Of a stretch of DNA of 64,000 nucleotides, positions 1 to 64,000 are shown piece after piece (position 1 is the first letter of the stretch; each line of letters starts with the position of its first letter). Under the pieces are notes generated by a model. It had not been told where the DNA came from. It saw only the letters and a list, made by a program, of their open reading frames with translations, and did not search any database. The stretch is taken from NCBI GenBank assembly GCA_029227035.1, contig JAQXZD010000091.1:1-64000 (forward strand), written 5' to 3'. This DNA comes from Lachnospiraceae bacterium (lineage in GTDB: Bacteria; Bacillota; Clostridia; Lachnospirales; Lachnospiraceae). The position numbers and the translations under genes are program-made.

Positions 1-1
1 C

Positions 2-49
2 AGCTACTATATCTGCAAATGGTTAGATGGAAACAACCGTGACAATTAG
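2..49 (+). CDS. possible C-terminal end of a gene entering from the left (partial)
   Basis: A short open frame runs from the window edge to a TAG stop at 47-49, eight bases before a strong plus-strand terminator hairpin. The last residues read SYYICKWLDGNNRDN. Position next to the terminator is the only argument for it; another frame also stops before the hairpin at 42. Too little is present to name a family. Confidence 0.35.
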   Translation, partial: SYYICKWLDGNNRDN

Positions 50-56
50 CCAGTAG

Positions 57-86
57 AAAACCCCGGAGCGCCATCTCCGGGGTTTT
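57..86 (+). terminator. intrinsic terminator
   Basis: A 12-bp stem, AAAACCCCGGAG at 57-68 with CTCCGGGGTTTT at 75-86, encloses a six-base loop. It is GC-rich and ends in a T run, so it is a rho-independent terminator for the gene entering from the left. The A and T tracts would let it work in the other direction too. Confidence 0.85.
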
Positions 87-185
87 CGCTTTGTGTACCA
101 CTTGGATATAATTTCTTTCTTAGCTGGCAATATTATAACATGTGCACTCAGCTAAATCAAGTATTCCCTCATTTTTTCAAATTAT

Positions 186-214
186 AAAGTATATTTTCGA
201 AGAAAATGTACTTT
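186..214. repeat. AT-rich inverted repeat downstream of radA
   Basis: The 13-base arm at 186-198 (AAAGTATATTTTC) pairs with 202-214 with one mismatch, around a three-base loop. It lies between the radA stop and the leftward terminator. It may stabilise the 3' end of the radA transcript, but it lacks the GC core of a normal terminator. The rest of 87-273 shows nothing recognisable. Confidence 0.4.
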
Positions 215-273
215 CGCCTACGCACCCATTCACGAAGCGAAGTTCAAATGTGCGCAGCTCCCGTTTATAAATG

Positions 274-1641
274 TTACTGAATCGCATCCAATGCTTCCCG
301 GACATTCGACACTCCTACCAGCTTCATGTTGGTTCTGCATTGCACACTTGCCAGGCTCACCTTCGGCATGATGCAGACTTCAAATCCCATCTTCTGTGCT
401 TCCGACACACGCTGCTCGATCATACTAACTCCGCGCACCTCACCGCTTAAGCCCACTTCGCCAAAACAGATTGTCTTGCTGTCAATGGTGAAGTCAAGCT
501 TGCTGGACATAATAGCTAGCACAATTCCCAGATCGATTGCCGGTTCATTCATCCGAATTCCCCCTGCAATATTCACATAGGCATCGCAGTCCGACAGTTG
601 CAGCCCGGCTCTTTTCTCCAGCACTGCCATCAGCAGATTAACCCGGTTAAAGTCTGTTCCGGTTGCAGTTCTCCTTGGATTATTAAAATAGCTGTGGCAG
701 ACAAGTGCCTGAATCTCCAGAAGTATCGGACGGGTTCCCTCGATGGAACATGCCACAATAGAACCGGATGCATTTTCCGGCTTGCCGCTCAGCATGTACT
801 CGGACGGATTCTCCACTTCCACCAGTCCCTCGGAACGCATCTCAAATACGCCGATTTCATTGGTCGAGCCGAAACGGTTCTTCACACCGCGCAAAATCCG
901 GTAGCTCTCGTAACGGTCACCCTCAAAATAAAGTACGGTATCCACCATATGCTCCAGTACACGTGGTCCCGCCACCACGCCTTCTTTGGTCACATGTCCG
1001 ACTATAAAAACAGATATTCCCATCCCCTTGGCTATCTGCATCAGTATTGCCGTTGCCTCACGTACCTGTGACACACTTCCAGGCGCCGAAGCAACATTCT
1101 CATGATACATGGTCTGAATACTGTCGATAATGACAATCTGCGGCTTTTTCTGCTCTATCACACCGCGAATTACATCCAGATTGGTCTCGCACAAAAGTTC
1201 CAGCTTATCCGTGAAAGATCCGATACGGTTTGCCCGCATCTTAATCTGCCTCGGTGACTCTTCCCCGGACACATACAATACCGACACGTTCCGGTCGGAC
1301 AGATTCTTGCATACCTGCAATAAAAGTGTTGATTTGCCAATTCCCGGATCTCCACCAACAAGAACGAGGGAGCCTTTTACAACTCCCCCGCCCAAGACGC
1401 GATCCAATTCCGGCATGGAGGTACTGATTCTGTCCTCCTCCGATTCCTCGATTGCAGAAAGAGGAACCGGCTTTGCCTCTGATGCCGGCTTCATCTTACC
1501 GGATGCACTGAGAGACTTTTTGTCTACCAGTTCTTCTACAAAGGTATTCCACTCCCTGCAGCCCGGACATTGTCCCATCCATTTTGCTGATTCGTATCCG
1601 CAGTTCTGACAAAAAAACACACTGGTTTTCGTTTTTGCCAT
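274..1641 (-). CDS. radA: DNA repair protein RadA (Sms)
   Basis: RadA is a RecA-like ATPase and DnaB-type helicase that extends branch migration during recombinational repair. The 455-residue length is normal. Visible features are a four-cysteine zinc finger at the N-terminus (Cys11, 14, 25, 28), Walker A GGDPGIGKST at 96-105, the family hallmark KNRFG near residue 255, and a C-terminal Lon-protease-like domain. It starts three bases after a 137-residue hypothetical gene and lies downstream of clpC, as in Bacillus where clpC-radA are co-transcribed. The usual next gene, disA, is absent. Identification is secure. Confidence 0.97.
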   Translation of the reverse strand: MAKTKTSVFFCQNCGYESAKWMGQCPGCREWNTFVEELVDKKSLSASGKMKPASEAKPVPLSAIEESEEDRISTSMPELDRVLGGGVVKGSLVLVGGDPGIGKSTLLLQVCKNLSDRNVSVLYVSGEESPRQIKMRANRIGSFTDKLELLCETNLDVIRGVIEQKKPQIVIIDSIQTMYHENVASAPGSVSQVREATAILMQIAKGMGISVFIVGHVTKEGVVAGPRVLEHMVDTVLYFEGDRYESYRILRGVKNRFGSTNEIGVFEMRSEGLVEVENPSEYMLSGKPENASGSIVACSIEGTRPILLEIQALVCHSYFNNPRRTATGTDFNRVNLLMAVLEKRAGLQLSDCDAYVNIAGGIRMNEPAIDLGIVLAIMSSKLDFTIDSKTICFGEVGLSGEVRGVSMIEQRVSEAQKMGFEVCIMPKVSLASVQCRTNMKLVGVSNVREALDAIQ

Positions 1642-1644
1642 ATA

Positions 1645-2058
1645 TTATCTCTTTTCTACTTTAATATCCACGGCATCTGCGCCCTCCAGTTCCACGCTGA
1701 GGCTCAGCTTGCCGCCAAGATTTGTCTTCATGGTTCCTGCCGACTTTCCGTCAATGGTAATCTCATATTCCGTCTCCTCGGAAAGCTCTAAGGTAATCTG
1801 TGCATCCTCCGGTCCTTCCACCGTAAACGCAACCGTATTCTCATCCTGCCGGAAATTGGTTACCGCAGTTCCCGGAACGGATTCATAGACAAACAATCCA
1901 TTACGCTCCAGTTTGGTAATCTCTCCAAATGTCTTAACTTTGTAAATGTCTCCATGAAACTCATAATTATCCAGCTTGGCTTTCGCACCTAATGTATAAT
2001 CTCCGAAGCTTAAAGTTCCATTCCCCTCTGTGCGAATTAATTCACTGATTGCAGCCAT
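1645..2058 (-). CDS. conserved hypothetical protein between clpC and radA
   Basis: A 137-residue soluble protein without signal peptide or membrane segment, predicted mostly beta-strand from alternating hydrophobic residues. Similar Clostridia proteins carry the database label endosialidase, but nothing here shows a catalytic motif, so I do not assign that activity. The ribosome site reads AGGAGG before the ATG. Being sandwiched between clpC (83 bases upstream) and radA (3 bases downstream) makes co-transcription with the stress/repair pair likely. Function unknown. Confidence 0.75.
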   Translation of the reverse strand: MAAISELIRTEGNGTLSFGDYTLGAKAKLDNYEFHGDIYKVKTFGEITKLERNGLFVYESVPGTAVTNFRQDENTVAFTVEGPEDAQITLELSEETEYEITIDGKSAGTMKTNLGGKLSLSVELEGADAVDIKVEKR

Positions 2059-2141
2059 GATTTATCCTCCTGTATTTTCTGTCATGTCGTAACTGCCCTA
2101 AATTAGTTACATCATTTCTATTAGCTTAAAGTATACCACTC

Positions 2142-4583
2142 TTACTCTTTCGTGACAACGATTTCCTTATTCTTTGTTGATACAATTACACTGTCTCCGG
2201 ATGCAATTTCCCCACTGATAATCTTCTCGGACAGGCGGTCTTCCACCTCCTCCTGAAGCTTTCTTCTGAGAGGCCTTGCGCCGTATTTTCTGTCATATGC
2301 TTTTTCAACGATAAGTTTCTTTGCCGCATCCCTTATGGACAGATCAATCTGAAGCTGTTCCTTACACCGTTTCTGCAGTTTTGCAGCCATAATCGTAATG
2401 ATCTGCTTCATGTCTTCTTTGTTCAATGCCCTGAATACAATGGTCTCGTCAATACGGTTCAAAAACTCCGGCTTGAAAATGCGCTTAACTTCTTCCATCA
2501 CGCTGCCCTTCATTCGCTCGTGATCCTGTTTCTCGTCCTCTTTTGCACCGAATCCAAGCTTCTTCGGCTCCACGATAGACTGCGCTCCCGCGTTGCTGGT
2601 CATGATAATAATCGTATTCTTAAAATCCACCTTTCGTCCCTGTGAATCTGTGATATGCCCGTCATCCAGTACCTGAAGCAGAATATTAAACACGTCCGGA
2701 TGGGCTTTTTCAATCTCGTCAAACAGAATCACGGAAAAAGGATTCCGTCTTACTTTTTCCGAGAGCTGTCCGCCATCCTCATGTCCCACATATCCAGGCG
2801 GTGAGCCAATCATCTTGGAAACACTGTGTTTCTCCATGTATTCGGACATATCTACCCGTATCATGGATTCCTCATTGCCAAATACCGCCTCTGCCAGCGC
2901 TTTGGAAACTTCTGTCTTTCCAACACCTGTCGGTCCCAAAAACAGGAATGAGCCAATCGGTCTGTTCGGATCCTTCAATCCTACACGGCCTCTTCTGACC
3001 GCCTTTGCCACTGCTGAGACTGCTTCCTCCTGTCCAATCACTCTCTTGTGCAGAATCTGTTCCAGTTTCTGCAGACGCACGGCCTCACTCTCCGTCAGAC
3101 GGCTGACAGGAATCTTGGTCCAGCCGGACACCACATCCGCAATCTCATTTTCGCCCACCTGTGCCGTCTTTTTTCCTGCCACACGGCGGTTTTTCCTGTT
3201 CAGCTTATCCCACGCTTCCTGAAGCTTCTCTTTCTCCTGTCTGAGTTCATGCGCTTTCTCAATATCTCCTTCGCGAAGAGATTCTTCTATCTCGGTATTT
3301 TTGTTTTGAATCTCGCTCTTTAACTCTGTCAGTTTATCATATCCATGTACCATGCCAAGCCGCATTTTTGAAGCAGCTTCATCCATGAGATCAATCGCCT
3401 TATCCGGCAAAAACCGATCCGACACATAGCGCGCGGACAGACGGACTGCTGCCTCAAGTCCTTCATCCGTAATCTCCACATGATGATGCTCCTCGTAAAG
3501 CCTGCGAAGTCCCTTTAATATCTCAACGGATTCCTCCTCGGTCGGTTCCTCCACCTGCACCGGCTGAAAGCGCCTCTCCAGTGCGGCATCTTTTTCGATA
3601 TACTTGCGGTATTCCTCTGTGGTGGTTGCACCGATTACCTGCACTTCACCTCTTGCGAGAGCCGGCTTTAAGATGTTTGACGCATCCAGCGCACCTTCCG
3701 CGCCACCGGCACCAATGATGGTATGAATCTCATCGATAAAAAGCATGACATTACCGGCATCTGCCACTTCATTGATTACTTTCTTAATCCGCTCCTCAAA
3801 TTCACCACGATATTTGGATTTTGCCACAAGGCCTGACATGTCAAGAGATACCAGTCTCTTATCCGCAACAATCTCAGGCACGGTTCCATTGACAATGCTC
3901 TGTGCAATTCCTTCAACGATTGCCGTCTTACCGACACCCGGCTCTCCAATCAGGCATGGATTGTTTTTTCCTCTCCTGCACAGAATCTGAATCACCCGTG
4001 CCGTCTCTTTTTCCCTGCCGATAACCGGATCCAGCATCCCCTGTGCCGCAAGTTTCGTTAAATCTCTGGAATAGCGATCCAGCGTCGGGGTTGCCGACTC
4101 TGCCTCTCCGCTTCTTCCGCGCTGTATCTCTTCCCTGTAATCTGCAGGATTTTCTCCCATTGCCACCAGTATATCCACAAACAGTTTCTGTGGGTTGGCA
4201 CCAAGCGTATTCAGGAGCCTGGATGCCGCGCAATCTCCATCCTTTACAATGGCCAGAAGAATATGCTCCGTTCCAATTTCACTGCTGTCAAAACGCTCCG
4301 CCATCTCCTCTGCACGTGCCAGTATCTCCTGCGCGCGCGGTGAATAGCCATCCCTGTCGGCAACGGTAATTTCCTCCCCGGTTGCCACAAGCTCCTCTAT
4401 CATCTGCTGTAAGGCTGTCAGTTCCACATTATTTGCCGCAAGAACTTCTGTGGCAACACCTGTCTGTTCCTTCAGAAGGCCTTCCAGAATATGCTCTGTT
4501 CCGATATAACTGCTGCCCTCCGCTTTTGACAGGCGTGTTGCATAACTCAATGCCTTTTTTGCTTTGTCCGTATATGGTTTCAC
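2142..4583 (-). CDS. clpC: ATP-dependent Clp protease ATPase subunit ClpC
   Basis: ClpC is the Hsp100 unfoldase that, with an adaptor such as MecA, feeds proteins into ClpP. The 813 residues show two N-terminal Clp repeats (about 1-145), a first AAA+ module with Walker A GEPGVGKT, a UVR/coiled-coil middle segment rich in Glu and Lys, and a second AAA+ module with GPTGVGKT and sensor motifs, ending in a basic C-terminal domain. The start codon is GTG, eight bases after AGGAGG. There is no ctsR-mcsA-mcsB upstream, so the usual heat-shock regulation by CtsR/McsB is not encoded next to it. The adaptor mecA is about 20 kb away in this window. Confidence 0.97.
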
Positions 4584-4598
4584 TCTTCAAGCCTCCTG

Positions 4599-6122
4599 TT
4601 ACTCTAAGTCAATAAATTCAATATCGTCATCGGATTCGTCCCCGGTATCCTTATTCTTGGTTTTTTTCCACTGCTTATGTGGTTTCTTCGGTTCCGGTTC
4701 TTCTTCCGGTTCCTCTTCAAGCTCCGGCTCCTCTTCCGGCTCTTCCAGATCAAAATCTCCAAGAAGATCACTGATATCCGGTTCTTTCTTTTTCTGTTCT
4801 GTCTTTTCCGGTTTCTTCTGTGGCTCTTTTACAGTCTTTTGTGCCGGCCGGCTCTCCAGTTCTTCTTCCACATCCTCGTCTTCCTCTTCATCCTCATCGC
4901 CATTTTTCCGTTTTCCGGCAAGGATAATAATGACAATCAGAAGAATGATGACCACAACAATAAATGCATAGAGAATCATCCGGTTCTGTCTCTCCAGATC
5001 TTCCAGTTCCTGCGTCTGTCCAATCTCTTCCGGAAGTGTTTCTACAGTCTCCTGCTGCTGCATATAACTGTCAAAATCCACACACGCGAACGGATAAATA
5101 CTGTACGGATCCTCCCGGTCTATCATATACCATGCACCGTTTGCACCGTTTTCATCCACCAGCCAGATAAAGCATGCGGCAGAATCCGAATCCTCCCTGC
5201 TGATACATGGGTATGTCTCTCCCCAGAGTTCAATCTCTGCCTGTGCCATTCCTTCCGGAAGCACTTCTGCCGGAAGCTGGTCGGTCGGATAGAGTTTTAC
5301 CCCGTTTATCTCATAACATTTTTCCGCATCACCGGCTCCGTCTGCACCTTCCTCAGCCTCAGAGTCCGCTGCAGCTCCTTTTCTGGTAACCGTAATACAA
5401 TAAGAATCCGTCACGCCATTCTCGGCTTTCACAACAACTTTTACCTGATTTTCCCCGACCTTTAAATCCTCTCCGCCGGATATGGATTCCACGGAAGCCT
5501 TGCTGTCATTCGGCTTTGCGCTCACCACAATCGAAGTTACGTCCTCCTCCACTTCGACCGTATAATTCTTTATGTCTTTTTGGAAATCCGGGGAAAGTTT
5601 TCCTTCGGAAACGGTCAGTTCTGCCAGCGTGTTATCTGCAGATTTCTTTTTCTCCGTGGTTGCAGATTCATTCTTTACGGTAACATTTGCGCTTGCTCCG
5701 CCCACCTGCACCTGATCACCTTCCTGATTGCCTGCGGTCGGCGCCGACACGGAAAATCCTCCGGTTCCCGCTGCCTTTGCCTTGAAGGTAACGGTTCCGG
5801 TCGTTCTGGAATTGTCTGAACCGTAACTGCCAAGCGTCATACATACGGTTCCCGCATTGACATTCGCCGTGTCCGACGCGGACGAATAAGTAAACAGTTC
5901 CGTCGGATAAGTAAGGTTTACCGTGGCAGACACCCCTGCCGGAAGAGTAATCTGCACTTTCAGTGTATCGCCAATCTTCACGCTGGAGCTGCTGAATGCA
6001 ATAATCAGATTATCTGCATATGCTTTGGTATTCGGAATCATGAGCCATCCCACCAAAAGAGACAGTGCAATCAGACAGCCCAATATTTTTTTCCCTTTTT
6101 GTATCCATTTTTCTTTCATCAT
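4599..6122 (-). CDS. membrane-anchored cohesin-domain surface protein
   Basis: A 507-residue surface protein. In order: a signal/anchor helix (about 11-35), a cohesin-like beta domain (about 38-150), a cadherin-like beta-sandwich domain (about 165-250) ending VTVTRKG, a Cys-containing globular stretch (about 268-355), one transmembrane helix (about 381-403) followed by KRK, and a very acidic cytoplasmic tail of about 100 residues with repeated E-P-E-E units and basic patches. This topology exposes the cohesin outside. The gene directly upstream encodes a secreted glucosaminidase with a dockerin, a natural binding partner. Two adjacent ATGs compete as start; the ribosome site is weak. Domain calls rest on sequence pattern only. 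Confidence 0.8.
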   Translation of the reverse strand: MMKEKWIQKGKKILGCLIALSLLVGWLMIPNTKAYADNLIIAFSSSSVKIGDTLKVQITLPAGVSATVNLTYPTELFTYSSASDTANVNAGTVCMTLGSYGSDNSRTTGTVTFKAKAAGTGGFSVSAPTAGNQEGDQVQVGGASANVTVKNESATTEKKKSADNTLAELTVSEGKLSPDFQKDIKNYTVEVEEDVTSIVVSAKPNDSKASVESISGGEDLKVGENQVKVVVKAENGVTDSYCITVTRKGAAADSEAEEGADGAGDAEKCYEINGVKLYPTDQLPAEVLPEGMAQAEIELWGETYPCISREDSDSAACFIWLVDENGANGAWYMIDREDPYSIYPFACVDFDSYMQQQETVETLPEEIGQTQELEDLERQNRMILYAFIVVVIILLIVIIILAGKRKNGDEDEEEDEDVEEELESRPAQKTVKEPQKKPEKTEQKKKEPDISDLLGDFDLEEPEEEPELEEEPEEEPEPKKPHKQWKKTKNKDTGDESDDDIEFIDLE

Positions 6123-6143
6123 CTCTGCCCTTCCATGTACTTC

Positions 6144-7895
6144 TTATTGCTGAATCGTAGTAGTTCCCAAAATGTGACGGTTTATGTAAATCAGATCCAG
6201 AATATTTACGCCATCCTTTGTTTTTGTAACATCCGCTGCCTCAAGACAGTTTCCACTGAGTTTTTCCAATCCCAATATATGCCGGTTGACTTTAATCATG
6301 TCAAGGACATCGATTTTTCCATCCCCGTTGATATCTCCGTATATGATAAGCGGATACGAAGACAGCTTCTTTTTTCCGGAATCATACAACTCCAGCGTGC
6401 AGCCGGTATATACGGTTCCCGTAACACTCTTTCCGTCTGTTCCCACCAGTTTCATGGTGGCATTCTTTGCCGTCATCCCGTTGAGGAAAGCCGACGCCTT
6501 TGTCCCCGGCGTAATTCCTGTAATATATTTGTCACCCACTGCATAGATTGCGGAGGTCGGCACCTTATCCGGTGCTTCGCTTTCCTTCCGCACAACAGTG
6601 AGCGTGTAGGTCTTGGTCTTTCCACTCTGGGACTTACATTTTACCTTGACGGTATTCGTTCCCACTTTCAGTTTCTTTGTGCCGGTTCCCGTAACCGTCG
6701 AGGTGGACGCAACCGCTGTCGCTTTTACGGTTATGGACTCCGTTGCTCCATCCACCACAAGGGAATACTTTGTCGTTGAGCCCCGGAATGCAGGCGTTAA
6801 AGTCTGCCCTGTCACAGAAAGGGACTTCAGATAATTATTCGGATTTCCCGTCTTTTCAAAGGTGACCGCTGTATCTGGCATTCCCTTGTAAACCGGAATC
6901 CGAAAGACAAATGCCTGCTGCTTGTCCGTATATCCCTGACCGAGCTTGCGCCCTTCGGAATAGGCGGCCAGAAGATTGGTCATATACTGGTGGCTGTACA
7001 GGTTCTTGCTGTTGACCACATTGAATTTTTGAAAATACAAGGTATCCTGACCGACGCTTATGTAATTTTTCGCAAGAATCTGCGCGCCGCCCAAAAGTGC
7101 CTTGTACCTTGTGTCCCATCCTGCTTTTTTTGCATATGCCAGGCCGTTCTGAATTACTTTTGTGGTGGTATTTCCAAATGCCCCCACGTTAAAGTAATTA
7201 TAGTACCCTTCATAACCCTTATAGGTTCCGGATATCAGACTGCTTGTCCCCTTCAGTCCCTGCTCCTGCCGCACACGGGAAGCCAGATGATACGGACTTG
7301 CACCGACCGACTGTGCGATCTCTATAAACGCATCCGCATAATTTAACACCGTTCCATCGGCATCCTCGATATCCTCTGCCATAAAGGTTCCGTTCAGGAT
7401 TGCCGCTACACCTTCTCTGGTCTGGGACTGATTATAACTGAGACTCTCAAACTGAAAAATGTCCGTATCGTTCAAAAAATTGCGTGGATCCATGTAATAG
7501 GAAATATACTCGGATTTTGCTGCTACCCATGAAGAACCGTCATAAACCGTCCATGTATTCGTAAACCAGTCATATGCCCCGGAAGCCGTGGATTTCGTCG
7601 AATCGTCCCCGCTTTTCGGCACAAGATTTACACCGTTTGCGCTCTCTTTTTCAATAACTGTCTTCCATTCCAGTCCGGTATTTACCGCTTCAAACTGCCA
7701 GTTCGGATACTGCTCGTGAAGCTTTGCCAGAGGCTCGATATAACTGTCCGGAAATCCTAAAGCCTCCATCTGTACCTGAAACACCGGATCTATAACCGAT
7801 GCGTGAACATCCACACACACCCCGCCAAGCGCTCCGGTTATCAGAACCGCGCCACTCAGCAAAATACTCAGAAAGCGTCTGCCTTTTGCTTTCAT
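6144..7895 (-). CDS. secreted glucosaminidase with cadherin-like domain and C-terminal dockerin
   Basis: A cell-wall hydrolase of the N-acetylglucosaminidase (LytG/autolysin-like) fold. The protein has a signal peptide (basic start, hydrophobic core to about residue 32), a catalytic region with SPYHLASRVRQEQG and YYNYFNVGAFG (about 190-250), a cadherin-like domain (about 350-430), and a type I dockerin at the end with two calcium-loop repeats, GDINGDGKIDVLDMIKVN and a second copy ending LDLIYINRHILG. The chosen ATG at 7895 follows GGAGG by eight bases; a GTG five codons earlier lies inside that site. It is 21 bases upstream of the cohesin gene on the same strand, so the two are probably one transcript. 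Confidence 0.85.
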   Translation of the reverse strand: MKAKGRRFLSILLSGAVLITGALGGVCVDVHASVIDPVFQVQMEALGFPDSYIEPLAKLHEQYPNWQFEAVNTGLEWKTVIEKESANGVNLVPKSGDDSTKSTASGAYDWFTNTWTVYDGSSWVAAKSEYISYYMDPRNFLNDTDIFQFESLSYNQSQTREGVAAILNGTFMAEDIEDADGTVLNYADAFIEIAQSVGASPYHLASRVRQEQGLKGTSSLISGTYKGYEGYYNYFNVGAFGNTTTKVIQNGLAYAKKAGWDTRYKALLGGAQILAKNYISVGQDTLYFQKFNVVNSKNLYSHQYMTNLLAAYSEGRKLGQGYTDKQQAFVFRIPVYKGMPDTAVTFEKTGNPNNYLKSLSVTGQTLTPAFRGSTTKYSLVVDGATESITVKATAVASTSTVTGTGTKKLKVGTNTVKVKCKSQSGKTKTYTLTVVRKESEAPDKVPTSAIYAVGDKYITGITPGTKASAFLNGMTAKNATMKLVGTDGKSVTGTVYTGCTLELYDSGKKKLSSYPLIIYGDINGDGKIDVLDMIKVNRHILGLEKLSGNCLEAADVTKTKDGVNILDLIYINRHILGTTTIQQ

Positions 7896-7920
7896 ATCTG
7901 TTTCCTCCACTATTTATCTG

Positions 7921-7966
7921 TTAAGAACCCCTCCCTTTGGAACTAAAAAGGTTCTGAATAGTCACT
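7921..7966. repeat. short copy of an intergenic repeat end
   Basis: AGAACC and GGTTCT arms bracket about 20 bases, and the right end TTCTGAATAGTCAC (7952-7965) is identical to the right end of the large structured repeat at 28997-29010. The left side AGAACCCCTCCC resembles that element's left side. It looks like a minimal or internally deleted copy. Confidence 0.55.
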
Positions 7967-8001
7967 TGGTAAGTTAATTATAGTAAATCTGGCAGTTTGC
8001 G

Positions 8002-10509
8002 TCAACGTTTCCTGTGCCTGCTTTTTTCAACAATTATACTAAGCAAAAACAGAAAAAGTGCCGCAAAACTGATTGCTGCTCCCTCCGCAAGCCCCGGTGT
8101 CGTATAGCGCAGAAGAATCTCATGCGTTCCCTCCTGCAAAGGCACCGCTAAAAGTGCATCCGACAGCGGTTTGGTTTCTGTCTCTTTTCCGTCCACATAC
8201 ACCTTCCAGCCCTTATCCGCCGGGATGGAAAAGACCAGTCTGCCGCTCTCTTTTACATCTATGGTTCCTTCTATCGTCCTGTCCGTCATGTCCGTAAGCT
8301 CCATTGTCTGTTTCCGCAAGGTATCATACGCAGGCTCCAAGGCGTCAAAGTTGAGCTTATACAGATGGTAAACAATATTCTCGGAGTTCTGATTTGTAAT
8401 ATGAATCTCCGTTCCCGCCTCGCATTCGCCCAGTTCAATCAGATAACGGTGCGTTGTCTTGGAATACTGTTTTGTCCATCCGTCACTTCTTGTCACAGTC
8501 AGCGTATCGGAATCACAGCTTACATAGTCCGCATAATAATAGCCGTCCTCTGCCACCGTTATGGCAGAATCTCCCTCTTTTTCCTCCGTGGTACAGGTCC
8601 CCGGCTCTATCATGTCTTTCTCCGCCCCCAGCACACGCGCCAGATTGTTCAAGGTTCCAATCCTGTCCGTCTGGGAAGTCTTCCACTCTGCAATTGTCTC
8701 CTCATCCATCATAAATCCCAGAGGCAGACAATAATTATTGCGATACAGATAGTTCCCGTTTTCACTGCCCACCAGTGTCCGGACCCGGCTCTCTTCCACC
8801 GGATTCGAGGAAATGAGATAACGCACCGAAAGCATGGCGGAAGGCAGAGGGGTTGCTCCATTATAGCTGTAAAAATTCTTACCGCCTTCCAGATAAAGCA
8901 TCTGATAAAAATGGCTTACATCCAGATTGATTAACGAGGAAAAAATCGTTGCGGAAGGATAGCCATACAAAGCATCATCATTTTTCGTTTTCCTTCCGTT
9001 GTCCTCCACCCGGTAAAACCCTTCTGTTCCGTTGTCTTTTTCTGCCATCTTAAGAAGCGCCGGATAGTAATCCTGCTTATCCGTATACGCCACGCGGCTG
9101 GTCACATCCAGTCCTGTCACTGCCATATTGACAAAAAGCTCCGCCACCGCAATGCAGACCGTAAAATCCCGAAGTCCCAGGCGAACCTGTTTGGTCGTAA
9201 GCTTGGTCAGAAGCATCAAAATTCCGTACACGCAAATCAAAAGTCCCGTAATAATAAGGGAAAGCGGATCTGTAACCGTCTCATCTCCCAGGGCTCCGCC
9301 CACCATAATAAGCACAAGAGCCACCGCAGTTGCCACAACGATATGCCACGTTTTCGTGCCCTTCCATTTCCGCACCGTCTCAAATCCGACGGACAAAAGG
9401 AGAAAAATATAAAGAAATGACTCTCTCCCCGGAAGCGCCTGCGGAAAATGCATGCCATGCCAGATATAGTCCAACCGGTTATTTGCAAAACTGATCAGGA
9501 AAAAGGCAAGCATCAGAAGACGCGGCACCTTTTCTTTCCAGGATATTCTGCGGTTCAAGACATACAGCCAGATTAAAACCAGGCAGAAAGCCCCCGCATA
9601 AAGGTTCGGCCAATGGTCATTTCCGGTATAGACATTGGTGACGGCCGCCCCTCGCCCAAATTCCGCCAACACGGAAAAATACCACTCCACCGTCTTCGGA
9701 AAGCCCTCGCTCACGGAGCCGGAGTTTCCGAGTACTGCAATCTCAGGCAAAAGCAATACCGCTGAAGCCGCTCCCGCCAGAGCCGAATACCAGATAAACC
9801 GAAGCAGCGCACCAAGCTTTCCTTCTTTCTGCTGAAAGAACAAAAGCGCAAAATAAAATACCAGAAAAATGCAGATCATGATGGACATATAGTAATTGGC
9901 AAAAATGGAGACCGCCAGCGTCACAAAGTACATTCCCGGCTTTTTTTCCTGCACCAGCCGAAGCAGTCCAACCATAATCAGCGGAAAAAGCGCAATGCAG
10001 TCCATCCACATGATATCCCAGCTATACGCAGCGACAAAACCGGACAATGCGTACGCTGTGGAAAAGACCAGTGCCGGAAACATCTGATTGGCGTGCATCC
10101 GGTTATCTTTTCCCACAAGCTGATAGCGGTACTTGAGAAAAATAAAAAAGGTAAGCCCGCAAAGTGCTATCTTTACCAAGATCAATAAGGTCATGAATTC
10201 AATGATAGATTGCTTTTTACACAGCAAAAGCAGAAAATTGAGCGGGCTTGCAAGGTAATAGGCATACAGGGACACAAAATCCGAGCCCAGTCCCAGATTC
10301 CACGAATACTGAAGGCTTCCTCCGGTCTGCAGCTTATTCCACAGTTCCGTAAAAAACGGACAGTACTGATGATACATATCTATATGAAGAATACAGTTAT
10401 CTCCAAAGGGATAGACTCCGTTGCCGATACAGATGACGATACAGATGACAAACGGCAGAAAAAAGGCCGCCATATAAGGAAATGCCTTTTTCTGAATCAG
10501 TTTTTTCAT
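8002..10509 (-). CDS. YfhO family multi-spanning membrane protein
   Basis: An 835-residue polytopic protein with about 12 hydrophobic helices over the first 550 residues, a large extracellular segment, and a final helix near residue 810. YfhO proteins are GT-C-like glycosyltransferases; in Bacillus YfhO glycosylates lipoteichoic acid. Family motifs seen are the early DMYHQYCPFFTELWNKL and GSLQYSWNLGLGSDF. The start ATG follows GGAGT. The next upstream gene is an LTA-synthase-family enzyme on the same strand, which supports a role in decorating a cell-surface polymer. The precise acceptor is unknown. Confidence 0.85.
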   Translation of the reverse strand: MKKLIQKKAFPYMAAFFLPFVICIVICIGNGVYPFGDNCILHIDMYHQYCPFFTELWNKLQTGGSLQYSWNLGLGSDFVSLYAYYLASPLNFLLLLCKKQSIIEFMTLLILVKIALCGLTFFIFLKYRYQLVGKDNRMHANQMFPALVFSTAYALSGFVAAYSWDIMWMDCIALFPLIMVGLLRLVQEKKPGMYFVTLAVSIFANYYMSIMICIFLVFYFALLFFQQKEGKLGALLRFIWYSALAGAASAVLLLPEIAVLGNSGSVSEGFPKTVEWYFSVLAEFGRGAAVTNVYTGNDHWPNLYAGAFCLVLIWLYVLNRRISWKEKVPRLLMLAFFLISFANNRLDYIWHGMHFPQALPGRESFLYIFLLLSVGFETVRKWKGTKTWHIVVATAVALVLIMVGGALGDETVTDPLSLIITGLLICVYGILMLLTKLTTKQVRLGLRDFTVCIAVAELFVNMAVTGLDVTSRVAYTDKQDYYPALLKMAEKDNGTEGFYRVEDNGRKTKNDDALYGYPSATIFSSLINLDVSHFYQMLYLEGGKNFYSYNGATPLPSAMLSVRYLISSNPVEESRVRTLVGSENGNYLYRNNYCLPLGFMMDEETIAEWKTSQTDRIGTLNNLARVLGAEKDMIEPGTCTTEEKEGDSAITVAEDGYYYADYVSCDSDTLTVTRSDGWTKQYSKTTHRYLIELGECEAGTEIHITNQNSENIVYHLYKLNFDALEPAYDTLRKQTMELTDMTDRTIEGTIDVKESGRLVFSIPADKGWKVYVDGKETETKPLSDALLAVPLQEGTHEILLRYTTPGLAEGAAISFAALFLFLLSIIVEKSRHRKR

Positions 10510-10533
10510 TTTCCGTACTCCTTTACATTCCGA

Positions 10534-12240
10534 TTACTCAAAAAGATTATAATACTGCAGTTTTCGGTAGGTGAGAAGCTGCTTTTCGTCCGCTTTCGTT
10601 TCCCCTGCTGCCGAGAGAACCGGATAGGTTTCGCTTAATTCCAACAGATAGTTCCGGTAAGCATCCGTCGGAACTCCCGCCGCCCGAAGCGCCTGTGCCG
10701 CAAGATAGTTTAAGCTGGTGTTGCAGCTTCCCGCCCCCTCTATGGCATAGTTTGCCCAGATCAGATAAGGAACCTGATAGCGCTTTGTAACATCCGCCTC
10801 TGCAGTTTTCTCCACAACAGATGCCACTGCATCACTTGGCTGATGATCGCCAAAGAACACGACTACCGTCTTCTCATCCTCTTTCTCAAAGTATTCAATC
10901 AGTTGCTTCAGCGCCTGATCCGTCCTGTGTACCAAAGACAGATACTGATCCAGTGCATCATTGTTCTGCTGTGCATGAATATCATTTGTAAAATCCGCAT
11001 AAGTATCCTGATAACCACCGTGATTTTGCATGGTCACATTAAAAATAAATGCCGGTTTTTCTGTTTCCCGGTTCTCATAAGTATCTATAATGTGCTGCAT
11101 GTCCGCTTCGTCGCTGACATACCCGCGCACACAGTCCTGTGCATTCACCCGGTAATCAGGCAGAAAATCTATATGCTCAAACCCAAGCAGGGGATATACT
11201 TTTTCCCGGTTCCACCCCGCTGCCTGATACGGATGCTGGGCATAGGTTTCATAGCCAAGCTCCTTCAGCCAGCTTGCAAGGGAAGGCGTTTCATCCTTAA
11301 TATATTGCTGGTAAGGAATGCTTCCCTGCGGCAAAAACGCCATTGTATTGCCCGTCAGAAACTCAAATTCGGAATTCGCCGTATTTCCGCCGCAGACAGA
11401 CACCTGTGCAAAGCCGGTAATAGTGTTTTTTTCTTTTTTCATACTGTCCATAAAAGGCATAACCTCTGCATTTGTCTGCAGCTCTCCAAGCACCGACAAA
11501 TCCGAAAATGCCTCATCCATAATCACAATGATATTCGGAAGTTTCTCCGTCTGCTTCCACGGCTCTGTCTCATAGCTTTCAAGGATTTCTTCCGCCTCTG
11601 CCGCACGGTACCCTTCCGGCTTATCTACCACCACATACTGCAGATTCATTGCAAAGGTAAGCGCCATCCCGTTTACCTTTGTCATATATCCCGGCGTAAA
11701 TAAAAAGGGATACAGATAATGCTTTGTCTGGAATTCTTCTTTCTGAACTGTGTTCACAAACAGACACAGAACCAGAATTACGATTCCGGCACAGCCCAGA
11801 CGCGGCGCCACAGATATCTTCGGTGCCTTTTTGAAATATCCCACAATTATAAGCAATGCCGCAAACCCAAGAGTCACCAAAACCACCCTGAGGCTTACGG
11901 TAAAATGATAATTTCCAACCACACTCGCTGCTGTCCGTATGGAAAAAATATCCCATGGTACAAACGGGGTGGAACGAAATGCCATCACATAATGATTCGT
12001 AATTCCAAATGCCAGCGCCAGCGCCAGTTCAATCCGAAGCGCTGTCTGCATCCGGCCAATGAGCAGATAAAGCCCCCATGCAATCAGTTCAAACAGCAGA
12101 ATATTAAAAAGCTGCGCCTGACTTCTCACTTCCGCAAACGGATTATGCTCATATGCCTCCATGAGATAAAATGCCACGACCGGAATCACGGAAAACCCCA
12201 TTCCATACAGAAGTCTTCCTTTTTCTTCTATCTTTTCCAT
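10534..12240 (-). CDS. LTA synthase family sulfatase-fold membrane enzyme
   Basis: A 568-residue protein with five N-terminal transmembrane helices and an extracellular alkaline-phosphatase/sulfatase domain. Active-site-type motifs are IIVIMDEAFSDL (metal ligand), GGNTANSEFEFLTGN (candidate catalytic Thr), YAQHPYQAAGWNR, MQNHGGY and FFGDHQPS. LtaS enzymes transfer glycerol phosphate from phosphatidylglycerol to build lipoteichoic acid; related members act as primases or phosphotransferases, so the exact reaction is open. It sits 24 bases upstream of the YfhO-family gene in one apparent operon. Confidence 0.88.
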   Translation of the reverse strand: MEKIEEKGRLLYGMGFSVIPVVAFYLMEAYEHNPFAEVRSQAQLFNILLFELIAWGLYLLIGRMQTALRIELALALAFGITNHYVMAFRSTPFVPWDIFSIRTAASVVGNYHFTVSLRVVLVTLGFAALLIIVGYFKKAPKISVAPRLGCAGIVILVLCLFVNTVQKEEFQTKHYLYPFLFTPGYMTKVNGMALTFAMNLQYVVVDKPEGYRAAEAEEILESYETEPWKQTEKLPNIIVIMDEAFSDLSVLGELQTNAEVMPFMDSMKKEKNTITGFAQVSVCGGNTANSEFEFLTGNTMAFLPQGSIPYQQYIKDETPSLASWLKELGYETYAQHPYQAAGWNREKVYPLLGFEHIDFLPDYRVNAQDCVRGYVSDEADMQHIIDTYENRETEKPAFIFNVTMQNHGGYQDTYADFTNDIHAQQNNDALDQYLSLVHRTDQALKQLIEYFEKEDEKTVVVFFGDHQPSDAVASVVEKTAEADVTKRYQVPYLIWANYAIEGAGSCNTSLNYLAAQALRAAGVPTDAYRNYLLELSETYPVLSAAGETKADEKQLLTYRKLQYYNLFE

Positions 12241-12344
12241 CCCTTCCCACGCAAAAAGAGCATGGTACCTCCTCTCCGTCCAAAGCCTGTCGGGAAAAAT
12301 TCTACCACACTCTTCTTCTTTTTTAAATGCATTTCACGAAACTT

Positions 12345-12623
12345 TCAATAATTCGACAAAACCAGTCTCTCCCGATACACTCTATCCATGGAGTCTATCA
12401 CGCGCCTTGCCTGTCCGTACCTGCGCGGGTTCACGGAAATCAGCCACATGGTATCTGCCCCGCGGTACTCCTCTCTCTTATAAAAAGGAATCTTCCTGCT
12501 GCTCTTGGTAAACGGAATCTGCTGTTCCAAAAGCGCCTCCGCAGTCTCATTTCCCACCCGGTTATTGGTTGTCCGGCACAATTCGATGTCATTATCCTTA
12601 TAGTTCCCCAGCTTTTTTATCAC
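12345..12623 (-). CDS. small protein of unknown function paired with HTH regulator
   Basis: A 92-residue basic protein starting at GTG. It contains many Arg and Tyr residues, including YGQARRVIDSMDRVYRER near the end, and WLISVNPRRYG before it. No membrane segment or recognised catalytic motif. It follows a small XRE-type regulator by 18 bases on the same strand, downstream of a palindromic operator. That arrangement resembles an antitoxin/toxin pair, but no toxin family is recognised. Function unknown. Confidence 0.65.
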   Translation of the reverse strand: MIKKLGNYKDNDIELCRTTNNRVGNETAEALLEQQIPFTKSSRKIPFYKREEYRGADTMWLISVNPRRYGQARRVIDSMDRVYRERLVLSNY

Positions 12624-12641
12624 TTTTTTGACTGCCTCCTC

Positions 12642-12857
12642 TTACTTTACCTTTACGTGTATCTGCTTCCCAAGTCCTCCTGCCACTTTCACCAAAAAAT
12701 CAAGACTCGGATTATATCTCCCGCTCTCCAGCCTGGAGATGTTCGATTTCTTGGTTCCCACAAGCTCCGCCAGCGATTCCTGCGTCATTCCCTGCTCTTT
12801 TCTCACCTGCCGGAGCTGTTCTGCCACCTCCTGCCGGGCAGAATCATTCTCCTTCAT
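12642..12857 (-). CDS. XRE-family helix-turn-helix transcriptional regulator
   Basis: A 71-residue DNA-binding protein that is almost only a lambda-repressor-type HTH: QVRKEQGMTQESLAELVG, then KKSNISRLESGRYNPSLDFL. The ATG at 12857 is preceded by GGGGAG; a TTG seven codons further upstream is less likely. It is probably autoregulated through the 22-bp palindrome at 12895-12916, 38 bases upstream of the start. Paired with the downstream 92-residue unknown protein. Confidence 0.88.
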   Translation of the reverse strand: MKENDSARQEVAEQLRQVRKEQGMTQESLAELVGTKKSNISRLESGRYNPSLDFLVKVAGGLGKQIHVKVK

Positions 12858-12894
12858 AACACTCCCCTTTCCTACCAACTTAATCGCATCTTAA

Positions 12895-12916
12895 AAGTTA
12901 TCATATATGATAACTT
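12895..12916. promoter_or_regulatory. perfect 22-bp palindrome, likely operator of the HTH gene
   Basis: AAGTTATCATA followed by its exact reverse complement, with no spacer. It lies directly upstream of the small HTH gene, where a dimeric XRE repressor would bind. Its AT-rich centre could overlap promoter elements of the pair. Confidence 0.6.
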
Positions 12917-12924
12917 CTGTCAAG

Positions 12925-12953
12925 AAAAAAGCCGGCTTTAAAAGCCGGTTTTT
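12925..12953 (-). terminator. terminator of the GGDEF/EAL gene
   Basis: CCGGCTT at 12932-12938 pairs with AAGCCGG at 12942-12948, flanked by an A run on the left and a T run on the right, so it can act in both directions. It lies just after the stop of the minus-strand c-di-GMP gene. Confidence 0.8.
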
Positions 12954-12955
12954 CC

Positions 12956-15286
12956 TTAAAAATATCGATTTTCAAATTCCCCCACAGGCATTGGTTTTGC
13001 GAAATAATATCCCTGAAACATGTCACACCCCATGCTTTTCAGCATATCCAGTTGCTCCTTTGTCTCCACGCCCTCCGTGATGACCGGTATATCAAGCTGC
13101 CCGGACAGAGTAATAATCATCTGAAGAATTTTTTCACTCCGTACTTCGTCCTCTGCTTTTTTCAAAAATGCCATATCTATTTTAAGCACATCCACATAAA
13201 TATCCTTCAACATATTTAATGAAGAATAACCGCTTCCGAAATCATCCATTTCAACGATAAATCCGCTTTTCTGCAGTCTGGAAATCAGTTCTTTCTGATG
13301 TTCAAAATCCATGACAACGGCCGTTTCTGTAATTTCAAGCTTTAAATTTTTTGGACTAATCTCATATTTTTTAATGAGATTAACGAATTCCTGATAGACA
13401 TTGAGGAAGAAGAAATCCTTCGGCGAAATATTCACAGATATGTACAGGTCATCTCTCCCCTCATCCTTCCACTCTCGAAGCTGTCTGCACGCCATTTCCC
13501 ACATATATCTGTCCACATCAGAGATTAATCCGTTCTTCTCAAATACCGGTATAAACTCTCCCGGCGGAATCATTCCTTTTACCGGATGCTGCCACCGAAT
13601 CAGTGCCTCCGCTCCCAGCAGTCTGCCCTCCGCTGTCATCTGCGGCTGCAGATACATTCTAAACTGCTCCTGTTCAATTGCGCCCTCCATCTCACTGATC
13701 AATTCCTGCTCATACCGGATGTTTTCGCGGAGCCTGTCATCATAATATGCTATCTTATCATGATAGTCCCCCTTAATTGTCGAAATCGCCATCCTTGCAC
13801 GATCCAGCATCACGGATACCGGCAGGTTTCTCTCCGCAATCTCATAGACTCCAACATAATTGATTAACTGATAAGTTCTTCCCTCATCCATGCACCCATC
13901 AAAAACTTTCTGCATCTCTCCAACAAAATATTTCTCATCAAAATCGGATTTTTTCATCAGGATGCCAAATACGTCTCCCTCGATACGTCCGTAAACAAGT
14001 GCGCCTTTCGTCTGTTCTCTTATGATCTGCGCGCATCTGTTCAAAACCATGTCGCCTATTTTTGAATCAAATAAATCATTGATCATTTTAAAATCTTTGA
14101 TATCTGTGCTGACGATCAGAAGCTCTTCCTCTTTATGTTCCTTAATATACTGCTCTGCCTTTTCAAAAAAATGTGCTTTATTGTAAAGTCCCGTAAGACT
14201 GTCATGAGTGGCGAAATATTTCTCTTTTTTCAGTTTATTGATTTCCTGCGTGCGATCCTGTATGACAAAATAACCACCCTGAAGCTTTTTATTCACGTCC
14301 ATCATAATCTGCAAATGAACATTCAGCGTAACCTCTTCGCCCTGATACTCAAACGTCTTCTCCCTGTTACAATCCATATGATGCTCCATATACAAATGCC
14401 TGCACCATTCTTCCAGTGTATTGCCTTCTTTGTCTTTCAACAAACGCTCTTCATCCAACAATTTCCGGGCAGATTTGTTGTGATACAATTTTTTTCCATC
14501 CACATCCAGAACCAAAAGCCCCACCGACATATCCTCTGCCACCAGAAGAAGTGTTTTCCGAAGCAGTCTCTGCGGTGTAAACACATACACGCAGTAATAG
14601 ATACAGACTGCCTCAACCGCATAACCGAAAACAGACATATCAATCGGCGACTGGTAAGTTAAGATGTTCATAATTACAATGGCAACCATGATGACCGCAA
14701 TAACCAGATATCTGCTGCGGTAAAACCGTGGTGCCCTAAAAACCCTGTAAAACAAACTGATTAAGCAGAACGTAACCAGCATCATAATAATCAGATAATG
14801 AATGTAAAATACCGGTGTAACGTCCAACCGGTAATAGATTTCTCCCCCATATGCCTCAACCGGCTTCAAGCAGAAGAGATGATGAAACCCATAATTTAAA
14901 AGCAGGGATACAGAATCTACCGCCAGCAAAAGAATCATCAATTTTCTCTTTACATAGTCATCAAACTTACTTCCCACATACTCCATGGAAAACTGCAGCA
15001 TATAATACAGCAGCCAGTCTGTAAGCAGAAAATAAATACAATCCATAACCAGGTATATTTCTTCTGTTTTAGCAATCAAAGCCACTTCATTGACGAGAAG
15101 AACTCCAAACCCCAGCCATAACAATCTTTTTACGATATATGCCAGTTCATTCTTCTCTGCATTTGTTTTATAAATACAAATTCCCAAAACTGCCAACGCA
15201 ACTGCCAGCGATATTACTACAAATAATCTCATTTGTTTTCTTCCTCTTTCACGTTTCCATATAGCTTTTTGTCCCCCGGAATTCAT
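12956..15286 (-). CDS. membrane GGDEF/EAL protein, probable c-di-GMP phosphodiesterase
   Basis: A 776-residue signalling protein. It has an N-terminal block of about seven helices (20-240, like the sensor of some histidine kinases), a PAS-like segment (LVLDVDGKKLYHNKSARKLL), a GGDEF domain and a C-terminal EAL domain. The GGDEF signature is degenerate: GRIEGDVFG has EGDVF where active cyclases have GGDEF. The EAL domain keeps its signatures: EALIRW, EITET, DDFGSGYSS, KIDMAF, EGVE and QGYYF. Hence c-di-GMP hydrolysis with a regulatory GGDEF is the best prediction. Monocistronic by position, with its own terminator. Confidence 0.92.
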   Translation of the reverse strand: MNSGGQKAIWKRERGRKQMRLFVVISLAVALAVLGICIYKTNAEKNELAYIVKRLLWLGFGVLLVNEVALIAKTEEIYLVMDCIYFLLTDWLLYYMLQFSMEYVGSKFDDYVKRKLMILLLAVDSVSLLLNYGFHHLFCLKPVEAYGGEIYYRLDVTPVFYIHYLIIMMLVTFCLISLFYRVFRAPRFYRSRYLVIAVIMVAIVIMNILTYQSPIDMSVFGYAVEAVCIYYCVYVFTPQRLLRKTLLLVAEDMSVGLLVLDVDGKKLYHNKSARKLLDEERLLKDKEGNTLEEWCRHLYMEHHMDCNREKTFEYQGEEVTLNVHLQIMMDVNKKLQGGYFVIQDRTQEINKLKKEKYFATHDSLTGLYNKAHFFEKAEQYIKEHKEEELLIVSTDIKDFKMINDLFDSKIGDMVLNRCAQIIREQTKGALVYGRIEGDVFGILMKKSDFDEKYFVGEMQKVFDGCMDEGRTYQLINYVGVYEIAERNLPVSVMLDRARMAISTIKGDYHDKIAYYDDRLRENIRYEQELISEMEGAIEQEQFRMYLQPQMTAEGRLLGAEALIRWQHPVKGMIPPGEFIPVFEKNGLISDVDRYMWEMACRQLREWKDEGRDDLYISVNISPKDFFFLNVYQEFVNLIKKYEISPKNLKLEITETAVVMDFEHQKELISRLQKSGFIVEMDDFGSGYSSLNMLKDIYVDVLKIDMAFLKKAEDEVRSEKILQMIITLSGQLDIPVITEGVETKEQLDMLKSMGCDMFQGYYFAKPMPVGEFENRYF

Positions 15287-15354
15287 TTGTTATTATACCA
15301 TATCCCTGTCAATTTTTCCATGAAAGACTCCTTCCGGAATCTTTAAAAAAGCTC

Positions 15355-15383
15355 TTGCAATCCACCGTTGTATATGCTAATAT
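15355..15383 (+). promoter_or_regulatory. promoter of tRNA-Leu
   Basis: TTGCAA at 15355-15360, a 17-base spacer, then TAATAT at 15378-15383; an overlapping TATAAT at 15381 would give a 20-base spacer. The tRNA begins 13 bases downstream. Confidence 0.6.
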
Positions 15384-15396
15384 AATATTTGTTCGC

Positions 15397-15480
15397 GCCG
15401 GCATGTCGGAATTGGCAGACGAGGCAGACTCAAAATCTGTTGATGGCAACATCGTGTGGGTTCAAGTCCCACTGCCGGCA
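15397..15480 (+). tRNA. tRNA-Leu (anticodon CAA)
   Basis: An 84-base gene with the long variable arm of a class II tRNA. The acceptor GCCGGCA pairs with TGCCGGC, the anticodon loop is CTCAAAA with anticodon CAA, and the T arm contains GGTTCAAGTCC. The 3' CCA is not encoded. Confidence 0.95.
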
Positions 15481-15485
15481 CTAAA

Positions 15486-15525
15486 AAAAGCGGTTGAAAC
15501 CAAATCAATGGTTTCAACCGCTTTT
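15486..15525. terminator. bidirectional terminator between tRNA-Leu and lysA
   Basis: A 16-bp perfect stem, AAAAGCGGTTGAAACC with GGTTTCAACCGCTTTT, around an eight-base loop, with A and T tracts on both sides. It serves the plus-strand tRNA and the minus-strand lysA, whose stop is eight bases away. Confidence 0.9.
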
Positions 15526-15532
15526 CTGTTTC

Positions 15533-16801
15533 TTATCTTTCGATTTTGATATCGTCAAAGCAGTCAAAAGTTGCGAAGTAATCTTCCGGTGTCTCTGCAC
15601 GGCGAATCATCTTCACACTTCCGTCCTCTTTCAAAAGAAGTTCTGCGGAACGAAGGCGTCCGTTGTAATTATATCCCATGGAAAAACCGTGGGCTCCCGT
15701 ATCATGAATCACCAGATAATCTCCCATATCAATCTTTGGAAGCTGTCTGTCCACAGCAAATTTGTCGCAGTTCTCACAGAGACTGCCGGTCACATCATAA
15801 GTATGATCACACGGTGCATCTTCTTTTCCCAGAACCGTGATGTGATGGTATGCTCCGTAAATTGCCGGACGCATCAGGTTTGCCGCACAGGCATCCACTC
15901 CGATATATTCCTTGTAAATGTGCTTCTCATGAATGGCTTTGGTCACAAGGCAGCCGTAAGGTCCAAGCATAAATCTTCCCATCTCACAGTAGATTGCCAC
16001 ATCTCCCAGTCCTGCCGGAACCATCACCTCATCAAAGGCTTTGTGCACGCCCTCACCGATGACGGAGATATCATTCGGCTCCTTATCCGGTGTATAAGGG
16101 ATTCCTACACCGCCTGAAAGATTGACGAATGCGATATCACAGCCTGTCTTCTCCTTTAATTCCACAACCAGCTCAAAAAGCTCTCTTGCAAGCTTTGGAT
16201 AATACTCATTGGTCACTGTGTTACTTGCCAGGAAAGCATGAACACCGAACTTCTTTGCGCCCTTACTCTTCAATATCTTATATGCCTCAATCAACTGATC
16301 CTTTGTCATACCGTATTTGGAGTCTCCCGGATTGTCCATGATCCCGTTACTCAGCTCAAAGACTCCGCCCGGATTGTAGCGGCAACTGATGGTCTCCGGA
16401 ATGTGACCGATGGTCTCCTCCAGGAAGTCAATGTGGGTAAAATCATCCAGATTGATGATGGCTCCCAGCTCGTCTGCATAGGCAAATTCCTCTGCCGGTG
16501 TATCATTTGAAGAAAACATGATATGCTTTCCGTCAAAACCGCAGGACTTGGCAAGCATCAGCTCTGTATAAGAAGAACAGTCACAGCCCATGTCATACTC
16601 CTGCAGAATCTTTAATATGTACGGATTCGGTGTTGCCTTTACCGCAAAGTACTCTCTAAAATTCGGATTCCATGCGAAAGCTTCCTTGACCTTCTTCGCA
16701 TTTTCACGGATTCCCTTCTCATCATATAAATGAAACGGTGTCGGATACGTCCTGACGATTTCTTCCACCTGACTCTTTGTTACAAATGGTTTCTTTTCCA
16801 T
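15533..16801 (-). CDS. lysA: diaminopimelate decarboxylase-type PLP enzyme
   Basis: A 422-residue fold-III PLP decarboxylase that makes lysine from meso-diaminopimelate in the cytosol. Visible are the PLP-lysine motif YFAVKATPNP, the glycine-rich phosphate site NLSGGVGIPY, the EMGRFMLGPYG segment and the conserved TGSLCENCDKFAVDR with the catalytic cysteine. Length and motifs fit LysA. A carboxynorspermidine decarboxylase is a less likely alternative from the same superfamily. It is a single gene, divergent from the lytic transglycosylase. Confidence 0.88.
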   Translation of the reverse strand: MEKKPFVTKSQVEEIVRTYPTPFHLYDEKGIRENAKKVKEAFAWNPNFREYFAVKATPNPYILKILQEYDMGCDCSSYTELMLAKSCGFDGKHIMFSSNDTPAEEFAYADELGAIINLDDFTHIDFLEETIGHIPETISCRYNPGGVFELSNGIMDNPGDSKYGMTKDQLIEAYKILKSKGAKKFGVHAFLASNTVTNEYYPKLARELFELVVELKEKTGCDIAFVNLSGGVGIPYTPDKEPNDISVIGEGVHKAFDEVMVPAGLGDVAIYCEMGRFMLGPYGCLVTKAIHEKHIYKEYIGVDACAANLMRPAIYGAYHHITVLGKEDAPCDHTYDVTGSLCENCDKFAVDRQLPKIDMGDYLVIHDTGAHGFSMGYNYNGRLRSAELLLKEDGSVKMIRRAETPEDYFATFDCFDDIKIER

Positions 16802-16980
16802 AATTTACACTCTCCTGCCTGTCTGATTTTCGCATTTATTTATATATCAATTCGCTTTGAGGTTTATGCTACATCATCTACTTTACAAATTCAAGCAATT
16901 TTCATCTTTTCCTTTAATTTTCTTACTTAATATGCTACAATAAGACAAGTATCAACAAATTTGTACAACAGGAGAAGTTC

Positions 16981-17664
16981 ATGAGTGTAACAATTTTACC
17001 ATATATCGATGACAAAACCACGAAGCAGCTTCAGGAGCGCTACGCTTCTTCACAACCGCTTTCGCAGGTCGAGAATAAGACCTCAGACTTTCAGACATCA
17101 CTGGAGAACGCAACACGTTCCCAGCAGGCGCGCGTTGTTGATGCGCTGATCGCCTTAAGCGATGCCGGAATCAGTCTGGAGACACTACAGAAACTCTTGG
17201 GCAGCAGCTCGTCTTCCTCCGTTTCCCAGGCGGCAACGACTGCATCGGCTTCTTCCTCTTCCGGCGGCATTTCCTGTCCGGATGAGCTGGAATCTTATTT
17301 TCAGGAGGCCTCCGCAAAGTATGATGTTGATATCAATCTGTTAAAAGCAATCGCAAAGGCCGAATCCGGTTTCGATGCATCTGCCACAAGCTCTGCCGGA
17401 GCCATGGGCATCATGCAGCTTATGCCTGCCACGGCAAAAGCGCTCGGTATCTCGGATGCCTACGACGCACACGACAATATCATGGGCGGTGCTCAGGTGA
17501 TTGCCCAGAATCTCAAGAAATATAACGGCGATATCTCCCTTGCCCTTGCTGCCTACAATGCAGGAAGCGGCAACGTGGACAAGTACGGCGGTATCCCGCC
17601 TTTTACCGAGACACAGAATTATGTCAAAAAAGTATTGGAATATTACAACAACGCGCAGGCTTAA
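16981..17664 (+). CDS. lytic transglycosylase (SLT domain)
   Basis: A 227-residue peptidoglycan-cleaving enzyme. The C-terminal half (about 100-225) is a Slt70-type domain: the catalytic Glu lies in AIAKAESGFDASATSSAGAM, followed by GIMQLMPATAKALG, and LALAAYNAGSGNVDKYGG closes the groove. The N-terminal 90 residues are a low-complexity Ser/Ala linker without a clear signal peptide, as in several Clostridial SLT proteins, so export is uncertain. The start ATG follows AGGAGA. A TACAAT -10 box is at 16936-16941. Confidence 0.92.
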   Translation: MSVTILPYIDDKTTKQLQERYASSQPLSQVENKTSDFQTSLENATRSQQARVVDALIALSDAGISLETLQKLLGSSSSSSVSQAATTASASSSSGGISCPDELESYFQEASAKYDVDINLLKAIAKAESGFDASATSSAGAMGIMQLMPATAKALGISDAYDAHDNIMGGAQVIAQNLKKYNGDISLALAAYNAGSGNVDKYGGIPPFTETQNYVKKVLEYYNNAQA

Positions 17665-17679
17665 CACCTGCGCGTTTTC
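17651..17679 (+). terminator. terminator of the lytic transglycosylase gene
   Basis: ACGCGCAGG at 17651-17659 pairs with CCTGCGCGT at 17667-17675, followed by TTTTC. The stop codon lies in the loop. Confidence 0.85.
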
Positions 17680-18591
17680 TTATAATCTTATATTGGAAAG
17701 CAGATCTCCCAGACTTGTACCTGCGCTTTCACCCGAACTGTATTCCTGCGCCTGCGCTTCTTCTTCCGTATCCGCTTCTTCCATAATATCTTCCAGTGCC
17801 TTCATGCTGAGGCTGACTTTTCCGTCATTGGTATTGAGAATCTTTGCTTTGACTTTCTGGCCTTCCTTCAGGACCTCATGCACGGAAGCAATCCGCTTCT
17901 GGCTGATCTGTGAGATATGTACCAAACCGCTGATTCCGTTTCCAAGATTCACAAATGCACCATAAGGCATGATGGTCTCCACAATTCCTTCCACCACAGA
18001 GCCCGGAACCAACATCGCAATCCTGTGGTTGCGTTCTTCCTCCTGCTCCTTTTTGGCAACTGCCCTCGCTGAGAGAACCAGCTTATTTTCTTCCCTGTCT
18101 ACCGTAATCACTTCCGCTTTTACGTCTTTTCCAACCCAGGCTTTTGTATCCTCCACATAATCCGTTGAAAGCTGGGACACCGGAATAAAAGCCCGAATTC
18201 CTTCCAAAAATGCAATCACTCCGCTTGGAACGCTCTCCTTGATACGCACCGTCACAACCGTCTCATTCTCCTTGAGTTCAAGAAGCTTGTCCCATGCAAG
18301 AACATCATTCGCTTCTTTCTTCGACAATTCGATATTGCCGTTTCCATCATCCTCCCGAATCACGGTAGCTTCCAGTTCATCCCCAATCTGAAGTGCCTCC
18401 TTCGGATTGTAATCCGGATCATTGCTTAAATTCTCCGCCTTAATCACTCCCTGCGTATAATAAGCAAGGTCAAGGGTAACCCCCTCTTCCGACACTGCAA
18501 TGACGGTTCCTTTTACAATGTCTCCTTCGTTAATTGTGCGAAAAGAACGGTCCAATTCCTTCTCGTAGTCTTTCATTGTTTCCATTTTCAC
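17680..18591 (-). CDS. S1 RNA-binding domain protein (ribosomal S1-like)
   Basis: A 303-residue cytosolic protein with three S1 repeats, each with the GDIVKGTVIAV-like, GAFVNLGNGISGLVHISQ-like or equivalent beta-barrel pattern, and an acidic Glu/Ala tail ending GDLLSNIRL. Such short S1 proteins in Clostridia bind mRNA and are annotated as 30S ribosomal protein S1 homologues, though Firmicute S1 is shorter than the six-repeat E. coli form. Start may be GTG at 18591 or ATG at 18585; spacing from AAGGAG favours the latter slightly. Divergent from tRNA-Thr. Confidence 0.88.
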   Translation of the reverse strand: MKMETMKDYEKELDRSFRTINEGDIVKGTVIAVSEEGVTLDLAYYTQGVIKAENLSNDPDYNPKEALQIGDELEATVIREDDGNGNIELSKKEANDVLAWDKLLELKENETVVTVRIKESVPSGVIAFLEGIRAFIPVSQLSTDYVEDTKAWVGKDVKAEVITVDREENKLVLSARAVAKKEQEEERNHRIAMLVPGSVVEGIVETIMPYGAFVNLGNGISGLVHISQISQKRIASVHEVLKEGQKVKAKILNTNDGKVSLSMKALEDIMEEADTEEEAQAQEYSSGESAGTSLGDLLSNIRL

Positions 18592-18620
18592 ATATCTCCT
18601 TAATTATTTTGTAAAATCAC

Positions 18621-18649
18621 TTGACATTTTGATGTCGACGTAGTATGAT
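18621..18649 (+). promoter_or_regulatory. promoter of tRNA-Thr
   Basis: TTGACA at 18621-18626, a 17-base spacer and TATGAT at 18644-18649: a near-consensus housekeeping promoter 26 bases before the tRNA. Confidence 0.85.
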
Positions 18650-18674
18650 GAAACAGTTGACGCGGTCAATAAAT

Positions 18675-18746
18675 GCTGATGTGGCTCAGAGGTAGAGCAC
18701 TTCCTTGGTAAGGAAGGGGTCACGGGTTCAATTCCCGTCATCAGCT
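18675..18746 (+). tRNA. tRNA-Thr (anticodon GGT)
   Basis: A 72-base cloverleaf with acceptor GCTGATG/CATCAGC, D arm GCTC-GAGC, anticodon stem CTTCC/GGAAG around TTGGTAA, and T arm CGGGTTCAATTCCCG. CCA is not encoded. A run of T follows directly. Confidence 0.95.
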
Positions 18747-18830
18747 TTTTTTAATGCTCTAAAATACTACGGCATATCTATTATATTATTAACAATAACA
18801 GATTGCAACATTTTAAATTGGACCAATTCC

Positions 18831-19415
18831 CTAATTTTCGAAAATACAATCAAACAACTGCTCCCTCAGCATCCCCAGATTCATCTCCAGTGCATCCGGA
18901 TACAGTCTTTCCTTGTTTTCAACCGCAATCGCCATAATTTTCATAATATTTGCGATCACATGATAATTAATGTCTTTCTTTATCCCGTCGCAATTCTCCA
19001 AAATTGCATTGATAACGTCAGTTTCTTTTGGCGGATCCAGCGTATAGGATTTCGGTAACCGCTCCAGAAGCCACTGCATATCTTCGCCGGAAATATAGCT
19101 TAAAATATTTGTGTCATTGCCGAAAGAATAAGTTAATAACACTTCTTCCAGTGAATCTCTGTTCAGTTTTCCATACTGCTCCACAGCCGTATTCATCATC
19201 TCTTTTATTTGATTCTTGCTGTACATAATTGCATCATAGGCAAAATACTCCTTCGAATCATAAAAATGATAAAAGGTTCCTTTTCCGATTCCCGTTCTGT
19301 CTGCAATTTCACTAATTGTCATTTTTCGAATCCCTTTTTCTCGGATTAACTCAATTCCAACCTCCAGCAGTTTCTCCTGTATCTGATTTCTTTTCTCCAC
19401 CGTAAAGATTGACAT
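18831..19415 (-). CDS. TetR/AcrR family transcriptional repressor
   Basis: A 194-residue regulator with an N-terminal HTH (MTISEIADRTGIGKGTFYHFYDSKEYFAYDA, read here in two parts: TISEIADRTGIGKGTFY and HFYDSKEYF) and a variable ligand-binding C-terminal domain. It lies 25 bases downstream of a membrane-protein gene on the same strand. The promoter ahead of that gene carries a perfect inverted repeat next to the -10 box, so the pair is probably autorepressed and induced by a ligand of this protein. Confidence 0.92.
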   Translation of the reverse strand: MSIFTVEKRNQIQEKLLEVGIELIREKGIRKMTISEIADRTGIGKGTFYHFYDSKEYFAYDAIMYSKNQIKEMMNTAVEQYGKLNRDSLEEVLLTYSFGNDTNILSYISGEDMQWLLERLPKSYTLDPPKETDVINAILENCDGIKKDINYHVIANIMKIMAIAVENKERLYPDALEMNLGMLREQLFDCIFEN

Positions 19416-19440
19416 TTGTTTTCTCCTTTAAAACAACTCA

Positions 19441-20088
19441 TCAGCAAAGCAGAGCCAACAGTCCATACATAGCCAGTCCCAGACTTGCCGCACAGCAGCT
19501 CGGCGCATCTATGAAAATTTTCAACTTTGTTGCCCGAAAAAGTAATCCAATCAACTGAATCATAAGCGGATTCAGCAGCATACACCAAAGCGGAAGCGGC
19601 AATATCCCAAGGAAAATCAGAATCATAACCGCAACTGACGGAATAATAACCAGCATAGAATACAATGTAAAAAACGGTACATAAATCTGTCGGAATACCG
19701 ATTCGATGACCTCCTCGGCAAGACTTTGATCATTCTTTTTCATGATTTTTTGGTATATCGTCGGCATCATGCATAAAAATGTATGGATCATAAAACCACC
19801 CATGGCTCCACACAAAAATATGATAGTCAGAATAACCGCAAGTCTTTGATTTTTCTCGGATAACTGCAGCATTAAAGCAATAAATCCGCAGGAATACATC
19901 GGAACCGCAAACATTGCCAAAAGGTCAGACCACACAAACCTTCCGTGAGCCATATCCTCCCATTTACTGTCAATCACTTGCATTTTTCCAAGTTTCCGGT
20001 TTTCCGGTCCCTTGATATCCAACAATAAATCAGCAATTGCGCACAGGCAGCCGCCAATGATTCCAATATAAGCAAGTACACGTATCAT
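19441..20088 (-). CDS. six-helix integral membrane protein (DUF6796-like)
   Basis: A 215-residue protein with about six hydrophobic helices and no catalytic motif that I recognise. The start ATG follows AAGAAGGTG. It shares an operon with the TetR gene and is the first gene behind the TetR-type operator, so it is the likely regulated output, perhaps a transporter-like or stress-induced membrane protein. DUF6796 membership is a tentative memory-based call. Confidence 0.65.
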   Translation of the reverse strand: MIRVLAYIGIIGGCLCAIADLLLDIKGPENRKLGKMQVIDSKWEDMAHGRFVWSDLLAMFAVPMYSCGFIALMLQLSEKNQRLAVILTIIFLCGAMGGFMIHTFLCMMPTIYQKIMKKNDQSLAEEVIESVFRQIYVPFFTLYSMLVIIPSVAVMILIFLGILPLPLWCMLLNPLMIQLIGLLFRATKLKIFIDAPSCCAASLGLAMYGLLALLC

Positions 20089-20105
20089 ATGAACACCTTC
20101 TTTCT

Positions 20106-20140
20106 TTAAGTGACCGTTTCATTTGTTTTTGGTCACTTAA
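20106..20140. promoter_or_regulatory. TetR-type operator
   Basis: TTAAGTGACC at 20106-20115 and its exact reverse complement at 20131-20140, separated by 15 bases. It starts one base downstream of the -10 box of the membrane-protein/tetR operon, an ideal repression site for the operon's own TetR protein. Confidence 0.75.
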
Positions 20141-20169
20141 TTTATACTATAATTTAACAAATCTGTCAA
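20141..20169 (-). promoter_or_regulatory. promoter of the membrane-protein/tetR operon
   Basis: On the minus strand TTGACA (20164-20169), a 17-base spacer and TATAAA (20141-20146): nearly consensus, as expected for a strong promoter held down by a repressor. Confidence 0.85.
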
Positions 20170-20191
20170 TAAAAGGTGTTCTCTTTAAAAT

Positions 20192-21106
20192 TTATATCTT
20201 CGTCAGCACAAAAGAAACCACCGTCAACGTCACCGGCATAAAAAGCGTTGTCAGCAGAATCCCCCGAGTCAGCACTTCCGTATCTTCATGGTTCTTCTTT
20301 GCCTGCATCAACGGCAGATTTGCCACCGGCATCGCCAGCATCAGCACAAACGCCTCCAGCATCAACCGGTCTACACCTAACAGACTCATGACACAGCCGA
20401 ATCCCAGCGGAACTAAAAGCATCTTAATCAGTGTAAACAAATACATCTTCCACTCGGAAAACATGGTTTTTGCGGAAGCTGCCGCAAAGGAACATCCCAG
20501 CAAAGTCATGGACAAAAACGTTGTTGCATTTCCAATATAGCTGACACAGTCTGCCACAATCCCCGGAAGGGAAATATCAAGCCAGAAAATCAAAATGGTA
20601 AGCAGACTGCAGACAATTCCCGGACTGAGCTTAAATCCCGAGTTCTCCGCCTTGGATTTCATCACGAAGACTCCGTGTGTATAGAAAAACACGCTGAACA
20701 TAATGTTAAAAATAACAATGTAAACCATCGCTTCCGGCGGAAGCACCGCCCTCGCAACCGGGATACCGATAAACCCCGTATTGGCATATACCAGCATCAC
20801 ATGATAAAACTTCCTGTCTCCCCTCCCGATCCGGCAGAGCTTCGGAATTAACATGCCTCCGATAATCAAAACAAGATACACAGCCGCTGCAATTCCCACA
20901 GCAATGGCAATATCCCTGTGGCTTGCCGCAATTTCCGTATCCAGACTGCAGGAAATGCACAGTAACGGATTACACACATCCACAACAATGGAAGAAAGCT
21001 TTGCGGACATCGCATCATCAATATAATTCTTTTTGTACAGCCCCATGCCAAGGCAGACCAGCACGACAATGACAATCATCTGCTGAAAAACAATTTGTAC
21101 ACTCAT
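20192..21106 (-). CDS. AEC (auxin efflux carrier) family transporter
   Basis: A 304-residue inner-membrane carrier with about ten helices in two five-helix halves. Characteristic segments are LSSIVVDVCNPLLCISC near the N-terminus, YANTGFIGIPVARAVLPPEA in the first half and MPVANLPLMQAKKN in the second. AEC proteins in bacteria move organic acids such as malate or malonate; the substrate here cannot be told. The gene stands alone, 85 bases from the TetR-controlled promoter and 34 bases after the phosphoesterase gene. Confidence 0.9.
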   Translation of the reverse strand: MSVQIVFQQMIVIVVLVCLGMGLYKKNYIDDAMSAKLSSIVVDVCNPLLCISCSLDTEIAASHRDIAIAVGIAAAVYLVLIIGGMLIPKLCRIGRGDRKFYHVMLVYANTGFIGIPVARAVLPPEAMVYIVIFNIMFSVFFYTHGVFVMKSKAENSGFKLSPGIVCSLLTILIFWLDISLPGIVADCVSYIGNATTFLSMTLLGCSFAAASAKTMFSEWKMYLFTLIKMLLVPLGFGCVMSLLGVDRLMLEAFVLMLAMPVANLPLMQAKKNHEDTEVLTRGILLTTLFMPVTLTVVSFVLTKI

Positions 21107-21140
21107 TTTATATTCCTTTTCTGTTTAGCCCCCACATCTT

Positions 21141-21731
21141 TCAGATTTCTATAATATACCGCTCATACGCATTAATGACCTGCGTATCACCGATTTTGTC
21201 TTCCCTCGGGAACTGCCTGCCATAGTTCATGTGTACGTGCCCGTGGACAAAATATCTGGGATGATAGGTTTCAATCAGCCTGTGGAATACCGCAAATCCT
21301 TTGTGGCAGAGATCCTCCCCGTCATGGAGTCCCGCTGCCGGCGCATGAGTCACCAGGATATCAATTCCCCGGCTGAATTTCAGCTTCAATCCCAGTTTTC
21401 TGACACGCCTTTTCATCTCTCTCTCCGTGTACTGGTTATCGCCCTTCTTATAACGGTATGAGCCTCCCAGTCCCAGTATCCGGATGCCGTTAAAATTGTA
21501 CACCCGGTCTTCAATACAGATGCATCCCTCCGGCGGCTGCTTTTCATACCGGTCATCATGATTTCCCCGGACATACAATACCGGTACCGGTATCATGGTT
21601 GCAAGAAAAGAAAGATACTCCGGCTTCAGATCTCCGCAGGATACAACCAGATCAATATCCTTATAATCCTCTTTATTAAAATAATCCCAAATCATTTTTG
21701 ATTCTTCATCTGCTACGAATAGTATCTTCAT
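21141..21731 (-). CDS. metallophosphoesterase family protein
   Basis: A 196-residue calcineurin-like phosphoesterase. Metal-binding motifs are VADEESK (an altered first D-x-H block), VVSCGDLKPE, VRGNHDDRYE, VTHAPAAGLHD and FVHGHVHMNYG. The first block lacks the usual His, as in some YfcE-like members. The substrate is unknown. The ATG begins one base after the stop of the BMP-domain gene, so the two are translated from one mRNA. Confidence 0.88.
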   Translation of the reverse strand: MKILFVADEESKMIWDYFNKEDYKDIDLVVSCGDLKPEYLSFLATMIPVPVLYVRGNHDDRYEKQPPEGCICIEDRVYNFNGIRILGLGGSYRYKKGDNQYTEREMKRRVRKLGLKLKFSRGIDILVTHAPAAGLHDGEDLCHKGFAVFHRLIETYHPRYFVHGHVHMNYGRQFPREDKIGDTQVINAYERYIIEI

Positions 21732-21732
21732 G

Positions 21733-23640
21733 TCACTTTGCTTCCTCTACACCCTTCAGTTGTACGACCGGTTTTGCCTCCTCGGCAAGCATACTCATTG
21801 GCGGTATCTGCCCGATTACATTGTCCACAAGCCAATCCATTTTCATGATGTCTTCCGGTTTCATGGCTTCGCTCTTTTCATTTCTAAGTGTTCCGTCCTG
21901 AGACCATATTTTACCGAAAAACGGAACAATATCTCCCTTCTTGATAGCACTCTTCAGGTGGTCGGACAGGCGCTTCACTCCCACCGGTACATTCTGGGAA
22001 CAGATAATGTCAACCACTCCCGCCGACATGCCCCACCAGTAATTGAGTGCCCTGCCGTCTTCATTATCCGCCGACTGATAAGAGCCTGCCAGAATACTCT
22101 GTATCATCTTCTCATAAAAAACTCCCCAGTTCCATACCGGCATCAACAGATTGACTGTCTTCCCGTTTTCAAACCGGTACAGTCCGAACTGCCGGCTTGC
22201 ATCATGCGGTGTAATCATATCCTGATCCGAAACAATATGAATATCATTCTCCCGCAGGAATTTATCCCTGTCATATTCCTTCCGCGTAGACCACTCAAGA
22301 TAAATCTTTGCCCGCGGATTCGTGCAAAGTGCCCCAAGCGCAAAGGCATTGATATTCGCTATCATTCCGTAAATCGGATAATCCGCAATATAGGCAATGC
22401 GGTCATTCTCCGCCAGCGCTCCGGCAATCATGCCCGACAAAAACTTTGCCTCATACATGCGGGCATAATAAGTACGGATATACTTATGCGGCGTGTTCAG
22501 ACTGCAATTTAAGATTTTCACATCCGGATGCTCCACCGCAACCTTAAGTGTCGGCATCATCATCTGCGGTGCAACCTCAAACACGATGTCCGCTCCCTGC
22601 CGGATTACATCATTCAAAACCTCCTCGGCACTTTCCTCCGTCACATCACTGACACAGATGGTCTCCATCTGCTCCGGGAAAGTCTCCGTCAGGTAATTTC
22701 GCCCCAGTTCATGGGCATATACCCAGTCGGATGTCTCCGGTGACTTCGGATAGAGAAATGCCACGGTAAATTTCTTGTTGGAAGAGTTCGGGAGAAGGTA
22801 ACTGAATATGTTCTTTTTCTCCCGCATATCCAGAGGATCCATGACCAGACCGACACTCTGCTCCTGTGCCAGCATGACGAATTCGTTCCAGCACTTAAGC
22901 ACACTCATGCTCAGTTCCGCATCCGACATCGCAAGAGCTTCCCGGTACCCATATACATTGATAAATGCCGTCAGCGCGTCACCGACCGTAATCGGAAGCT
23001 TGGAACCTCCACGGAATTCGAACGCCTTGGTAAAATGCAGCACCAGACTGTTAAAATCAATCCGGGTATCTTCATCCCACAGGGAAGTTGCCCCCATAAG
23101 ATTAAGCAGCTTCTCTGCCATTCCCAGCTTGGAAAACTCAATCTGGTTCACCCCGGAGATTTCGTTAAACTTCATGTATTCATAATACAGCTTAATCTCA
23201 ATATCATCCGAATACTTCGGTATCTTGCGTGTCACGAAGGCCTGCACGGAGTCCGCTTTAAAATACTTAAGGACGCTGACTCTCTTGTTTCCCTCCACCA
23301 CATAATAGCGGTTCATATACTCATATGCCTTAATCGGATCACGGATTCCCTCATTGACCTGCGCTTCCGAGAGATTGGTCCACTTGATTGCAAACTCGGT
23401 TCCCTCACCCAGAATCGGCATAAAATTCGCCGCAAAGGAATAGGTTCTTCCCATGGTAGATGTCCCTACCACGTACTCCAACGGAATCTTGACCAGCCCC
23501 ATATTCTGTTCTGTCCGGACTTCCTCCCGTGAAAGGATGTCATCAAGAACCGGGAGGTACGGAAAACGTCCACGCGCCACGCATGCTTTATATTCTTTTT
23601 TGCCCAGCTTTAATGCTTCCTGATATTCTGCTTCTCCCAT
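21733..23640 (-). CDS. ParB-like/BMP-domain fusion, cytoplasmic substrate-binding protein
   Basis: A 635-residue protein with two parts. Residues about 45-150 resemble a ParB/sulfiredoxin-like domain (KIPLEYVVGT, later YYVVEGNKRVSVLKYF). Residues about 270-590 match the BMP/PnrA family of nucleoside-binding lipoproteins (VAFLYPKSPETSDWVYAHE, ARMYEAKFLSGMIAGAL, RIAYIADYPIYGM). There is no signal peptide or lipobox, so unlike normal BMP proteins it should stay inside the cell, and no permease or ATPase gene accompanies it. It may be a cytosolic sensor of a nucleoside-like ligand. Co-transcribed with the phosphoesterase. Confidence 0.8.
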   Translation of the reverse strand: MGEAEYQEALKLGKKEYKACVARGRFPYLPVLDDILSREEVRTEQNMGLVKIPLEYVVGTSTMGRTYSFAANFMPILGEGTEFAIKWTNLSEAQVNEGIRDPIKAYEYMNRYYVVEGNKRVSVLKYFKADSVQAFVTRKIPKYSDDIEIKLYYEYMKFNEISGVNQIEFSKLGMAEKLLNLMGATSLWDEDTRIDFNSLVLHFTKAFEFRGGSKLPITVGDALTAFINVYGYREALAMSDAELSMSVLKCWNEFVMLAQEQSVGLVMDPLDMREKKNIFSYLLPNSSNKKFTVAFLYPKSPETSDWVYAHELGRNYLTETFPEQMETICVSDVTEESAEEVLNDVIRQGADIVFEVAPQMMMPTLKVAVEHPDVKILNCSLNTPHKYIRTYYARMYEAKFLSGMIAGALAENDRIAYIADYPIYGMIANINAFALGALCTNPRAKIYLEWSTRKEYDRDKFLRENDIHIVSDQDMITPHDASRQFGLYRFENGKTVNLLMPVWNWGVFYEKMIQSILAGSYQSADNEDGRALNYWWGMSAGVVDIICSQNVPVGVKRLSDHLKSAIKKGDIVPFFGKIWSQDGTLRNEKSEAMKPEDIMKMDWLVDNVIGQIPPMSMLAEEAKPVVQLKGVEEAK

Positions 23641-23749
23641 ATTTTCTCCTTTTTTACAAAAAAATCAAATTTATGTCACTTTCTTTATTCCAATTTTAGC
23701 ACATTTGTGGTATGATACCAATATCAGGTGAAAAATTTTAAGATTTTCT

Positions 23750-23777
23750 TTGCTTATTTTGCAATCTTTGTTATAAT
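23750..23777 (+). promoter_or_regulatory. promoter of the CheC-like/cheY pair
   Basis: TTGCTT at 23750-23755, a 16-base spacer and TATAAT at 23772-23777; GGAGG follows before the ATG at 23812. A small palindrome, TGGTATGATACCA, sits upstream at 23708-23720. Confidence 0.6.
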
Positions 23778-23811
23778 GGAGAAGGGAAATAGGTACTACG
23801 GAGGATAATCT

Positions 23812-24393
23812 ATGAAAAATGTCACCAGAGAACAAGCCGATATCATCGGTGAAGTTGCTAACATATGTACGGGTTCAGCAGCCACGGCTCTCAGCGTGAT
23901 CATCAATCGTAAGACAAACATCACCACCCCTGTGGTAGAGGTACTCTCCAAGGAGGATGCTTTAGAGAGTGATGATCATATTCTGGTTAAAGTGCCTTAT
24001 ACAAAGGGACTTGACGGAACCAATCTCATTGTCTTGAAATGCAATGACGCTTTAGTGATTGCCAATCTGATGATGGGCGGGAACGGGACAGACATATCCG
24101 GTATGCAGCTTGACGAGATTGCCTTATCGGCAGTTTCCGAAGCAATGAACCAGATGTGTGGTGCTATCGCCACTTCCATGGCGTCCATTTTAGGGACACC
24201 TACAGATATTGGTTTTCCGCTGATTAATTCAAAGGGACATAAGACTTTTGAGATACCGGATGAGTTGTGTAACGGAACCGATATTGTCAAGGTTACCTTT
24301 CAACTGACGGTTGAAGGTTTGATTGACAGCGAATTACTTCAGCTGTATCCGCTCAGCATTGTGAAGCAGATTATAAAACAGGAGGATATATAA
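23812..24393 (+). CDS. CheC/FliY-N-like chemotaxis phosphatase
   Basis: A 193-residue protein of the CheC/CheX/FliY family, which dephosphorylates CheY-P. Two pseudo-repeats show the family's helix motif: IIGEVANICTGSAATALS near the start and ALSAVSEAMNQMCGAIATSM in the middle, each with the Glu and Asn used for catalysis. The length suits FliY's N-terminal half without the SpoA motor domain. It ends at the base before the cheY-like ATG, whose ribosome site lies inside this gene, so the two are tightly coupled and probably act on each other. Confidence 0.88.
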   Translation: MKNVTREQADIIGEVANICTGSAATALSVIINRKTNITTPVVEVLSKEDALESDDHILVKVPYTKGLDGTNLIVLKCNDALVIANLMMGGNGTDISGMQLDEIALSAVSEAMNQMCGAIATSMASILGTPTDIGFPLINSKGHKTFEIPDELCNGTDIVKVTFQLTVEGLIDSELLQLYPLSIVKQIIKQEDI

Positions 24394-24753
24394 ATGGCAA
24401 AAATACTAATTGTTGATGACGCAGCATTTATGCGAATGATGCTCAAGGACATTCTTACCAAGGGGGGGTTTGAAATCGCCGGTGAAGCTTGTGACGGTGC
24501 GGAAGCAGTTGCGAAGTATAACGAATTAAAACCGGATCTTGTTACTCTTGATATTACTATGCCGAACAAAGACGGTATTCAGGCTCTCAAGGAAATCAAA
24601 GCCGCTGATCCAAACGCTGTATGTGTTATGTGCTCTGCAATGGGACAGCAGTCAATGGTAATCGAAGCCATTCAGAACGGTGCAAAGGATTTTATTGTAA
24701 AGCCTTTCCAGGCAGACCGTGTACTGGAGTCTCTCCATAAGGTTATTGGCTAG
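24394..24753 (+). CDS. cheY: CheY-like single-domain response regulator
   Basis: A 119-residue receiver domain with the acidic pair DD (residues 8-9), phosphoacceptor Asp in LVTLDITMPNKDG, the Ser/Thr switch in CVMCSAMGQQ and the Lys in DFIVKPF. No output domain, so it signals by binding, typically to a flagellar motor. The neighbouring CheC-like phosphatase fits that role. AGGAGG precedes the ATG. A run of seven G's inside the gene does not break the frame. Confidence 0.93.
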   Translation: MAKILIVDDAAFMRMMLKDILTKGGFEIAGEACDGAEAVAKYNELKPDLVTLDITMPNKDGIQALKEIKAADPNAVCVMCSAMGQQSMVIEAIQNGAKDFIVKPFQADRVLESLHKVIG

Positions 24754-24768
24754 GATTTATAGACATGA

Positions 24769-24795
24769 AAAAGGAGGATGCTTTATCCTCCTTTT
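24769..24795. terminator. bidirectional terminator between cheY and mecA
   Basis: AAAAGGAGGAT pairs with ATCCTCCTTTT around a five-base loop, with T-rich sequence on the right and A-rich on the left. Confidence 0.85.
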
Positions 24796-24813
24796 ATTTT
24801 TGCATTTTTTTAT

Positions 24814-25464
24814 TTACAGTTGTCTTAACATCTCCAGCGCACGCTCCTGTATAATAAATTTCCCGTGCTCTTCCACAAATGCTTTCCGCTCCGCTCCCAC
24901 ATAAATATCCACTGCATACTCATCCGTCAGATTGGACATCTGCTTTACCTGTGTCTCTGATAAATCCGACAAATCCAGCATAAGCATGTATTCTTCTTTG
25001 TATTTGTACAAAGCACTTGGCGGAAATTCGCTCAGCATAATCTGTTTTGCAAACCTTGTCACGGTATCCAGATCCGGGAAAACAAGCGTAATCAGCACAT
25101 TTACCAGTTCCTGCGTATCTTCCTTTCCGTTTTTTGCTTCGGCACCTCCGACCTGCTGCGGCAGGGAATTCATCAGTCCACTTACAATATCCTTCAGATG
25201 CTCCATCATCTCATCCGATCCCGGATGTTCGGAAAAAGTGAGGGATAATGTATGATCCGACATAAAATCTGCACGCACAGTCTTAATTCCCAGCTCAAAC
25301 TTTGTCTCAAACTGCTGCTCTGCCAGATCAAAAATCTGATTCATAAACTCCTGTGTGCGCTCTCCATTGCTCATAATTTCTTCCAGCGTATACCCTAAAT
25401 CCGTAATTTCTTCTTCCGATATCACGCATCGGATTGTGTGTTTTCCAATTCGGGAAAATTTCAT
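24814..25464 (-). CDS. mecA: adaptor protein MecA
   Basis: A 216-residue adaptor that delivers substrates to ClpC-ClpP. It shows the N-terminal substrate-binding region (MKFSRIGKHTIRCVISEEEI), an acidic/polar linker (about 105-125), and a C-terminal ClpC-binding domain with LYKYKEEYMLMLDL and the final EHGKFIIQERALEML. Last gene of the cysS-mrnC-rlmB-sigH group, four bases after sigH. ClpC itself is encoded at 2142-4583. Confidence 0.92.
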   Translation of the reverse strand: MKFSRIGKHTIRCVISEEEITDLGYTLEEIMSNGERTQEFMNQIFDLAEQQFETKFELGIKTVRADFMSDHTLSLTFSEHPGSDEMMEHLKDIVSGLMNSLPQQVGGAEAKNGKEDTQELVNVLITLVFPDLDTVTRFAKQIMLSEFPPSALYKYKEEYMLMLDLSDLSETQVKQMSNLTDEYAVDIYVGAERKAFVEEHGKFIIQERALEMLRQL

Positions 25465-25468
25465 ACTC

Positions 25469-26071
25469 TCACCCTCTTTCTATCTTCATTTGTCTGATTT
25501 TCTGGCGGATTCTCTGCAGGGCATTGTCAATCGCCTTTGGACTCTTTTCCATCAGGCCGGCAATCTGAATATAATTATTTCCATCCAGATAAAGCTGCAA
25601 TACCTGCTTCTCCATTTTGCTTAATTTTCCAACAAGTCTCTGCCTGAATTCCTTCCAGAGCTCTCCTTCTATCACCATCTGCTCGGGACTTCTCGTCTCT
25701 CCCAGCAGTCCATCCGAAACCGAAGCCCCTGTCTCTGTCTCCTTTGCCGAAAGTGAGACATAAGAATTTAACGGCATATGTTTCTTCCGGTTTGACGCTT
25801 TCACCGCCGAGTATAACTGTCTGTTAATACACATTTCGGCAAAATGATAAAAACCGGAATTCTTATCGCTCCGATAATCCCGGACTGCCTTAAACAGTCC
25901 AATCATTCCCTCCTGTATCAGATCCTCATTCTCTCCGCCAATCAGATACATTGCCTTTGCGCAACGGCTGACAAGCGGCTTGTATTTTTCCAATATATAA
26001 TCTGTGATATCATCCTCACCCTGACGCAGCTTCTCAATGAGCTCCTCGTCAGAAAATGTATCATATTGCAT
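25469..26071 (-). CDS. sigH: RNA polymerase sporulation sigma factor SigH
   Basis: A 200-residue sigma-70 family factor. Region 2 shows ENEDLIQEGMIGLFKAVRDY and FYHFAEMCINRQLYSAVK; region 4 shows LSKMEKQVLQLYLDGNNYIQIAGL with KSPKAIDNALQRIRQK as the recognition helix. Its place after rlmB matches Bacillus sigH. SigH controls entry into sporulation and stationary-phase genes, which suggests a spore former or a descendant of one. The Bacillus neighbour yacP/rae1 is missing. Confidence 0.92.
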   Translation of the reverse strand: MQYDTFSDEELIEKLRQGEDDITDYILEKYKPLVSRCAKAMYLIGGENEDLIQEGMIGLFKAVRDYRSDKNSGFYHFAEMCINRQLYSAVKASNRKKHMPLNSYVSLSAKETETGASVSDGLLGETRSPEQMVIEGELWKEFRQRLVGKLSKMEKQVLQLYLDGNNYIQIAGLMEKSPKAIDNALQRIRQKIRQMKIERG

Positions 26072-26074
26072 GCA

Positions 26075-26827
26075 CTACCCCTTTTTCATTCGCTGCCGCA
26101 CAATCTCATAAGCCATCACACCCGTTGCCACAGATGCATTCAGCGAATCAATGCTTCCTTTCATGGGAATGGAAGCAACCATATCGCAGTTCTTTTTCAC
26201 CAGCGGACTGACACCGTCTCCCTCACTTCCGATGACAAGTCCTATCGGTCCGGTCAGATCCATATCATACATCACCGTTCCGTCCATGTCCGCACAGACA
26301 AACCAGAGTCCTTTTTCCTTCAGTTCCTTCATGGTATTGGAAATATTGGTCACCTTCGCCACCTTCGTATAATTGATGGCTCCCGCCGATGTCTTTGCAA
26401 CCGTCGGGGTAAGCCCCACCGCGCGGCGCTTCGGAATAATCACTCCATGCGCCCCCGCCTGGTTTGCAGTACGAATAATCGCTCCAAGATTATGTGGATC
26501 CTCAATTCCGTCCAGAATAATAATAAACGGCGGCTCTCCTTTTTCCTCCGCTTCCTTTAAAATATCCTCAACCTCCGCATAAGCGTATGCCGCACTGACC
26601 GCAATCACACCCTGATGCTTCCCGGTTTCCGAAAGCTGATCCAGCCTTTCCCTGCTCACATAATTGATAATGGTATCATGCTTTCTGGCCTCTCTGGTAA
26701 TGGTCTTGACCGGTCCATCCTGACATCCGTCCAGCACATACAGCTTATCAATCGTCTTTCCGGAACGAAACGCCTCCAAGACAGCATTCCGCCCTTCTAT
26801 TCTGTTATCTGTCATCTCGTATTCCAT
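26075..26827 (-). CDS. rlmB: 23S rRNA 2'-O-methyltransferase, TrmH/RlmB family
   Basis: A 250-residue SpoU-class knotted methyltransferase. The N-terminal substrate domain begins NRIEGRNAVLEAFRSG; the three SpoU motifs are DGIEDPHNLGAIIRTANQAG, LVIGSEGDGVSPLV and IPMKGSIDSLNASVATGVMAYE. RlmB methylates G2251 of 23S rRNA. Position between mrnC and sigH agrees with Bacillus yacO. The reaction site is by homology only. It ends three bases before sigH. Confidence 0.94.
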   Translation of the reverse strand: MEYEMTDNRIEGRNAVLEAFRSGKTIDKLYVLDGCQDGPVKTITREARKHDTIINYVSRERLDQLSETGKHQGVIAVSAAYAYAEVEDILKEAEEKGEPPFIIILDGIEDPHNLGAIIRTANQAGAHGVIIPKRRAVGLTPTVAKTSAGAINYTKVAKVTNISNTMKELKEKGLWFVCADMDGTVMYDMDLTGPIGLVIGSEGDGVSPLVKKNCDMVASIPMKGSIDSLNASVATGVMAYEIVRQRMKKG

Positions 26828-26842
26828 GTTTTCTTCCTTTTT

Positions 26843-27277
26843 CTATAACCTTAAATCCAGACCGTCCACGGCACATTTTATCAATTCCACGAGACGCTCA
26901 AACCGGTCCGTCAGATACAGGTAGCCCATCAGTGCCTCAAGCCCTGTCGCCTTACGGTAATCGGCAACCGTGGCATTTTTCGGCATGGTTGCTGACTTTG
27001 CATTGCGTCCTCTCCTGCAGATGTCCGCTTCCTCATCCGTCAGCTTATCCGTAAGATACTCCATGATGAGTGCCTGTGTATGTGCCTTTACAATATGGCT
27101 GGTTCGCATGTGAAGTTTACTTGCGTGTGTATTTCCCTTTCCAACAACCACCGTGCGGATAACCAGATCAAAAATCCCATCTCCGATATACGCAAGCGTC
27201 AGCGGCGAATAGGTTCTGATATCCGTATCCGGCACATCAAACTTTTCTCTGATATATGAGTCAATTCCTTTTTCCAT
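26843..27277 (-). CDS. mrnC: Mini-ribonuclease 3
   Basis: A 144-residue RNase III catalytic domain without the double-strand RNA-binding domain; it matures 23S rRNA. Visible are SPLTLAYIGDGIFDLVIRT with the conserved acidic pair, AKSATMPKNATVADYRKATGLEALMGYLYL with the second active-site Asp/Glu, and a short C-terminus. The ATG shares a base with the cysS stop (TGATG), so I start at 27277 rather than five codons earlier. Translational coupling with cysS is expected. Confidence 0.94.
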   Translation of the reverse strand: MEKGIDSYIREKFDVPDTDIRTYSPLTLAYIGDGIFDLVIRTVVVGKGNTHASKLHMRTSHIVKAHTQALIMEYLTDKLTDEEADICRRGRNAKSATMPKNATVADYRKATGLEALMGYLYLTDRFERLVELIKCAVDGLDLRL

Positions 27278-28704
27278 CAAACAAGCTCCCAAACAACACC
27301 TTCTCTGGTATCCTTAATTGCCACGCCCTTTGCCAGCAGTTCCTCTCTGATGGCATCCGCTTTTGCAAAATCCTTTGCCTTCTTTGCTTCCTTACGCTCT
27401 GCAATCTTGTCATTGATATACTGTTCCAGCTCTGCATCCACAGTGGTGCCGGCATCCAGAAGCGCCTGTCCCGCCGTGGTAAGATTCAAAGAGAGAACTT
27501 TGTCAAAATCACGCAAAAGCTCCAGCTTCGTCTTATCATTTATATCGGCTTTTACGACGTCATAGACCACCGTAATCGCCATGGAAGTATTCATATCATC
27601 ACAGATGGCATCCGTAAACCTTGCTTTGTAATCCGAAAATGCCTTCTCATCCACTTTCCCTTCATCCCGCAGGGTTGCAATCTTCTTCACCAGCTTCTCA
27701 TACGCGGTCTCCACATTGTCCAGATTCTCATAGGAAAATACCAGCGGCTTCCGGTAATGGGACTGCAGGCAGAACATTCGGTAAGCAATCGGATCGTAAC
27801 CTTTCTCTTCCAGAAGGGATACCGTGAGGAAATCACCCTTTGACTTACTCATTTTTCCAGACTGGTCGTTCAGATGGTTCACATGCAGCCAGTAGTTGCA
27901 CCATTTATGTCCCAGATAAGACTCCGACTGGGCAATCTCATTGGTGTGATGCGGGAAAATATTGTCCACGCCGCCACAGTGAATATCCATATATTCGCCC
28001 AGATGCTTAATTCCGATGCAGGAACACTCAATGTGCCAGCCCGGATATCCAACACCCCACGGACTATCCCATTTGAGTGCCTGATCCTCAAACTTGGATT
28101 TTGTAAACCAGAGGACGAAATCATTCACATTGCGCTTGTTCTCATCTGCCTCCACATCCTCACGGACAGCCACCTGAAGCTGCTCCTTTTCCACTGCGGA
28201 AGAAAATACATAATAATCCTCCAGCTTGCTTGTGTCAAAATAGACATTGCCGCCTGCCTGATATGCATAACCTTTTTCCAGAAGCACTTCAATCATATGG
28301 ATAAAGTCACTGATGCAGTTGGTTGCAGGCTCCACCACGTCCGGTCTCTTGATATTCAGCTTTCTGCAATCCTCAAAAAAGGCGTCCGTATAGAATTTCG
28401 CCACTTCCATGACGCTCTTATGTTCCCGCTTTGCGCCCTTTAACATCTTATCTTCACCGGTGTCCGCATCCGACGAGAGATGCCCCACATCCGTAATGTT
28501 CATAACGCGCTTAACATCATAGCCCACATAGCGGAGTCCTTTTTCCAGGACATCCTCCATAATGTAACTTCTGAGATTACCGATATGTGCAAAATGATAT
28601 ACGGTCGGTCCGCAGGTGTACATCCGGATTTTACCGTCCTCATGCGGAATTACCGTCTCAACCTCTCTTGTCAATGTATTATAAAAACGAAATCGATTCT
28701 CCAT
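27277..28704 (-). CDS. cysS: cysteinyl-tRNA synthetase
   Basis: A 475-residue class I tRNA synthetase. HIGH motif appears as HIGNLRSYI, zinc ligands lie in MYTCGPTVYHFAH and WHIECSCIGIKHLG, and the KMSKS motif is present as GKMSKSKGDF. The C-terminal helical domain ends with the anticodon-binding segment KGVAIKDTREGVVWEL. Upstream lies a 340-base structured repeat region separating it from cysE, with which it is usually co-transcribed. No T-box was seen. Confidence 0.97.
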   Translation of the reverse strand: MENRFRFYNTLTREVETVIPHEDGKIRMYTCGPTVYHFAHIGNLRSYIMEDVLEKGLRYVGYDVKRVMNITDVGHLSSDADTGEDKMLKGAKREHKSVMEVAKFYTDAFFEDCRKLNIKRPDVVEPATNCISDFIHMIEVLLEKGYAYQAGGNVYFDTSKLEDYYVFSSAVEKEQLQVAVREDVEADENKRNVNDFVLWFTKSKFEDQALKWDSPWGVGYPGWHIECSCIGIKHLGEYMDIHCGGVDNIFPHHTNEIAQSESYLGHKWCNYWLHVNHLNDQSGKMSKSKGDFLTVSLLEEKGYDPIAYRMFCLQSHYRKPLVFSYENLDNVETAYEKLVKKIATLRDEGKVDEKAFSDYKARFTDAICDDMNTSMAITVVYDVVKADINDKTKLELLRDFDKVLSLNLTTAGQALLDAGTTVDAELEQYINDKIAERKEAKKAKDFAKADAIREELLAKGVAIKDTREGVVWELV

Positions 28705-29046
28705 CCTGTTGTCCTTTTCTGTGTTTTACATTATAGATAATTGTTCAGAACCCTCCCCTGCAATTCGCATTTTCGCCCTCTCTACGAGTGCTTTCCCGTC
28801 CCTTCGGGACTAAATGGAACATCAGCCCATGATAAATTTCCCTTCGGGAAATGGGCTGACGCTGCATAACCGGTTCCTACAGAACCGATTACATAGCTCA
28901 TAATTGGGGCGGTGACTCTATTCGAGCCACCTTACGAATAAGATAACCAGCTTCTTACATGCAAGCATGACGAATCTGCCTATCTTATTCTACGGCTTCT
29001 GAATAGTCACCTTTATTGTACAATATTCCATTCAAAAATCCTATAT
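28705..29046. repeat. structured intergenic repeat element between cysE and cysS
   Basis: A gene-free stretch that is nearly all inverted repeats. Ends: TTCAGAACCC at 28744 and GGCTTCTGAATAGTCAC ending at 29010. Inside are GTCCC-TTC-GGGAC, TCAGCCCA (28822-28829) with TGGGCTGA (28852-28859), TAACCGGTTC with GAACCGATTA, GGTGACTC with GAGCCACC, and GAATAAGATA (28936-28945) with TATCTTATTC (28981-28990). A 63-base core at 28861-28923 recurs at 31543-31605. No transposase; it looks like a non-autonomous mobile or REP-like element. Confidence 0.75.
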
Positions 29047-29721
29047 CTAATTATCATTTTTTGTTGATATCTTTTGAAAAGCTTCTTCAAAATCAAGAAT
29101 TTTTCTGCAGAGCTCCTCCCGCTCCCTCCGGAAACACTCCAGATCTTCCTGTACCGGATCCGGAAAATGCACCTGATCCATCTCCTCCTGCGGAAGTTTC
29201 GGACTGTTATGCCGGACAACGCGCCCCGGCACTCCCACAACGGTGGAACCCTGCGGCACCTCGCGTAAGACCACACTCCCCGCTCCAATTTTGCAGTTAT
29301 CCCCTATCTTAAAAGAGCCAATCACTTTTGCTCCTGCGGAAACCATCACATTGTTTCCAAGAGTCGGGTGCCTTTTTCCCTGCTCTTTTCCCGTACCGCC
29401 GAGAGTCACTCCCTGATAAAGCGTACAGTTATCTCCAATCACCGTGGTCTCTCCGATGACAACGCCGCAGCCATGATCGATAAACAGTCCCTTTCCGATC
29501 TGTGCCCCCGGATGTATTTCAATTCCGGTTTTTCGCGCCGCCCTCTGCGACAAAAGGCGCGCCAGAAAATAGTGTTTCTTTCTATACAGCTTATGTGCTC
29601 TCCGGTAACTGAGCATAACCTTGAAACTGGGATACAAAAAGACCTCCAAATCCGAATGGATTGCCGGATCCCTCTCCCGGATTACTCTTTTTTCCTCGCG
29701 CAGATTCCGTAAAAATCCCAT
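29047..29721 (-). CDS. cysE: serine O-acetyltransferase
   Basis: A 224-residue hexapeptide-repeat acyltransferase that makes O-acetylserine for cysteine synthesis. The left-handed helix domain runs about 60-165: GIEIHPGAQIGKGLFIDHG with catalytic His, GVVIGETTVIGDNCTLYQG, GTGKEQGKRHPTLGNNVMV, and AKVIGSFKIGDNCKIGAGSV. The N-terminal helical domain is shorter than in E. coli CysE, as in other Firmicutes. The C-terminal tail is charged and helical. Position before cysS is as in Bacillus. It could feed MetY/sulfhydrylase enzymes in the same window. Confidence 0.93.
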   Translation of the reverse strand: MGFLRNLREEKRVIRERDPAIHSDLEVFLYPSFKVMLSYRRAHKLYRKKHYFLARLLSQRAARKTGIEIHPGAQIGKGLFIDHGCGVVIGETTVIGDNCTLYQGVTLGGTGKEQGKRHPTLGNNVMVSAGAKVIGSFKIGDNCKIGAGSVVLREVPQGSTVVGVPGRVVRHNSPKLPQEEMDQVHFPDPVQEDLECFRREREELCRKILDFEEAFQKISTKNDN

Positions 29722-29740
29722 GCAGCCCCTTTTCTGAGAA

Positions 29741-29776
29741 AAAGCGGATTACCGTTTTCAAAAGGTACTCCGCTTT
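29741..29776 (-). terminator. terminator or attenuator between ispF and cysE
   Basis: AAAGCGGA with TCCGCTTT, one mismatch, then TACC with GGTA around a ten-base loop; on the minus strand it is followed by a short T run directly before the cysE ribosome site. Confidence 0.6.
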
Positions 29777-29820
29777 CTTCATCCTCTTTACTGTTAGATT
29801 ATGCAGTTTTAAAAGGTTAG

Positions 29821-30363
29821 CTACTGCTCTTTGTGCTGTCCGCAACAGCCTGTACAGGTTCCCCGACTTCCTACCGCCACGCTTCCCTCATAAAAGCCTG
29901 TCAGAAGGCAGACCGCCTGTGCAGAGATTCCTTCCTCCGTTCCCGTAAATCCGAGTCCTTCTTCCGTTGTTGCTTTTACATTCACCTGATTCTTTGCAAT
30001 GCCAAGAGTCTTCGCAATATTCTGCTCCATCTCCTCAATATACGGGCGAAGCTTTGGCTTCTGTGCGATAACGGTCGCATCAATGTTCTCAATGACATAT
30101 CCCTCTTTTTCAAGCAGTTCGCCCACCTGCTCTAAAAGCCGCATGCTGGAGATCCCCTCATACTGCGGATCCGTATCCGGAAAATGTTTTCCGATATCCC
30201 CAAGCGCTGCGGCTCCCAACAGCGCATCCATCACTGCATGTACCAGCACATCTGCATCCGAATGTCCCAAAAGCCCCAGTGTGTGTTCCACTTTGACGCC
30301 TCCAAGAATCAGTTCCCGGCCTTCCACCAGTCTGTGCACATCATATCCCATTCCCACGCGCAT
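29821..30363 (-). CDS. ispF: 2-C-methyl-D-erythritol 2,4-cyclodiphosphate synthase
   Basis: IspF closes the cyclodiphosphate ring in the MEP isoprenoid pathway. The 180 residues show [13 protein letters not shown] with the zinc ligands, [31 protein letters not shown] and the end [20 protein letters not shown]. The ATG at 30363 is chosen because GGGAGG lies seven bases before it; an in-frame ATG six codons earlier precedes the ribosome site. The protein carries an unusual C-terminal extension of about 20 residues with a CTGCCG cysteine cluster. ispD is not next to it. Confidence 0.95.
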
Positions 30364-30394
30364 TTTATTTCCTCCCGTCATCCATAACGTTACA

Positions 30395-30424
30395 AAAAGG
30401 GCATAGTCATACTATGCCCCTTTT
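30395..30424 (-). terminator. terminator of pta
   Basis: GGGCATAGT pairs with ACTATGCCC around CAT, flanked by A and T runs. It follows the pta stop by about 25 bases on the minus strand. Confidence 0.8.
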
Positions 30425-30448
30425 GGGTTGCTTTCATGTTTATCAATC

Positions 30449-31432
30449 CTATGCCAGCGCTGCAGTAATGATTGCCATGGAATATACTTCTGATGCATTG
30501 CATCCACGGGACAAATCATTGATCGGTGCATTCAGACCAAGGAGAATCGGGCCGTAAGCCTCAAAGTTTCCAAGACGCTGTGCAATCTTGTATCCGATAT
30601 TTCCTGCATTGATATCCGGGAAAATAAAGGTGTTTGCATGTCCTGCAATCGGATTGTCCGGACACTTGGTGCGGGCCACTCTCGGTGACACGGCAGCATC
30701 AAACTGTATCTCTCCGGTAATCGGAAGCTCCGGATACTTCTCAGCCGCTTTCTTGGCTGCGTTACGCATCTTGTCCACATCCTCACCTTTTCCGGAACCG
30801 AAAGTTGAATAGCTCAGAAATGCCACCTTCGGATCTACGCCGAATATCTTCGCACACTCTGCGGATTCTCCTGCAATCTCCACCAGTTCATCCTCTGTCG
30901 GATGAATATTGATGGCACAGTCTGCCATCGCCAGCACCTCATTCTCACCGGTTGCGGATGGGCGAACCAGAATGAAGCAGGAAGATACGATGGAATTACC
31001 CGGCTTTGTCTTAATGAGCTGAAGTGCCGGACGGACGGTATCCGCCGTAGAGTATGTAGCACCGCCCAAAAGCGCGTCCGCAATCCCCATCTTCACGAGC
31101 ATGGTTCCGAAATAATTGCTCTGGGACAACATCCCCCTTGCCTGCTCCTCTGTCACACCCTTGCTCTTACGAAGCTCGCAGAACAGGGCAATCATCTCAT
31201 CCATACGGTCAAAATTCTTCGGATCGATAATCTGTGCTCCGCGGATATTGAAACCGCTCTCCTCTGCTGAGGCATAAATCTCTTCTTCATTTCCCACCAG
31301 AATCGGGTGAAGGAAATTGCTGGCAAGCAGACGTGAAGCTGCCTCCAGAATACGCGGATCGTCTCCTTCCGTGAACACAATTTTCTTAGGACTTTTTTTC
31401 AAAATGTCAATCAACTGACCAAAACCAAACAT
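30449..31432 (-). CDS. pta: phosphate acetyltransferase
   Basis: A 327-residue single-domain Pta, interconverting acetyl-CoA and acetyl phosphate in acetate formation. Signature segments: KIVFTEGDDPRILEAASRLL, GGATYSTADTVRPALQLI, FLSYSTFGSGKGEDVDK and GPILLGLNAPINDLSRGC. The usual partner ackA is not adjacent: downstream is ispF and upstream is a repeat-bearing gap. Phosphate butyryltransferase is an alternative in the family, but these motifs fit Pta. Confidence 0.95.
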   Translation of the reverse strand: MFGFGQLIDILKKSPKKIVFTEGDDPRILEAASRLLASNFLHPILVGNEEEIYASAEESGFNIRGAQIIDPKNFDRMDEMIALFCELRKSKGVTEEQARGMLSQSNYFGTMLVKMGIADALLGGATYSTADTVRPALQLIKTKPGNSIVSSCFILVRPSATGENEVLAMADCAINIHPTEDELVEIAGESAECAKIFGVDPKVAFLSYSTFGSGKGEDVDKMRNAAKKAAEKYPELPITGEIQFDAAVSPRVARTKCPDNPIAGHANTFIFPDINAGNIGYKIAQRLGNFEAYGPILLGLNAPINDLSRGCNASEVYSMAIITAALA

Positions 31433-31542
31433 ATTAATCTCCTTATCTGTTTATTTTAGTTCCTTTTTACATAAGCATATCTAAATGAATTTGCATATTC
31501 TATTATAAAAGGAATTATATTTATACACCTCCTACAACACGA

Positions 31543-31605
31543 GCTACATAACCGGTCCCTACAGAACCGATTACATAGTTCATATTGTAGGCAGTGACTC
31601 TGTTT
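31543..31605. repeat. second copy of the intergenic repeat core
   Basis: Aligns base for base with 28861-28923: CATAACCGGT, CCTACAGAACCGATTACATAG and CAGTGACTCT-like blocks are shared with few changes. Flanking CCTACAA (31530-31536) and TTGTAGG (31585-31591) form an outer stem. The rest of the 242-base gap between pta and metY is AT-rich with a TATAAT-like box for pta at 31502-31507. Confidence 0.75.
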
Positions 31606-31674
31606 CATAAATATTCTATACTCACTTCATTTGAAATTCAATGTGTTTGGTTGTTCTTTATTGAATACATCCTT

Positions 31675-32982
31675 TTACTGTACAGCCTTAAATGCCTCAT
31701 CCAGATCCTCAATGATATCGTCGATATTCTCTGTTCCGATGGACAGACGGATGGTGTTCTCCTTGATTCCCTGATCCAGAAGCTCTGCCTCGTTCAACTC
31801 CGAATGAGTGGTAGATGCCGGATGAATGGCTAATGACTTCACATCGGCAACATTGGCAAGCAGGGAGAACAATTCCAGATTGTCAATAAATTCCTGCGCC
31901 TTCTTCGCATCTCCCTTAATCTCGAAGGTAAAGATAGAACCTCCGCCATTCGGGAAATACTTCTTATACAGTCTCTGCTGCTCCGGATCCGTGGTTACGG
32001 AAGGATGATGTACTGCTTCCACCTGCGGATGCTTAGACAGATATTCCACTACCTTAAGCGCATTCTCCACATGTCTCTCCACACGAAGGGAAAGTGTCTC
32101 CAGTCCCTGCAGGAAAATCCAACTGTGGAACGGAGATAAGGTTGCACCTGTATCTCTGAGCAGAATAGCACGAATTCTTGTTACAAAAGCTGCAGGACCC
32201 GCTGCATCTGCAAAACTGATGCCATGATAACTCTCATTCGGCTCGGTAAGCTGCGGGAACTTTCCGGATGCTTTCCAGTCGAATTTTCCGGAATCCACAA
32301 TGACACCTCCAATGGTCGTGCCGTGTCCGCCGATAAACTTCGTCGCAGAATGGATCACAATATCTGCTCCGTATTCAATCGGGCGTACCAGATAAGGAGT
32401 TGCAAAAGTACTGTCGATTACCAGCGGAATCTTATGAGCATGAGCAATCTTTGCGATTCCTTCAATATCCGCAACCTCTGAATTCGGATTACCAAGAGTC
32501 TCAATGTAGATTGCTTTTGTATTCTCCTGAATTGCATTTTCAAATGCGCTCAAATCCAACGGATCCACAAACGTTGTCTGAATTCCAAAATCCACAAAGG
32601 TATGTGCCAAAAGATTATAGGTTCCTCCGTAGATATTCTTGGCTGCCACGATATGGTCTCCTGAAAAAGCAAGATTCTGAATCGTATAAGAAACGGCTGC
32701 CGCACCGGATGCCACCGCAAGAGCTGCCACACCGCCCTCCAAAGCTGCGATACGCTTTTCAAATACATCCTCTGTCGGATTGGTCAGTCTTCCGTAAATG
32801 TTACCGGCATCCTTCAGTCCGAAACGGTCTGCCGCATGCTGTGAATTGTGGAATACATAAGAGGATGTCTGGTAAATCGGAACGGCTCTTGCATCCGTTA
32901 CCGGATCTGCTGTTTCCTGTCCCACATGTAACTGTAAGGTCTCAAATTTTAAATTTCTGTCTGCATAATGTTTTTTACTCAT
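31675..32982 (-). CDS. metY: O-acetylhomoserine sulfhydrylase (MetY)
   Basis: A 435-residue Cys/Met-metabolism PLP enzyme that adds sulfide (or methanethiol) to O-acetylhomoserine to give homocysteine (or methionine). Motifs: FETLQLHVGQE at the start typical of MetY, YGRLTNPTEDVFEKRIAALEGG, VIHSATKFIGGHGT with the PLP lysine, and SLAIHPASTTHSELNEAE. Length is longer than cystathionine gamma-synthases (about 380), favouring MetY. AGGAG precedes the ATG. No S-box leader was seen upstream. Confidence 0.95.
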   Translation of the reverse strand: MSKKHYADRNLKFETLQLHVGQETADPVTDARAVPIYQTSSYVFHNSQHAADRFGLKDAGNIYGRLTNPTEDVFEKRIAALEGGVAALAVASGAAAVSYTIQNLAFSGDHIVAAKNIYGGTYNLLAHTFVDFGIQTTFVDPLDLSAFENAIQENTKAIYIETLGNPNSEVADIEGIAKIAHAHKIPLVIDSTFATPYLVRPIEYGADIVIHSATKFIGGHGTTIGGVIVDSGKFDWKASGKFPQLTEPNESYHGISFADAAGPAAFVTRIRAILLRDTGATLSPFHSWIFLQGLETLSLRVERHVENALKVVEYLSKHPQVEAVHHPSVTTDPEQQRLYKKYFPNGGGSIFTFEIKGDAKKAQEFIDNLELFSLLANVADVKSLAIHPASTTHSELNEAELLDQGIKENTIRLSIGTENIDDIIEDLDEAFKAVQ

Positions 32983-33099
32983 ATCTTTATTCTCCTTTTC
33001 CTGTTAAAAATTCTTGTCTTGTGTTTTGTTGTATATATCATACCACACCGGTAGGAAAAGTGTTAATTATTCATTTTTATAGTGCGTTATAGGTTTTCC

Positions 33100-34149
33100 T
33101 TATAACAATTCCAGCAATCTGGATGCGCCGTTTTCATCCTTATTATCCAGTATATAGTCGCAAATTTCCCGATTTCTCTTTTCCGCATCAATAGAAAGTA
33201 TCCTAAGGGTTTTCTCCTCCAGGTCATAATCCTCCTGCAGAATCTCTTTTATCAGGCACTCCTTGTCCCTTGCCACATAGATAATGGCGGTTGGAAAATG
33301 ACGCTTCATGGCAATCGCACCACACATATCCAACGCCATAACCGCGTACTTTCCATCCTCCAGCACCACCTCGATATCTTCCTTTTTGGTTCCGTACTTC
33401 ACACCCGCATACATGGTCTGCTCGAAAAATTTCTGCCCCGCGAACTCCTTCTCCGTGAGATAATGATGCTTTGCGCTATGCTTCGTGCAATAGGTTTTAG
33501 GGCCGACAAAACGGGAATCCTCGCAGAGCTGTGCCGCCACCCGGCTTTTTCCGGAACCGGACGGTCCCACCAGTGCCAGCACGGATGGATTCTCGATCTG
33601 TGTACTTTTTGACTGGGAGGCATGAATAATCTGTTTTACCATGGATACAAATTCCGTCATATTATTCACGGAAAGAAGCCCCGTCATCTTCCGGTTCCAC
33701 GGCTTACGCATCAGCACCGGATAAGTTGCCGGTGTCTCCAGCACATTATGGATGGCATCATCCAGTATAATGTCAAACTGCACCAGATTCTTCGCATTCC
33801 CCAGGATGATATTTTCCGGTGGAAACTCCGGAAATGCCTCCAGGATCTGCTTCGCCCTGATTCCCATAAACTGCGGATGGGCTGCCGTAATAAAGTAGAC
33901 ATCCGCTATCTCCATCAGCTTGCGGACTGCCTTTTTATTCTTCTCCGATACCTTCTGCCGCCGATACAGCTCCTCATCCGTATAAAACTCCCGAATAATT
34001 CCTGCCCGTCCCTCATTCTCCCATGAAGTGATATCCTCCAGCACCAACGGCGGATTTATCTGATATTTTTCATTTGCCATTTCAATTGCAAGACTGTTAA
34101 AAGGGGCTGTTACATCATCCCAGTCCAATCCGATTTTTGGTCGCAGCAT
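33100..34149 (-). CDS. fusion of a 5'-deoxyribonucleotidase-like HAD domain and a guanylate-kinase-like domain
   Basis: A 349-residue two-domain protein. Residues 1-165 look like a NT5C-type HAD phosphatase: GLDWDDV (nucleophile Asp9 and Asp11), FITAAHPQF, and IILDDAIHN (Asp130-131). Residues 188-349 look like guanylate kinase: P-loop GPSGSGKS at 195-202, then YLTEKEFAGQKFFEQTMYAG, KYGTKKEDIEVVLEDGKYAV and MKRHFPTAIIYVARD. One domain would remove phosphate from a (deoxy)nucleoside monophosphate and the other add one, suggesting a nucleotide-pool or nucleotide-sensing role. No operon partner; divergent or isolated on both sides. Confidence 0.82.
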   Translation of the reverse strand: MLRPKIGLDWDDVTAPFNSLAIEMANEKYQINPPLVLEDITSWENEGRAGIIREFYTDEELYRRQKVSEKNKKAVRKLMEIADVYFITAAHPQFMGIRAKQILEAFPEFPPENIILGNAKNLVQFDIILDDAIHNVLETPATYPVLMRKPWNRKMTGLLSVNNMTEFVSMVKQIIHASQSKSTQIENPSVLALVGPSGSGKSRVAAQLCEDSRFVGPKTYCTKHSAKHHYLTEKEFAGQKFFEQTMYAGVKYGTKKEDIEVVLEDGKYAVMALDMCGAIAMKRHFPTAIIYVARDKECLIKEILQEDYDLEEKTLRILSIDAEKRNREICDYILDNKDENGASRLLELL

Positions 34150-34196
34150 ACGCTTCTCCTGTCCTTTATGTGAAGATTATTTTCGTTTCTCCTGCT

Positions 34197-34424
34197 TTAT
34201 GCAACCTTTCCGTAGTCAATAATCGAAACCTCTTGCATAAGTTTTTTAGCTGTGTCAATAATCTTTTCCAATTGTTCCACAACATCCCCAGTGTAGAAAA
34301 TTTCATCGCATTCTGTACACTTATAGCATGGCACATTACGAACTATAACAAGACAATTTTCCAAATCTGTCACGCTTGTTGTAAATCCTTTTTCTGCATT
34401 TGCTCCACATTCAAAACATTTCAT
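34197..34424 (-). CDS. MqsA/YgiT-type zinc-finger antitoxin-like protein
   Basis: A 75-residue protein with a four-cysteine zinc site, CFECGANAEKG and CYKCTECDEIFYTGDVV, typical of the N-terminal half of YgiT/MqsA antitoxins. It stops before any long HTH domain. AAAGGAG precedes the ATG, which overlaps the stop of an upstream DUF4258 reading frame (ATGA). The DUF4258/MqsA-like pair is a known type II toxin-antitoxin-like arrangement, but the partner here is damaged. Confidence 0.82.
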   Translation of the reverse strand: MKCFECGANAEKGFTTSVTDLENCLVIVRNVPCYKCTECDEIFYTGDVVEQLEKIIDTAKKLMQEVSIIDYGKVA

Positions 34425-34690
34425 TGTTTGTACTCCTTTCTGGTCTTAAAATCAGCTTCCCACTGTTCGGCATCCGGATAATATGCAGTTATCAAATGTA
34501 TATAACTTTCATTCATACTTACAACCACATGCATATATTTATTTTTAATTGATACGCCCAGAATTAAACAGCTCGGGAATGGTTTATCATTCTGATATTG
34601 CTTAATAATCTCTCCGGATGTAATGCACTTTATAACATCCTCTATAGTTATGTTTCTTTCTCCCGTTTGGGTTATTACCTTTCCGTAATA
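34421..34690 (-). pseudogene. DUF4258 (toxin-like) gene lacking a start codon
   Basis: An open frame of 89 codons that ends with a stop overlapping the zinc-finger gene. It reads like the body of a DUF4258 protein: ERNITIEDVIKCITSGEIIK, PFPSCLILGVSIKNKYMHVV and ITAYYPDAEQWEADFKTR. A TGA lies just upstream at 34691-34693 and no ATG, GTG or TTG occurs before the middle of the domain. The usual N-terminal 20-25 residues with the HxxxR motif are missing. So the gene is probably 5'-truncated, unless an ATA following GGAGA is used. Confidence 0.7.
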
Positions 34691-34992
34691 TCACAATAAT
34701 CTATTTTCGTATACGTGTCAATTTGCCATCCGTCTATTTTCGTATATTATAACACCATATCGGTATCCAGCAAAGATAGGTTGAAACAGCCTTGCAAAAC
34801 CACATAAGATTAGTATAGGGAGAATCAAGGGATAGAAGAATTCAAAACGAAACACTATATTTTTGCGCAAAAAAAAATCGCCTAAGCGATTTTAATTACC
34901 TTTCGGTTTGCCGGAATTTTTAAAGACACTATCTGAGTCTCCTTTCCTTAATAAGCCAAGGCTTCCAGCAATTATTGTTTCGAAAGATTTAG
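34691..34992. other. gene-free stretch with a direct repeat and a stop-free tail next to tRNA-Met
   Basis: Two exact 14-base copies of TCTATTTTCGTATA lie at 34700-34713 and 34733-34746. From 34892 to 34993 the minus strand holds a 33-codon open frame without a start, running straight out of the tRNA-Met 3' end and containing AGSLGLLRKGDSD. In another frame AAAGGAG is followed by GTG and a 15-codon frame ending in the terminator. I cannot assign a function to either. Confidence 0.4.
34869..34893 (-). terminator. terminator of the tRNA-Val/tRNA-Met operon
   Basis: AAAATCGC and GCGATTTT around CTAA; on the minus strand nine T's follow. It closes the tRNA transcript about 100 bases after tRNA-Met. 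Confidence 0.8.
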
Positions 34993-35066
34993 TAGCGAGA
35001 GAGAGACTTGAACTCTCAACCTCCCGGGTATGAACCGGACGCTCTAGCCAGTTGAGCCATCTCGCC
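34993..35066 (-). tRNA. tRNA-Met (anticodon CAT)
   Basis: A 74-base gene. Acceptor GGCGAGA pairs with TCTCGCT (first pair G-T), D arm GCTC-GAGC, anticodon loop TTCATAC, T arm GAGAGTTCAAGTCTCTC. The paired acceptor end argues for elongator rather than initiator tRNA; a lysidine-modified Ile tRNA is not excluded. CCA not encoded. Confidence 0.92.
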
Positions 35067-35077
35067 ATATTTTCAAA

Positions 35078-35150
35078 TGGGACCTATAGGGCTCGAACCT
35101 ATGACCCTCTGCTTGTAAGGCAGATGCTCTCCCAGCTGAGCTAAGATCCC
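35078..35150 (-). tRNA. tRNA-Val (anticodon TAC)
   Basis: A 73-base gene, 11 bases upstream of tRNA-Met on the same strand. Acceptor GGGATCT/AGGTCCC, anticodon stem TCTGC/GCAGA around CTTACAA, T arm with GGTTCGAGCCC. CCA not encoded. Confidence 0.95.
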
Positions 35151-35182
35151 ATTTTGTCGTTCTTTTGCCGACCGACTTGTTT

Positions 35183-35211
35183 ATTATATCTTGTCCACTC
35201 GTCTATGTCAA
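35183..35211 (-). promoter_or_regulatory. promoter of the tRNA-Val/tRNA-Met operon
   Basis: Perfect consensus on the minus strand: TTGACA (35206-35211), 17 bases, TATAAT (35183-35188). Confidence 0.9.
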
Positions 35212-35232
35212 CACTTTTTTTAAAATTTTTTC

Positions 35233-37677
35233 TTATGCCAAAAGTCTTTCCACCAATTTCACACAATCTGCGGCATCCTTCGAATAGCCGTCCGCTCCGA
35301 TTTCCTCCGCAAAACTCTCCGTAATGCAGGCACCACCGATAATCACTTTGCTTGTGCAGCCCTTTTCCTTACAGATATCCACCACATCCTGCATCCGCAT
35401 CATGGTCGTTGTCATGAGGGCGGAAAGTCCGATTACCGCCGCATTCTCACGCATGGCAGTATCCACAATCTCCTCACCCGGCACGTCTTTTCCCATATCA
35501 ATCACATTGTAGCCGTAATTTTTGAGCATCAGCACCACCAGATTCTTTCCGATATCATGGATGTCGCCTTCCACCGTTGCCACAACCACTGTCGGCATCT
35601 CTTCACCGTCATTTTTCCGCTCCAGCATAGGCTCCAGATAATCGATTGCAAGTTTCATGGTATTGGCGCTTCCAATCAATTGCGGAAGGAAATATTTCTT
35701 TTGCTCAAACAGTACGCCAACCTCATTGATTGCAGGAATCAGCGAATCGTTAATGATATTCTCCGGCTTCTCTCCGGTTCCCAGAAACTTCTTCACTTCA
35801 TCAATCACGGTTCCCTTATTCCCCTTTAAAACAGCCGTATAGACCGGATTTTTTCCGTCTTCTTCCGTTCCTGCCGCGGTTGCCCCTGCGCTTTCTTTTT
35901 TCACAACAACCGTCTCATACTGTGCCTTTTTCTCTGCCAGCTTTCCCATGCGCTCAATATAGCGGATGTCGCTGTCCGGTCTGTGCAAAAGCATGTCCGA
36001 AGCAAAAGCCGCATTCATAAGCAGTTCCTGCGAAGGGTTTGAAATGGCCATGGTAAGCCCCTTGCCGATTGCCATCGTCAGAAATGCTGCGTTGACATAC
36101 CCTCTCTCCGGAAGTCCGAATGATATGTTGGACAGCCCGCAGATGGTCGGAAGCCCCCGCTCCTCTTTGCAGTACGCAATCGTTTCGAAGCACTCCTTTG
36201 CCGCATCCGGATTGGCGCCTATGGTTGCCACAAGTCCATCCACCACAATATCTTCATGCGTCATCCCGATTCGGATTGCCTCGTTGTAGACCTTCTCTAT
36301 AATCTGCCTTTTCTCCTCTGCATCCTCCGGGAGTCCTTCGTCAGACACCGGAAGAAGGACGAACATCGCCCCGTATTTTTTCGCAAGAGGAAGCATCTTT
36401 TCTATCTTTTCCGTCTCCAGGGATACAGAATTGATGAGTGCCCTTCCCGGATAAACGCGCAGTGCCTCTTCCATAACCTCCGCACTGCTGCTGTCCAGAC
36501 AAAGCGGGCAATCCACAGTTGCCGCCACCTCGTAAATGGTCTGCTTCATCATCTCTTTCTCATCAATGCCGTTCATTCCGACATTGATGTCAAGAATATC
36601 CGCTCCGTCTTCCTCCTGCTGCATTGCCATCTCGCGCACCAGATCGAGCCGTCCTTCGCGAAGCTCTGCCTGCAGCTTTTTCTTTCCGGTTGGATTAATC
36701 CGCTCACCCACCACCAGAAAATTACCGTCCAGATCAATCTCTATATTTTTTCTCTCGGAAGCAAGAATTCTCCGGTGTGTCTCCAAAGGTTTGCGGACCT
36801 GCATGTTTTGTACGGCATCCCGCAGTGCCCGGATATGTTTTGTCGTGGTTCCGCAACAGCCGCCCACAATGGTCGCTCCGGCTTCCACCAGCGCCTTTCC
36901 GGCTTCTGCAAATTCTTCCGGGCTCATACGGTACACTGTCTTTTTTCCATCCAGCTCCGGCAGACCTGCATTCGGCTTTGCAATAATCGGAATTGTTGCA
37001 TATTCTGCCATCTTCTTTACCGGCTCTACCATCTCCATCGGGCCGGTGGAACAGTTGACTCCCACCGCATCTGCTCCAAGCGACTGCAGAACTGTCACTG
37101 CCGTCTCCGGCGGAGTTCCATAAAGGGTGCGCCCGTCCTCGTTAAAGGTCAGCGTCACCATCACCGGAAGGTCACAGACCTCATGAATTGCCAGCACCGC
37201 TGCCCTGCACTCCTGCAGGCTCATCATGGTCTCCACCACAAACAGATCCACTCCGGCTTCCGCCAGAATCCGCGCCTGCTCCTTGTATACTTCCACCAAT
37301 TCCTCAAACAAAAGCTCGCCCATCGGAAACAACTGCTGCCCCGTCATGGTAAGGTCTCCTGCCACCAGCGCCTTGTCTCCCACCGCCTGTCTGGACAGTT
37401 CCACAAGCGCCCTGTTTATTTCCTCCTGTCTGCTGCTGAGTCCATATTCTTCCAGTTTAATGCGGTTTCCCGTAAAAGTCGGTGCATATACAATATGGCT
37501 TCCCGCCTCCACATATCCGCGCTGCAGCTCCACCAGCACCTGCGGATTCTCCAGTATCCATTCCTCCGGACACACGCCAACCGGCATTCCTGCCTCCATC
37601 AGATTGGTTCCCGTCGCTCCGTCCAGTATCACCGGAGCCTTATCTATAATAAATTCTTTAAATTCCTGTCTCGTCAT
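35233..37677 (-). CDS. metH: cobalamin-dependent methionine synthase without activation domain
   Basis: An 814-residue MetH that methylates homocysteine from methyltetrahydrofolate through B12. Order: homocysteine domain (about 1-290, zinc ligands in GVNCSTGP and GGCCGTT), pterin domain (about 310-570, VVGERINPTGKKK), helical cap, and B12 domain (about 680-814) with the EGDIHDIGKN axial-His motif, GLSALMTTTM and IIGGACITE. The C-terminal AdoMet reactivation domain of E. coli MetH is absent, as is common in Clostridia, so a separate reactivating protein must exist. A 487-codon frame on the opposite strand is its shadow. Confidence 0.96.
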   Translation of the reverse strand: MTRQEFKEFIIDKAPVILDGATGTNLMEAGMPVGVCPEEWILENPQVLVELQRGYVEAGSHIVYAPTFTGNRIKLEEYGLSSRQEEINRALVELSRQAVGDKALVAGDLTMTGQQLFPMGELLFEELVEVYKEQARILAEAGVDLFVVETMMSLQECRAAVLAIHEVCDLPVMVTLTFNEDGRTLYGTPPETAVTVLQSLGADAVGVNCSTGPMEMVEPVKKMAEYATIPIIAKPNAGLPELDGKKTVYRMSPEEFAEAGKALVEAGATIVGGCCGTTTKHIRALRDAVQNMQVRKPLETHRRILASERKNIEIDLDGNFLVVGERINPTGKKKLQAELREGRLDLVREMAMQQEEDGADILDINVGMNGIDEKEMMKQTIYEVAATVDCPLCLDSSSAEVMEEALRVYPGRALINSVSLETEKIEKMLPLAKKYGAMFVLLPVSDEGLPEDAEEKRQIIEKVYNEAIRIGMTHEDIVVDGLVATIGANPDAAKECFETIAYCKEERGLPTICGLSNISFGLPERGYVNAAFLTMAIGKGLTMAISNPSQELLMNAAFASDMLLHRPDSDIRYIERMGKLAEKKAQYETVVVKKESAGATAAGTEEDGKNPVYTAVLKGNKGTVIDEVKKFLGTGEKPENIINDSLIPAINEVGVLFEQKKYFLPQLIGSANTMKLAIDYLEPMLERKNDGEEMPTVVVATVEGDIHDIGKNLVVLMLKNYGYNVIDMGKDVPGEEIVDTAMRENAAVIGLSALMTTTMMRMQDVVDICKEKGCTSKVIIGGACITESFAEEIGADGYSKDAADCVKLVERLLA

Positions 37678-37765
37678 TTTTGTACTCCATTCCTTGCGCT
37701 TTTTCTTTGTTTATTATAATATAACGGTAACTGTTTTCCCAGCTTTTTTTGAAAAGAGGTCAAAT

Positions 37766-38605
37766 ATGAAAGAAATACGTCTGATTGCACTGGACTTAGA
37801 CGGCACATTGTTTGATAACAACAGCCGCATCAGTGAAAAAAATATTCAAACTATCCAGCAGGCAGTTGCCAAAGATATTCATGTGGTAATTTCCACAGGG
37901 CGCCCTTATGGAGGGCTTCCCTTTGAGCAGATTGCAGATTCCGGCATCCGTTTTGCCATTACCGCAAACGGCAGCGCCATCTATGAAATCAGCTCCGGAA
38001 AATGCCTGTACGAAGAGGCCATGGACGAGGAACTGATTTTTCCGATTCTGGATTTTCTGCTGGCCCGGGACATTCACATGGATGCCTTCATTAACGGAAA
38101 GGGCTATTCTCCCATATCCTGCATCGAAGCCGGAGAAAAGCTGAATGTCCCGGCTGCTTTAAAACATTACATCACAAAGACACGCACCCGGGTGGAGAAC
38201 CTTCCCCTGTTCATTCATGAGAACCATCTCAAGGTCCAGAAAATGACCTTGAATTTTTTTCCTGACGGAAAAGGCGGCTTCACCGACCGCGAAAAAGTTC
38301 GTAAATTCTTAGAATCCAACCCGCAGATTACCTGCGTTTCCGGCGGCTACAACAATCTGGAATTCACACGGGCAGATGTCAACAAGGGAGCTGCACTTGT
38401 GAAGCTGGCACAGCTTCTGGAGATTTCGCCGGAAGCCACAATGGCTGTGGGCGATACGGAAAATGATCTTGCCATTTTAAAAGCTGCCGGAATCGGCGTT
38501 GCCATGGGAAATGCCATCCCGTCCGTAAAGGCGGAGGCAGATTATGTAACGTCCCCGAATACCGAGGACGGTGTTGCAAATGCCATTGCACATTTTTGCC
38601 TGTAG
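37766..38605 (+). CDS. HAD superfamily (Cof-type) phosphatase
   Basis: A 279-residue HAD IIB hydrolase likely acting on sugar phosphates or flavin/PLP phosphate. Motifs: LIALDLDGTLFDNNSRIS (nucleophile Asp), VVISTGRPYGG, a cap domain in the middle, KGAALVKLAQLL, and VAVGDTENDLAILKAAGIGVAMGNA-type motif IV (read as AVGDTENDLAIL and GVAMGNAI). The start is the ATG at 37766 behind AAGAGG; the frame is open further upstream only because it crosses the metH promoter region. Its stop is two bases from the convergent cysteine desulfurase stop. Confidence 0.93.
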   Translation: MKEIRLIALDLDGTLFDNNSRISEKNIQTIQQAVAKDIHVVISTGRPYGGLPFEQIADSGIRFAITANGSAIYEISSGKCLYEEAMDEELIFPILDFLLARDIHMDAFINGKGYSPISCIEAGEKLNVPAALKHYITKTRTRVENLPLFIHENHLKVQKMTLNFFPDGKGGFTDREKVRKFLESNPQITCVSGGYNNLEFTRADVNKGAALVKLAQLLEISPEATMAVGDTENDLAILKAAGIGVAMGNAIPSVKAEADYVTSPNTEDGVANAIAHFCL

Positions 38606-38607
38606 CT

Positions 38608-39735
38608 TTATGTCTCCTGCCGCAGGATATGCACGCAGCGCTTAATGCTTTCTATCGTTTCATCCACCTGTTTCTTATCCGTTCCCCGGCCCAGTGTAAA
38701 ACGCACTGTTCCGGCGGCATAGTCCTCCGGAACCCGGATTGCCTCAATCACATGGGAGATTCTTGTTTGCCCGGTGTTGCAGGCAGAGCCTGCGGAAGCA
38801 CAGATTCCGTCTTCCTCCAAAAGTACTAAAAGCGAAGTGGCATCGATTCCCCGGATGCTGATATTCACATTTCCCGGAAGCCTTTTATAAGGATGCCCGT
38901 TTAACCGGACATCTGCAATTTCATGTCTGAGCCTCTCGATAAAGTAGTTGCGCAGACTCCGGATTCTCGGCAGCGTATACTGCATTTCCCTTACGGATAT
39001 TTTCAATGCCTCTGCCATTCCCACAATCCCGGCAACATTTTCCGTTCCCGCCCGTTTCCCGCTCTCCTGACTGCCCCCGTGAATATAGGACGTCAGCTTT
39101 TCGTGGTTTCGCACATAGAGAAATCCCACACCTTTTGGTCCATGAAACTTATGTGCACTTGCGCTCAGGAAATCCACCGGAAGCCTTGATACGGCAATTG
39201 GAATCTGTCCTACCGCCTGTACCGCATCCGTATGAAATGCAATTCCCCGTCCGCGCAGAACTGCACCAATTTCCGCAATCGGCTCAATTGTACCGATTTC
39301 GTTATTTCCCATCATAATGCTGACCAACGCCGTATCTTCCCGCAGCGCATCCACTACTCCTGCCGTATCCACCAGTCCGCTCTCATCCACATCCAGATAG
39401 GTCACTGCCTGCCCCAAGCTCTCCAGATACTGACAGGAGCGCAGGATGGCATGATGCTCAATCTTCGTAGTCAGGACATGCCCCTTTGCATTTTTCACTA
39501 CCCAGTTATCCGACTCACTTCCTCCGGACGTAAAAAAGATTTCGTCGGGATCTGCGTCAATCATACGCGCAATCTCTGTACGTGCTTTCTCTATCGCCTC
39601 TTTCGACCTGCGCCCCATCTCATAAGAGGTGGATGCATTTCCGTACTCCTCTGTAAGATAGGGTTCCATCGCACTGCGCACCTCCGGAAGCATCTCCGTT
39701 GTTGCTGCGTGATCCAGATAAATTCTGCAGCTCAT
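38608..39735 (-). CDS. cysteine desulfurase (NifS/IscS-like)
   Basis: A 375-residue class V aminotransferase-fold enzyme that transfers sulfur from cysteine. Motifs: YLDHAATTEMLPEV, FTSGGSESDNWVVK, HTDAVQAVGQIPI, SASAHKFHGPKGVGFLY with the PLP Lys, GGSQESGKRAGTENV, and the active Cys loop ICASAGSACNTGQ. The short insertion-free loop suits group I NifS/IscS-type enzymes. ATG at 39735 is preferred; a GTG five codons earlier is the alternative. No thiI or iscU adjacent; upstream is the divergent flippase gene. Confidence 0.93.
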   Translation of the reverse strand: MSCRIYLDHAATTEMLPEVRSAMEPYLTEEYGNASTSYEMGRRSKEAIEKARTEIARMIDADPDEIFFTSGGSESDNWVVKNAKGHVLTTKIEHHAILRSCQYLESLGQAVTYLDVDESGLVDTAGVVDALREDTALVSIMMGNNEIGTIEPIAEIGAVLRGRGIAFHTDAVQAVGQIPIAVSRLPVDFLSASAHKFHGPKGVGFLYVRNHEKLTSYIHGGSQESGKRAGTENVAGIVGMAEALKISVREMQYTLPRIRSLRNYFIERLRHEIADVRLNGHPYKRLPGNVNISIRGIDATSLLVLLEEDGICASAGSACNTGQTRISHVIEAIRVPEDYAAGTVRFTLGRGTDKKQVDETIESIKRCVHILRQET

Positions 39736-39791
39736 ATTCTCCACCCTCACCTCATATAATAGTTACTAAGTTTTCCTTTTTGGAGTTTTTA

Positions 39792-41171
39792 TTGAATATT
39801 TCCCGTTTGTCCAAAAATCCGCTTATCACCGGAACCCTGATCATGACGGTTGCCGGTGTCCTGAGCCGTATCATCGGCTTCTTTTATAGAATATTCCTGT
39901 CGCGCGCAATTGGTGCAGAGGCTCTTGGAATCTATCAGCTTATCACACCGATTTTTTCCTTCTGCTTTGCTCTTACCGCATCCTCCATCCAGACTTCCAT
40001 CTCAAAATTTGTCGGGGATGCCATAGGACAACACAGCGATGCTGCCGCCGGTGAAAAGCAGGCCCGCATCTACCTGTTCATCGGACTTGTACTCTCCGTC
40101 TCCCTCTCATTGCTGGCGGGAGCCGCAGTCTTTTGCAATGCAGACTGGCTTGCCGTGCATATGCTTGGGGAAGCGCGTTGTGCCCCTCTTCTTGTTCTTC
40201 TGACTTACTCTCTGCTTCCCTCCTCAATTCACGCCTGTATCAACGGCTACTATTACGGAAAAAAGAGGGCTCTGATTCCATCCCTCTGCCAGCTTGCCGA
40301 ACAGCTTACCAGGGTGGGAAGTGTCTGGCTGATTTATCGGATCACTCTGGAAAAAGGCATTCCTCTCACCGCTTACCACGCCGTTGCTGGAACTGTCATC
40401 AGCGAGTTTGCAGGTCTTCTGGTAAGTCTTTGCGCTTTTTCCGCAGAAAAAAGGATTTCCCGGGCTCTTTCCGAAAAACAGCAGGCCAATTACCGTGAAA
40501 AGCTCCGGCAGCTCCTGTCCATGGTTCTTCCGCTGACTGCAAACCGTGTCTCCGTGGCACTTTTTTCAAGCCTTGAGAACCTGCTGATTCCGCAGAAACT
40601 GCAGCTCTTTGGTTATTCTGCTTCCGATGCCTTAAGCATCTACGGAATCCTCTCGGGAATGACCATGTCCATCATCCTCTTTCCGAGTGTTCTGACGAAT
40701 TCTTTTTCCGTACTTCTGCTGCCTGCCATCTCTGAAGCGCAGGGGCAGAACAGGCATGCAGCAATTTCCGGTGCCATCAAAAAAGCAATCTCTTACGGAT
40801 TTTTTCTTGGGCTTGGATTTACGATTCTGTTTTTAATCAGCGGGGGCTGGATTGGAAACCGAATGTTCCACAATGCCCTCGCCGGTGTCTTTATCAAAAG
40901 GCTGTCCTGGCTGTGCCCGCTTATGTATATTACAAGTCTGTTAAGCAGTATTCTCCACGGGCTGGGAAATGCCGGGCAGGTACTTTTTGTCAATCTCCTG
41001 GCTTGTATGATCCGAATCTGCATGATTGTCTTTCTGGTGCCGACCTGCGGAATGAATGCCTATCTGTGGGGAATCCTGATTTCCTATGTCTTCTCAACGC
41101 TTGCCTGCATTCTGCTACTTCGCTCTTACATACTGACGGACGAAGTTTCCTATACAGCAAAAAAGCGCTGA
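39792..41171 (+). CDS. polysaccharide flippase-like membrane protein (SpoVB/MVF family)
   Basis: A 459-residue polytopic protein of the MOP superfamily with about 13-14 helices. Opening segment GTLIMTVAGVLSRIIGFFYR and ISRAIGAEALGIYQLI-like motif (RAIGAEALGIYQLI) are typical of SpoVB and related lipid-II/polysaccharide flippases. A TTG start at 39792 is chosen because GGAG lies six bases before it; no ATG fits the conserved N-terminus. SpoVB acts in spore cortex formation, but related paralogues work on other cell-surface polymers. The gene's stop lies in a hairpin used by efp. Confidence 0.85.
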   Translation: MNISRLSKNPLITGTLIMTVAGVLSRIIGFFYRIFLSRAIGAEALGIYQLITPIFSFCFALTASSIQTSISKFVGDAIGQHSDAAAGEKQARIYLFIGLVLSVSLSLLAGAAVFCNADWLAVHMLGEARCAPLLVLLTYSLLPSSIHACINGYYYGKKRALIPSLCQLAEQLTRVGSVWLIYRITLEKGIPLTAYHAVAGTVISEFAGLLVSLCAFSAEKRISRALSEKQQANYREKLRQLLSMVLPLTANRVSVALFSSLENLLIPQKLQLFGYSASDALSIYGILSGMTMSIILFPSVLTNSFSVLLLPAISEAQGQNRHAAISGAIKKAISYGFFLGLGFTILFLISGGWIGNRMFHNALAGVFIKRLSWLCPLMYITSLLSSILHGLGNAGQVLFVNLLACMIRICMIVFLVPTCGMNAYLWGILISYVFSTLACILLLRSYILTDEVSYTAKKR

Positions 41172-41185
41172 CTTTCGTCAGCGCT
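41158..41185 (-). terminator. terminator of efp overlapping the flippase 3' end
   Basis: AGCGCTGAC (41164-41172) pairs with GTCAGCGCT (41177-41185); on the minus strand the loop is GAAA and six T's follow. The plus-strand flippase stop codon sits in the stem. Confidence 0.85.
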
Positions 41186-41206
41186 CTGGTTAAATTCTGT
41201 TTTTTA

Positions 41207-41764
41207 TTATACGCGGGATAAATACTCACCTGTTCTGGTGTCAATCTTAATCACATCATCCTGCTCTACGAACAACGGTACAGATACGGTTGCTCCAGTC
41301 TCAACAGTTGCAGGCTTTGTTGCACCTGTTGCGGTATCTCCCTTGAAGCCCGGCTCTGTCTCTGTAATCTGCAGTTCAACGAAAAGCGGAGGCTCAACTG
41401 CAAATACATTGCCCTTGTGAGAACAAATCTTAACCATCTCGTTCTCTTTAACGAACTTCAATGCATCCCCAACGCTATCCTTTGTCAGGTCAATCTGATC
41501 ATATGTCTCAACATCCATAAAATGATAAAAATCATCATCTGCATACAGATACTGCATATCCTTACGATCAATATGTGCTGTCGGGCACTTCTCTGTCGGA
41601 CGGAATGTCTTCTCAACAACACCACCGTTTACAATATTCTTTAACTTTGTTCTGACAAATGCCGCACCCTTACCCGGCTTTACATGCTGGAATTCAATAA
41701 TCTGATAAATGTTACCTTCAAGCTCTATGGTAACGCCATTTCTAAAATCTCCTGCTGAAATCAT
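41207..41764 (-). CDS. efp: elongation factor P
   Basis: A 185-residue three-domain beta protein that relieves ribosome stalling at proline stretches. The domain I loop reads [13 protein letters not shown], with Lys at the tip as in Bacillus-type EF-P. The OB domains carry [19 protein letters not shown] and the C-terminal [17 protein letters not shown] signature. AGGAGG precedes ATG. Single gene with own terminator. Confidence 0.97.
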
Positions 41765-41841
41765 TCGATCTTCCTCCTTAATTTACGAGTAAAACTCTCT
41801 CGACTACTCATTTTACTATATATTGGAATACTTTTCAAGCA

Positions 41842-42291
41842 CTAATCTCCAGAACGGTTCTCAATCTCCTCAAACATGGCAACCCTTACTGCGTGGCGTC
41901 CCTCCAGAAAGTCTGCATCCAGATATGCCTTTACAATATCCTTTGCCAGTTCGATTCCCACTATACGCGCTCCGAAAGCAATAATGTTTGCATTGTTGTG
42001 TTCTTTCACCAGTCTTGCCGTTGTGGTATCTGAGCAGACCGCAGCCCGAACACCGTTCACTTTATTGGCGGCAATGGAAATTCCCACACCGGTTCCGCAA
42101 ATCAGTACCGCACATTCCACTTCTCCGGCGGCAACTGCCCGTCCTACCTTTTCTCCAATCAATGGATAATGACAGCTCTCCGTTGTGTCTGTTCCATAGT
42201 TCACCACCTCATGCCCAAGGCTCTTCAGATACTCCATGATCTGCATTTTCATCTCGACTCCGGCATGATCATTTCCGATTCCAATCTTCAT
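41842..42291 (-). CDS. rpiB: ribose-5-phosphate isomerase B
   Basis: A 149-residue RpiB/LacAB family isomerase linking ribose-5-P and ribulose-5-P. Motifs: GIGNDHAGVEMK, ALICGTGVGISIAANKV with the active Cys, and HNNANIIAFGARIVG. It may also act on allose-6-P. It would connect with the pentose route encoded in the catabolic locus, but it is placed in a housekeeping block next to yqeG. Confidence 0.94.
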   Translation of the reverse strand: MKIGIGNDHAGVEMKMQIMEYLKSLGHEVVNYGTDTTESCHYPLIGEKVGRAVAAGEVECAVLICGTGVGISIAANKVNGVRAAVCSDTTTARLVKEHNNANIIAFGARIVGIELAKDIVKAYLDADFLEGRHAVRVAMFEEIENRSGD

Positions 42292-42328
42292 CTCTATTCC
42301 CTCTTTTCATTTCTGGCTTTATAGCATA

Positions 42329-42874
42329 TCACAGTCCATCTTCCTTTATACGAACAGACGGATATTTTGCGCCAAACAGCTTAACATGTATACGATAACA
42401 TAACAACACGACTTTCTCAAGATACCGTTTCAAAACAATCTGAATCTCTTCCTTTGGATGAATCGGCTGAACCAGAATCGTGCGAATTCCTGCCAGATTT
42501 GCTCCGCATACATCCGTAAAAATCTGGTCTCCCACAAATAATGTATTTTCCGTATTCGTCCCCATCATCTCCATTGCCCTGCGATATCCGGCAGGCTTTG
42601 GTTTTCCGGCTTTATAAATATACTGTACCTGAACCGCGTCGTTAAACATTTTCACACGGGGCTCCTTGTTATTCGATAACAGTACACACTGAAAGCCCAG
42701 CTTTTTCAAACGGGTAAACAAAAGAATCGCCCGCTCATCAGCAGGCGCTCCGTGCGGCACCAGAGTATTATCAATATCAAAAATAATCCCCCGGTATCCG
42801 TCCTGATACAATTGTTCAAAATCAATCCGGTAAGTGGAGTCCAAATACTCCCCCGGATACAGAAATGCACACAT
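42329..42874 (-). CDS. YqeG family HAD IIIA-type phosphatase
   Basis: A 181-residue HAD phosphatase of the YqeG family, with IIFDIDNTLVPHGAPAD (nucleophile), VLLSNNKEPRV and TLFVGDQIFTDVCGANLAG. The C-terminal tail is long and basic. In Firmicutes yqeG precedes yqeH and aroE; that context is absent. A phosphatidylglycerophosphate phosphatase role has been shown for related proteins; here it is only possible. Confidence 0.9.
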   Translation of the reverse strand: MCAFLYPGEYLDSTYRIDFEQLYQDGYRGIIFDIDNTLVPHGAPADERAILLFTRLKKLGFQCVLLSNNKEPRVKMFNDAVQVQYIYKAGKPKPAGYRRAMEMMGTNTENTLFVGDQIFTDVCGANLAGIRTILVQPIHPKEEIQIVLKRYLEKVVLLCYRIHVKLFGAKYPSVRIKEDGL

Positions 42875-42895
42875 ACAACATCTCCTTACTCTTTA

Positions 42896-43288
42896 TTAAA
42901 GTGAAAAGTTCTCCCCCGTATGGGAAATAACATCCTTATCCGGCGAATCAAGCATGGTCTTGGTAACCGGGCTGTCCAGGCCACCGACAAAATACTGATA
43001 TTGCCGTAATACCTGATCCTTGTCTAAATCGGATACTGCCTTCATGATATCCAGACTGTTAATATCACTGTCAGCCCCTTTCAGTTCATAGGACTCACCC
43101 GCAACATAAGTCTGTGCATAATCATAGGAAGTATAACTTTGCTCCGGACGCACGGTGACCGTCTCCGGCAGAGATTCCTTCTGCAAATCCTTTCCGGGAC
43201 TCTCCAGCTGCTCACTGCGAAGCTCTGTTTCTGTTATGGAATTGTACTCATAAAAGCCCTCGTATGGGCGTATTCCCGAAATATTCAT
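42896..43288 (-). CDS. conserved hypothetical protein
   Basis: A 130-residue acidic, Ser/Tyr-rich protein without signal or membrane segments. It begins MNISGIRPYEGFYEYNSI and has a conserved-looking helix SLDIMKAVSDLDKDQVLRQY followed by QYFVGG. The ATG at 43288 follows GGGAG by seven bases; an ATG five codons further upstream lies before that site. The start motif is reminiscent of short proteins near flagellar genes in related bacteria, but I cannot support a function. Sits between nrdR and yqeG on the same strand. Confidence 0.65.
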   Translation of the reverse strand: MNISGIRPYEGFYEYNSITETELRSEQLESPGKDLQKESLPETVTVRPEQSYTSYDYAQTYVAGESYELKGADSDINSLDIMKAVSDLDKDQVLRQYQYFVGGLDSPVTKTMLDSPDKDVISHTGENFSL

Positions 43289-43317
43289 ACAATCCGCTCC
43301 CATCAGTTGAATTCAGG

Positions 43318-43767
43318 CTAAACAAGCATCTTCTTCAACTCATTCATAAACGTGTTTACATCTTTAAATTCGCGATACACGGATGCAAACCGGACATAAG
43401 CCACTGCATCCAGCTCCTTCAACCGGTCCATAATAATCTCCCCGATTAAAGAACTTGGGATTTCTCTCTCCTCACGATTGAAAATCTCTACCTCGACCTC
43501 ATCCACAAGCCTGGTAATCTGCTCCGCGGAAATCGGCCGCTTATGGCATGCCAGAAGCACACCCTTCTCAATCTTGGAACGATTATACTGTTCCCTGTTA
43601 TTATCTTTCTTAATGATAATGAGTGGAATCGTCTCTACTTTCTCATATGTGGTAAAGCGCTTTCCACAGTCATCACACAGCCTGCGCCTGCGAATGGAAT
43701 TGTTGTCATCCGCCGGTCTGGAATCAATTACTCTTGTATTCTCACTGCTGCAAAATGGGCACTTCAT
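43318..43767 (-). CDS. nrdR: transcriptional repressor NrdR
   Basis: A 149-residue regulator of ribonucleotide reductase genes. The zinc ribbon CPFCSSENTRVIDSRPAD and RRRRLCDDCGKRFTTYE give four Cys; the ATP-cone follows (IIIKKDNNREQYNRSKIEKG to residue 140). It senses ATP/dATP and represses nrd operons. No NrdR boxes or nrd genes were noticed nearby. AGGAGG precedes ATG. Confidence 0.97.
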   Translation of the reverse strand: MKCPFCSSENTRVIDSRPADDNNSIRRRRLCDDCGKRFTTYEKVETIPLIIIKKDNNREQYNRSKIEKGVLLACHKRPISAEQITRLVDEVEVEIFNREEREIPSSLIGEIIMDRLKELDAVAYVRFASVYREFKDVNTFMNELKKMLV

Positions 43768-43841
43768 GCTGTGCTACCTCCTACGCAATATATGTAGTAA
43801 GTATAACGTTCCTTCCCTTCATTGTCAATATTTTAGCCGTT

Positions 43842-44096
43842 TCAGACTTTATGCCGCATCTCTTTTTCGTTAAAGTCTACAAGTATTATATCGGGTCCGA
43901 TTCGGATAACTTTACACCAGGGAATAAAAAATTCACTGTCCCGGCACAATATACCGAAATATTTTCCCGGTCCCGGCACAATCAGTGCCTTTATTTCCCC
44001 ACACTCCTTGTCAAAATCCAGATCCCTGACATTTCCCAGACACCTGCAATCGTTGACATTAATGACTTCTTTTTCGCACAAATCAGAAAAACGCAT
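43842..44096 (-). CDS. YlmC/YmxH family PRC-barrel protein
   Basis: An 84-residue PRC-barrel protein, MRFSDLCEKEVINVNDCRCL, then DLDFDKECGEIKALIVPGPG and FFIPWCKVIRIGPDIILVD. This family appears in spore-forming Firmicutes and is often annotated as sporulation protein YlmC/YmxH; mechanism unknown. The ATG at 44096 is eight bases after GGAGG. Both lie in a perfect inverted repeat: the ribosome site in the loop and the start codon in the stem, which should limit translation. Confidence 0.87.
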   Translation of the reverse strand: MRFSDLCEKEVINVNDCRCLGNVRDLDFDKECGEIKALIVPGPGKYFGILCRDSEFFIPWCKVIRIGPDIILVDFNEKEMRHKV

Positions 44097-44131
44097 AGAA
44101 TGAACCTCCACTGGTTTATTCTATGCGTTTT
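44088..44131 (-). promoter_or_regulatory. 14-bp perfect hairpin covering the ymxH-like start
   Basis: AAAACGCATAGAAT (44088-44101) and ATTCTATGCGTTTT (44118-44131) are exact reverse complements with a 16-base loop. On the minus strand the loop contains GGAGG and the 3' arm contains the ATG of the downstream gene. Followed by TTTTT it can also terminate ychF transcription. It may combine terminator and translational control. Confidence 0.7.
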
Positions 44132-44147
44132 CCCCAAAAATGTTACC

Positions 44148-45248
44148 TTATACGTTAAAACGGAACAGAATGACATCGCCATCCTTCACCACATAATCTT
44201 TTCCTTCCAGACCGACAATGCCTTTTTCCTTTGCTGCGGAGAGACTTCCGCACTCCAAAAGGTCCTGATAATTTACCACTTCTGCCTTGATGAATCCACG
44301 CTCAAAATCGGTGTGAATCTTTCCTGCTGCCTGAGGCGCTTTGGTTCCCTCTTTGATTGTCCATGCCCGGCACTCGTCCTCTCCCGCTGTCAGGAATGAA
44401 ATCAATCCCAACAGACTGTAGCTTGCCTTAATCAGCTTATCCAGTCCGGACTCCTTCAAGCCTAGATCTTCCAAAAACATGGCCTTCTCATCATCATCCA
44501 GCTCTGAAATCTCTTCCTCAATCTGTGCACAGACCACAAAGACCTCACTGCCTTCCTCCTTTGCCTTCTCGCGAACGGAAGCCACAAACGGATTGTTTGC
44601 TCCGTCATCGGAAAGATCATCCTCGGATACATTTGCCGCATAAATGGTTGGCTTTGAAGTCAGAAGATTATATCCCTTGTACCAGTTTTCAATGTCCTCA
44701 TCCTCCGGAAGTTCATAGGTTCGTGCCATCTTTCCACTCTCCAGATAAGCCTTGAGTCCCTCCAGAAGTTCCAGCTCCTTGGCAAGCGTCTTATCCATGC
44801 GCGCCTGCTTTGCAACTTTGGCAATTCTTCTCTCCAGAATTTCGATATCCGAGAATATCAGTTCCAGATTGATGGTCTCAATATCTCTTGCCGGATCAAT
44901 ACTTCCGTCCACATGTACAATATTGGAATTTTCAAAACAGCGAACCACATGCACAATTGCATCCACTTCACGGATGTTGGCAAGGAACTGGTTTCCAAGT
45001 CCCTCTCCCTTGCTGGCTCCCTTGACCAGTCCCGCAATATCAACAAATTCAATCGTCGCCGGTGTCACCTTCTTTGTATGGTACAGTTCTCCAAGCTTCT
45101 TAATCCTGTCATCCGGCACTGCAACAATTCCCACATTCGGATCAATCGTACAGAAGGGATAATTTGCAGATTCCGCACCTGCCTTGGTCAGGGAATTGAA
45201 TAGCGTACTCTTTCCAACGTTTGGGAGACCGACGATTCCTAATTTCAT
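44148..45248 (-). CDS. ychF: redox-regulated ribosome-binding ATPase YchF
   Basis: A 366-residue Obg-family P-loop protein that prefers ATP. Motifs: GLPNVGKSTLFNSLTKAGAE, DIAGLVKGASKGEGLGNQFL, coiled-coil insert (about 130-200), NVSEDD, and the C-terminal TGS domain with TAGEDECRAWTIKEGTKAPQ. Binds 50S subunits and responds to oxidative stress in E. coli. Secure call. Confidence 0.97.
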   Translation of the reverse strand: MKLGIVGLPNVGKSTLFNSLTKAGAESANYPFCTIDPNVGIVAVPDDRIKKLGELYHTKKVTPATIEFVDIAGLVKGASKGEGLGNQFLANIREVDAIVHVVRCFENSNIVHVDGSIDPARDIETINLELIFSDIEILERRIAKVAKQARMDKTLAKELELLEGLKAYLESGKMARTYELPEDEDIENWYKGYNLLTSKPTIYAANVSEDDLSDDGANNPFVASVREKAKEEGSEVFVVCAQIEEEISELDDDEKAMFLEDLGLKESGLDKLIKASYSLLGLISFLTAGEDECRAWTIKEGTKAPQAAGKIHTDFERGFIKAEVVNYQDLLECGSLSAAKEKGIVGLEGKDYVVKDGDVILFRFNV

Positions 45249-45418
45249 TTCTTTGTTTACCTATCCGAAAATGCTTATGTTTAAAGCACTTTCGCCTTTC
45301 TCTATATTTTTGCTGCGCAATTTTTATTCTTTCAACCTCTTTCGCCTTCCCCAAAAGACAAAAGAGCCTCAACAATCAGTATTTACTATACCATGAAGAG
45401 ACTCAAAATTCAATTCCC

Positions 45419-46519
45419 CTATTTTCCTGCCTTTTCGCGCATAATCTCCAACACCGCCTCGTTTTCTTCCCATAAAGGACTGTGTGCGGAATCTTCAAAG
45501 ATATAAATTCCTTTATCCGGTGCAACGATATTTTCATAAAAAGTCTCGACCATCGGTGTCGGGCAGGTGTAGTCATAGTATCCGTTGAAAAAATAGACCG
45601 GTATGTCAAATTCCACCTTTTCCGCGGAGTTTATCTGGTATTCATGATATGGGGAGCTGCTGCAAAGCATTTTTCCGCGCCAGTAATCGATTTTTTCGCT
45701 GAATGTATAACTCTCTGCCTGCATCTGCGGGAAAAATATGTCAAAGGCATCCGAACGCATTTCGCGCGTTGTCGCACAGCCTGCCGCCAGCAGAACGCTT
45801 TCCCACTCAGCGTGAATGCGTTCCGGATTATTTGGCGTAACAGAGCCATCTTCTGCGACCTTTACCAACGAATCCATCTTGCGCATTGCCTTTGTATTTC
45901 CCGTCTTTTCAAAGATATCCTTCATAAACTGATACCCATAAGTATATCTGTCGTATCCGTTATGAACCACCTGCCCCATGGAAAAATAGCAGTAATACAA
46001 CTCCGGATGCTCCTCTGCCAGGACAACACCAAGCGGTGTTCCTCCGGAATGTGCCATAAGATATATCTTTTCCTGTGAAAATCTTTCTTTCAGATATTCC
46101 GTAACGGCAACTGCATCTTTTTCCAATCTCTCCAGCGTGATTTCTTCTTTCTCTATCTTGGAATCATAAGACAAGCCTTCTCCATAATAATCCCACCAGC
46201 AGACGGTAAAATACTCTTCCAGATCGTTCTCATAATATTCATTCAGCCAGTACTGCGGAACTCCAGGCCCTCCTGAGATAAACAGCAGCACCGGATTATT
46301 CACATTTTTTCCGCGTATAATAAGTCCGTTTTCTGCACCGTTTACATCAATAAATGTTTTTTCCGCAATACTTCCCTCCAAAACATTTCCCTGTTCATCG
46401 GTGAATTGTTTCACTGTCCCCTTGCTTGTCAGAAGCACTCTGACGATAACAGCACCAATTACAATCAGTACGCACACAATAAAAAATAATACAATTCTCA
46501 TAACCATTTTCCTTTTCAT
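45419..46519 (-). CDS. membrane-anchored alpha/beta hydrolase (proline iminopeptidase-like)
   Basis: A 366-residue hydrolase with an N-terminal membrane helix (about 5-28) and an extracytoplasmic catalytic domain. It shows the oxyanion-hole motif SGGPGVPQYW, nucleophile Ser in LMAHSGGTPLG, and catalytic His in FEDSAHSPLW; a cap domain lies between (about 190-290). S33-type peptidase or ester hydrolase activity are both possible. It is divergent from a TetR gene and separated by three operator boxes, so the TetR protein probably controls it. Confidence 0.87.
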   Translation of the reverse strand: MKRKMVMRIVLFFIVCVLIVIGAVIVRVLLTSKGTVKQFTDEQGNVLEGSIAEKTFIDVNGAENGLIIRGKNVNNPVLLFISGGPGVPQYWLNEYYENDLEEYFTVCWWDYYGEGLSYDSKIEKEEITLERLEKDAVAVTEYLKERFSQEKIYLMAHSGGTPLGVVLAEEHPELYYCYFSMGQVVHNGYDRYTYGYQFMKDIFEKTGNTKAMRKMDSLVKVAEDGSVTPNNPERIHAEWESVLLAAGCATTREMRSDAFDIFFPQMQAESYTFSEKIDYWRGKMLCSSSPYHEYQINSAEKVEFDIPVYFFNGYYDYTCPTPMVETFYENIVAPDKGIYIFEDSAHSPLWEENEAVLEIMREKAGK

Positions 46520-46540
46520 GATAATAAATCCTTTTCTTTA

Positions 46541-46626
46541 ATCTTAACACTGTCAACTTCCACATTAGATTAGCACGCAATCTTAACGCTGTCAAGATTA
46601 TTTTTTTATCTTGACGCCGTTAAGAT
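46541..46626. promoter_or_regulatory. three TetR operator boxes with divergent promoters
   Basis: Boxes at 46541-46559, 46580-46598 and 46608-46626 share TCTTAAC-N3-GTCAA or its reverse complement; the last two are near-perfect inverted copies. A plus-strand promoter TTGACG-17-TATATT (46611-46639) begins in box 3, and a minus-strand TTGACA-17-TAATCT begins in box 2. A repressor bound here would block both genes. Confidence 0.75.
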
Positions 46627-46667
46627 AAAAGATTATATTGTTAGAAAAAACCACAGGAGAAAAACAC

Positions 46668-47246
46668 TTGCCAAACCAAAAATATCATCATGGAAATTTA
46701 AAAGTGGCCTTGATTGAGGCCGGAATCGAAACCATTAACGAAGTGGGCGAAGCAGGACTTTCCCTTCGGAAAGTAGCGGCAAAATGCCAGGTCAGCCAGG
46801 CCGCTCCCTACGCTCATTTTAAGAATAAAGAAGACTTATTTCATGCCATGCAGCAGCATGTGACGGAACAATTTATGCAGGTGCTGGAAAAATCTGTTGA
46901 AAATGAAGAAATAGGCTCCCCCCAATCCATCCTTGCAATGGGGCAAGCCTATATCTCTTTCTTTATTGACCATCCACACTATTTTCGATTTTTGTTTTTC
47001 ACTCCATATCTGCAGATTCATTTATCGCTGACGGAGGAAGAAAATCTTTATCCGCCTTATGCGCTGTTCCGCAAATATGCCCTTGCCCTTCTGGAAAAAA
47101 TGGGTATTCCAAAAGAAGACAGGTTACACAAAATGGTTTGTCTATGGGCAACCGTTCAGGGTGTTTCCCTGCTTTCAACACAGGAAAATGTAACCTATGA
47201 CGGTGACTGGAAGAAAGATATTCTCAAAATCATATCGAATGAGTAA
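46668..47246 (+). CDS. TetR/AcrR family transcriptional regulator
   Basis: A 192-residue regulator with HTH segment LRKVAAKCQVSQAAPYAHF and a WHG-type C-terminal domain (FFIDHPHYFRFLFFTPYL, WATVQGVSLL). A TTG start at 46668 is chosen because AGGAGA lies seven to eight bases before it, and the conserved N-terminus KYHHGNLKVALIEAG follows. Its promoter overlaps one of three operator boxes, so it is likely autorepressed together with the divergent hydrolase. Its stop is seven bases from the convergent isomerase stop, with no terminator seen between. Confidence 0.92.
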   Translation: MPNQKYHHGNLKVALIEAGIETINEVGEAGLSLRKVAAKCQVSQAAPYAHFKNKEDLFHAMQQHVTEQFMQVLEKSVENEEIGSPQSILAMGQAYISFFIDHPHYFRFLFFTPYLQIHLSLTEEENLYPPYALFRKYALALLEKMGIPKEDRLHKMVCLWATVQGVSLLSTQENVTYDGDWKKDILKIISNE

Positions 47247-47253
47247 CGTTCCT

Positions 47254-48738
47254 TTATGCAAAAGGATTCTCCGTCGGATATCTCATTTCCTTCGGCTGGT
47301 TATAGTTGATTTCTTCCACCGGCACTCCAATATAACGGAATACATCAAACAATGCTTTTCCGTAATGTCCGAAAGCAACCGCTCCATGATGCGGATAGTT
47401 CTTCTGGATCAGCACATGGCGGTAGAACCTGCCCATCTCCGGAATCGCAAATACACCGATGGCACCAAAGGAACGTGTTGCCACAGGCAATACCTCACCC
47501 TGTGCCACATAAGCGCGCAGAATATTATCCGATGTTGACTGCAGACGGAAAAAGGTGATGTCCCCAGGAACAATATCGCCCTCCAGCGTTCCGTTGGTCA
47601 CTTCTTCCGGAAGACTTCTTGCCATAATCATCTGATTTTTCATCTCACAGGAAGTCAGCTTTCCGGAGCAGGTATTTCCACAATGGAAGCCCATAAAGGT
47701 ATCCGTATGACTGTAATCAAATTTTCCTTTGATGGATTCCTCGTACATATCCTTCGGAACCGAATTATTGATGTCCAAAAGTGTCACGGCATCTTCGCTG
47801 ACACAGGTTCCGATAAACTCGCTGAGCGCTCCATAGATGTCCACCTCACAGGAAACCGGAATTCCCCGCCCGGTCAGGCGGCTGTTGACATAACAAGGAA
47901 CAAACCCGAACTGTGTCTGGAATGCCGGCCAGCATTTTCCCGCAATTGCAACGTATTTGCGGTATCCTCTGTGCTCCTCTACCCAGTCTGTCAATGTCAG
48001 TTCATACTGTGCCAGCTTCTCCAGAATCTCCGGCTTTTTGTTTCCTGCCCCAAGCTCCCGCTCCATATCTGCCACAACTTCCGGAATTCTTGCATCCCCT
48101 GCATGCTTATTGAATGCCTCGAACAGATCCAGGTCGGAATTTTCTTCAATCTCCACGCCCAGCTTGTAAAGCTGTTGTATCGGCGCATTGCATGCCATAA
48201 AATTAAGAGGTCTTGGACCGAAGGAAATAATCTTCAATTCCGACAGGCCGAGAATGGTTCTCGCAACCGGCAGGAATTCATGGATCATATCCGCACAGTC
48301 CTCTGCATCCCCTACCGGATATTCCGGGATATAGGCATTGACGTTTCGAAGCTTCAAATTATAGCTGGCATTTAACATACCGCAATATGCATCACCGCGC
48401 CCCTGTACCAGATTATCCTGTGTCTCCTCTGCTGCCGCAACAAACATTTTCGGTCCGTCAAAATGCTTTGCCAGCAATGTCTCCGAGATTTCCGGTCCGA
48501 AATTGCCCAGATACACACAAAGCGCGTTACAGCCGGCCGCCTTAATATCCGAAAGTGCCTGCACCATATGGATTTCACTCTCCACAATGCAGACCGGACA
48601 TTCATAGATGTCCTCTGCGCCATATTTTTTTGTATAAGCTTCCACCAGAGCCTTTCTCCTGTTTACGGACAAAGATTCCGGAAAACAATCACGGCTCACT
48701 GCCACAATACCAACTTTTATTTTTGGAATGTTATTCAT
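47254..48738 (-). CDS. L-fucose/L-arabinose isomerase family protein
   Basis: A 494-residue aldose-ketose isomerase-like protein. Conserved pieces of the FucI fold are present: PVSCEVDIYGALSEF with a metal Glu, TLLDINNSV with a metal Asp, FHCGNTCSGKL and FGHYGKALFDVFRYIG with His. It is shorter than E. coli FucI (591). Last gene of the GH31-GH3-transaldolase-kinase-DUF4867 operon. The substrate is not clear: a D-xylose isomerase would be of another fold, so this may act on D-arabinose, L-fucose or another pentose, or be recruited for xylose. Confidence 0.85.
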   Translation of the reverse strand: MNNIPKIKVGIVAVSRDCFPESLSVNRRKALVEAYTKKYGAEDIYECPVCIVESEIHMVQALSDIKAAGCNALCVYLGNFGPEISETLLAKHFDGPKMFVAAAEETQDNLVQGRGDAYCGMLNASYNLKLRNVNAYIPEYPVGDAEDCADMIHEFLPVARTILGLSELKIISFGPRPLNFMACNAPIQQLYKLGVEIEENSDLDLFEAFNKHAGDARIPEVVADMERELGAGNKKPEILEKLAQYELTLTDWVEEHRGYRKYVAIAGKCWPAFQTQFGFVPCYVNSRLTGRGIPVSCEVDIYGALSEFIGTCVSEDAVTLLDINNSVPKDMYEESIKGKFDYSHTDTFMGFHCGNTCSGKLTSCEMKNQMIMARSLPEEVTNGTLEGDIVPGDITFFRLQSTSDNILRAYVAQGEVLPVATRSFGAIGVFAIPEMGRFYRHVLIQKNYPHHGAVAFGHYGKALFDVFRYIGVPVEEINYNQPKEMRYPTENPFA

Positions 48739-48762
48739 ATTATGTCCCTCCGATATTCTTTT

Positions 48763-49386
48763 TTATTTTTCGCTCACATCCAGATTTTTGCCTTTTAATC
48801 CGATAAAACTTCCCTCCGGAAGTCCTCCGTCTTTGTGCCCGATCAGCCACTTGTTCACCGCCGCCAGCAATGCGTCCTCACCGTCTGCATGCTTCTTCTT
48901 AAGCGGATAATTGGTTCCTTCCGGAAGAATGACCGCAACCTGAAATCCTTCCTGATTTACATGACACGGTGCATAGTGCAAAGTCGTGGCATAGATTTCC
49001 ACCGCCGTTTTCGCCGGTATCCGAAATGCCTCCATTTTGGAAGTATCATATGTAAAATCTTTTTCAACATCCGTCTCCAGTCCAAGAATCAGAATTGCAT
49101 CCGTGACCGCCACATTAATCTCCGAACTTCTGTGGTACTCCACTGCATTCAAGAGCTGATTATGCCCGTTACAGTATCCTATCTGAATCGGCATCTCGCC
49201 GAAGCACACGCTTTTTATCTCCTCTGCCACCGGCAGTGCCATGAGTTTCTCTTCACAAGGCTCGTATACCACACCCTCCGGCACCGGTGTCTCCTTCATC
49301 GCCTCTGTCAAACCGGAAAAATCAACCTGATCTATAACTCTTCCATATTTCTGAAAACGAACGTCACTCACATCATAAATTTCCAT
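48763..49386 (-). CDS. DUF4867 family protein
   Basis: A 207-residue soluble protein, cupin-like in pattern, with KTAVEIYATTLHYAPCHVN, EGFQVAVILPEGTNYPL and the end HKDGGLPEGSFIGLKG. DUF4867 proteins have no established function but occur beside sugar isomerases and kinases in Lachnospiraceae. The ATG at 49386 follows GAGGAGA; an in-frame upstream extension overlaps xylB. Wedged between xylulokinase (16 bases) and isomerase (24 bases), it probably acts in the same sugar pathway, perhaps as an epimerase or mutarotase-like step. Confidence 0.8.
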   Translation of the reverse strand: MEIYDVSDVRFQKYGRVIDQVDFSGLTEAMKETPVPEGVVYEPCEEKLMALPVAEEIKSVCFGEMPIQIGYCNGHNQLLNAVEYHRSSEINVAVTDAILILGLETDVEKDFTYDTSKMEAFRIPAKTAVEIYATTLHYAPCHVNQEGFQVAVILPEGTNYPLKKKHADGEDALLAAVNKWLIGHKDGGLPEGSFIGLKGKNLDVSEK

Positions 49387-49402
49387 ACGCTCTCCTCTCT
49401 TC

Positions 49403-50872
49403 TCATACAATCTCATCAAACAGCTCTCTGCATGCCGGATAGATTTTTCTGAATTTCTGATAACAAGCCTCGTATTTTTCCACAAGCTCCGGTTCCGGCT
49501 CGACGGTCTCCACTACTTTTACAATCTGCTTTGCGGCCGCCTCCACGTTCTCATACGCCTCACATGCCACCGCCGCCAGCATTGCTCCGCCAAGGGAAGG
49601 TCCTTCCTCCGTCTCTAATATATCCACCTTCAGATTCAATACATTTGCGATAATTTTTCTCCACAACGGACTTTTTGCACCACCGCCGCAGATTTTTGTC
49701 CGCTCAATCCGTATTCCCAAGGATTTCGCCACCTCAAGGGAATCCCTGAGTGCGAATGCCACGCCCTCCAGCACGGCCTGCGTCATATCCGCGCGGGTGG
49801 TATCCATTGTCATTCCGATAAACGTTGCCCTCGCATTCGGATTATTATACGGGGAACGCTCTCCCATCAGATACGGCAGATAAAATACATGATTTTCGCC
49901 CAGCTTTTGAATGGACTCCTGCTCTTTCCGGTAATCCTTTGTTCCGATAATCTCATCCATCCACCATTTATTGAAGGATGCGGCACTCAGCATGCAGCCC
50001 ATCAGGTGATATGAATGATTCGCGTCACAAAATGCATGCAATGCATTATTCCTGTCAACTCTGAATTCTGCCGAAGAGATAAAAACCGTTCCGCTTGTTC
50101 CCAGCGAAATGTTACAGTTTCCATCTCCGACCGCACCTGCGGCAACTGCCGCCGCCGCATTATCTCCGGCTCCCGCTGCAACCTTCACAGTCTCCGGAAT
50201 TCCAAGTGTCCTTGCAATGTCCGGGAGAACGGTTCCCACACACTCATCACTTTCATAGAGCTTTGGCAAAAGCTCCTCCGTAATCCCGCAGAGATCACAC
50301 ATCTCCTTCGACCAGCGACGGTTCTTCACATCCAAAAGCAGCATTCCCGACGCATCCGACACATCTGTGCAGTGTACTCCGGTCAACCGGTATGCAAGAT
50401 AGTCTTTCGGCAGCATAATCTTTCGGATTCTTGCGAAATTCTCCGGCTCATGCTTTTTCACCCAGAGCAGTTTTGGTGCGGTGAATCCGGTAAATGCAAT
50501 ATTTGCCGTATACCCGGAAATCGTTTCTTTGCCGATTTCCCCATTTAAATATTCACACTCCTGCGCCGTCCTGCCGTCGTTCCAGAGAATCGCCGGACGA
50601 ATCACTTCATCCTTCTCATCCAGTATCACCAGTCCATGCATCTGCCCCCCGAAGCTGATTCCCGCAACTGCTTCTTTGTCTGCGCCCTCCAGCAATTCCC
50701 GGAGTCCAAGCATGGTCTCGTTATACCAGTCCTCCGGTCTCTGCTCTGACCAGCCCGGTTTCGGGAAATACAAAGGATACTCCCTTGTCACCACATTTTT
50801 TACGGTTCCATCTTCTTCCATCAATAAGAGTTTTACCGAAGATGTTCCCAGATCAATTCCGATATATAACAT
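49403..50872 (-). CDS. xylB: xylulokinase (FGGY family)
   Basis: A 489-residue sugar kinase phosphorylating D-xylulose. Motifs: MLYIGIDLGTSSVKLLLM, GISFGGQMHGLV with the substrate Asp/His context, RPAILWNDGRT, AGAGDNAAAAVAAGAV, SLGTSGTVF and the FGGY signature region ICGGGAKSPLWRKIIANVL. The start is the ATG at 50872 directly after AGGAGGAGCAT. Best match is XylB among FGGY kinases. Operon position after the transaldolase gene supports pentose use. Confidence 0.93.
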   Translation of the reverse strand: MLYIGIDLGTSSVKLLLMEEDGTVKNVVTREYPLYFPKPGWSEQRPEDWYNETMLGLRELLEGADKEAVAGISFGGQMHGLVILDEKDEVIRPAILWNDGRTAQECEYLNGEIGKETISGYTANIAFTGFTAPKLLWVKKHEPENFARIRKIMLPKDYLAYRLTGVHCTDVSDASGMLLLDVKNRRWSKEMCDLCGITEELLPKLYESDECVGTVLPDIARTLGIPETVKVAAGAGDNAAAAVAAGAVGDGNCNISLGTSGTVFISSAEFRVDRNNALHAFCDANHSYHLMGCMLSAASFNKWWMDEIIGTKDYRKEQESIQKLGENHVFYLPYLMGERSPYNNPNARATFIGMTMDTTRADMTQAVLEGVAFALRDSLEVAKSLGIRIERTKICGGGAKSPLWRKIIANVLNLKVDILETEEGPSLGGAMLAAVACEAYENVEAAAKQIVKVVETVEPEPELVEKYEACYQKFRKIYPACRELFDEIV

Positions 50873-50903
50873 ATGCTCCTCCTGAAGTTTTCCTCTTCGA
50901 AAA

Positions 50904-51557
50904 CTACTCTCCAAAGACAGCTCTGTAATCCGCCTGAAACTTCGCAATTCCCTGATCCGTCAGCGGATGCTTTGTCATCTGCTCAATTACATGATACGGC
51001 ACCGTTGCAATGTCGGCTCCTGCAAGTGCACAATCCGTAACATGAATTGTATTGCGGATGGACGCTGCGATAATCTCTGTCTCATATCCGTAAATGTCAA
51101 ATATCTGTGCAATAGTCTGAATCAGTTCAATTCCCGGCTGGCTGATGTCATCCAGTCTGCCCAAAAACGGAGAGACATAAGTTGCGCCTGCCTCTGCTGC
51201 CAAAAGTGCCTGATTCGCGGAAAAGATTAAGGTAACATTTGTCTTAATGCCTTCCTTTGCCAATACCTTGACCGCCTTTAATCCTTCCACCGTCATCGGA
51301 ATCTTAACCACCATGTTCGGATGGATTGCTGCAATCTCGCGTCCCTCTTTGATCATTCCCTCTGCATCAACTGTGGTTGCTTTGACCTCTCCACTGATCG
51401 GACCGTCCACAATGGAAGTGATTTCCCGGATTACCTCTCCGAAATCCCTGCCCTCTTTTGCAATCAGGGATGGGTTTGTGGTAACTCCGCAGATTACTCC
51501 CATATCATTTGCCTTTTTAATGTCTTCAACGTTAGCCGTATCAATAAAAAATTTCAT
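50904..51557 (-). CDS. transaldolase (fructose-6-phosphate aldolase-like family)
   Basis: A 217-residue class I aldolase of the short TalC/FSA/Tal-3B group. The Schiff-base Lys lies in [15 protein letters not shown]; other motifs are [32 protein letters not shown] and [12 protein letters not shown]. In this last motif it has Phe where E. coli FSA has Tyr131; TalB also has Phe (178), and the F178Y change gives TalB FSA activity. So true transaldolase activity is favoured, linking xylulose-5-P to the pentose phosphate pathway. Confidence 0.9.
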
Positions 51558-51573
51558 TGTTGTGTCTCCTTCC

Positions 51574-53625
51574 TTACTCTACAATCAACCGGATATCCCT
51601 TGAGGAACTGCCAACCGCCCACACGGTATCCTCCGGCAGTTCTTCCAGCGTAACGGTTACTTCTGCCGCTTCGCCTGCTTTTATAAACACTTTCTCAAAA
51701 CCTTTCAGTTCCTGTACATACCGGGAATCCTTACTTCTTTCATATACCTGAACCACTTCCGCTCCATCATACTGTCCGACATTTTTTACGGTGCAGATGA
51801 GCTTCTTCTGCTCCCTGTCAAGCCATGCATTCTCATAGGAAAAAATCGTATAGGATAATCCGTGCCCGAAGCAAAATGCCGGTGCGACATCATATTTGTC
51901 ATTATAGCGATAGCCCACGTAAAAGCCCTCGCTATATGCCACACTCTTTCCTCCCGGAAACTCTCCCAGTGCATGCGCTGAACAATCCATATGGTTTTTG
52001 TAAAAAGTCTCCGGCAATTTTCCGGACGGGTTTATCTCTCCAAACAGTACTTCCGCCAGTGCGTTTCCGCCCTCCATTCCTGCATACCAGCCCCAGACCA
52101 GTGTATATACCTGCTCAATCCATGCCGTCATATCCACCGGACTTCCTCCGATCATAACGACAATCATATCCGGTTTTACCAGAAGCAGCTCCTTGATAAG
52201 AAGATCCTGTTCATAAGGAAGCTTCATATTCTCCCTGTCATTTCCTTCGCTGTCATGATCATGATTTAACCCGCCGATATAGATGACCGTGTCATATTCT
52301 GCCGCAAGGGAAACCGCCTCTCTGCGAAGCTGATCCCTTTTCTCTTCCAGACTTTGGTTCCCGGCTTCCGCAGTCTTTGTACTTCCGCCGCCGTTCTCCA
52401 GACTTCTCTCCTGCCAGTTGGTATCCTGCTCTTCCTGCTTTTCTTCCCGGCAGTATCCCTGCGCATAGGCAACCTCTGCATTGCCGCCCAGATGTGTCTT
52501 TATGCCCATCAGCGGCGAAATCTCATACAAGGCCTTGATTTCTGCGCTTCCACCTCCGTTTGAGTGGATACACTCTGCATTTTCTCCAATCAGAAGCACT
52601 CTTTTTGTATCCTCTTTTTTAAGAGGCAGCAGTCCCTCTTCATTCTTTAACAGAACTACTGACTCCCTTGCCACATCCAGTGCCTTTGCCCGATGTTCCG
52701 GCGTATTGTATGCTCCGCTCTTTCGCTCTTTGTCAAACATATGCAGCTTTATCATCAGCTTTAAAATGCGAAGCACTTTTTCGTCAACGACGCTCTCTTC
52801 GATTTCTCCGTCTTCGATTTTTTTCTTCAGCGGCTCTGCCATATAATACTGATCAAAGTCCGGTGTGACGGACATCTCAATATCCAACTGGGACAGCGCG
52901 GCCTTCTCTGTATCATGAACCGCTCCCCAGTCCGAAATCACCACGCCGTCATATTCCCACTCTTTCCGCAGAACCTGATTCAAAAGGAAATCGTTCTGGC
53001 AGCAGTGCTCACCGTACAGCAGATTGTATGCACCCATAATCGTATAGGAGCCGCCCTTTTTCACTGCATCGTAAAATGCCGGAAGATAGATTTCCCGAAG
53101 CACTTCTTCGTCAATCTCCACCTCTACCCACAGGCGCTCCGTCTCCTGATTGTTTGCCGCAAAGTGCTTCACGCATGCTGCCACATCCCAGTTCTGTACT
53201 CCCCGGATAAATGGTGCCGCAAGCTCTCCCGTCAGATAAGGATCTTCGCTGAAATACTCAAAATTCCGTCCGCACAGAGGGCTTCTCTTGATATTGACTC
53301 CCGGCGCCAGAATTACATCTTTTCCGCGGCCTCTTGCTTCCTCTCCCAGCACACTTCCCATCTCATAGGCAAGGTTTCTGTTCCAGGTTGCCGCAAGTGC
53401 ACTGTTGCACGGAAGATAGGTCACATAATCATCCGTATGGTCAATCGTCTTCCAGTTGTCCGGCTCAAACTCCTGCCTGACTCCCATGGGACCGTCCGAC
53501 ATCTTGAGGGGCGGAATTCCCAGTCTTTTCACCCCGGCGGTCTGAAAAAGCTGTGCCCCGTGAATCATTCCGATTTTTTCATCCAATGTAAGCTGCTTTA
53601 AAATTTCTTCGGCCTGTTTCTGCAT
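51574..53625 (-). CDS. GH3 beta-glucosidase
   Basis: A 683-residue intracellular family 3 glycoside hydrolase without signal peptide. The TIM-barrel domain (about 1-270) holds [25 protein letters not shown] and the nucleophile Asp in [12 protein letters not shown]. The alpha/beta sandwich follows ([20 protein letters not shown]), then a fibronectin-III-like C-terminal domain ([17 protein letters not shown]). Second gene of the operon, 12 bases after GH31; a likely task is releasing glucose from the de-xylosylated end of an imported oligosaccharide. Confidence 0.94.
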
Positions 53626-53637
53626 TGTCTCACCTCA

Positions 53638-55971
53638 CTACCACTCACAAATCACTTCCGCTGCCGGATCTTTCACTACAACAAGAGTGTTTTTGCCATC
53701 TGCAACAATCTCCGCACCTGACACGCTCTTAAGTTCCCGGTTCATAAAGCGGATTTCATATGGTATCTCTGTCTTAGCTTTGCATATGGTCTTTCCGTCT
53801 TTCTCTTCCACCACAATCTGCATAATTTCTTTTCCGTCTTCATAAACGGTGGTCTCTGCCCGCTCCTGAAGCTCGTATACTCTCAGCTCCAGACCGTCTG
53901 CATAAAAATCATCTGCATGCTTTAACTTCCCGCAGACCGGAAGAATCGTATTCTCCCGTACCCACAGCGGGATGGACATGTATCCATGCTTCTCATTTCT
54001 CCAGATTTTTCCCTCTGTCACCTCACCGGTAAAATAGTTGGTCCAGGTGCCCTCCGGCAGATAATAAGAAGCTTCTCCTCTATCGTTAAAAATCGGTGCC
54101 ACCAGAAGCTTTTCTCCAAGCATATACTGACGGTCCAGATAGAGACAATTCATGTCTTTTTCATACTCCAGAACCATGCTCCGCATCATTGGAATTCCGC
54201 TTCTGGATGTTTCATATGCGCTGCTGTACAGATACGGAAGCAAAAAGAGCTTCAGTTTTGTAAAGAATCTCACAACCTCTACCGCTTCGTCATCATAAGC
54301 CCACGGCACACGGTAAGAGGTACTTCCGTGCAGACGGCTGTGTGTGGATAACAGTCCGAATGCCGCCCAGCGTTTGTACACATCCGGTGTGGAAGTGCTC
54401 TCGAATCCTCCGATATCATGGCTCCAATATCCGAAACCGGACATGGTAAGGGATAATCCTCCCCGGATGCTTTCCGCCATTGCCTCGTAATTCGACCAGC
54501 AGTCTCCGCCCCAGTGTACCGGGAATTTCTGTCCTCCGACGGTCGCAGAACGTGCAAACAGAACCGCATCGTCCTTTCCTCTTTTTCTCTGTAAAAGTTC
54601 ATAGACCGTCTTGTTGTACAGATATGTATAGTAATTGTGCATTTTCATTGGATCCGAGCCATCATAATAGACCACATCTTCCGTCGGAATTCTCTCTCCG
54701 AAATCCGTCTTAAAGCAATCCACTCCCATATCCAAAAGCACTTCCAGTTTATCCTGAAACCACTTACATGCATCCGGATTGGTAAAATCCACCAGTGCCA
54801 TGCCCGGCTGCCACATATCCCACTGCCATACGTCTCCGTTTGTCCGCTTAACGAAATAGCCTTTTTCCATTCCCTCTCTGAACAAAACGGACTCCTGCGC
54901 AATGTAAGAGTTAATCCAGACACAGATCTTAAGTCCCTTTGCCTTGATTCTTTGCAGCATCCCCTTCGGATCCGGGAATACTCTGTTGTCCCAGACAAAA
55001 TCGCTCCAATGAAACTCTTTCATCCAGAAGCAGTCAAAATGAAATACCTGCAGCGGAATGCCGCGCTCTTCCATCCCGTCAATAAAGCTCATAACCGTTT
55101 CTTCATCATAATTGGTGGTAAAGGATGTGGAAAGCCACAGACCGAAAGTCCACTGCGGCGGCAGTGACGGTTTTCCGGTCATATCCGTATAGCGCATCAG
55201 CACTTCCTTCATTGTCGGTCCGTTGATGACATAGTAATCCAAAGACTCTCCCGGAACGGAAAATTCCACTTTAGATACCTGCTCTGTTCCGATTTCAAAC
55301 GAGACCTTTTCCGGATGATTGACAAATACACCGTATCCCCTGTTGGTGAGATAAAACGGGATATTCTTATAAGACTGGTAGGTACTGGTTCCTCCGTCTT
55401 CATTCCAGATATCCACACTCTGTCCGTTCTTTGCAAAAGCGGTAAACCGTTCTCCCAGACCGTATACGATTTCTCCCACCGATAAAGAGAGCTCCTGTCT
55501 CATAAAAGCATCCGCACTTCCCTTATCATAGGCATAGCCTTTCCAATCGGTCTTCATATACGCCAGATCCCTGCCGCTGCTTTTTGTAACAGCCTCTCCG
55601 TTTCTCTCATAGGTCATACTCCAGTTTTCTTTTGTGATAACCAGAGATAAGGTGCCGCTTGTCACGCGAATCTGTTCTTCGTTGTCTTCCACTTCCAGAT
55701 TCACATTCTCTTCCGTCTCCAGCTCAAAATCCGGTCCTTTTTTCTGCACACCAAGATGATGGTATGTCCTGACTCTAAGGATTTCCGGTGCCGGAGAAGT
55801 AACCTCTATGGTAAGATTGATTCCGCCTAAAGTATCTCCTCTGTACTGTATTCTTGAAGTCGGAGCCAGAATTGTCACTTTCTTGTCTTCTTTTTTCAGA
55901 AAATAAACCTGCTGTGGTGCAAAGCACTCGCATCCTTCTTTCTGTAACCAGCATCCGTTTCCAAATTTCAT
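53638..55971 (-). CDS. GH31 alpha-xylosidase (YicI-like)
   Basis: A 777-residue intracellular family 31 enzyme. The barrel carries the nucleophile Asp in CFKTDFGERIP, typical of YicI-type alpha-xylosidases, and the acid/base Asp in VHWGGDCWSNYEAMAES, with MSGFGYWSHDIGGFE after it. N-terminal beta domain has VYGLGERFTAFAK; C-terminal beta domains follow. It removes alpha-1,6-xylose from xyloglucan-type oligosaccharides. No signal peptide, so it acts on imported substrate. First gene of the six-gene operon; AGGAGGG precedes ATG. Confidence 0.94.
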   Translation of the reverse strand: MKFGNGCWLQKEGCECFAPQQVYFLKKEDKKVTILAPTSRIQYRGDTLGGINLTIEVTSPAPEILRVRTYHHLGVQKKGPDFELETEENVNLEVEDNEEQIRVTSGTLSLVITKENWSMTYERNGEAVTKSSGRDLAYMKTDWKGYAYDKGSADAFMRQELSLSVGEIVYGLGERFTAFAKNGQSVDIWNEDGGTSTYQSYKNIPFYLTNRGYGVFVNHPEKVSFEIGTEQVSKVEFSVPGESLDYYVINGPTMKEVLMRYTDMTGKPSLPPQWTFGLWLSTSFTTNYDEETVMSFIDGMEERGIPLQVFHFDCFWMKEFHWSDFVWDNRVFPDPKGMLQRIKAKGLKICVWINSYIAQESVLFREGMEKGYFVKRTNGDVWQWDMWQPGMALVDFTNPDACKWFQDKLEVLLDMGVDCFKTDFGERIPTEDVVYYDGSDPMKMHNYYTYLYNKTVYELLQRKRGKDDAVLFARSATVGGQKFPVHWGGDCWSNYEAMAESIRGGLSLTMSGFGYWSHDIGGFESTSTPDVYKRWAAFGLLSTHSRLHGSTSYRVPWAYDDEAVEVVRFFTKLKLFLLPYLYSSAYETSRSGIPMMRSMVLEYEKDMNCLYLDRQYMLGEKLLVAPIFNDRGEASYYLPEGTWTNYFTGEVTEGKIWRNEKHGYMSIPLWVRENTILPVCGKLKHADDFYADGLELRVYELQERAETTVYEDGKEIMQIVVEEKDGKTICKAKTEIPYEIRFMNRELKSVSGAEIVADGKNTLVVVKDPAAEVICEW

Positions 55972-56158
55972 ACACTTTCCCTCCTTATTAGCTATCTTTT
56001 GGCTTAGTATACCTCTTCCGTTCCCTCATTCCTACTGGTAAAATTCAAGACAAAACACACAAATAATTAGAGAATTATGTCTTCCACTGGATTTTTTTCT
56101 CCCCTCAGCTATAATATACAGACGGATATCACAGATGATTTGGAGATGAGGACAGGCA
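55972..56158. promoter_or_regulatory. divergent control region between GH31 operon and YesM/YesN genes
   Basis: On the plus strand TATAAT at 56110-56115 precedes the kinase gene. On the minus strand TATACT (56009-56014) precedes the GH31 operon, without a matching -35 at 17 bases, as expected for an activator-dependent promoter. The likely activator is the AraC-type response regulator encoded next to it. No clear direct repeats were recognised. Confidence 0.45.
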
Positions 56159-57943
56159 ATGAAACAGGGCAGTCACCGGGGAATCAAAGCCCCAAAGGTC
56201 AAATTACAGATTTTACGCATTTTTTTCCTTGCAATACTGATTCCGATTCTGGTACTCGGCATTTTTTCCATTCTCCATGTCCGTAACCAGATGGCGGAAC
56301 ACTATGACTCACAGGTAAAAGCGGACGGACTGCGCGTCAATTCCATCCTGTTCGATATCACCACCTCCATTTATACTTCCTCAGAATCCATCGCCGGCAA
56401 CAAGAGAAATCTTGCCCTTTTCGGCTCTGAATACACAGATGTCAGCGATAAGCAGGATTATCTCGAATTATGTGAGGAACTTTCTTCCTTTACCAAAAGC
56501 ACCGCTTCCATTTCCTCATTGCATATATACACCACCAATCCGAATATTCCGGTTAACAGTTTTATTTCCACCATATCGGACAATCCGGATGAGGAATGGT
56601 ATCAAAAAATCGGAACGCACTGGGCCACTTGGACCACACTTTCCAAAACCGACTCCCTTGGGAAAGAGCATTACGAGCTAGCCCTGATCCGGCGGCTTGG
56701 AATTGTCTCCAAGGATTACCGGGCGTATCTGGTCATAAACCTGGACAACAATTATTTAAAAAACCGTATTGAACAGAATCGTTACCCGGTCATCGCCTGT
56801 GTGGATAACGGACCTGCTTTTTACGCCTCCAACACTTCCCTGTTGCAGAAAAAAATGCCGTTTCCTGATGATTTTGAAGGTTCTTTTTATAAATACACCG
56901 GTTCCCTTTCGGTTGACGGCAAAGAGAGTCTGTCCAACATCATCTCTTTCCGGCCTTATAAGACAGATAATATGTTTTATATCTGTGTGCACGATTCCTC
57001 TGCCTACGCAAGTATCAACCGGATGACCGGTCTGTACCTGTTTATCATACTGATTGCAACGCTGGTGCCTTCCTGCATCATATTCGTGTTTTCATCTTAT
57101 TTCAGTAACCGTATCACAACGCTCAAGACCGCCATGCATCAGGCGCGCATGGGCGATTACAATATCATCGACCATTTTAAGGGAGATGACGAGCTGAGTG
57201 AAACCTTTACGGATTTGAAGGCAACCGTTGAAAAAATTCATGAGAAAGAAGCCAGATATTATGAGGCGCAGCTTACCGAGCAACAGTTGATTAACCGGCA
57301 GCAGCAGATGGAGTTTGAGATGCTGGCAAGCCAGATTAATCCGCATTTTCTGTATAACACCCTGGAAACCATCCGTATGCAGGCATTGGCAAACGGAAAC
57401 AGGGATGTGGCAACCTCCATCAAACTGCTTGGAAAATCCATGCATTATGTTCTGGAAAATACCGGCACAAGCTCAACCACCCTTGCCAAAGAACTGGATT
57501 ACATAAAGACCTATCTGGCCATCCAGAATCTGCGGTTTGGGGATCGCGTAAATGCCACCCTCACCGTACAGGAAGGTCTGGACACCGACAACTTAAAAAT
57601 GCTTCCTCTCCTGCTGCAGCCCATTGTGGAAAATGCGATTGTGCACGGACTGGAAAGTGTCGAGCAGAACGGGCATATCCTGATTGATGTCAGCACCTCC
57701 GGCTCGGATCTGGTTATCACAATAAAGGATAACGGACCGGGAATGGATGAGACCACTCTGGAGAATCTGAAGCAGCATATTGCCAACCACGATCCGCATG
57801 ACACAAGAAGCATCGGTCTTTATAATATCAACCAGAGAATTCACCTGTTATACGGAGAGAATTACGGTCTTGACATCACCAGTTCCCCGGGTTTGGGAAC
57901 CACCGTTACGTTGTGCATTCCGCAAACGTATCAGCAGATATAA
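56159..57943 (+). CDS. YesM-type sensor histidine kinase
   Basis: A 594-residue membrane kinase. TM1 about 16-40, an extracellular Cache-like sensor (about 41-285), TM2 about 288-312, HAMP, then the LytS/YesM His-kinase box with ASQINPHFLYNTLETIRMQA (phospho-His) and an HATPase domain with LQPIVENAIVHGLE and NGPGMDE. These kinases sense sugars or their binding protein and activate a YesN partner. It overlaps function with the next gene, 25 bases downstream. The target is presumably both flanking GH operons. Confidence 0.94.
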   Translation: MKQGSHRGIKAPKVKLQILRIFFLAILIPILVLGIFSILHVRNQMAEHYDSQVKADGLRVNSILFDITTSIYTSSESIAGNKRNLALFGSEYTDVSDKQDYLELCEELSSFTKSTASISSLHIYTTNPNIPVNSFISTISDNPDEEWYQKIGTHWATWTTLSKTDSLGKEHYELALIRRLGIVSKDYRAYLVINLDNNYLKNRIEQNRYPVIACVDNGPAFYASNTSLLQKKMPFPDDFEGSFYKYTGSLSVDGKESLSNIISFRPYKTDNMFYICVHDSSAYASINRMTGLYLFIILIATLVPSCIIFVFSSYFSNRITTLKTAMHQARMGDYNIIDHFKGDDELSETFTDLKATVEKIHEKEARYYEAQLTEQQLINRQQQMEFEMLASQINPHFLYNTLETIRMQALANGNRDVATSIKLLGKSMHYVLENTGTSSTTLAKELDYIKTYLAIQNLRFGDRVNATLTVQEGLDTDNLKMLPLLLQPIVENAIVHGLESVEQNGHILIDVSTSGSDLVITIKDNGPGMDETTLENLKQHIANHDPHDTRSIGLYNINQRIHLLYGENYGLDITSSPGLGTTVTLCIPQTYQQI

Positions 57944-57968
57944 CCGCCGTTAGAAGAAAGGATACCTT

Positions 57969-59510
57969 ATGGAAAACGAACTGATCAATGTATTAATTGC
58001 AGATGACGAGCCACTGGTTCGGGATGGACTCAAATATATTATCGATTGGAATGCACTGGGATTCTGCATCTGCGGGGAAGCCGCAAACGGTGATGATGCC
58101 CTCGCCATGATTCACAAATATCAGCCGGGACTGGTTCTTTTGGATATCCGCATGCCGGGCATGTACGGAACGGAACTGATGGAGAAAGTCCGTGGGGAAG
58201 GCTTCTCCGGCGATTTCATTATTTTATCCGGTTATTCCGATTTCAAGTACGCCCAGACCGCCCTTCATTTTGGTGCCTCTTTTTACCTGACCAAACCCAT
58301 TGATGAGGATGAATTGGAAAAAGCCGTCATCTCTGTGCGGGAAAAAATAGAAACTACCAAAAACCGGGAAAATTCCCTGAACCAGTATCTGTCCAAAGCA
58401 AAAACCACGGTGCTGTATGACCTTATCGCCACAACGGAATTCAACCCGTCTATCAATTATGTGGAGCTTGGACTTTCCTTTCCCATTTATCAGATTATTA
58501 TCTACGAGGGATATACTCCTTATTATCGTTCCTACAGTTTTGCCGACATTCTGCGCGTAACCAATCACGATAATAATTCTTTTGAGCATATTACCGTCGA
58601 TGGACATGATGTGATTTTATTAAAGGGAAATTTTGCTCTGGAACGTTTTCAGGCCTGCCTGCGTCATTACGAGGAAGGCACCCAGAAAGGTTCACCGCTG
58701 GACACCATTTTCCTTGCCTATGGCCCGACGGTCTCTTCGCTTTCCAATATTCACACCTCGTATGAGATGTGTCTGAACCTGATGAACCGGCGTTTCTTCT
58801 GCGAGGAAAACCAGCACGTTCTCTCCTACGAGAACCTGCCTGCCCAATCGGAAAATGCCCTTGTTCTGGACGAAGAGCTGGCTCTCTCTTATGCCACGCT
58901 TCTTGTGAACTATTTAAAGACCTGCAACCACAGGCGAATATCGGAAGTCCTGACCAACCTGAAAAACGACCTGTATAACTGCAATGCCGAGACCTCCAAT
59001 ATCAAATATTTTCTGGCGGATATCTTTTTGCAGATTAAGACTTCCATCATGCATACATACAGCGACGCAGACATTCCTTTTGCACACAATGCTGCGATTA
59101 TCGAGTTGATTGAAAACAAATATTATCTCTACGAAATTCTGCTCTATTTTACGGAACAGTTCGACATGATTATGCGTGCCATCGGAAGTAACTCCAACGA
59201 GAGTATTTTGGATGATATCATTGATTATATCCGGCATAATTACGCAATGCCTTTGAAGCTGGAGACAATCGCTCCGCTTTTTGGTTACAACAGTTCTTAC
59301 CTCGGCAAGCTTTTCACGCAGAAGATGGGACTCAGCTTTAATTCCTATCTGGATCAGGTGCGCATCAGGGAGGCCGTCAATTTATTGGACAATACCGACA
59401 TGAAGGTGTACGAAATCGCCGCAAAAGTCGGTTACAAAAACGTGGATTATTTTCATCAGAAATTTAAGAAACGCATGAATATGAGTCCTGCGGAGTACCG
59501 CAAGCGCTAA
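57969..59510 (+). CDS. YesN-type response regulator with AraC DNA-binding domain
   Basis: A 513-residue regulator. The N-terminal receiver (1-120) has IADDEPLVRDGLKY, phospho-Asp in LVLLDIRMPGMYG, and Lys in YLTKPID. A middle domain of about 280 residues is unassigned. The C-terminal AraC double HTH (about 415-513) reads LETIAPLFGYNSSYLGKLF and VYEIAAKVGYKNVDYFHQKF. It should bind upstream of the GH31 operon and the ABC transporter operon. Convergent with GH42, sharing a bidirectional terminator. Confidence 0.94.
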   Translation: MENELINVLIADDEPLVRDGLKYIIDWNALGFCICGEAANGDDALAMIHKYQPGLVLLDIRMPGMYGTELMEKVRGEGFSGDFIILSGYSDFKYAQTALHFGASFYLTKPIDEDELEKAVISVREKIETTKNRENSLNQYLSKAKTTVLYDLIATTEFNPSINYVELGLSFPIYQIIIYEGYTPYYRSYSFADILRVTNHDNNSFEHITVDGHDVILLKGNFALERFQACLRHYEEGTQKGSPLDTIFLAYGPTVSSLSNIHTSYEMCLNLMNRRFFCEENQHVLSYENLPAQSENALVLDEELALSYATLLVNYLKTCNHRRISEVLTNLKNDLYNCNAETSNIKYFLADIFLQIKTSIMHTYSDADIPFAHNAAIIELIENKYYLYEILLYFTEQFDMIMRAIGSNSNESILDDIIDYIRHNYAMPLKLETIAPLFGYNSSYLGKLFTQKMGLSFNSYLDQVRIREAVNLLDNTDMKVYEIAAKVGYKNVDYFHQKFKKRMNMSPAEYRKR

Positions 59511-59540
59511 AAAAGGTCGGGAAAATTCTCCCGACCTTTT
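59511..59540. terminator. bidirectional terminator between the response regulator and GH42
   Basis: AAAAGGTCGGGA and TCCCGACCTTTT form a 12-bp stem around a six-base loop, with the regulator stop directly before it and the GH42 stop four bases after it. Confidence 0.9.
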
Positions 59541-59543
59541 GGT

Positions 59544-61562
59544 TTATTCCTTTACCAGAATTTTTACATCCCTGCCTGCAAGAAGCATCTCTCCTGCCTC
59601 ATAACTTTCTCCGCTTATGAGATCCTGCATTGCAGCCTGCAGCATGATACGGCTCTCTTCCTCATTATGATTTAAGATAAATATCACCTGTTCCTTCTCG
59701 TTTTCACGGCTGGTTACTTCCACGCCATCCGGAACCTCAAGCACCGGCTTCACGCCGCTCTCTTCGCAGATATCCTTCAAGAAAGTCTGATAGAATGCCT
59801 CATTGGAAGCAGTCGCAAGATAATACGCCTTTCCCTCTCCGAAACTGTTTTTGGTAATTACCGGCATTCCCCGGTAAAAGTCCTCCATATAACCTTTTCC
59901 ATCCACCCGGACAGCGCCTTCCAGATGGATCAGGTCACACAATAACTCAGCCGGATAAATCTCGTCCCGATATAAGAAATGATTCTGTGTTTCTTTTGGC
60001 AGAGCATCTTCCTCCTCCACCCAGATTCCCAGAATATCCCTGAGCTTTCCCGGATATCCGCCAAGCGTTACCAGATCGTTCTCCTGTGCAATTCCGCTGA
60101 AAAAGGTCGTAAGGAACGTACCGCCCTGCTTTACAAAGCTTCGAATGTTCTCGTCGTGATTTCCCTTCACCATGTAATAAACAGGTGCTATTACCACCTT
60201 GTACGGCGTCAGATCCGCATCCTCCGCAACGATGTCCACATTGTAATTCATATTCCGAAGCGCCTCATAAAACCTGCCGAATTCATTCAGATACTTAAGT
60301 TCCCGGCTCGGTCCTGCGGAATACTCGATTGCCCACCAGTTATCCCAGTCCATGATCAGGGCAATATCGGATTTGGTACGCATGCCAAGCGTTCTTGTTC
60401 CGATTTTTTTCAGCTCTGCGCCAAGCTGCGCCACCTCTTTATAGACGCGCGCCTGTCTGCTTCCCGCATGATCAATCACGGCACCGTGATACTTCTCACA
60501 GGCTCCGATACTTCTTCTCATCTGGAAAAACATGACCGTATCCGCTCCGTGAGCCACTGCCTGATAGCTCCAGAGCCGCATCACTCCCGGTCTCTTTAAG
60601 GCGTTGTACGGAAGCCAGTTCGTTACACTCGGTGTCTGCTCCATCAAGGCGAACGGTTCTCCGCCTTTTATTCCACGCATCAGGTCGTGTGCCATGGCAA
60701 TCTTCGCATAGGAATCCTCATTGGAAGGATAATTGTCCCAAGACACAAAATCCATTTTCTTTGCCCATTTAAAATAATCCAGCGGCTTATAAAATCCCAT
60801 CAGATTGGTGGTCACCACGGCATCCTCTATCACTTCTTTGATTGCCTTTTCTTCCAGCTCATAACACTCCAGCATGGAGTCTGACATGAATCTCCGGTAA
60901 TCCAGTGATATCCCCTGAAAAGTGGTTCTGTCCGTCTCAAAATGCTCGCTTCGCATATCCGGCACCACAATCTCATCCCAGTCATAAAAGGTATGTCCCC
61001 AAAACGCAGTGTCCCATGCCTGATTCAGTGCATCAATGGTCCGGTACTTTTTCTGCAGCCACACCCGAAATTCCTTCTCACAGTTCTCACAATAGCACTC
61101 TCCTCCGAATTCATTGGAGACATGCCATGCCACAATGTTATCATAATCCTTGTAATGCTCTGCCAGCTTTCCGGCAAGACGCGCCGCATACTTCCGGTAA
61201 GTCGGGCTGTTTGGGCATGAATTATGCCTGTCTCCGAATTTGCGTTTTATCCCTTGAAAATTCACACGCAATATATCCGGATACTTTTTTGCCATCCATG
61301 CCGGATGTACCGCTGTGGAAGTTGCAAGGCACACTTTCATTCCGTTTGCCCTCACCAGCTCCATAATCTCATCCAGCAGGCTAAAGTCATAGGTGGTCTC
61401 ATTCGGCTGCAGTCTTGCCCATGAAAACACATTCAATGTCACAATATCAATCCCTGCATCCTTTAACATCTGCATGTCTTCTTTCCATACCTCTTTCGGC
61501 CACTGCTCCGGATTATAATCCCCACCGTATACAATCTGATCCAGTTTCTCATATGGAAGCAT
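59544..61562 (-). CDS. GH42 beta-galactosidase
   Basis: A 672-residue family 42 enzyme. Motifs: YGGDYNPEQWPKEVWKED, AWHVSNEFGGECYCENC with the acid/base Glu and the Cys cluster of the metal site, LMEQTPSVTNW with the nucleophile Glu, the trimerisation domain (about 395-600) and the C-terminal beta domain. ATG at 61562 is chosen after GGAGGG; an in-frame ATG further upstream precedes that site. It follows the binding protein of an ABC importer, so its substrate is likely a galactoside delivered by it. Confidence 0.94.
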   Translation of the reverse strand: MLPYEKLDQIVYGGDYNPEQWPKEVWKEDMQMLKDAGIDIVTLNVFSWARLQPNETTYDFSLLDEIMELVRANGMKVCLATSTAVHPAWMAKKYPDILRVNFQGIKRKFGDRHNSCPNSPTYRKYAARLAGKLAEHYKDYDNIVAWHVSNEFGGECYCENCEKEFRVWLQKKYRTIDALNQAWDTAFWGHTFYDWDEIVVPDMRSEHFETDRTTFQGISLDYRRFMSDSMLECYELEEKAIKEVIEDAVVTTNLMGFYKPLDYFKWAKKMDFVSWDNYPSNEDSYAKIAMAHDLMRGIKGGEPFALMEQTPSVTNWLPYNALKRPGVMRLWSYQAVAHGADTVMFFQMRRSIGACEKYHGAVIDHAGSRQARVYKEVAQLGAELKKIGTRTLGMRTKSDIALIMDWDNWWAIEYSAGPSRELKYLNEFGRFYEALRNMNYNVDIVAEDADLTPYKVVIAPVYYMVKGNHDENIRSFVKQGGTFLTTFFSGIAQENDLVTLGGYPGKLRDILGIWVEEEDALPKETQNHFLYRDEIYPAELLCDLIHLEGAVRVDGKGYMEDFYRGMPVITKNSFGEGKAYYLATASNEAFYQTFLKDICEESGVKPVLEVPDGVEVTSRENEKEQVIFILNHNEEESRIMLQAAMQDLISGESYEAGEMLLAGRDVKILVKE

Positions 61563-61590
61563 TATTTTTCCCTCCTTTTTTATTCTAAAA

Positions 61591-61616
61591 TACACCGGGT
61601 GTTACCACCCGGTGTA
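61591..61616 (-). terminator. hairpin between the binding-protein gene and GH42
   Basis: TACACCGGGTG and CACCCGGTGTA form an 11-bp stem with a four-base loop. On the minus strand it is followed by TTTTAG, a weak T run, so it may be a partial terminator or 3' stabiliser that keeps binding-protein mRNA in excess over GH42. Confidence 0.7.
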
Positions 61617-61631
61617 TCGATTCCGAACAGA

Positions 61632-63413
61632 CTACTGTGCTGCCTTTACTGCCTCATCCATTGCTGCAAAATGATCCTTGCAATTCTGCTCATCTACTGC
61701 CAATACGTCATTATATCCCAGTCCCTCTACGGTATCCTGCATCTGCGCTAATAAGCTGTTAAATTCATCATCGCTATTTGCAAATACCATCTTCCAGGAG
61801 TATTCTACAATTGTCTGCTTGCACTGCTCTTTGGTTGTGCTAATATCTGTGGAATATTCCGGTGCTGCATAGTTTGTTCCCGGAAGTACCATTATGTGAT
61901 TGGTATCATTCATATAATCGATTGCCGTGCTTGCATTGTTGTTATGTGCTGACCAATCCTCAGAAAGTGGTGTTGCAGTTTTTTCAAGATAATCATCCCA
62001 TCGCTGGTAATTATAGCACATTCCGTTTTCATCATTCTCATCTATAATTCCAACAGTTTTGAAGTTCAAAGCGGAAATTCCGTCTTTCCATGTTCCACCG
62101 CCCCATTCATCCGGAACCGAGAGATCAGCCTTGATATCTACAAATGCCTGAACACCAAAATCAGTAAGAACCGGCTCACCGTCCTTCATTTCCCATGTAA
62201 GTCCTTCCGGTCCACAGGTACCACCGGTTTCCGGACAAGATGCCATGATTCCTTCCGGAGAATATAACCAATCAATAAAGTCTACCAGTCTCTGCGGATC
62301 CTTTGCCTGACTTCCAACCATAATTGTCGCCTCAAGTTTACCATATGGCATGGAGCCGTGGGACAAACAAGCCATATCATCAATTGTTGCACAAGCAAAT
62401 CCTTTTCCTTCCGCGGTATGCTCTGTGGTATTATACACACCGGAGCCTAACCATGGCCACAAAGAGTATAAGACTGCTCCATCACGGAATTTATTCTGTG
62501 TAGTTGTAAAATCCTGTGTGGTAGATTCCGGATCTACTAATCCCATCTGATTTGCTTCGTACAAGAATTTCAAACTTCTTACATAAATGCCATCTTCATC
62601 GATAACACTCTGCATATCCGATCCGTCTACTTTTTCCATACAGAATCCTGATGGCTGATATCCATAAAGAGCAGCTAACGCACCTGCATTCTGCATTACA
62701 TCGCCATCCCAATCTTTAAACAGGGAAAATGCATATACATCTTTTCCGGAATCGCTTGTTCCTGCTGCATCCTGCATCTCTTTGAGAACCGGCAACAAAT
62801 CTTCCAGTGTCCCAATTTCCGGATATCCTACCTGTCCATATAAATCCCAACGAATAGATGCTGCATTGGTCGGATCCGATGCCTCACATGGCTCTGTTGG
62901 GGACAATGTTGAAATCTCACTCGGAACAGCCCATGTTCCTTCCTGTTCTGCTAAAGCACTGGTTGACTCAATTGCTTCTGAATATTTCTGCAGATAAGTA
63001 CAGTCAGCCATATAATCGGTAATATCAAGAACCAGTCCTGCTGAAACCATATCCTTTAAACGGCTCTTATCTGCATTTGTAATAATCAGATCACCCAGAT
63101 TTCCGTTTGCAGAACGTGTCTGATACAGGGTATCTCCACCACCTGCCACATTTGGTGCAATAATATTAAGTTCCATATTAAACTTATCTTTTACGATTTT
63201 TGCAAACCAGCCGGTCTGAATTCCCTGAAAGTTTGCCTGACTGTCAAACACATCAATCGTAAGTGGCTCTTCATATTTGGATGAGCTGGCGGATTGCGTA
63301 CCACCATCTACCTTTTTTGAAGAAGAGTCATCGCCACAACCGGCCATCAGTAATGTAACCATGGTTGCTGCAAGAGTTACCCCAAGTACTCTTTTGATTA
63401 TTCCTTTTTTCAT
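61632..63413 (-). CDS. carbohydrate ABC transporter substrate-binding lipoprotein
   Basis: A 593-residue family 1 solute-binding protein. The signal peptide MKKGIIKRVLGVTLAATM ends in lipobox LMAGC (Cys about 27), then a Ser-rich linker and a large two-lobe domain. At this size it resembles LplA-type binding proteins that pair with LplB/LplC (YtcP) permeases and YesM/YesN systems. ATG at 63413 is favoured on spacing from AGGAGG; an ATG two codons earlier is too near that site. It probably binds an oligosaccharide processed by the GH enzymes here. Confidence 0.9.
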   Translation of the reverse strand: MKKGIIKRVLGVTLAATMVTLLMAGCGDDSSSKKVDGGTQSASSSKYEEPLTIDVFDSQANFQGIQTGWFAKIVKDKFNMELNIIAPNVAGGGDTLYQTRSANGNLGDLIITNADKSRLKDMVSAGLVLDITDYMADCTYLQKYSEAIESTSALAEQEGTWAVPSEISTLSPTEPCEASDPTNAASIRWDLYGQVGYPEIGTLEDLLPVLKEMQDAAGTSDSGKDVYAFSLFKDWDGDVMQNAGALAALYGYQPSGFCMEKVDGSDMQSVIDEDGIYVRSLKFLYEANQMGLVDPESTTQDFTTTQNKFRDGAVLYSLWPWLGSGVYNTTEHTAEGKGFACATIDDMACLSHGSMPYGKLEATIMVGSQAKDPQRLVDFIDWLYSPEGIMASCPETGGTCGPEGLTWEMKDGEPVLTDFGVQAFVDIKADLSVPDEWGGGTWKDGISALNFKTVGIIDENDENGMCYNYQRWDDYLEKTATPLSEDWSAHNNNASTAIDYMNDTNHIMVLPGTNYAAPEYSTDISTTKEQCKQTIVEYSWKMVFANSDDEFNSLLAQMQDTVEGLGYNDVLAVDEQNCKDHFAAMDEAVKAAQ

Positions 63414-63475
63414 AGTCATAATCCTCCTAACTTTTTTTATTATATAATTTATTTATAAGAAGCCGCAACCTCTTC

Positions 63476-64000
63476 TTATCCTTTTACAGAACCAATCATG
63501 ATTCCCTTTACAAAATATCTCTGGAATATCGGGTAAACAAACAATATCGGTAATACAACGATAACGGAAATCGTCATACGTATGGAAGTCGGTGTCTGCT
63601 GTGTCGCAAGATTGGCAATCGCTGCTACACTTCCGCTCGACTTCACCATTGTTGCCAGAGAATTTGCCTGATTCAAATATGTATAAAGCAGATACTGCAG
63701 TGAATACAGTTTCTGGTCTGTGATATAAATCAAGGTATCCTGGAACGAGTTCCACTGTCCTACTGCGGACCAGATTGCAACCGTTGCCAGAATCGGCTTA
63801 CAGGTCGGCAGAATTACCTTGAAAAATCTGGTCAGGATTCCCGCACCGTCTATCATAGCTGCCTCTTCCAATGCCGGTGGAATGGACTCCACATAGGTCT
63901 TTACCATGATAATGTTAAATGGCTGTACAATCGCCGGGATGATGTATACCCAGAACGTATTGGTCAGATGCAGTGTCTTCATTGTCATAAACATCGGAAT
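63476..64000 (-). CDS. carbohydrate ABC transporter permease, MalG type (partial at window edge)
   Basis: The C-terminal 174 codons of an inner-membrane permease; the start lies beyond the right edge. It has the EAA-loop motif YVESIPPALEEAAMIDGAG followed by FFKVILPTCKPILATVAI, several helices and the final YFVKGIMIGSVKG. The last residues MIGSVKG are typical of YtcP/LplC-type permeases. It precedes the binding-protein gene by about 60 bases. The partner permease (LplB type) should lie upstream outside the window. Confidence 0.93.
   Translation of the reverse strand: MPMFMTMKTLHLTNTFWVYIIPAIVQPFNIIMVKTYVESIPPALEEAAMIDGAGILTRFFKVILPTCKPILATVAIWSAVGQWNSFQDTLIYITDQKLYSLQYLLYTYLNQANSLATMVKSSGSVAAIANLATQQTPTSIRMTISVIVVLPILFVYPIFQRYFVKGIMIGSVKG

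Follow-up and report, generated by a model that had tools for sequence, protein, structure and literature searches.

Research on cohesins and dockerins has, to our knowledge, dealt almost exclusively with their role as plugs and sockets in complexes that digest fibre. The window analysed here (the whole 64,000-nucleotide stretch of a Lachnospiraceae contig) contains two adjacent genes that place these modules in another setting, with a dockerin on a secreted glucosaminidase and a cohesin on a membrane protein, and thereby raises the question of whether the two modules belong together and what such a pair would do. The enzyme gene (6144-7895) comes first and is followed, after a gap of 21 nt, by the cohesin gene (4599-6122), both on the minus strand, as are all features given below for the two genes. 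A promoter-like site (TTGACG-17-TATAAT; 7977-8005, minus strand; a consensus match only) lies upstream of the pair, and a clpC-like gene (2142-4583, minus strand), which also follows the pair in many relatives, lies 15 nt past the cohesin gene. Further envelope genes, for a YfhO-type membrane protein and a sulfatase-family LtaS-like protein, are found upstream on the same strand (8002-12240). The occurrence of the gene pair in other Lachnospiraceae, proposed as a check in the original prediction, takes the form of a conserved operon, with order and strand identical in 71 of 71 enzyme-cohesin pairs among 100 regions of the family.

The open reading frame of the enzyme gene and its profile and structure-database matches identify a SagB/GH73-type glucosaminidase of 583 aa with a cadherin-like domain and a dockerin. 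The start is the ATG at 7895, with GGAGG upstream, a GTG at 7910 being less likely, and a signal peptide can be read from the sequence at residues 1-32 (7800-7895; end VHA-S). The catalytic region (residues 36-345; 6861-7790) was assigned by its SagB match and a conserved Glu. Residues 111-337 are SagB-like (NCBIfam 7e-21, under the model's full-length cut-off), the S. aureus structures 6fxp and 6u0o in the PDB match the catalytic part (3e-16 to 6e-16), and E211, invariant in 67/67 homologs, falls on the conserved Glu of those SagB structures in the alignment. Together, the sequence similarity and this catalytic residue place the enzyme in the GH73/SagB type. A cadherin-like beta-sandwich (residues 356-437; 6585-6830; PF12733, 3.9e-10) is followed by a two-repeat dockerin (residues 519-576; 6168-6341; Dockerin_1 PF00404, 1.8e-7). 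The dockerin is of type I, scoring 31.7 bits against a PF00404 cut-off of 22.9, and its repeats (VLDMIKVNRHILG and ILDLIYINRHILG) form a duplicated loop-helix with near-symmetric recognition helices, in which the calcium loop of repeat 1 (DINGDGKIDVLD) is canonical and that of repeat 2 degenerate. The open reading frame and the SagB, PF12733, and PF00404 matches agree with the earlier description of a secreted peptidoglycan hydrolase carrying both a cadherin-like domain and a two-repeat dockerin.

The second open reading frame encodes a protein of 507 aa composed of a signal peptide, a cohesin, a cadherin-like domain, a beta-rich region, a transmembrane helix, and an acidic tail. The cohesin domain (residues 38-150; 5673-6011) of the window has no Pfam match and no PDB sequence match of its own, and was recognized by homolog profiles and by the fold of an AlphaFold model, in which pLDDT is mostly >90 within this domain. 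PF00963 is matched by 60 of 72 homologous cohesin domains, PDB cohesins are the top matches of the family cohesin profile (4e-13), and in a structure search the closest folds are the non-cellulosomal cohesins 2jh2 and 2vo8 of C. perfringens (TM 0.73 and 0.72; 131-138 columns). A non-cohesin fold for residues 38-150, one of the outcomes that would have overturned the original prediction, is ruled out by the family profile, the PF00963 matches of the relatives, and the fold match. The cadherin-like domain (residues 166-248; 5379-5627; PF12733, 4.3e-11) is followed in the AlphaFold model by the beta-rich extracellular region, which is without a family match (residues 267-350; 5073-5324), and then, by sequence and model, by a single transmembrane helix (residues about 379-408; 4899-4988). 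The cytoplasmic tail (residues 409-507; 4602-4898) is acidic by composition (43 acidic, 16 basic residues) and ends in DDDIEFIDLE (4602-4631), a motif that tail comparison shows to be conserved in the family. The layout predicted earlier, a surface protein with cohesin-like and cadherin-like domains and an acidic cytoplasmic tail, is therefore the one found.

The pair shares with the cellulosome and amylosome (C. thermocellum, R. bromii; PMC5814915) a type I-like two-repeat dockerin, a secreted enzyme, and a surface-anchored cohesin. It differs in the single cohesin of each protein, which is usually also the only one of the genome, with no scaffoldin nearby; in an enzyme that cuts the cell's own wall; and in an anchor made of a transmembrane helix and a long cytoplasmic tail with a conserved terminal motif. 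The nearest folds are the non-cellulosomal cohesins of C. perfringens (2jh2, 2vo8, 2w1n) and Archaeoglobus fulgidus (2xdh); those of clostridia are parts of secreted glycoside hydrolases, whereas here the cohesin sits on a membrane receptor beside a GH73-type enzyme. As a correction, the source genome contains a further dockerin protein and a further cohesin. The former (contig C101, 1471-2670) is a secreted protein of 399 aa, and the recognition helices of its C-terminal dockerin are unlike those of the window; the latter (contig C5, 1411-2277) has a linker rich in Ser, Asn, and Gln, ends in a TPKTG-type sorting motif, and lies directly after a sortase gene. A relative of the C101 protein in another genome (that of L164) also has a same-frame cohesin match. 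With two dockerins and, besides the neighbour, one Pfam cohesin in the genome census, and no scaffoldin with several cohesins and a set of dockerin-bearing enzymes for plant polysaccharides, a cellulosome was rejected, and the placement of the pair outside such a complex stands.

Whether the dockerin and the neighbouring cohesin belong together can be judged from the dockerin-bearing relatives. A dockerin is present in 35 of the 71 pairs, and in 28 of these 35 it is the only one of its genome; when cohesin positions were matched by hand, neither Pfam nor the family profile detected any cohesin besides the neighbour in 27 of the 28 single-dockerin genomes. Dedicated docking is the best reading of this pattern, since the only dockerin and the only detectable cohesin are adjacent in most dockerin-bearing genomes. 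Dockerins with two equivalent binding faces have repeats that are alike within a protein. Here the two repeats of one protein are identical at 10.7 of 14 positions, versus 6.3 between proteins (0/20000 permutations), while repeat 1 compared with repeat 1 across proteins gives 8.1 of 14; such concerted evolution is expected if both repeats must fit one partner. Because both genes are in frame, a read-through chain (dockerin, signal peptide, and cohesin, with the stop read as Gln) could be folded with AlphaFold; with few alignment rows and a poorly modelled dockerin, the pTM was 0.51 and no docked arrangement was predicted with confidence. Docking of the enzyme on another cohesin, which here would be the sortase-linked wall-type protein on C5 and would leave the neighbour to serve something else, is decidedly unlikely: the C5 protein is the sole Pfam-detected cohesin of the source genome, and a close relative (L165, 67% identity), in which the dockerin is cleanly lost but the cohesin gene remains, is without any Pfam cohesin, but the C5 type occurs in only 4 of 200 genera, in 3 of them weakly, nearly all single-dockerin genomes have no candidate but the neighbour, and the C101 dockerin offers C5 an alternative partner.

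From the computed domains, fold, operon conservation, co-occurrence, and tail motif, we infer binding, a place of action, an intracellular partner, and a strand-trimming role like that of SagB and SpdC. The cohesin protein would be the membrane receptor for the adjoining secreted SagB-type glucosaminidase, whose C-terminal dockerin would dock on the receptor's cohesin; the docked enzyme would cut the wall beside the membrane, near the site of new wall synthesis, and the conserved C-terminal peptide of the cytoplasmic tail would tie it to an intracellular partner, probably in wall synthesis or division. Taken as a whole, this explanation (receptor-enzyme docking at the membrane, with the tail tied to an intracellular partner) is given a probability of roughly 0.6. 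The SagB-SpdC pair of S. aureus is a peptidoglycan release complex (PDB 6u0o; PMC10581084) and resembles the present pair in joining a SagB-like glucosaminidase to a membrane partner; by this analogy, the docked enzyme could plausibly trim new glycan strands or release them. However, SagB is membrane-associated and its partner SpdC is CAAX-protease-like, whereas here the enzyme is secreted and its partner is a cohesin protein that, with one transmembrane helix and a cohesin ectodomain, is not of the SpdC type.

The dockerin is absent from the other 36 pairs, 24 of which are in dockerin-free genomes. These pairs fall mainly into two groups, B and C, which are clades, so that their counts do not represent independent events. 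At least two SH3 domains are present in 39 of 41 group B enzymes, versus 3 of 81 dockerin-bearing enzymes; the receptor tail is short in this group (median 10 residues versus 108), and the cohesin evolves faster at matched catalytic identity. The receptor appears relaxed where SH3 arrays seem to stand in for the dockerin. A better conservation of the cohesin in dockerin-free groups, suggested by the raw numbers, was rejected, as the effect is gone at matched catalytic identity. In group C the receptor tail is retained, and the enzyme has an insert in the catalytic region and a C-terminal Gly/Ser/Pro-rich linker with a GGSNVTIVP-like peptide (L124-L137). This peptide is otherwise absent from those genomes, with one chance-like match in another genome, and is possibly a replacement ligand of the cohesin. 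SNVTIVP as a general sorting tag was dismissed, since 4 of 5 matching genomes have it at the enzyme C-terminus and the fifth match is chance-like. The pattern of dockerin, SH3 domains, and peptide fits a swappable retention part.

These dockerin-less pairs give some room to a different contact, in which receptor and enzyme meet through their catalytic or cadherin-like domains, the cohesin binds another ligand, and the dockerin is optional. The operon is kept without a dockerin in about half of all pairs, and in one (L148) it is intact although the enzyme has neither dockerin nor cadherin-like domain. The strongest residual covariation, moreover, links the two cadherin-like domains (0.34-0.40), compared with r 0.16 (0/2000) between dockerin and cohesin once catalytic and cadherin-domain distances are removed, in partial distance correlations from which shared history is not fully removed. 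The concerted evolution of the dockerin repeats, the genomes with a single dockerin and a single cohesin, and the faster-evolving receptor where SH3 arrays replace the dockerin speak against such a contact, which is considered unlikely. On the catalytic tree the dockerin state changes about 12 times, and independent-pair comparisons of gain and loss between dockerin and cohesin were limited by too few events.

The receptor tails provide a second line of evidence for the preferred reading of a receptor tied to the cell interior. Although the tails cannot be aligned, a frequent ending consists of an acidic stretch and then a DFIDL-type motif; the motif is found in 31 of the 96 tails beside an enzyme (about 1 expected after shuffling). 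As the pattern was defined on these 96 tails, an independent set matters: among 20 more genera, fetched after the pattern was set, that have a cohesin protein without a neighbouring enzyme, the motif is present in 18 (0.4 expected), although these genera are interrelated and do not amount to 18 independent events. In 200 genomes, the motif in its strict DNA form is found 8 times, each time at the end of one of these cohesin genes. The earlier suggestion that the tail links to the cell interior thus gains a C-terminal motif conserved across the family; the conserved peptide suggests, from comparison of the tails, a general link between the cell interior and wall enzymes.

In most of the 20 genera, a candidate LCP (LytR-CpsA-Psr) ligase gene lies directly upstream of the membrane cohesin (three candidates confirmed by Pfam, the others by similar sequence). 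The homologous cohesin beside a wall gene makes these LCP loci resemble the present pair, but neither glucosaminidase nor dockerin is found there; the dockerin census of the genomes is empty, with one weak exception, and most of the LCP-linked cohesins (L253-L272) are without the cadherin-like domain, the DFIDL-type end being common to them. Such LCP neighbours in dockerin-free genomes speak for a rival in which the cohesin protein has nothing to do with the enzyme, serving as a general surface scaffold or adhesin, and the operon merely co-regulates wall genes, but the unbroken adjacency in all 71 pairs and the cadherin-like domain common to receptor and enzyme make this very improbable, and LCP proteins are themselves wall enzymes, so that the LCP-linked cohesins fit a wall-enzyme receptor. 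Of the originally predicted docking pair, the cohesin fold, the real dockerin, the conserved operon, and the mostly exclusive dockerin-cohesin pairing hold up; left uncovered by the docking explanation, or counting against it, are the dockerin-free pairs, the loss in L165, the weak residual correlation, the LCP-linked cohesins, and the second, wall-type cohesin as a possible partner. The dockerin-free pairs, the LCP-linked cohesins, and the shared tail motif indicate that cohesin-dockerin docking may be one version of a wider system. Tentatively, the receptor could be a general transmembrane coupler joining a cytoplasmic hub to SagB-type glucosaminidases or LCP ligases through a cohesin with exchangeable ligands, which would be a dockerin, an SNVTIVP-like C-terminal peptide, or something else in dockerin-free genomes.

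No description of this cohesin-dockerin/glucosaminidase pair was found in a search of openly available papers, which took in few subscription journals. Here, the cohesin fold is part of an envelope protein that is common in a major family of gut bacteria and persists where dockerins are absent. If the docking explanation is true, an unstudied wall-enzyme receptor has been identified, the cohesins of dockerin-free genomes are explained, and the dockerin, the tail peptide, and the cytoplasmic peptide are directly testable ligands; a coupler with exchangeable ligands, if true, would exceed a variant of known cohesin-dockerin docking.

Of 200 genera of the same family, 101 yielded the enzyme and 92 the cohesin protein in single-sequence searches, and the cohesin profile has matches in 123, nearly always one per genome. 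Both proteins are present at 69 of 80 further named loci (including Roseburia, Agathobacter, and Mobilitalea), a set that may overlap with the first; some of its records that carry the names of other groups may be binning errors. Variants of the arrangement were observed. At one locus (L197, 3254-4684), a gene with both cohesin and dockerin lies just upstream of the dockerin-bearing enzyme and replaces the usual downstream receptor, and in one branch, with records labelled Ruminococcus, Oscillospiraceae, or Clostridia (L202, L209, L212, L221, L226), dockerin-bearing enzymes are without a recognisable cohesin neighbour. Six genera (genomes G098, G140, G157, G158, G175, and G181) have 12-29 dockerins versus one to three Pfam cohesins, a dockerin-rich system of another kind.
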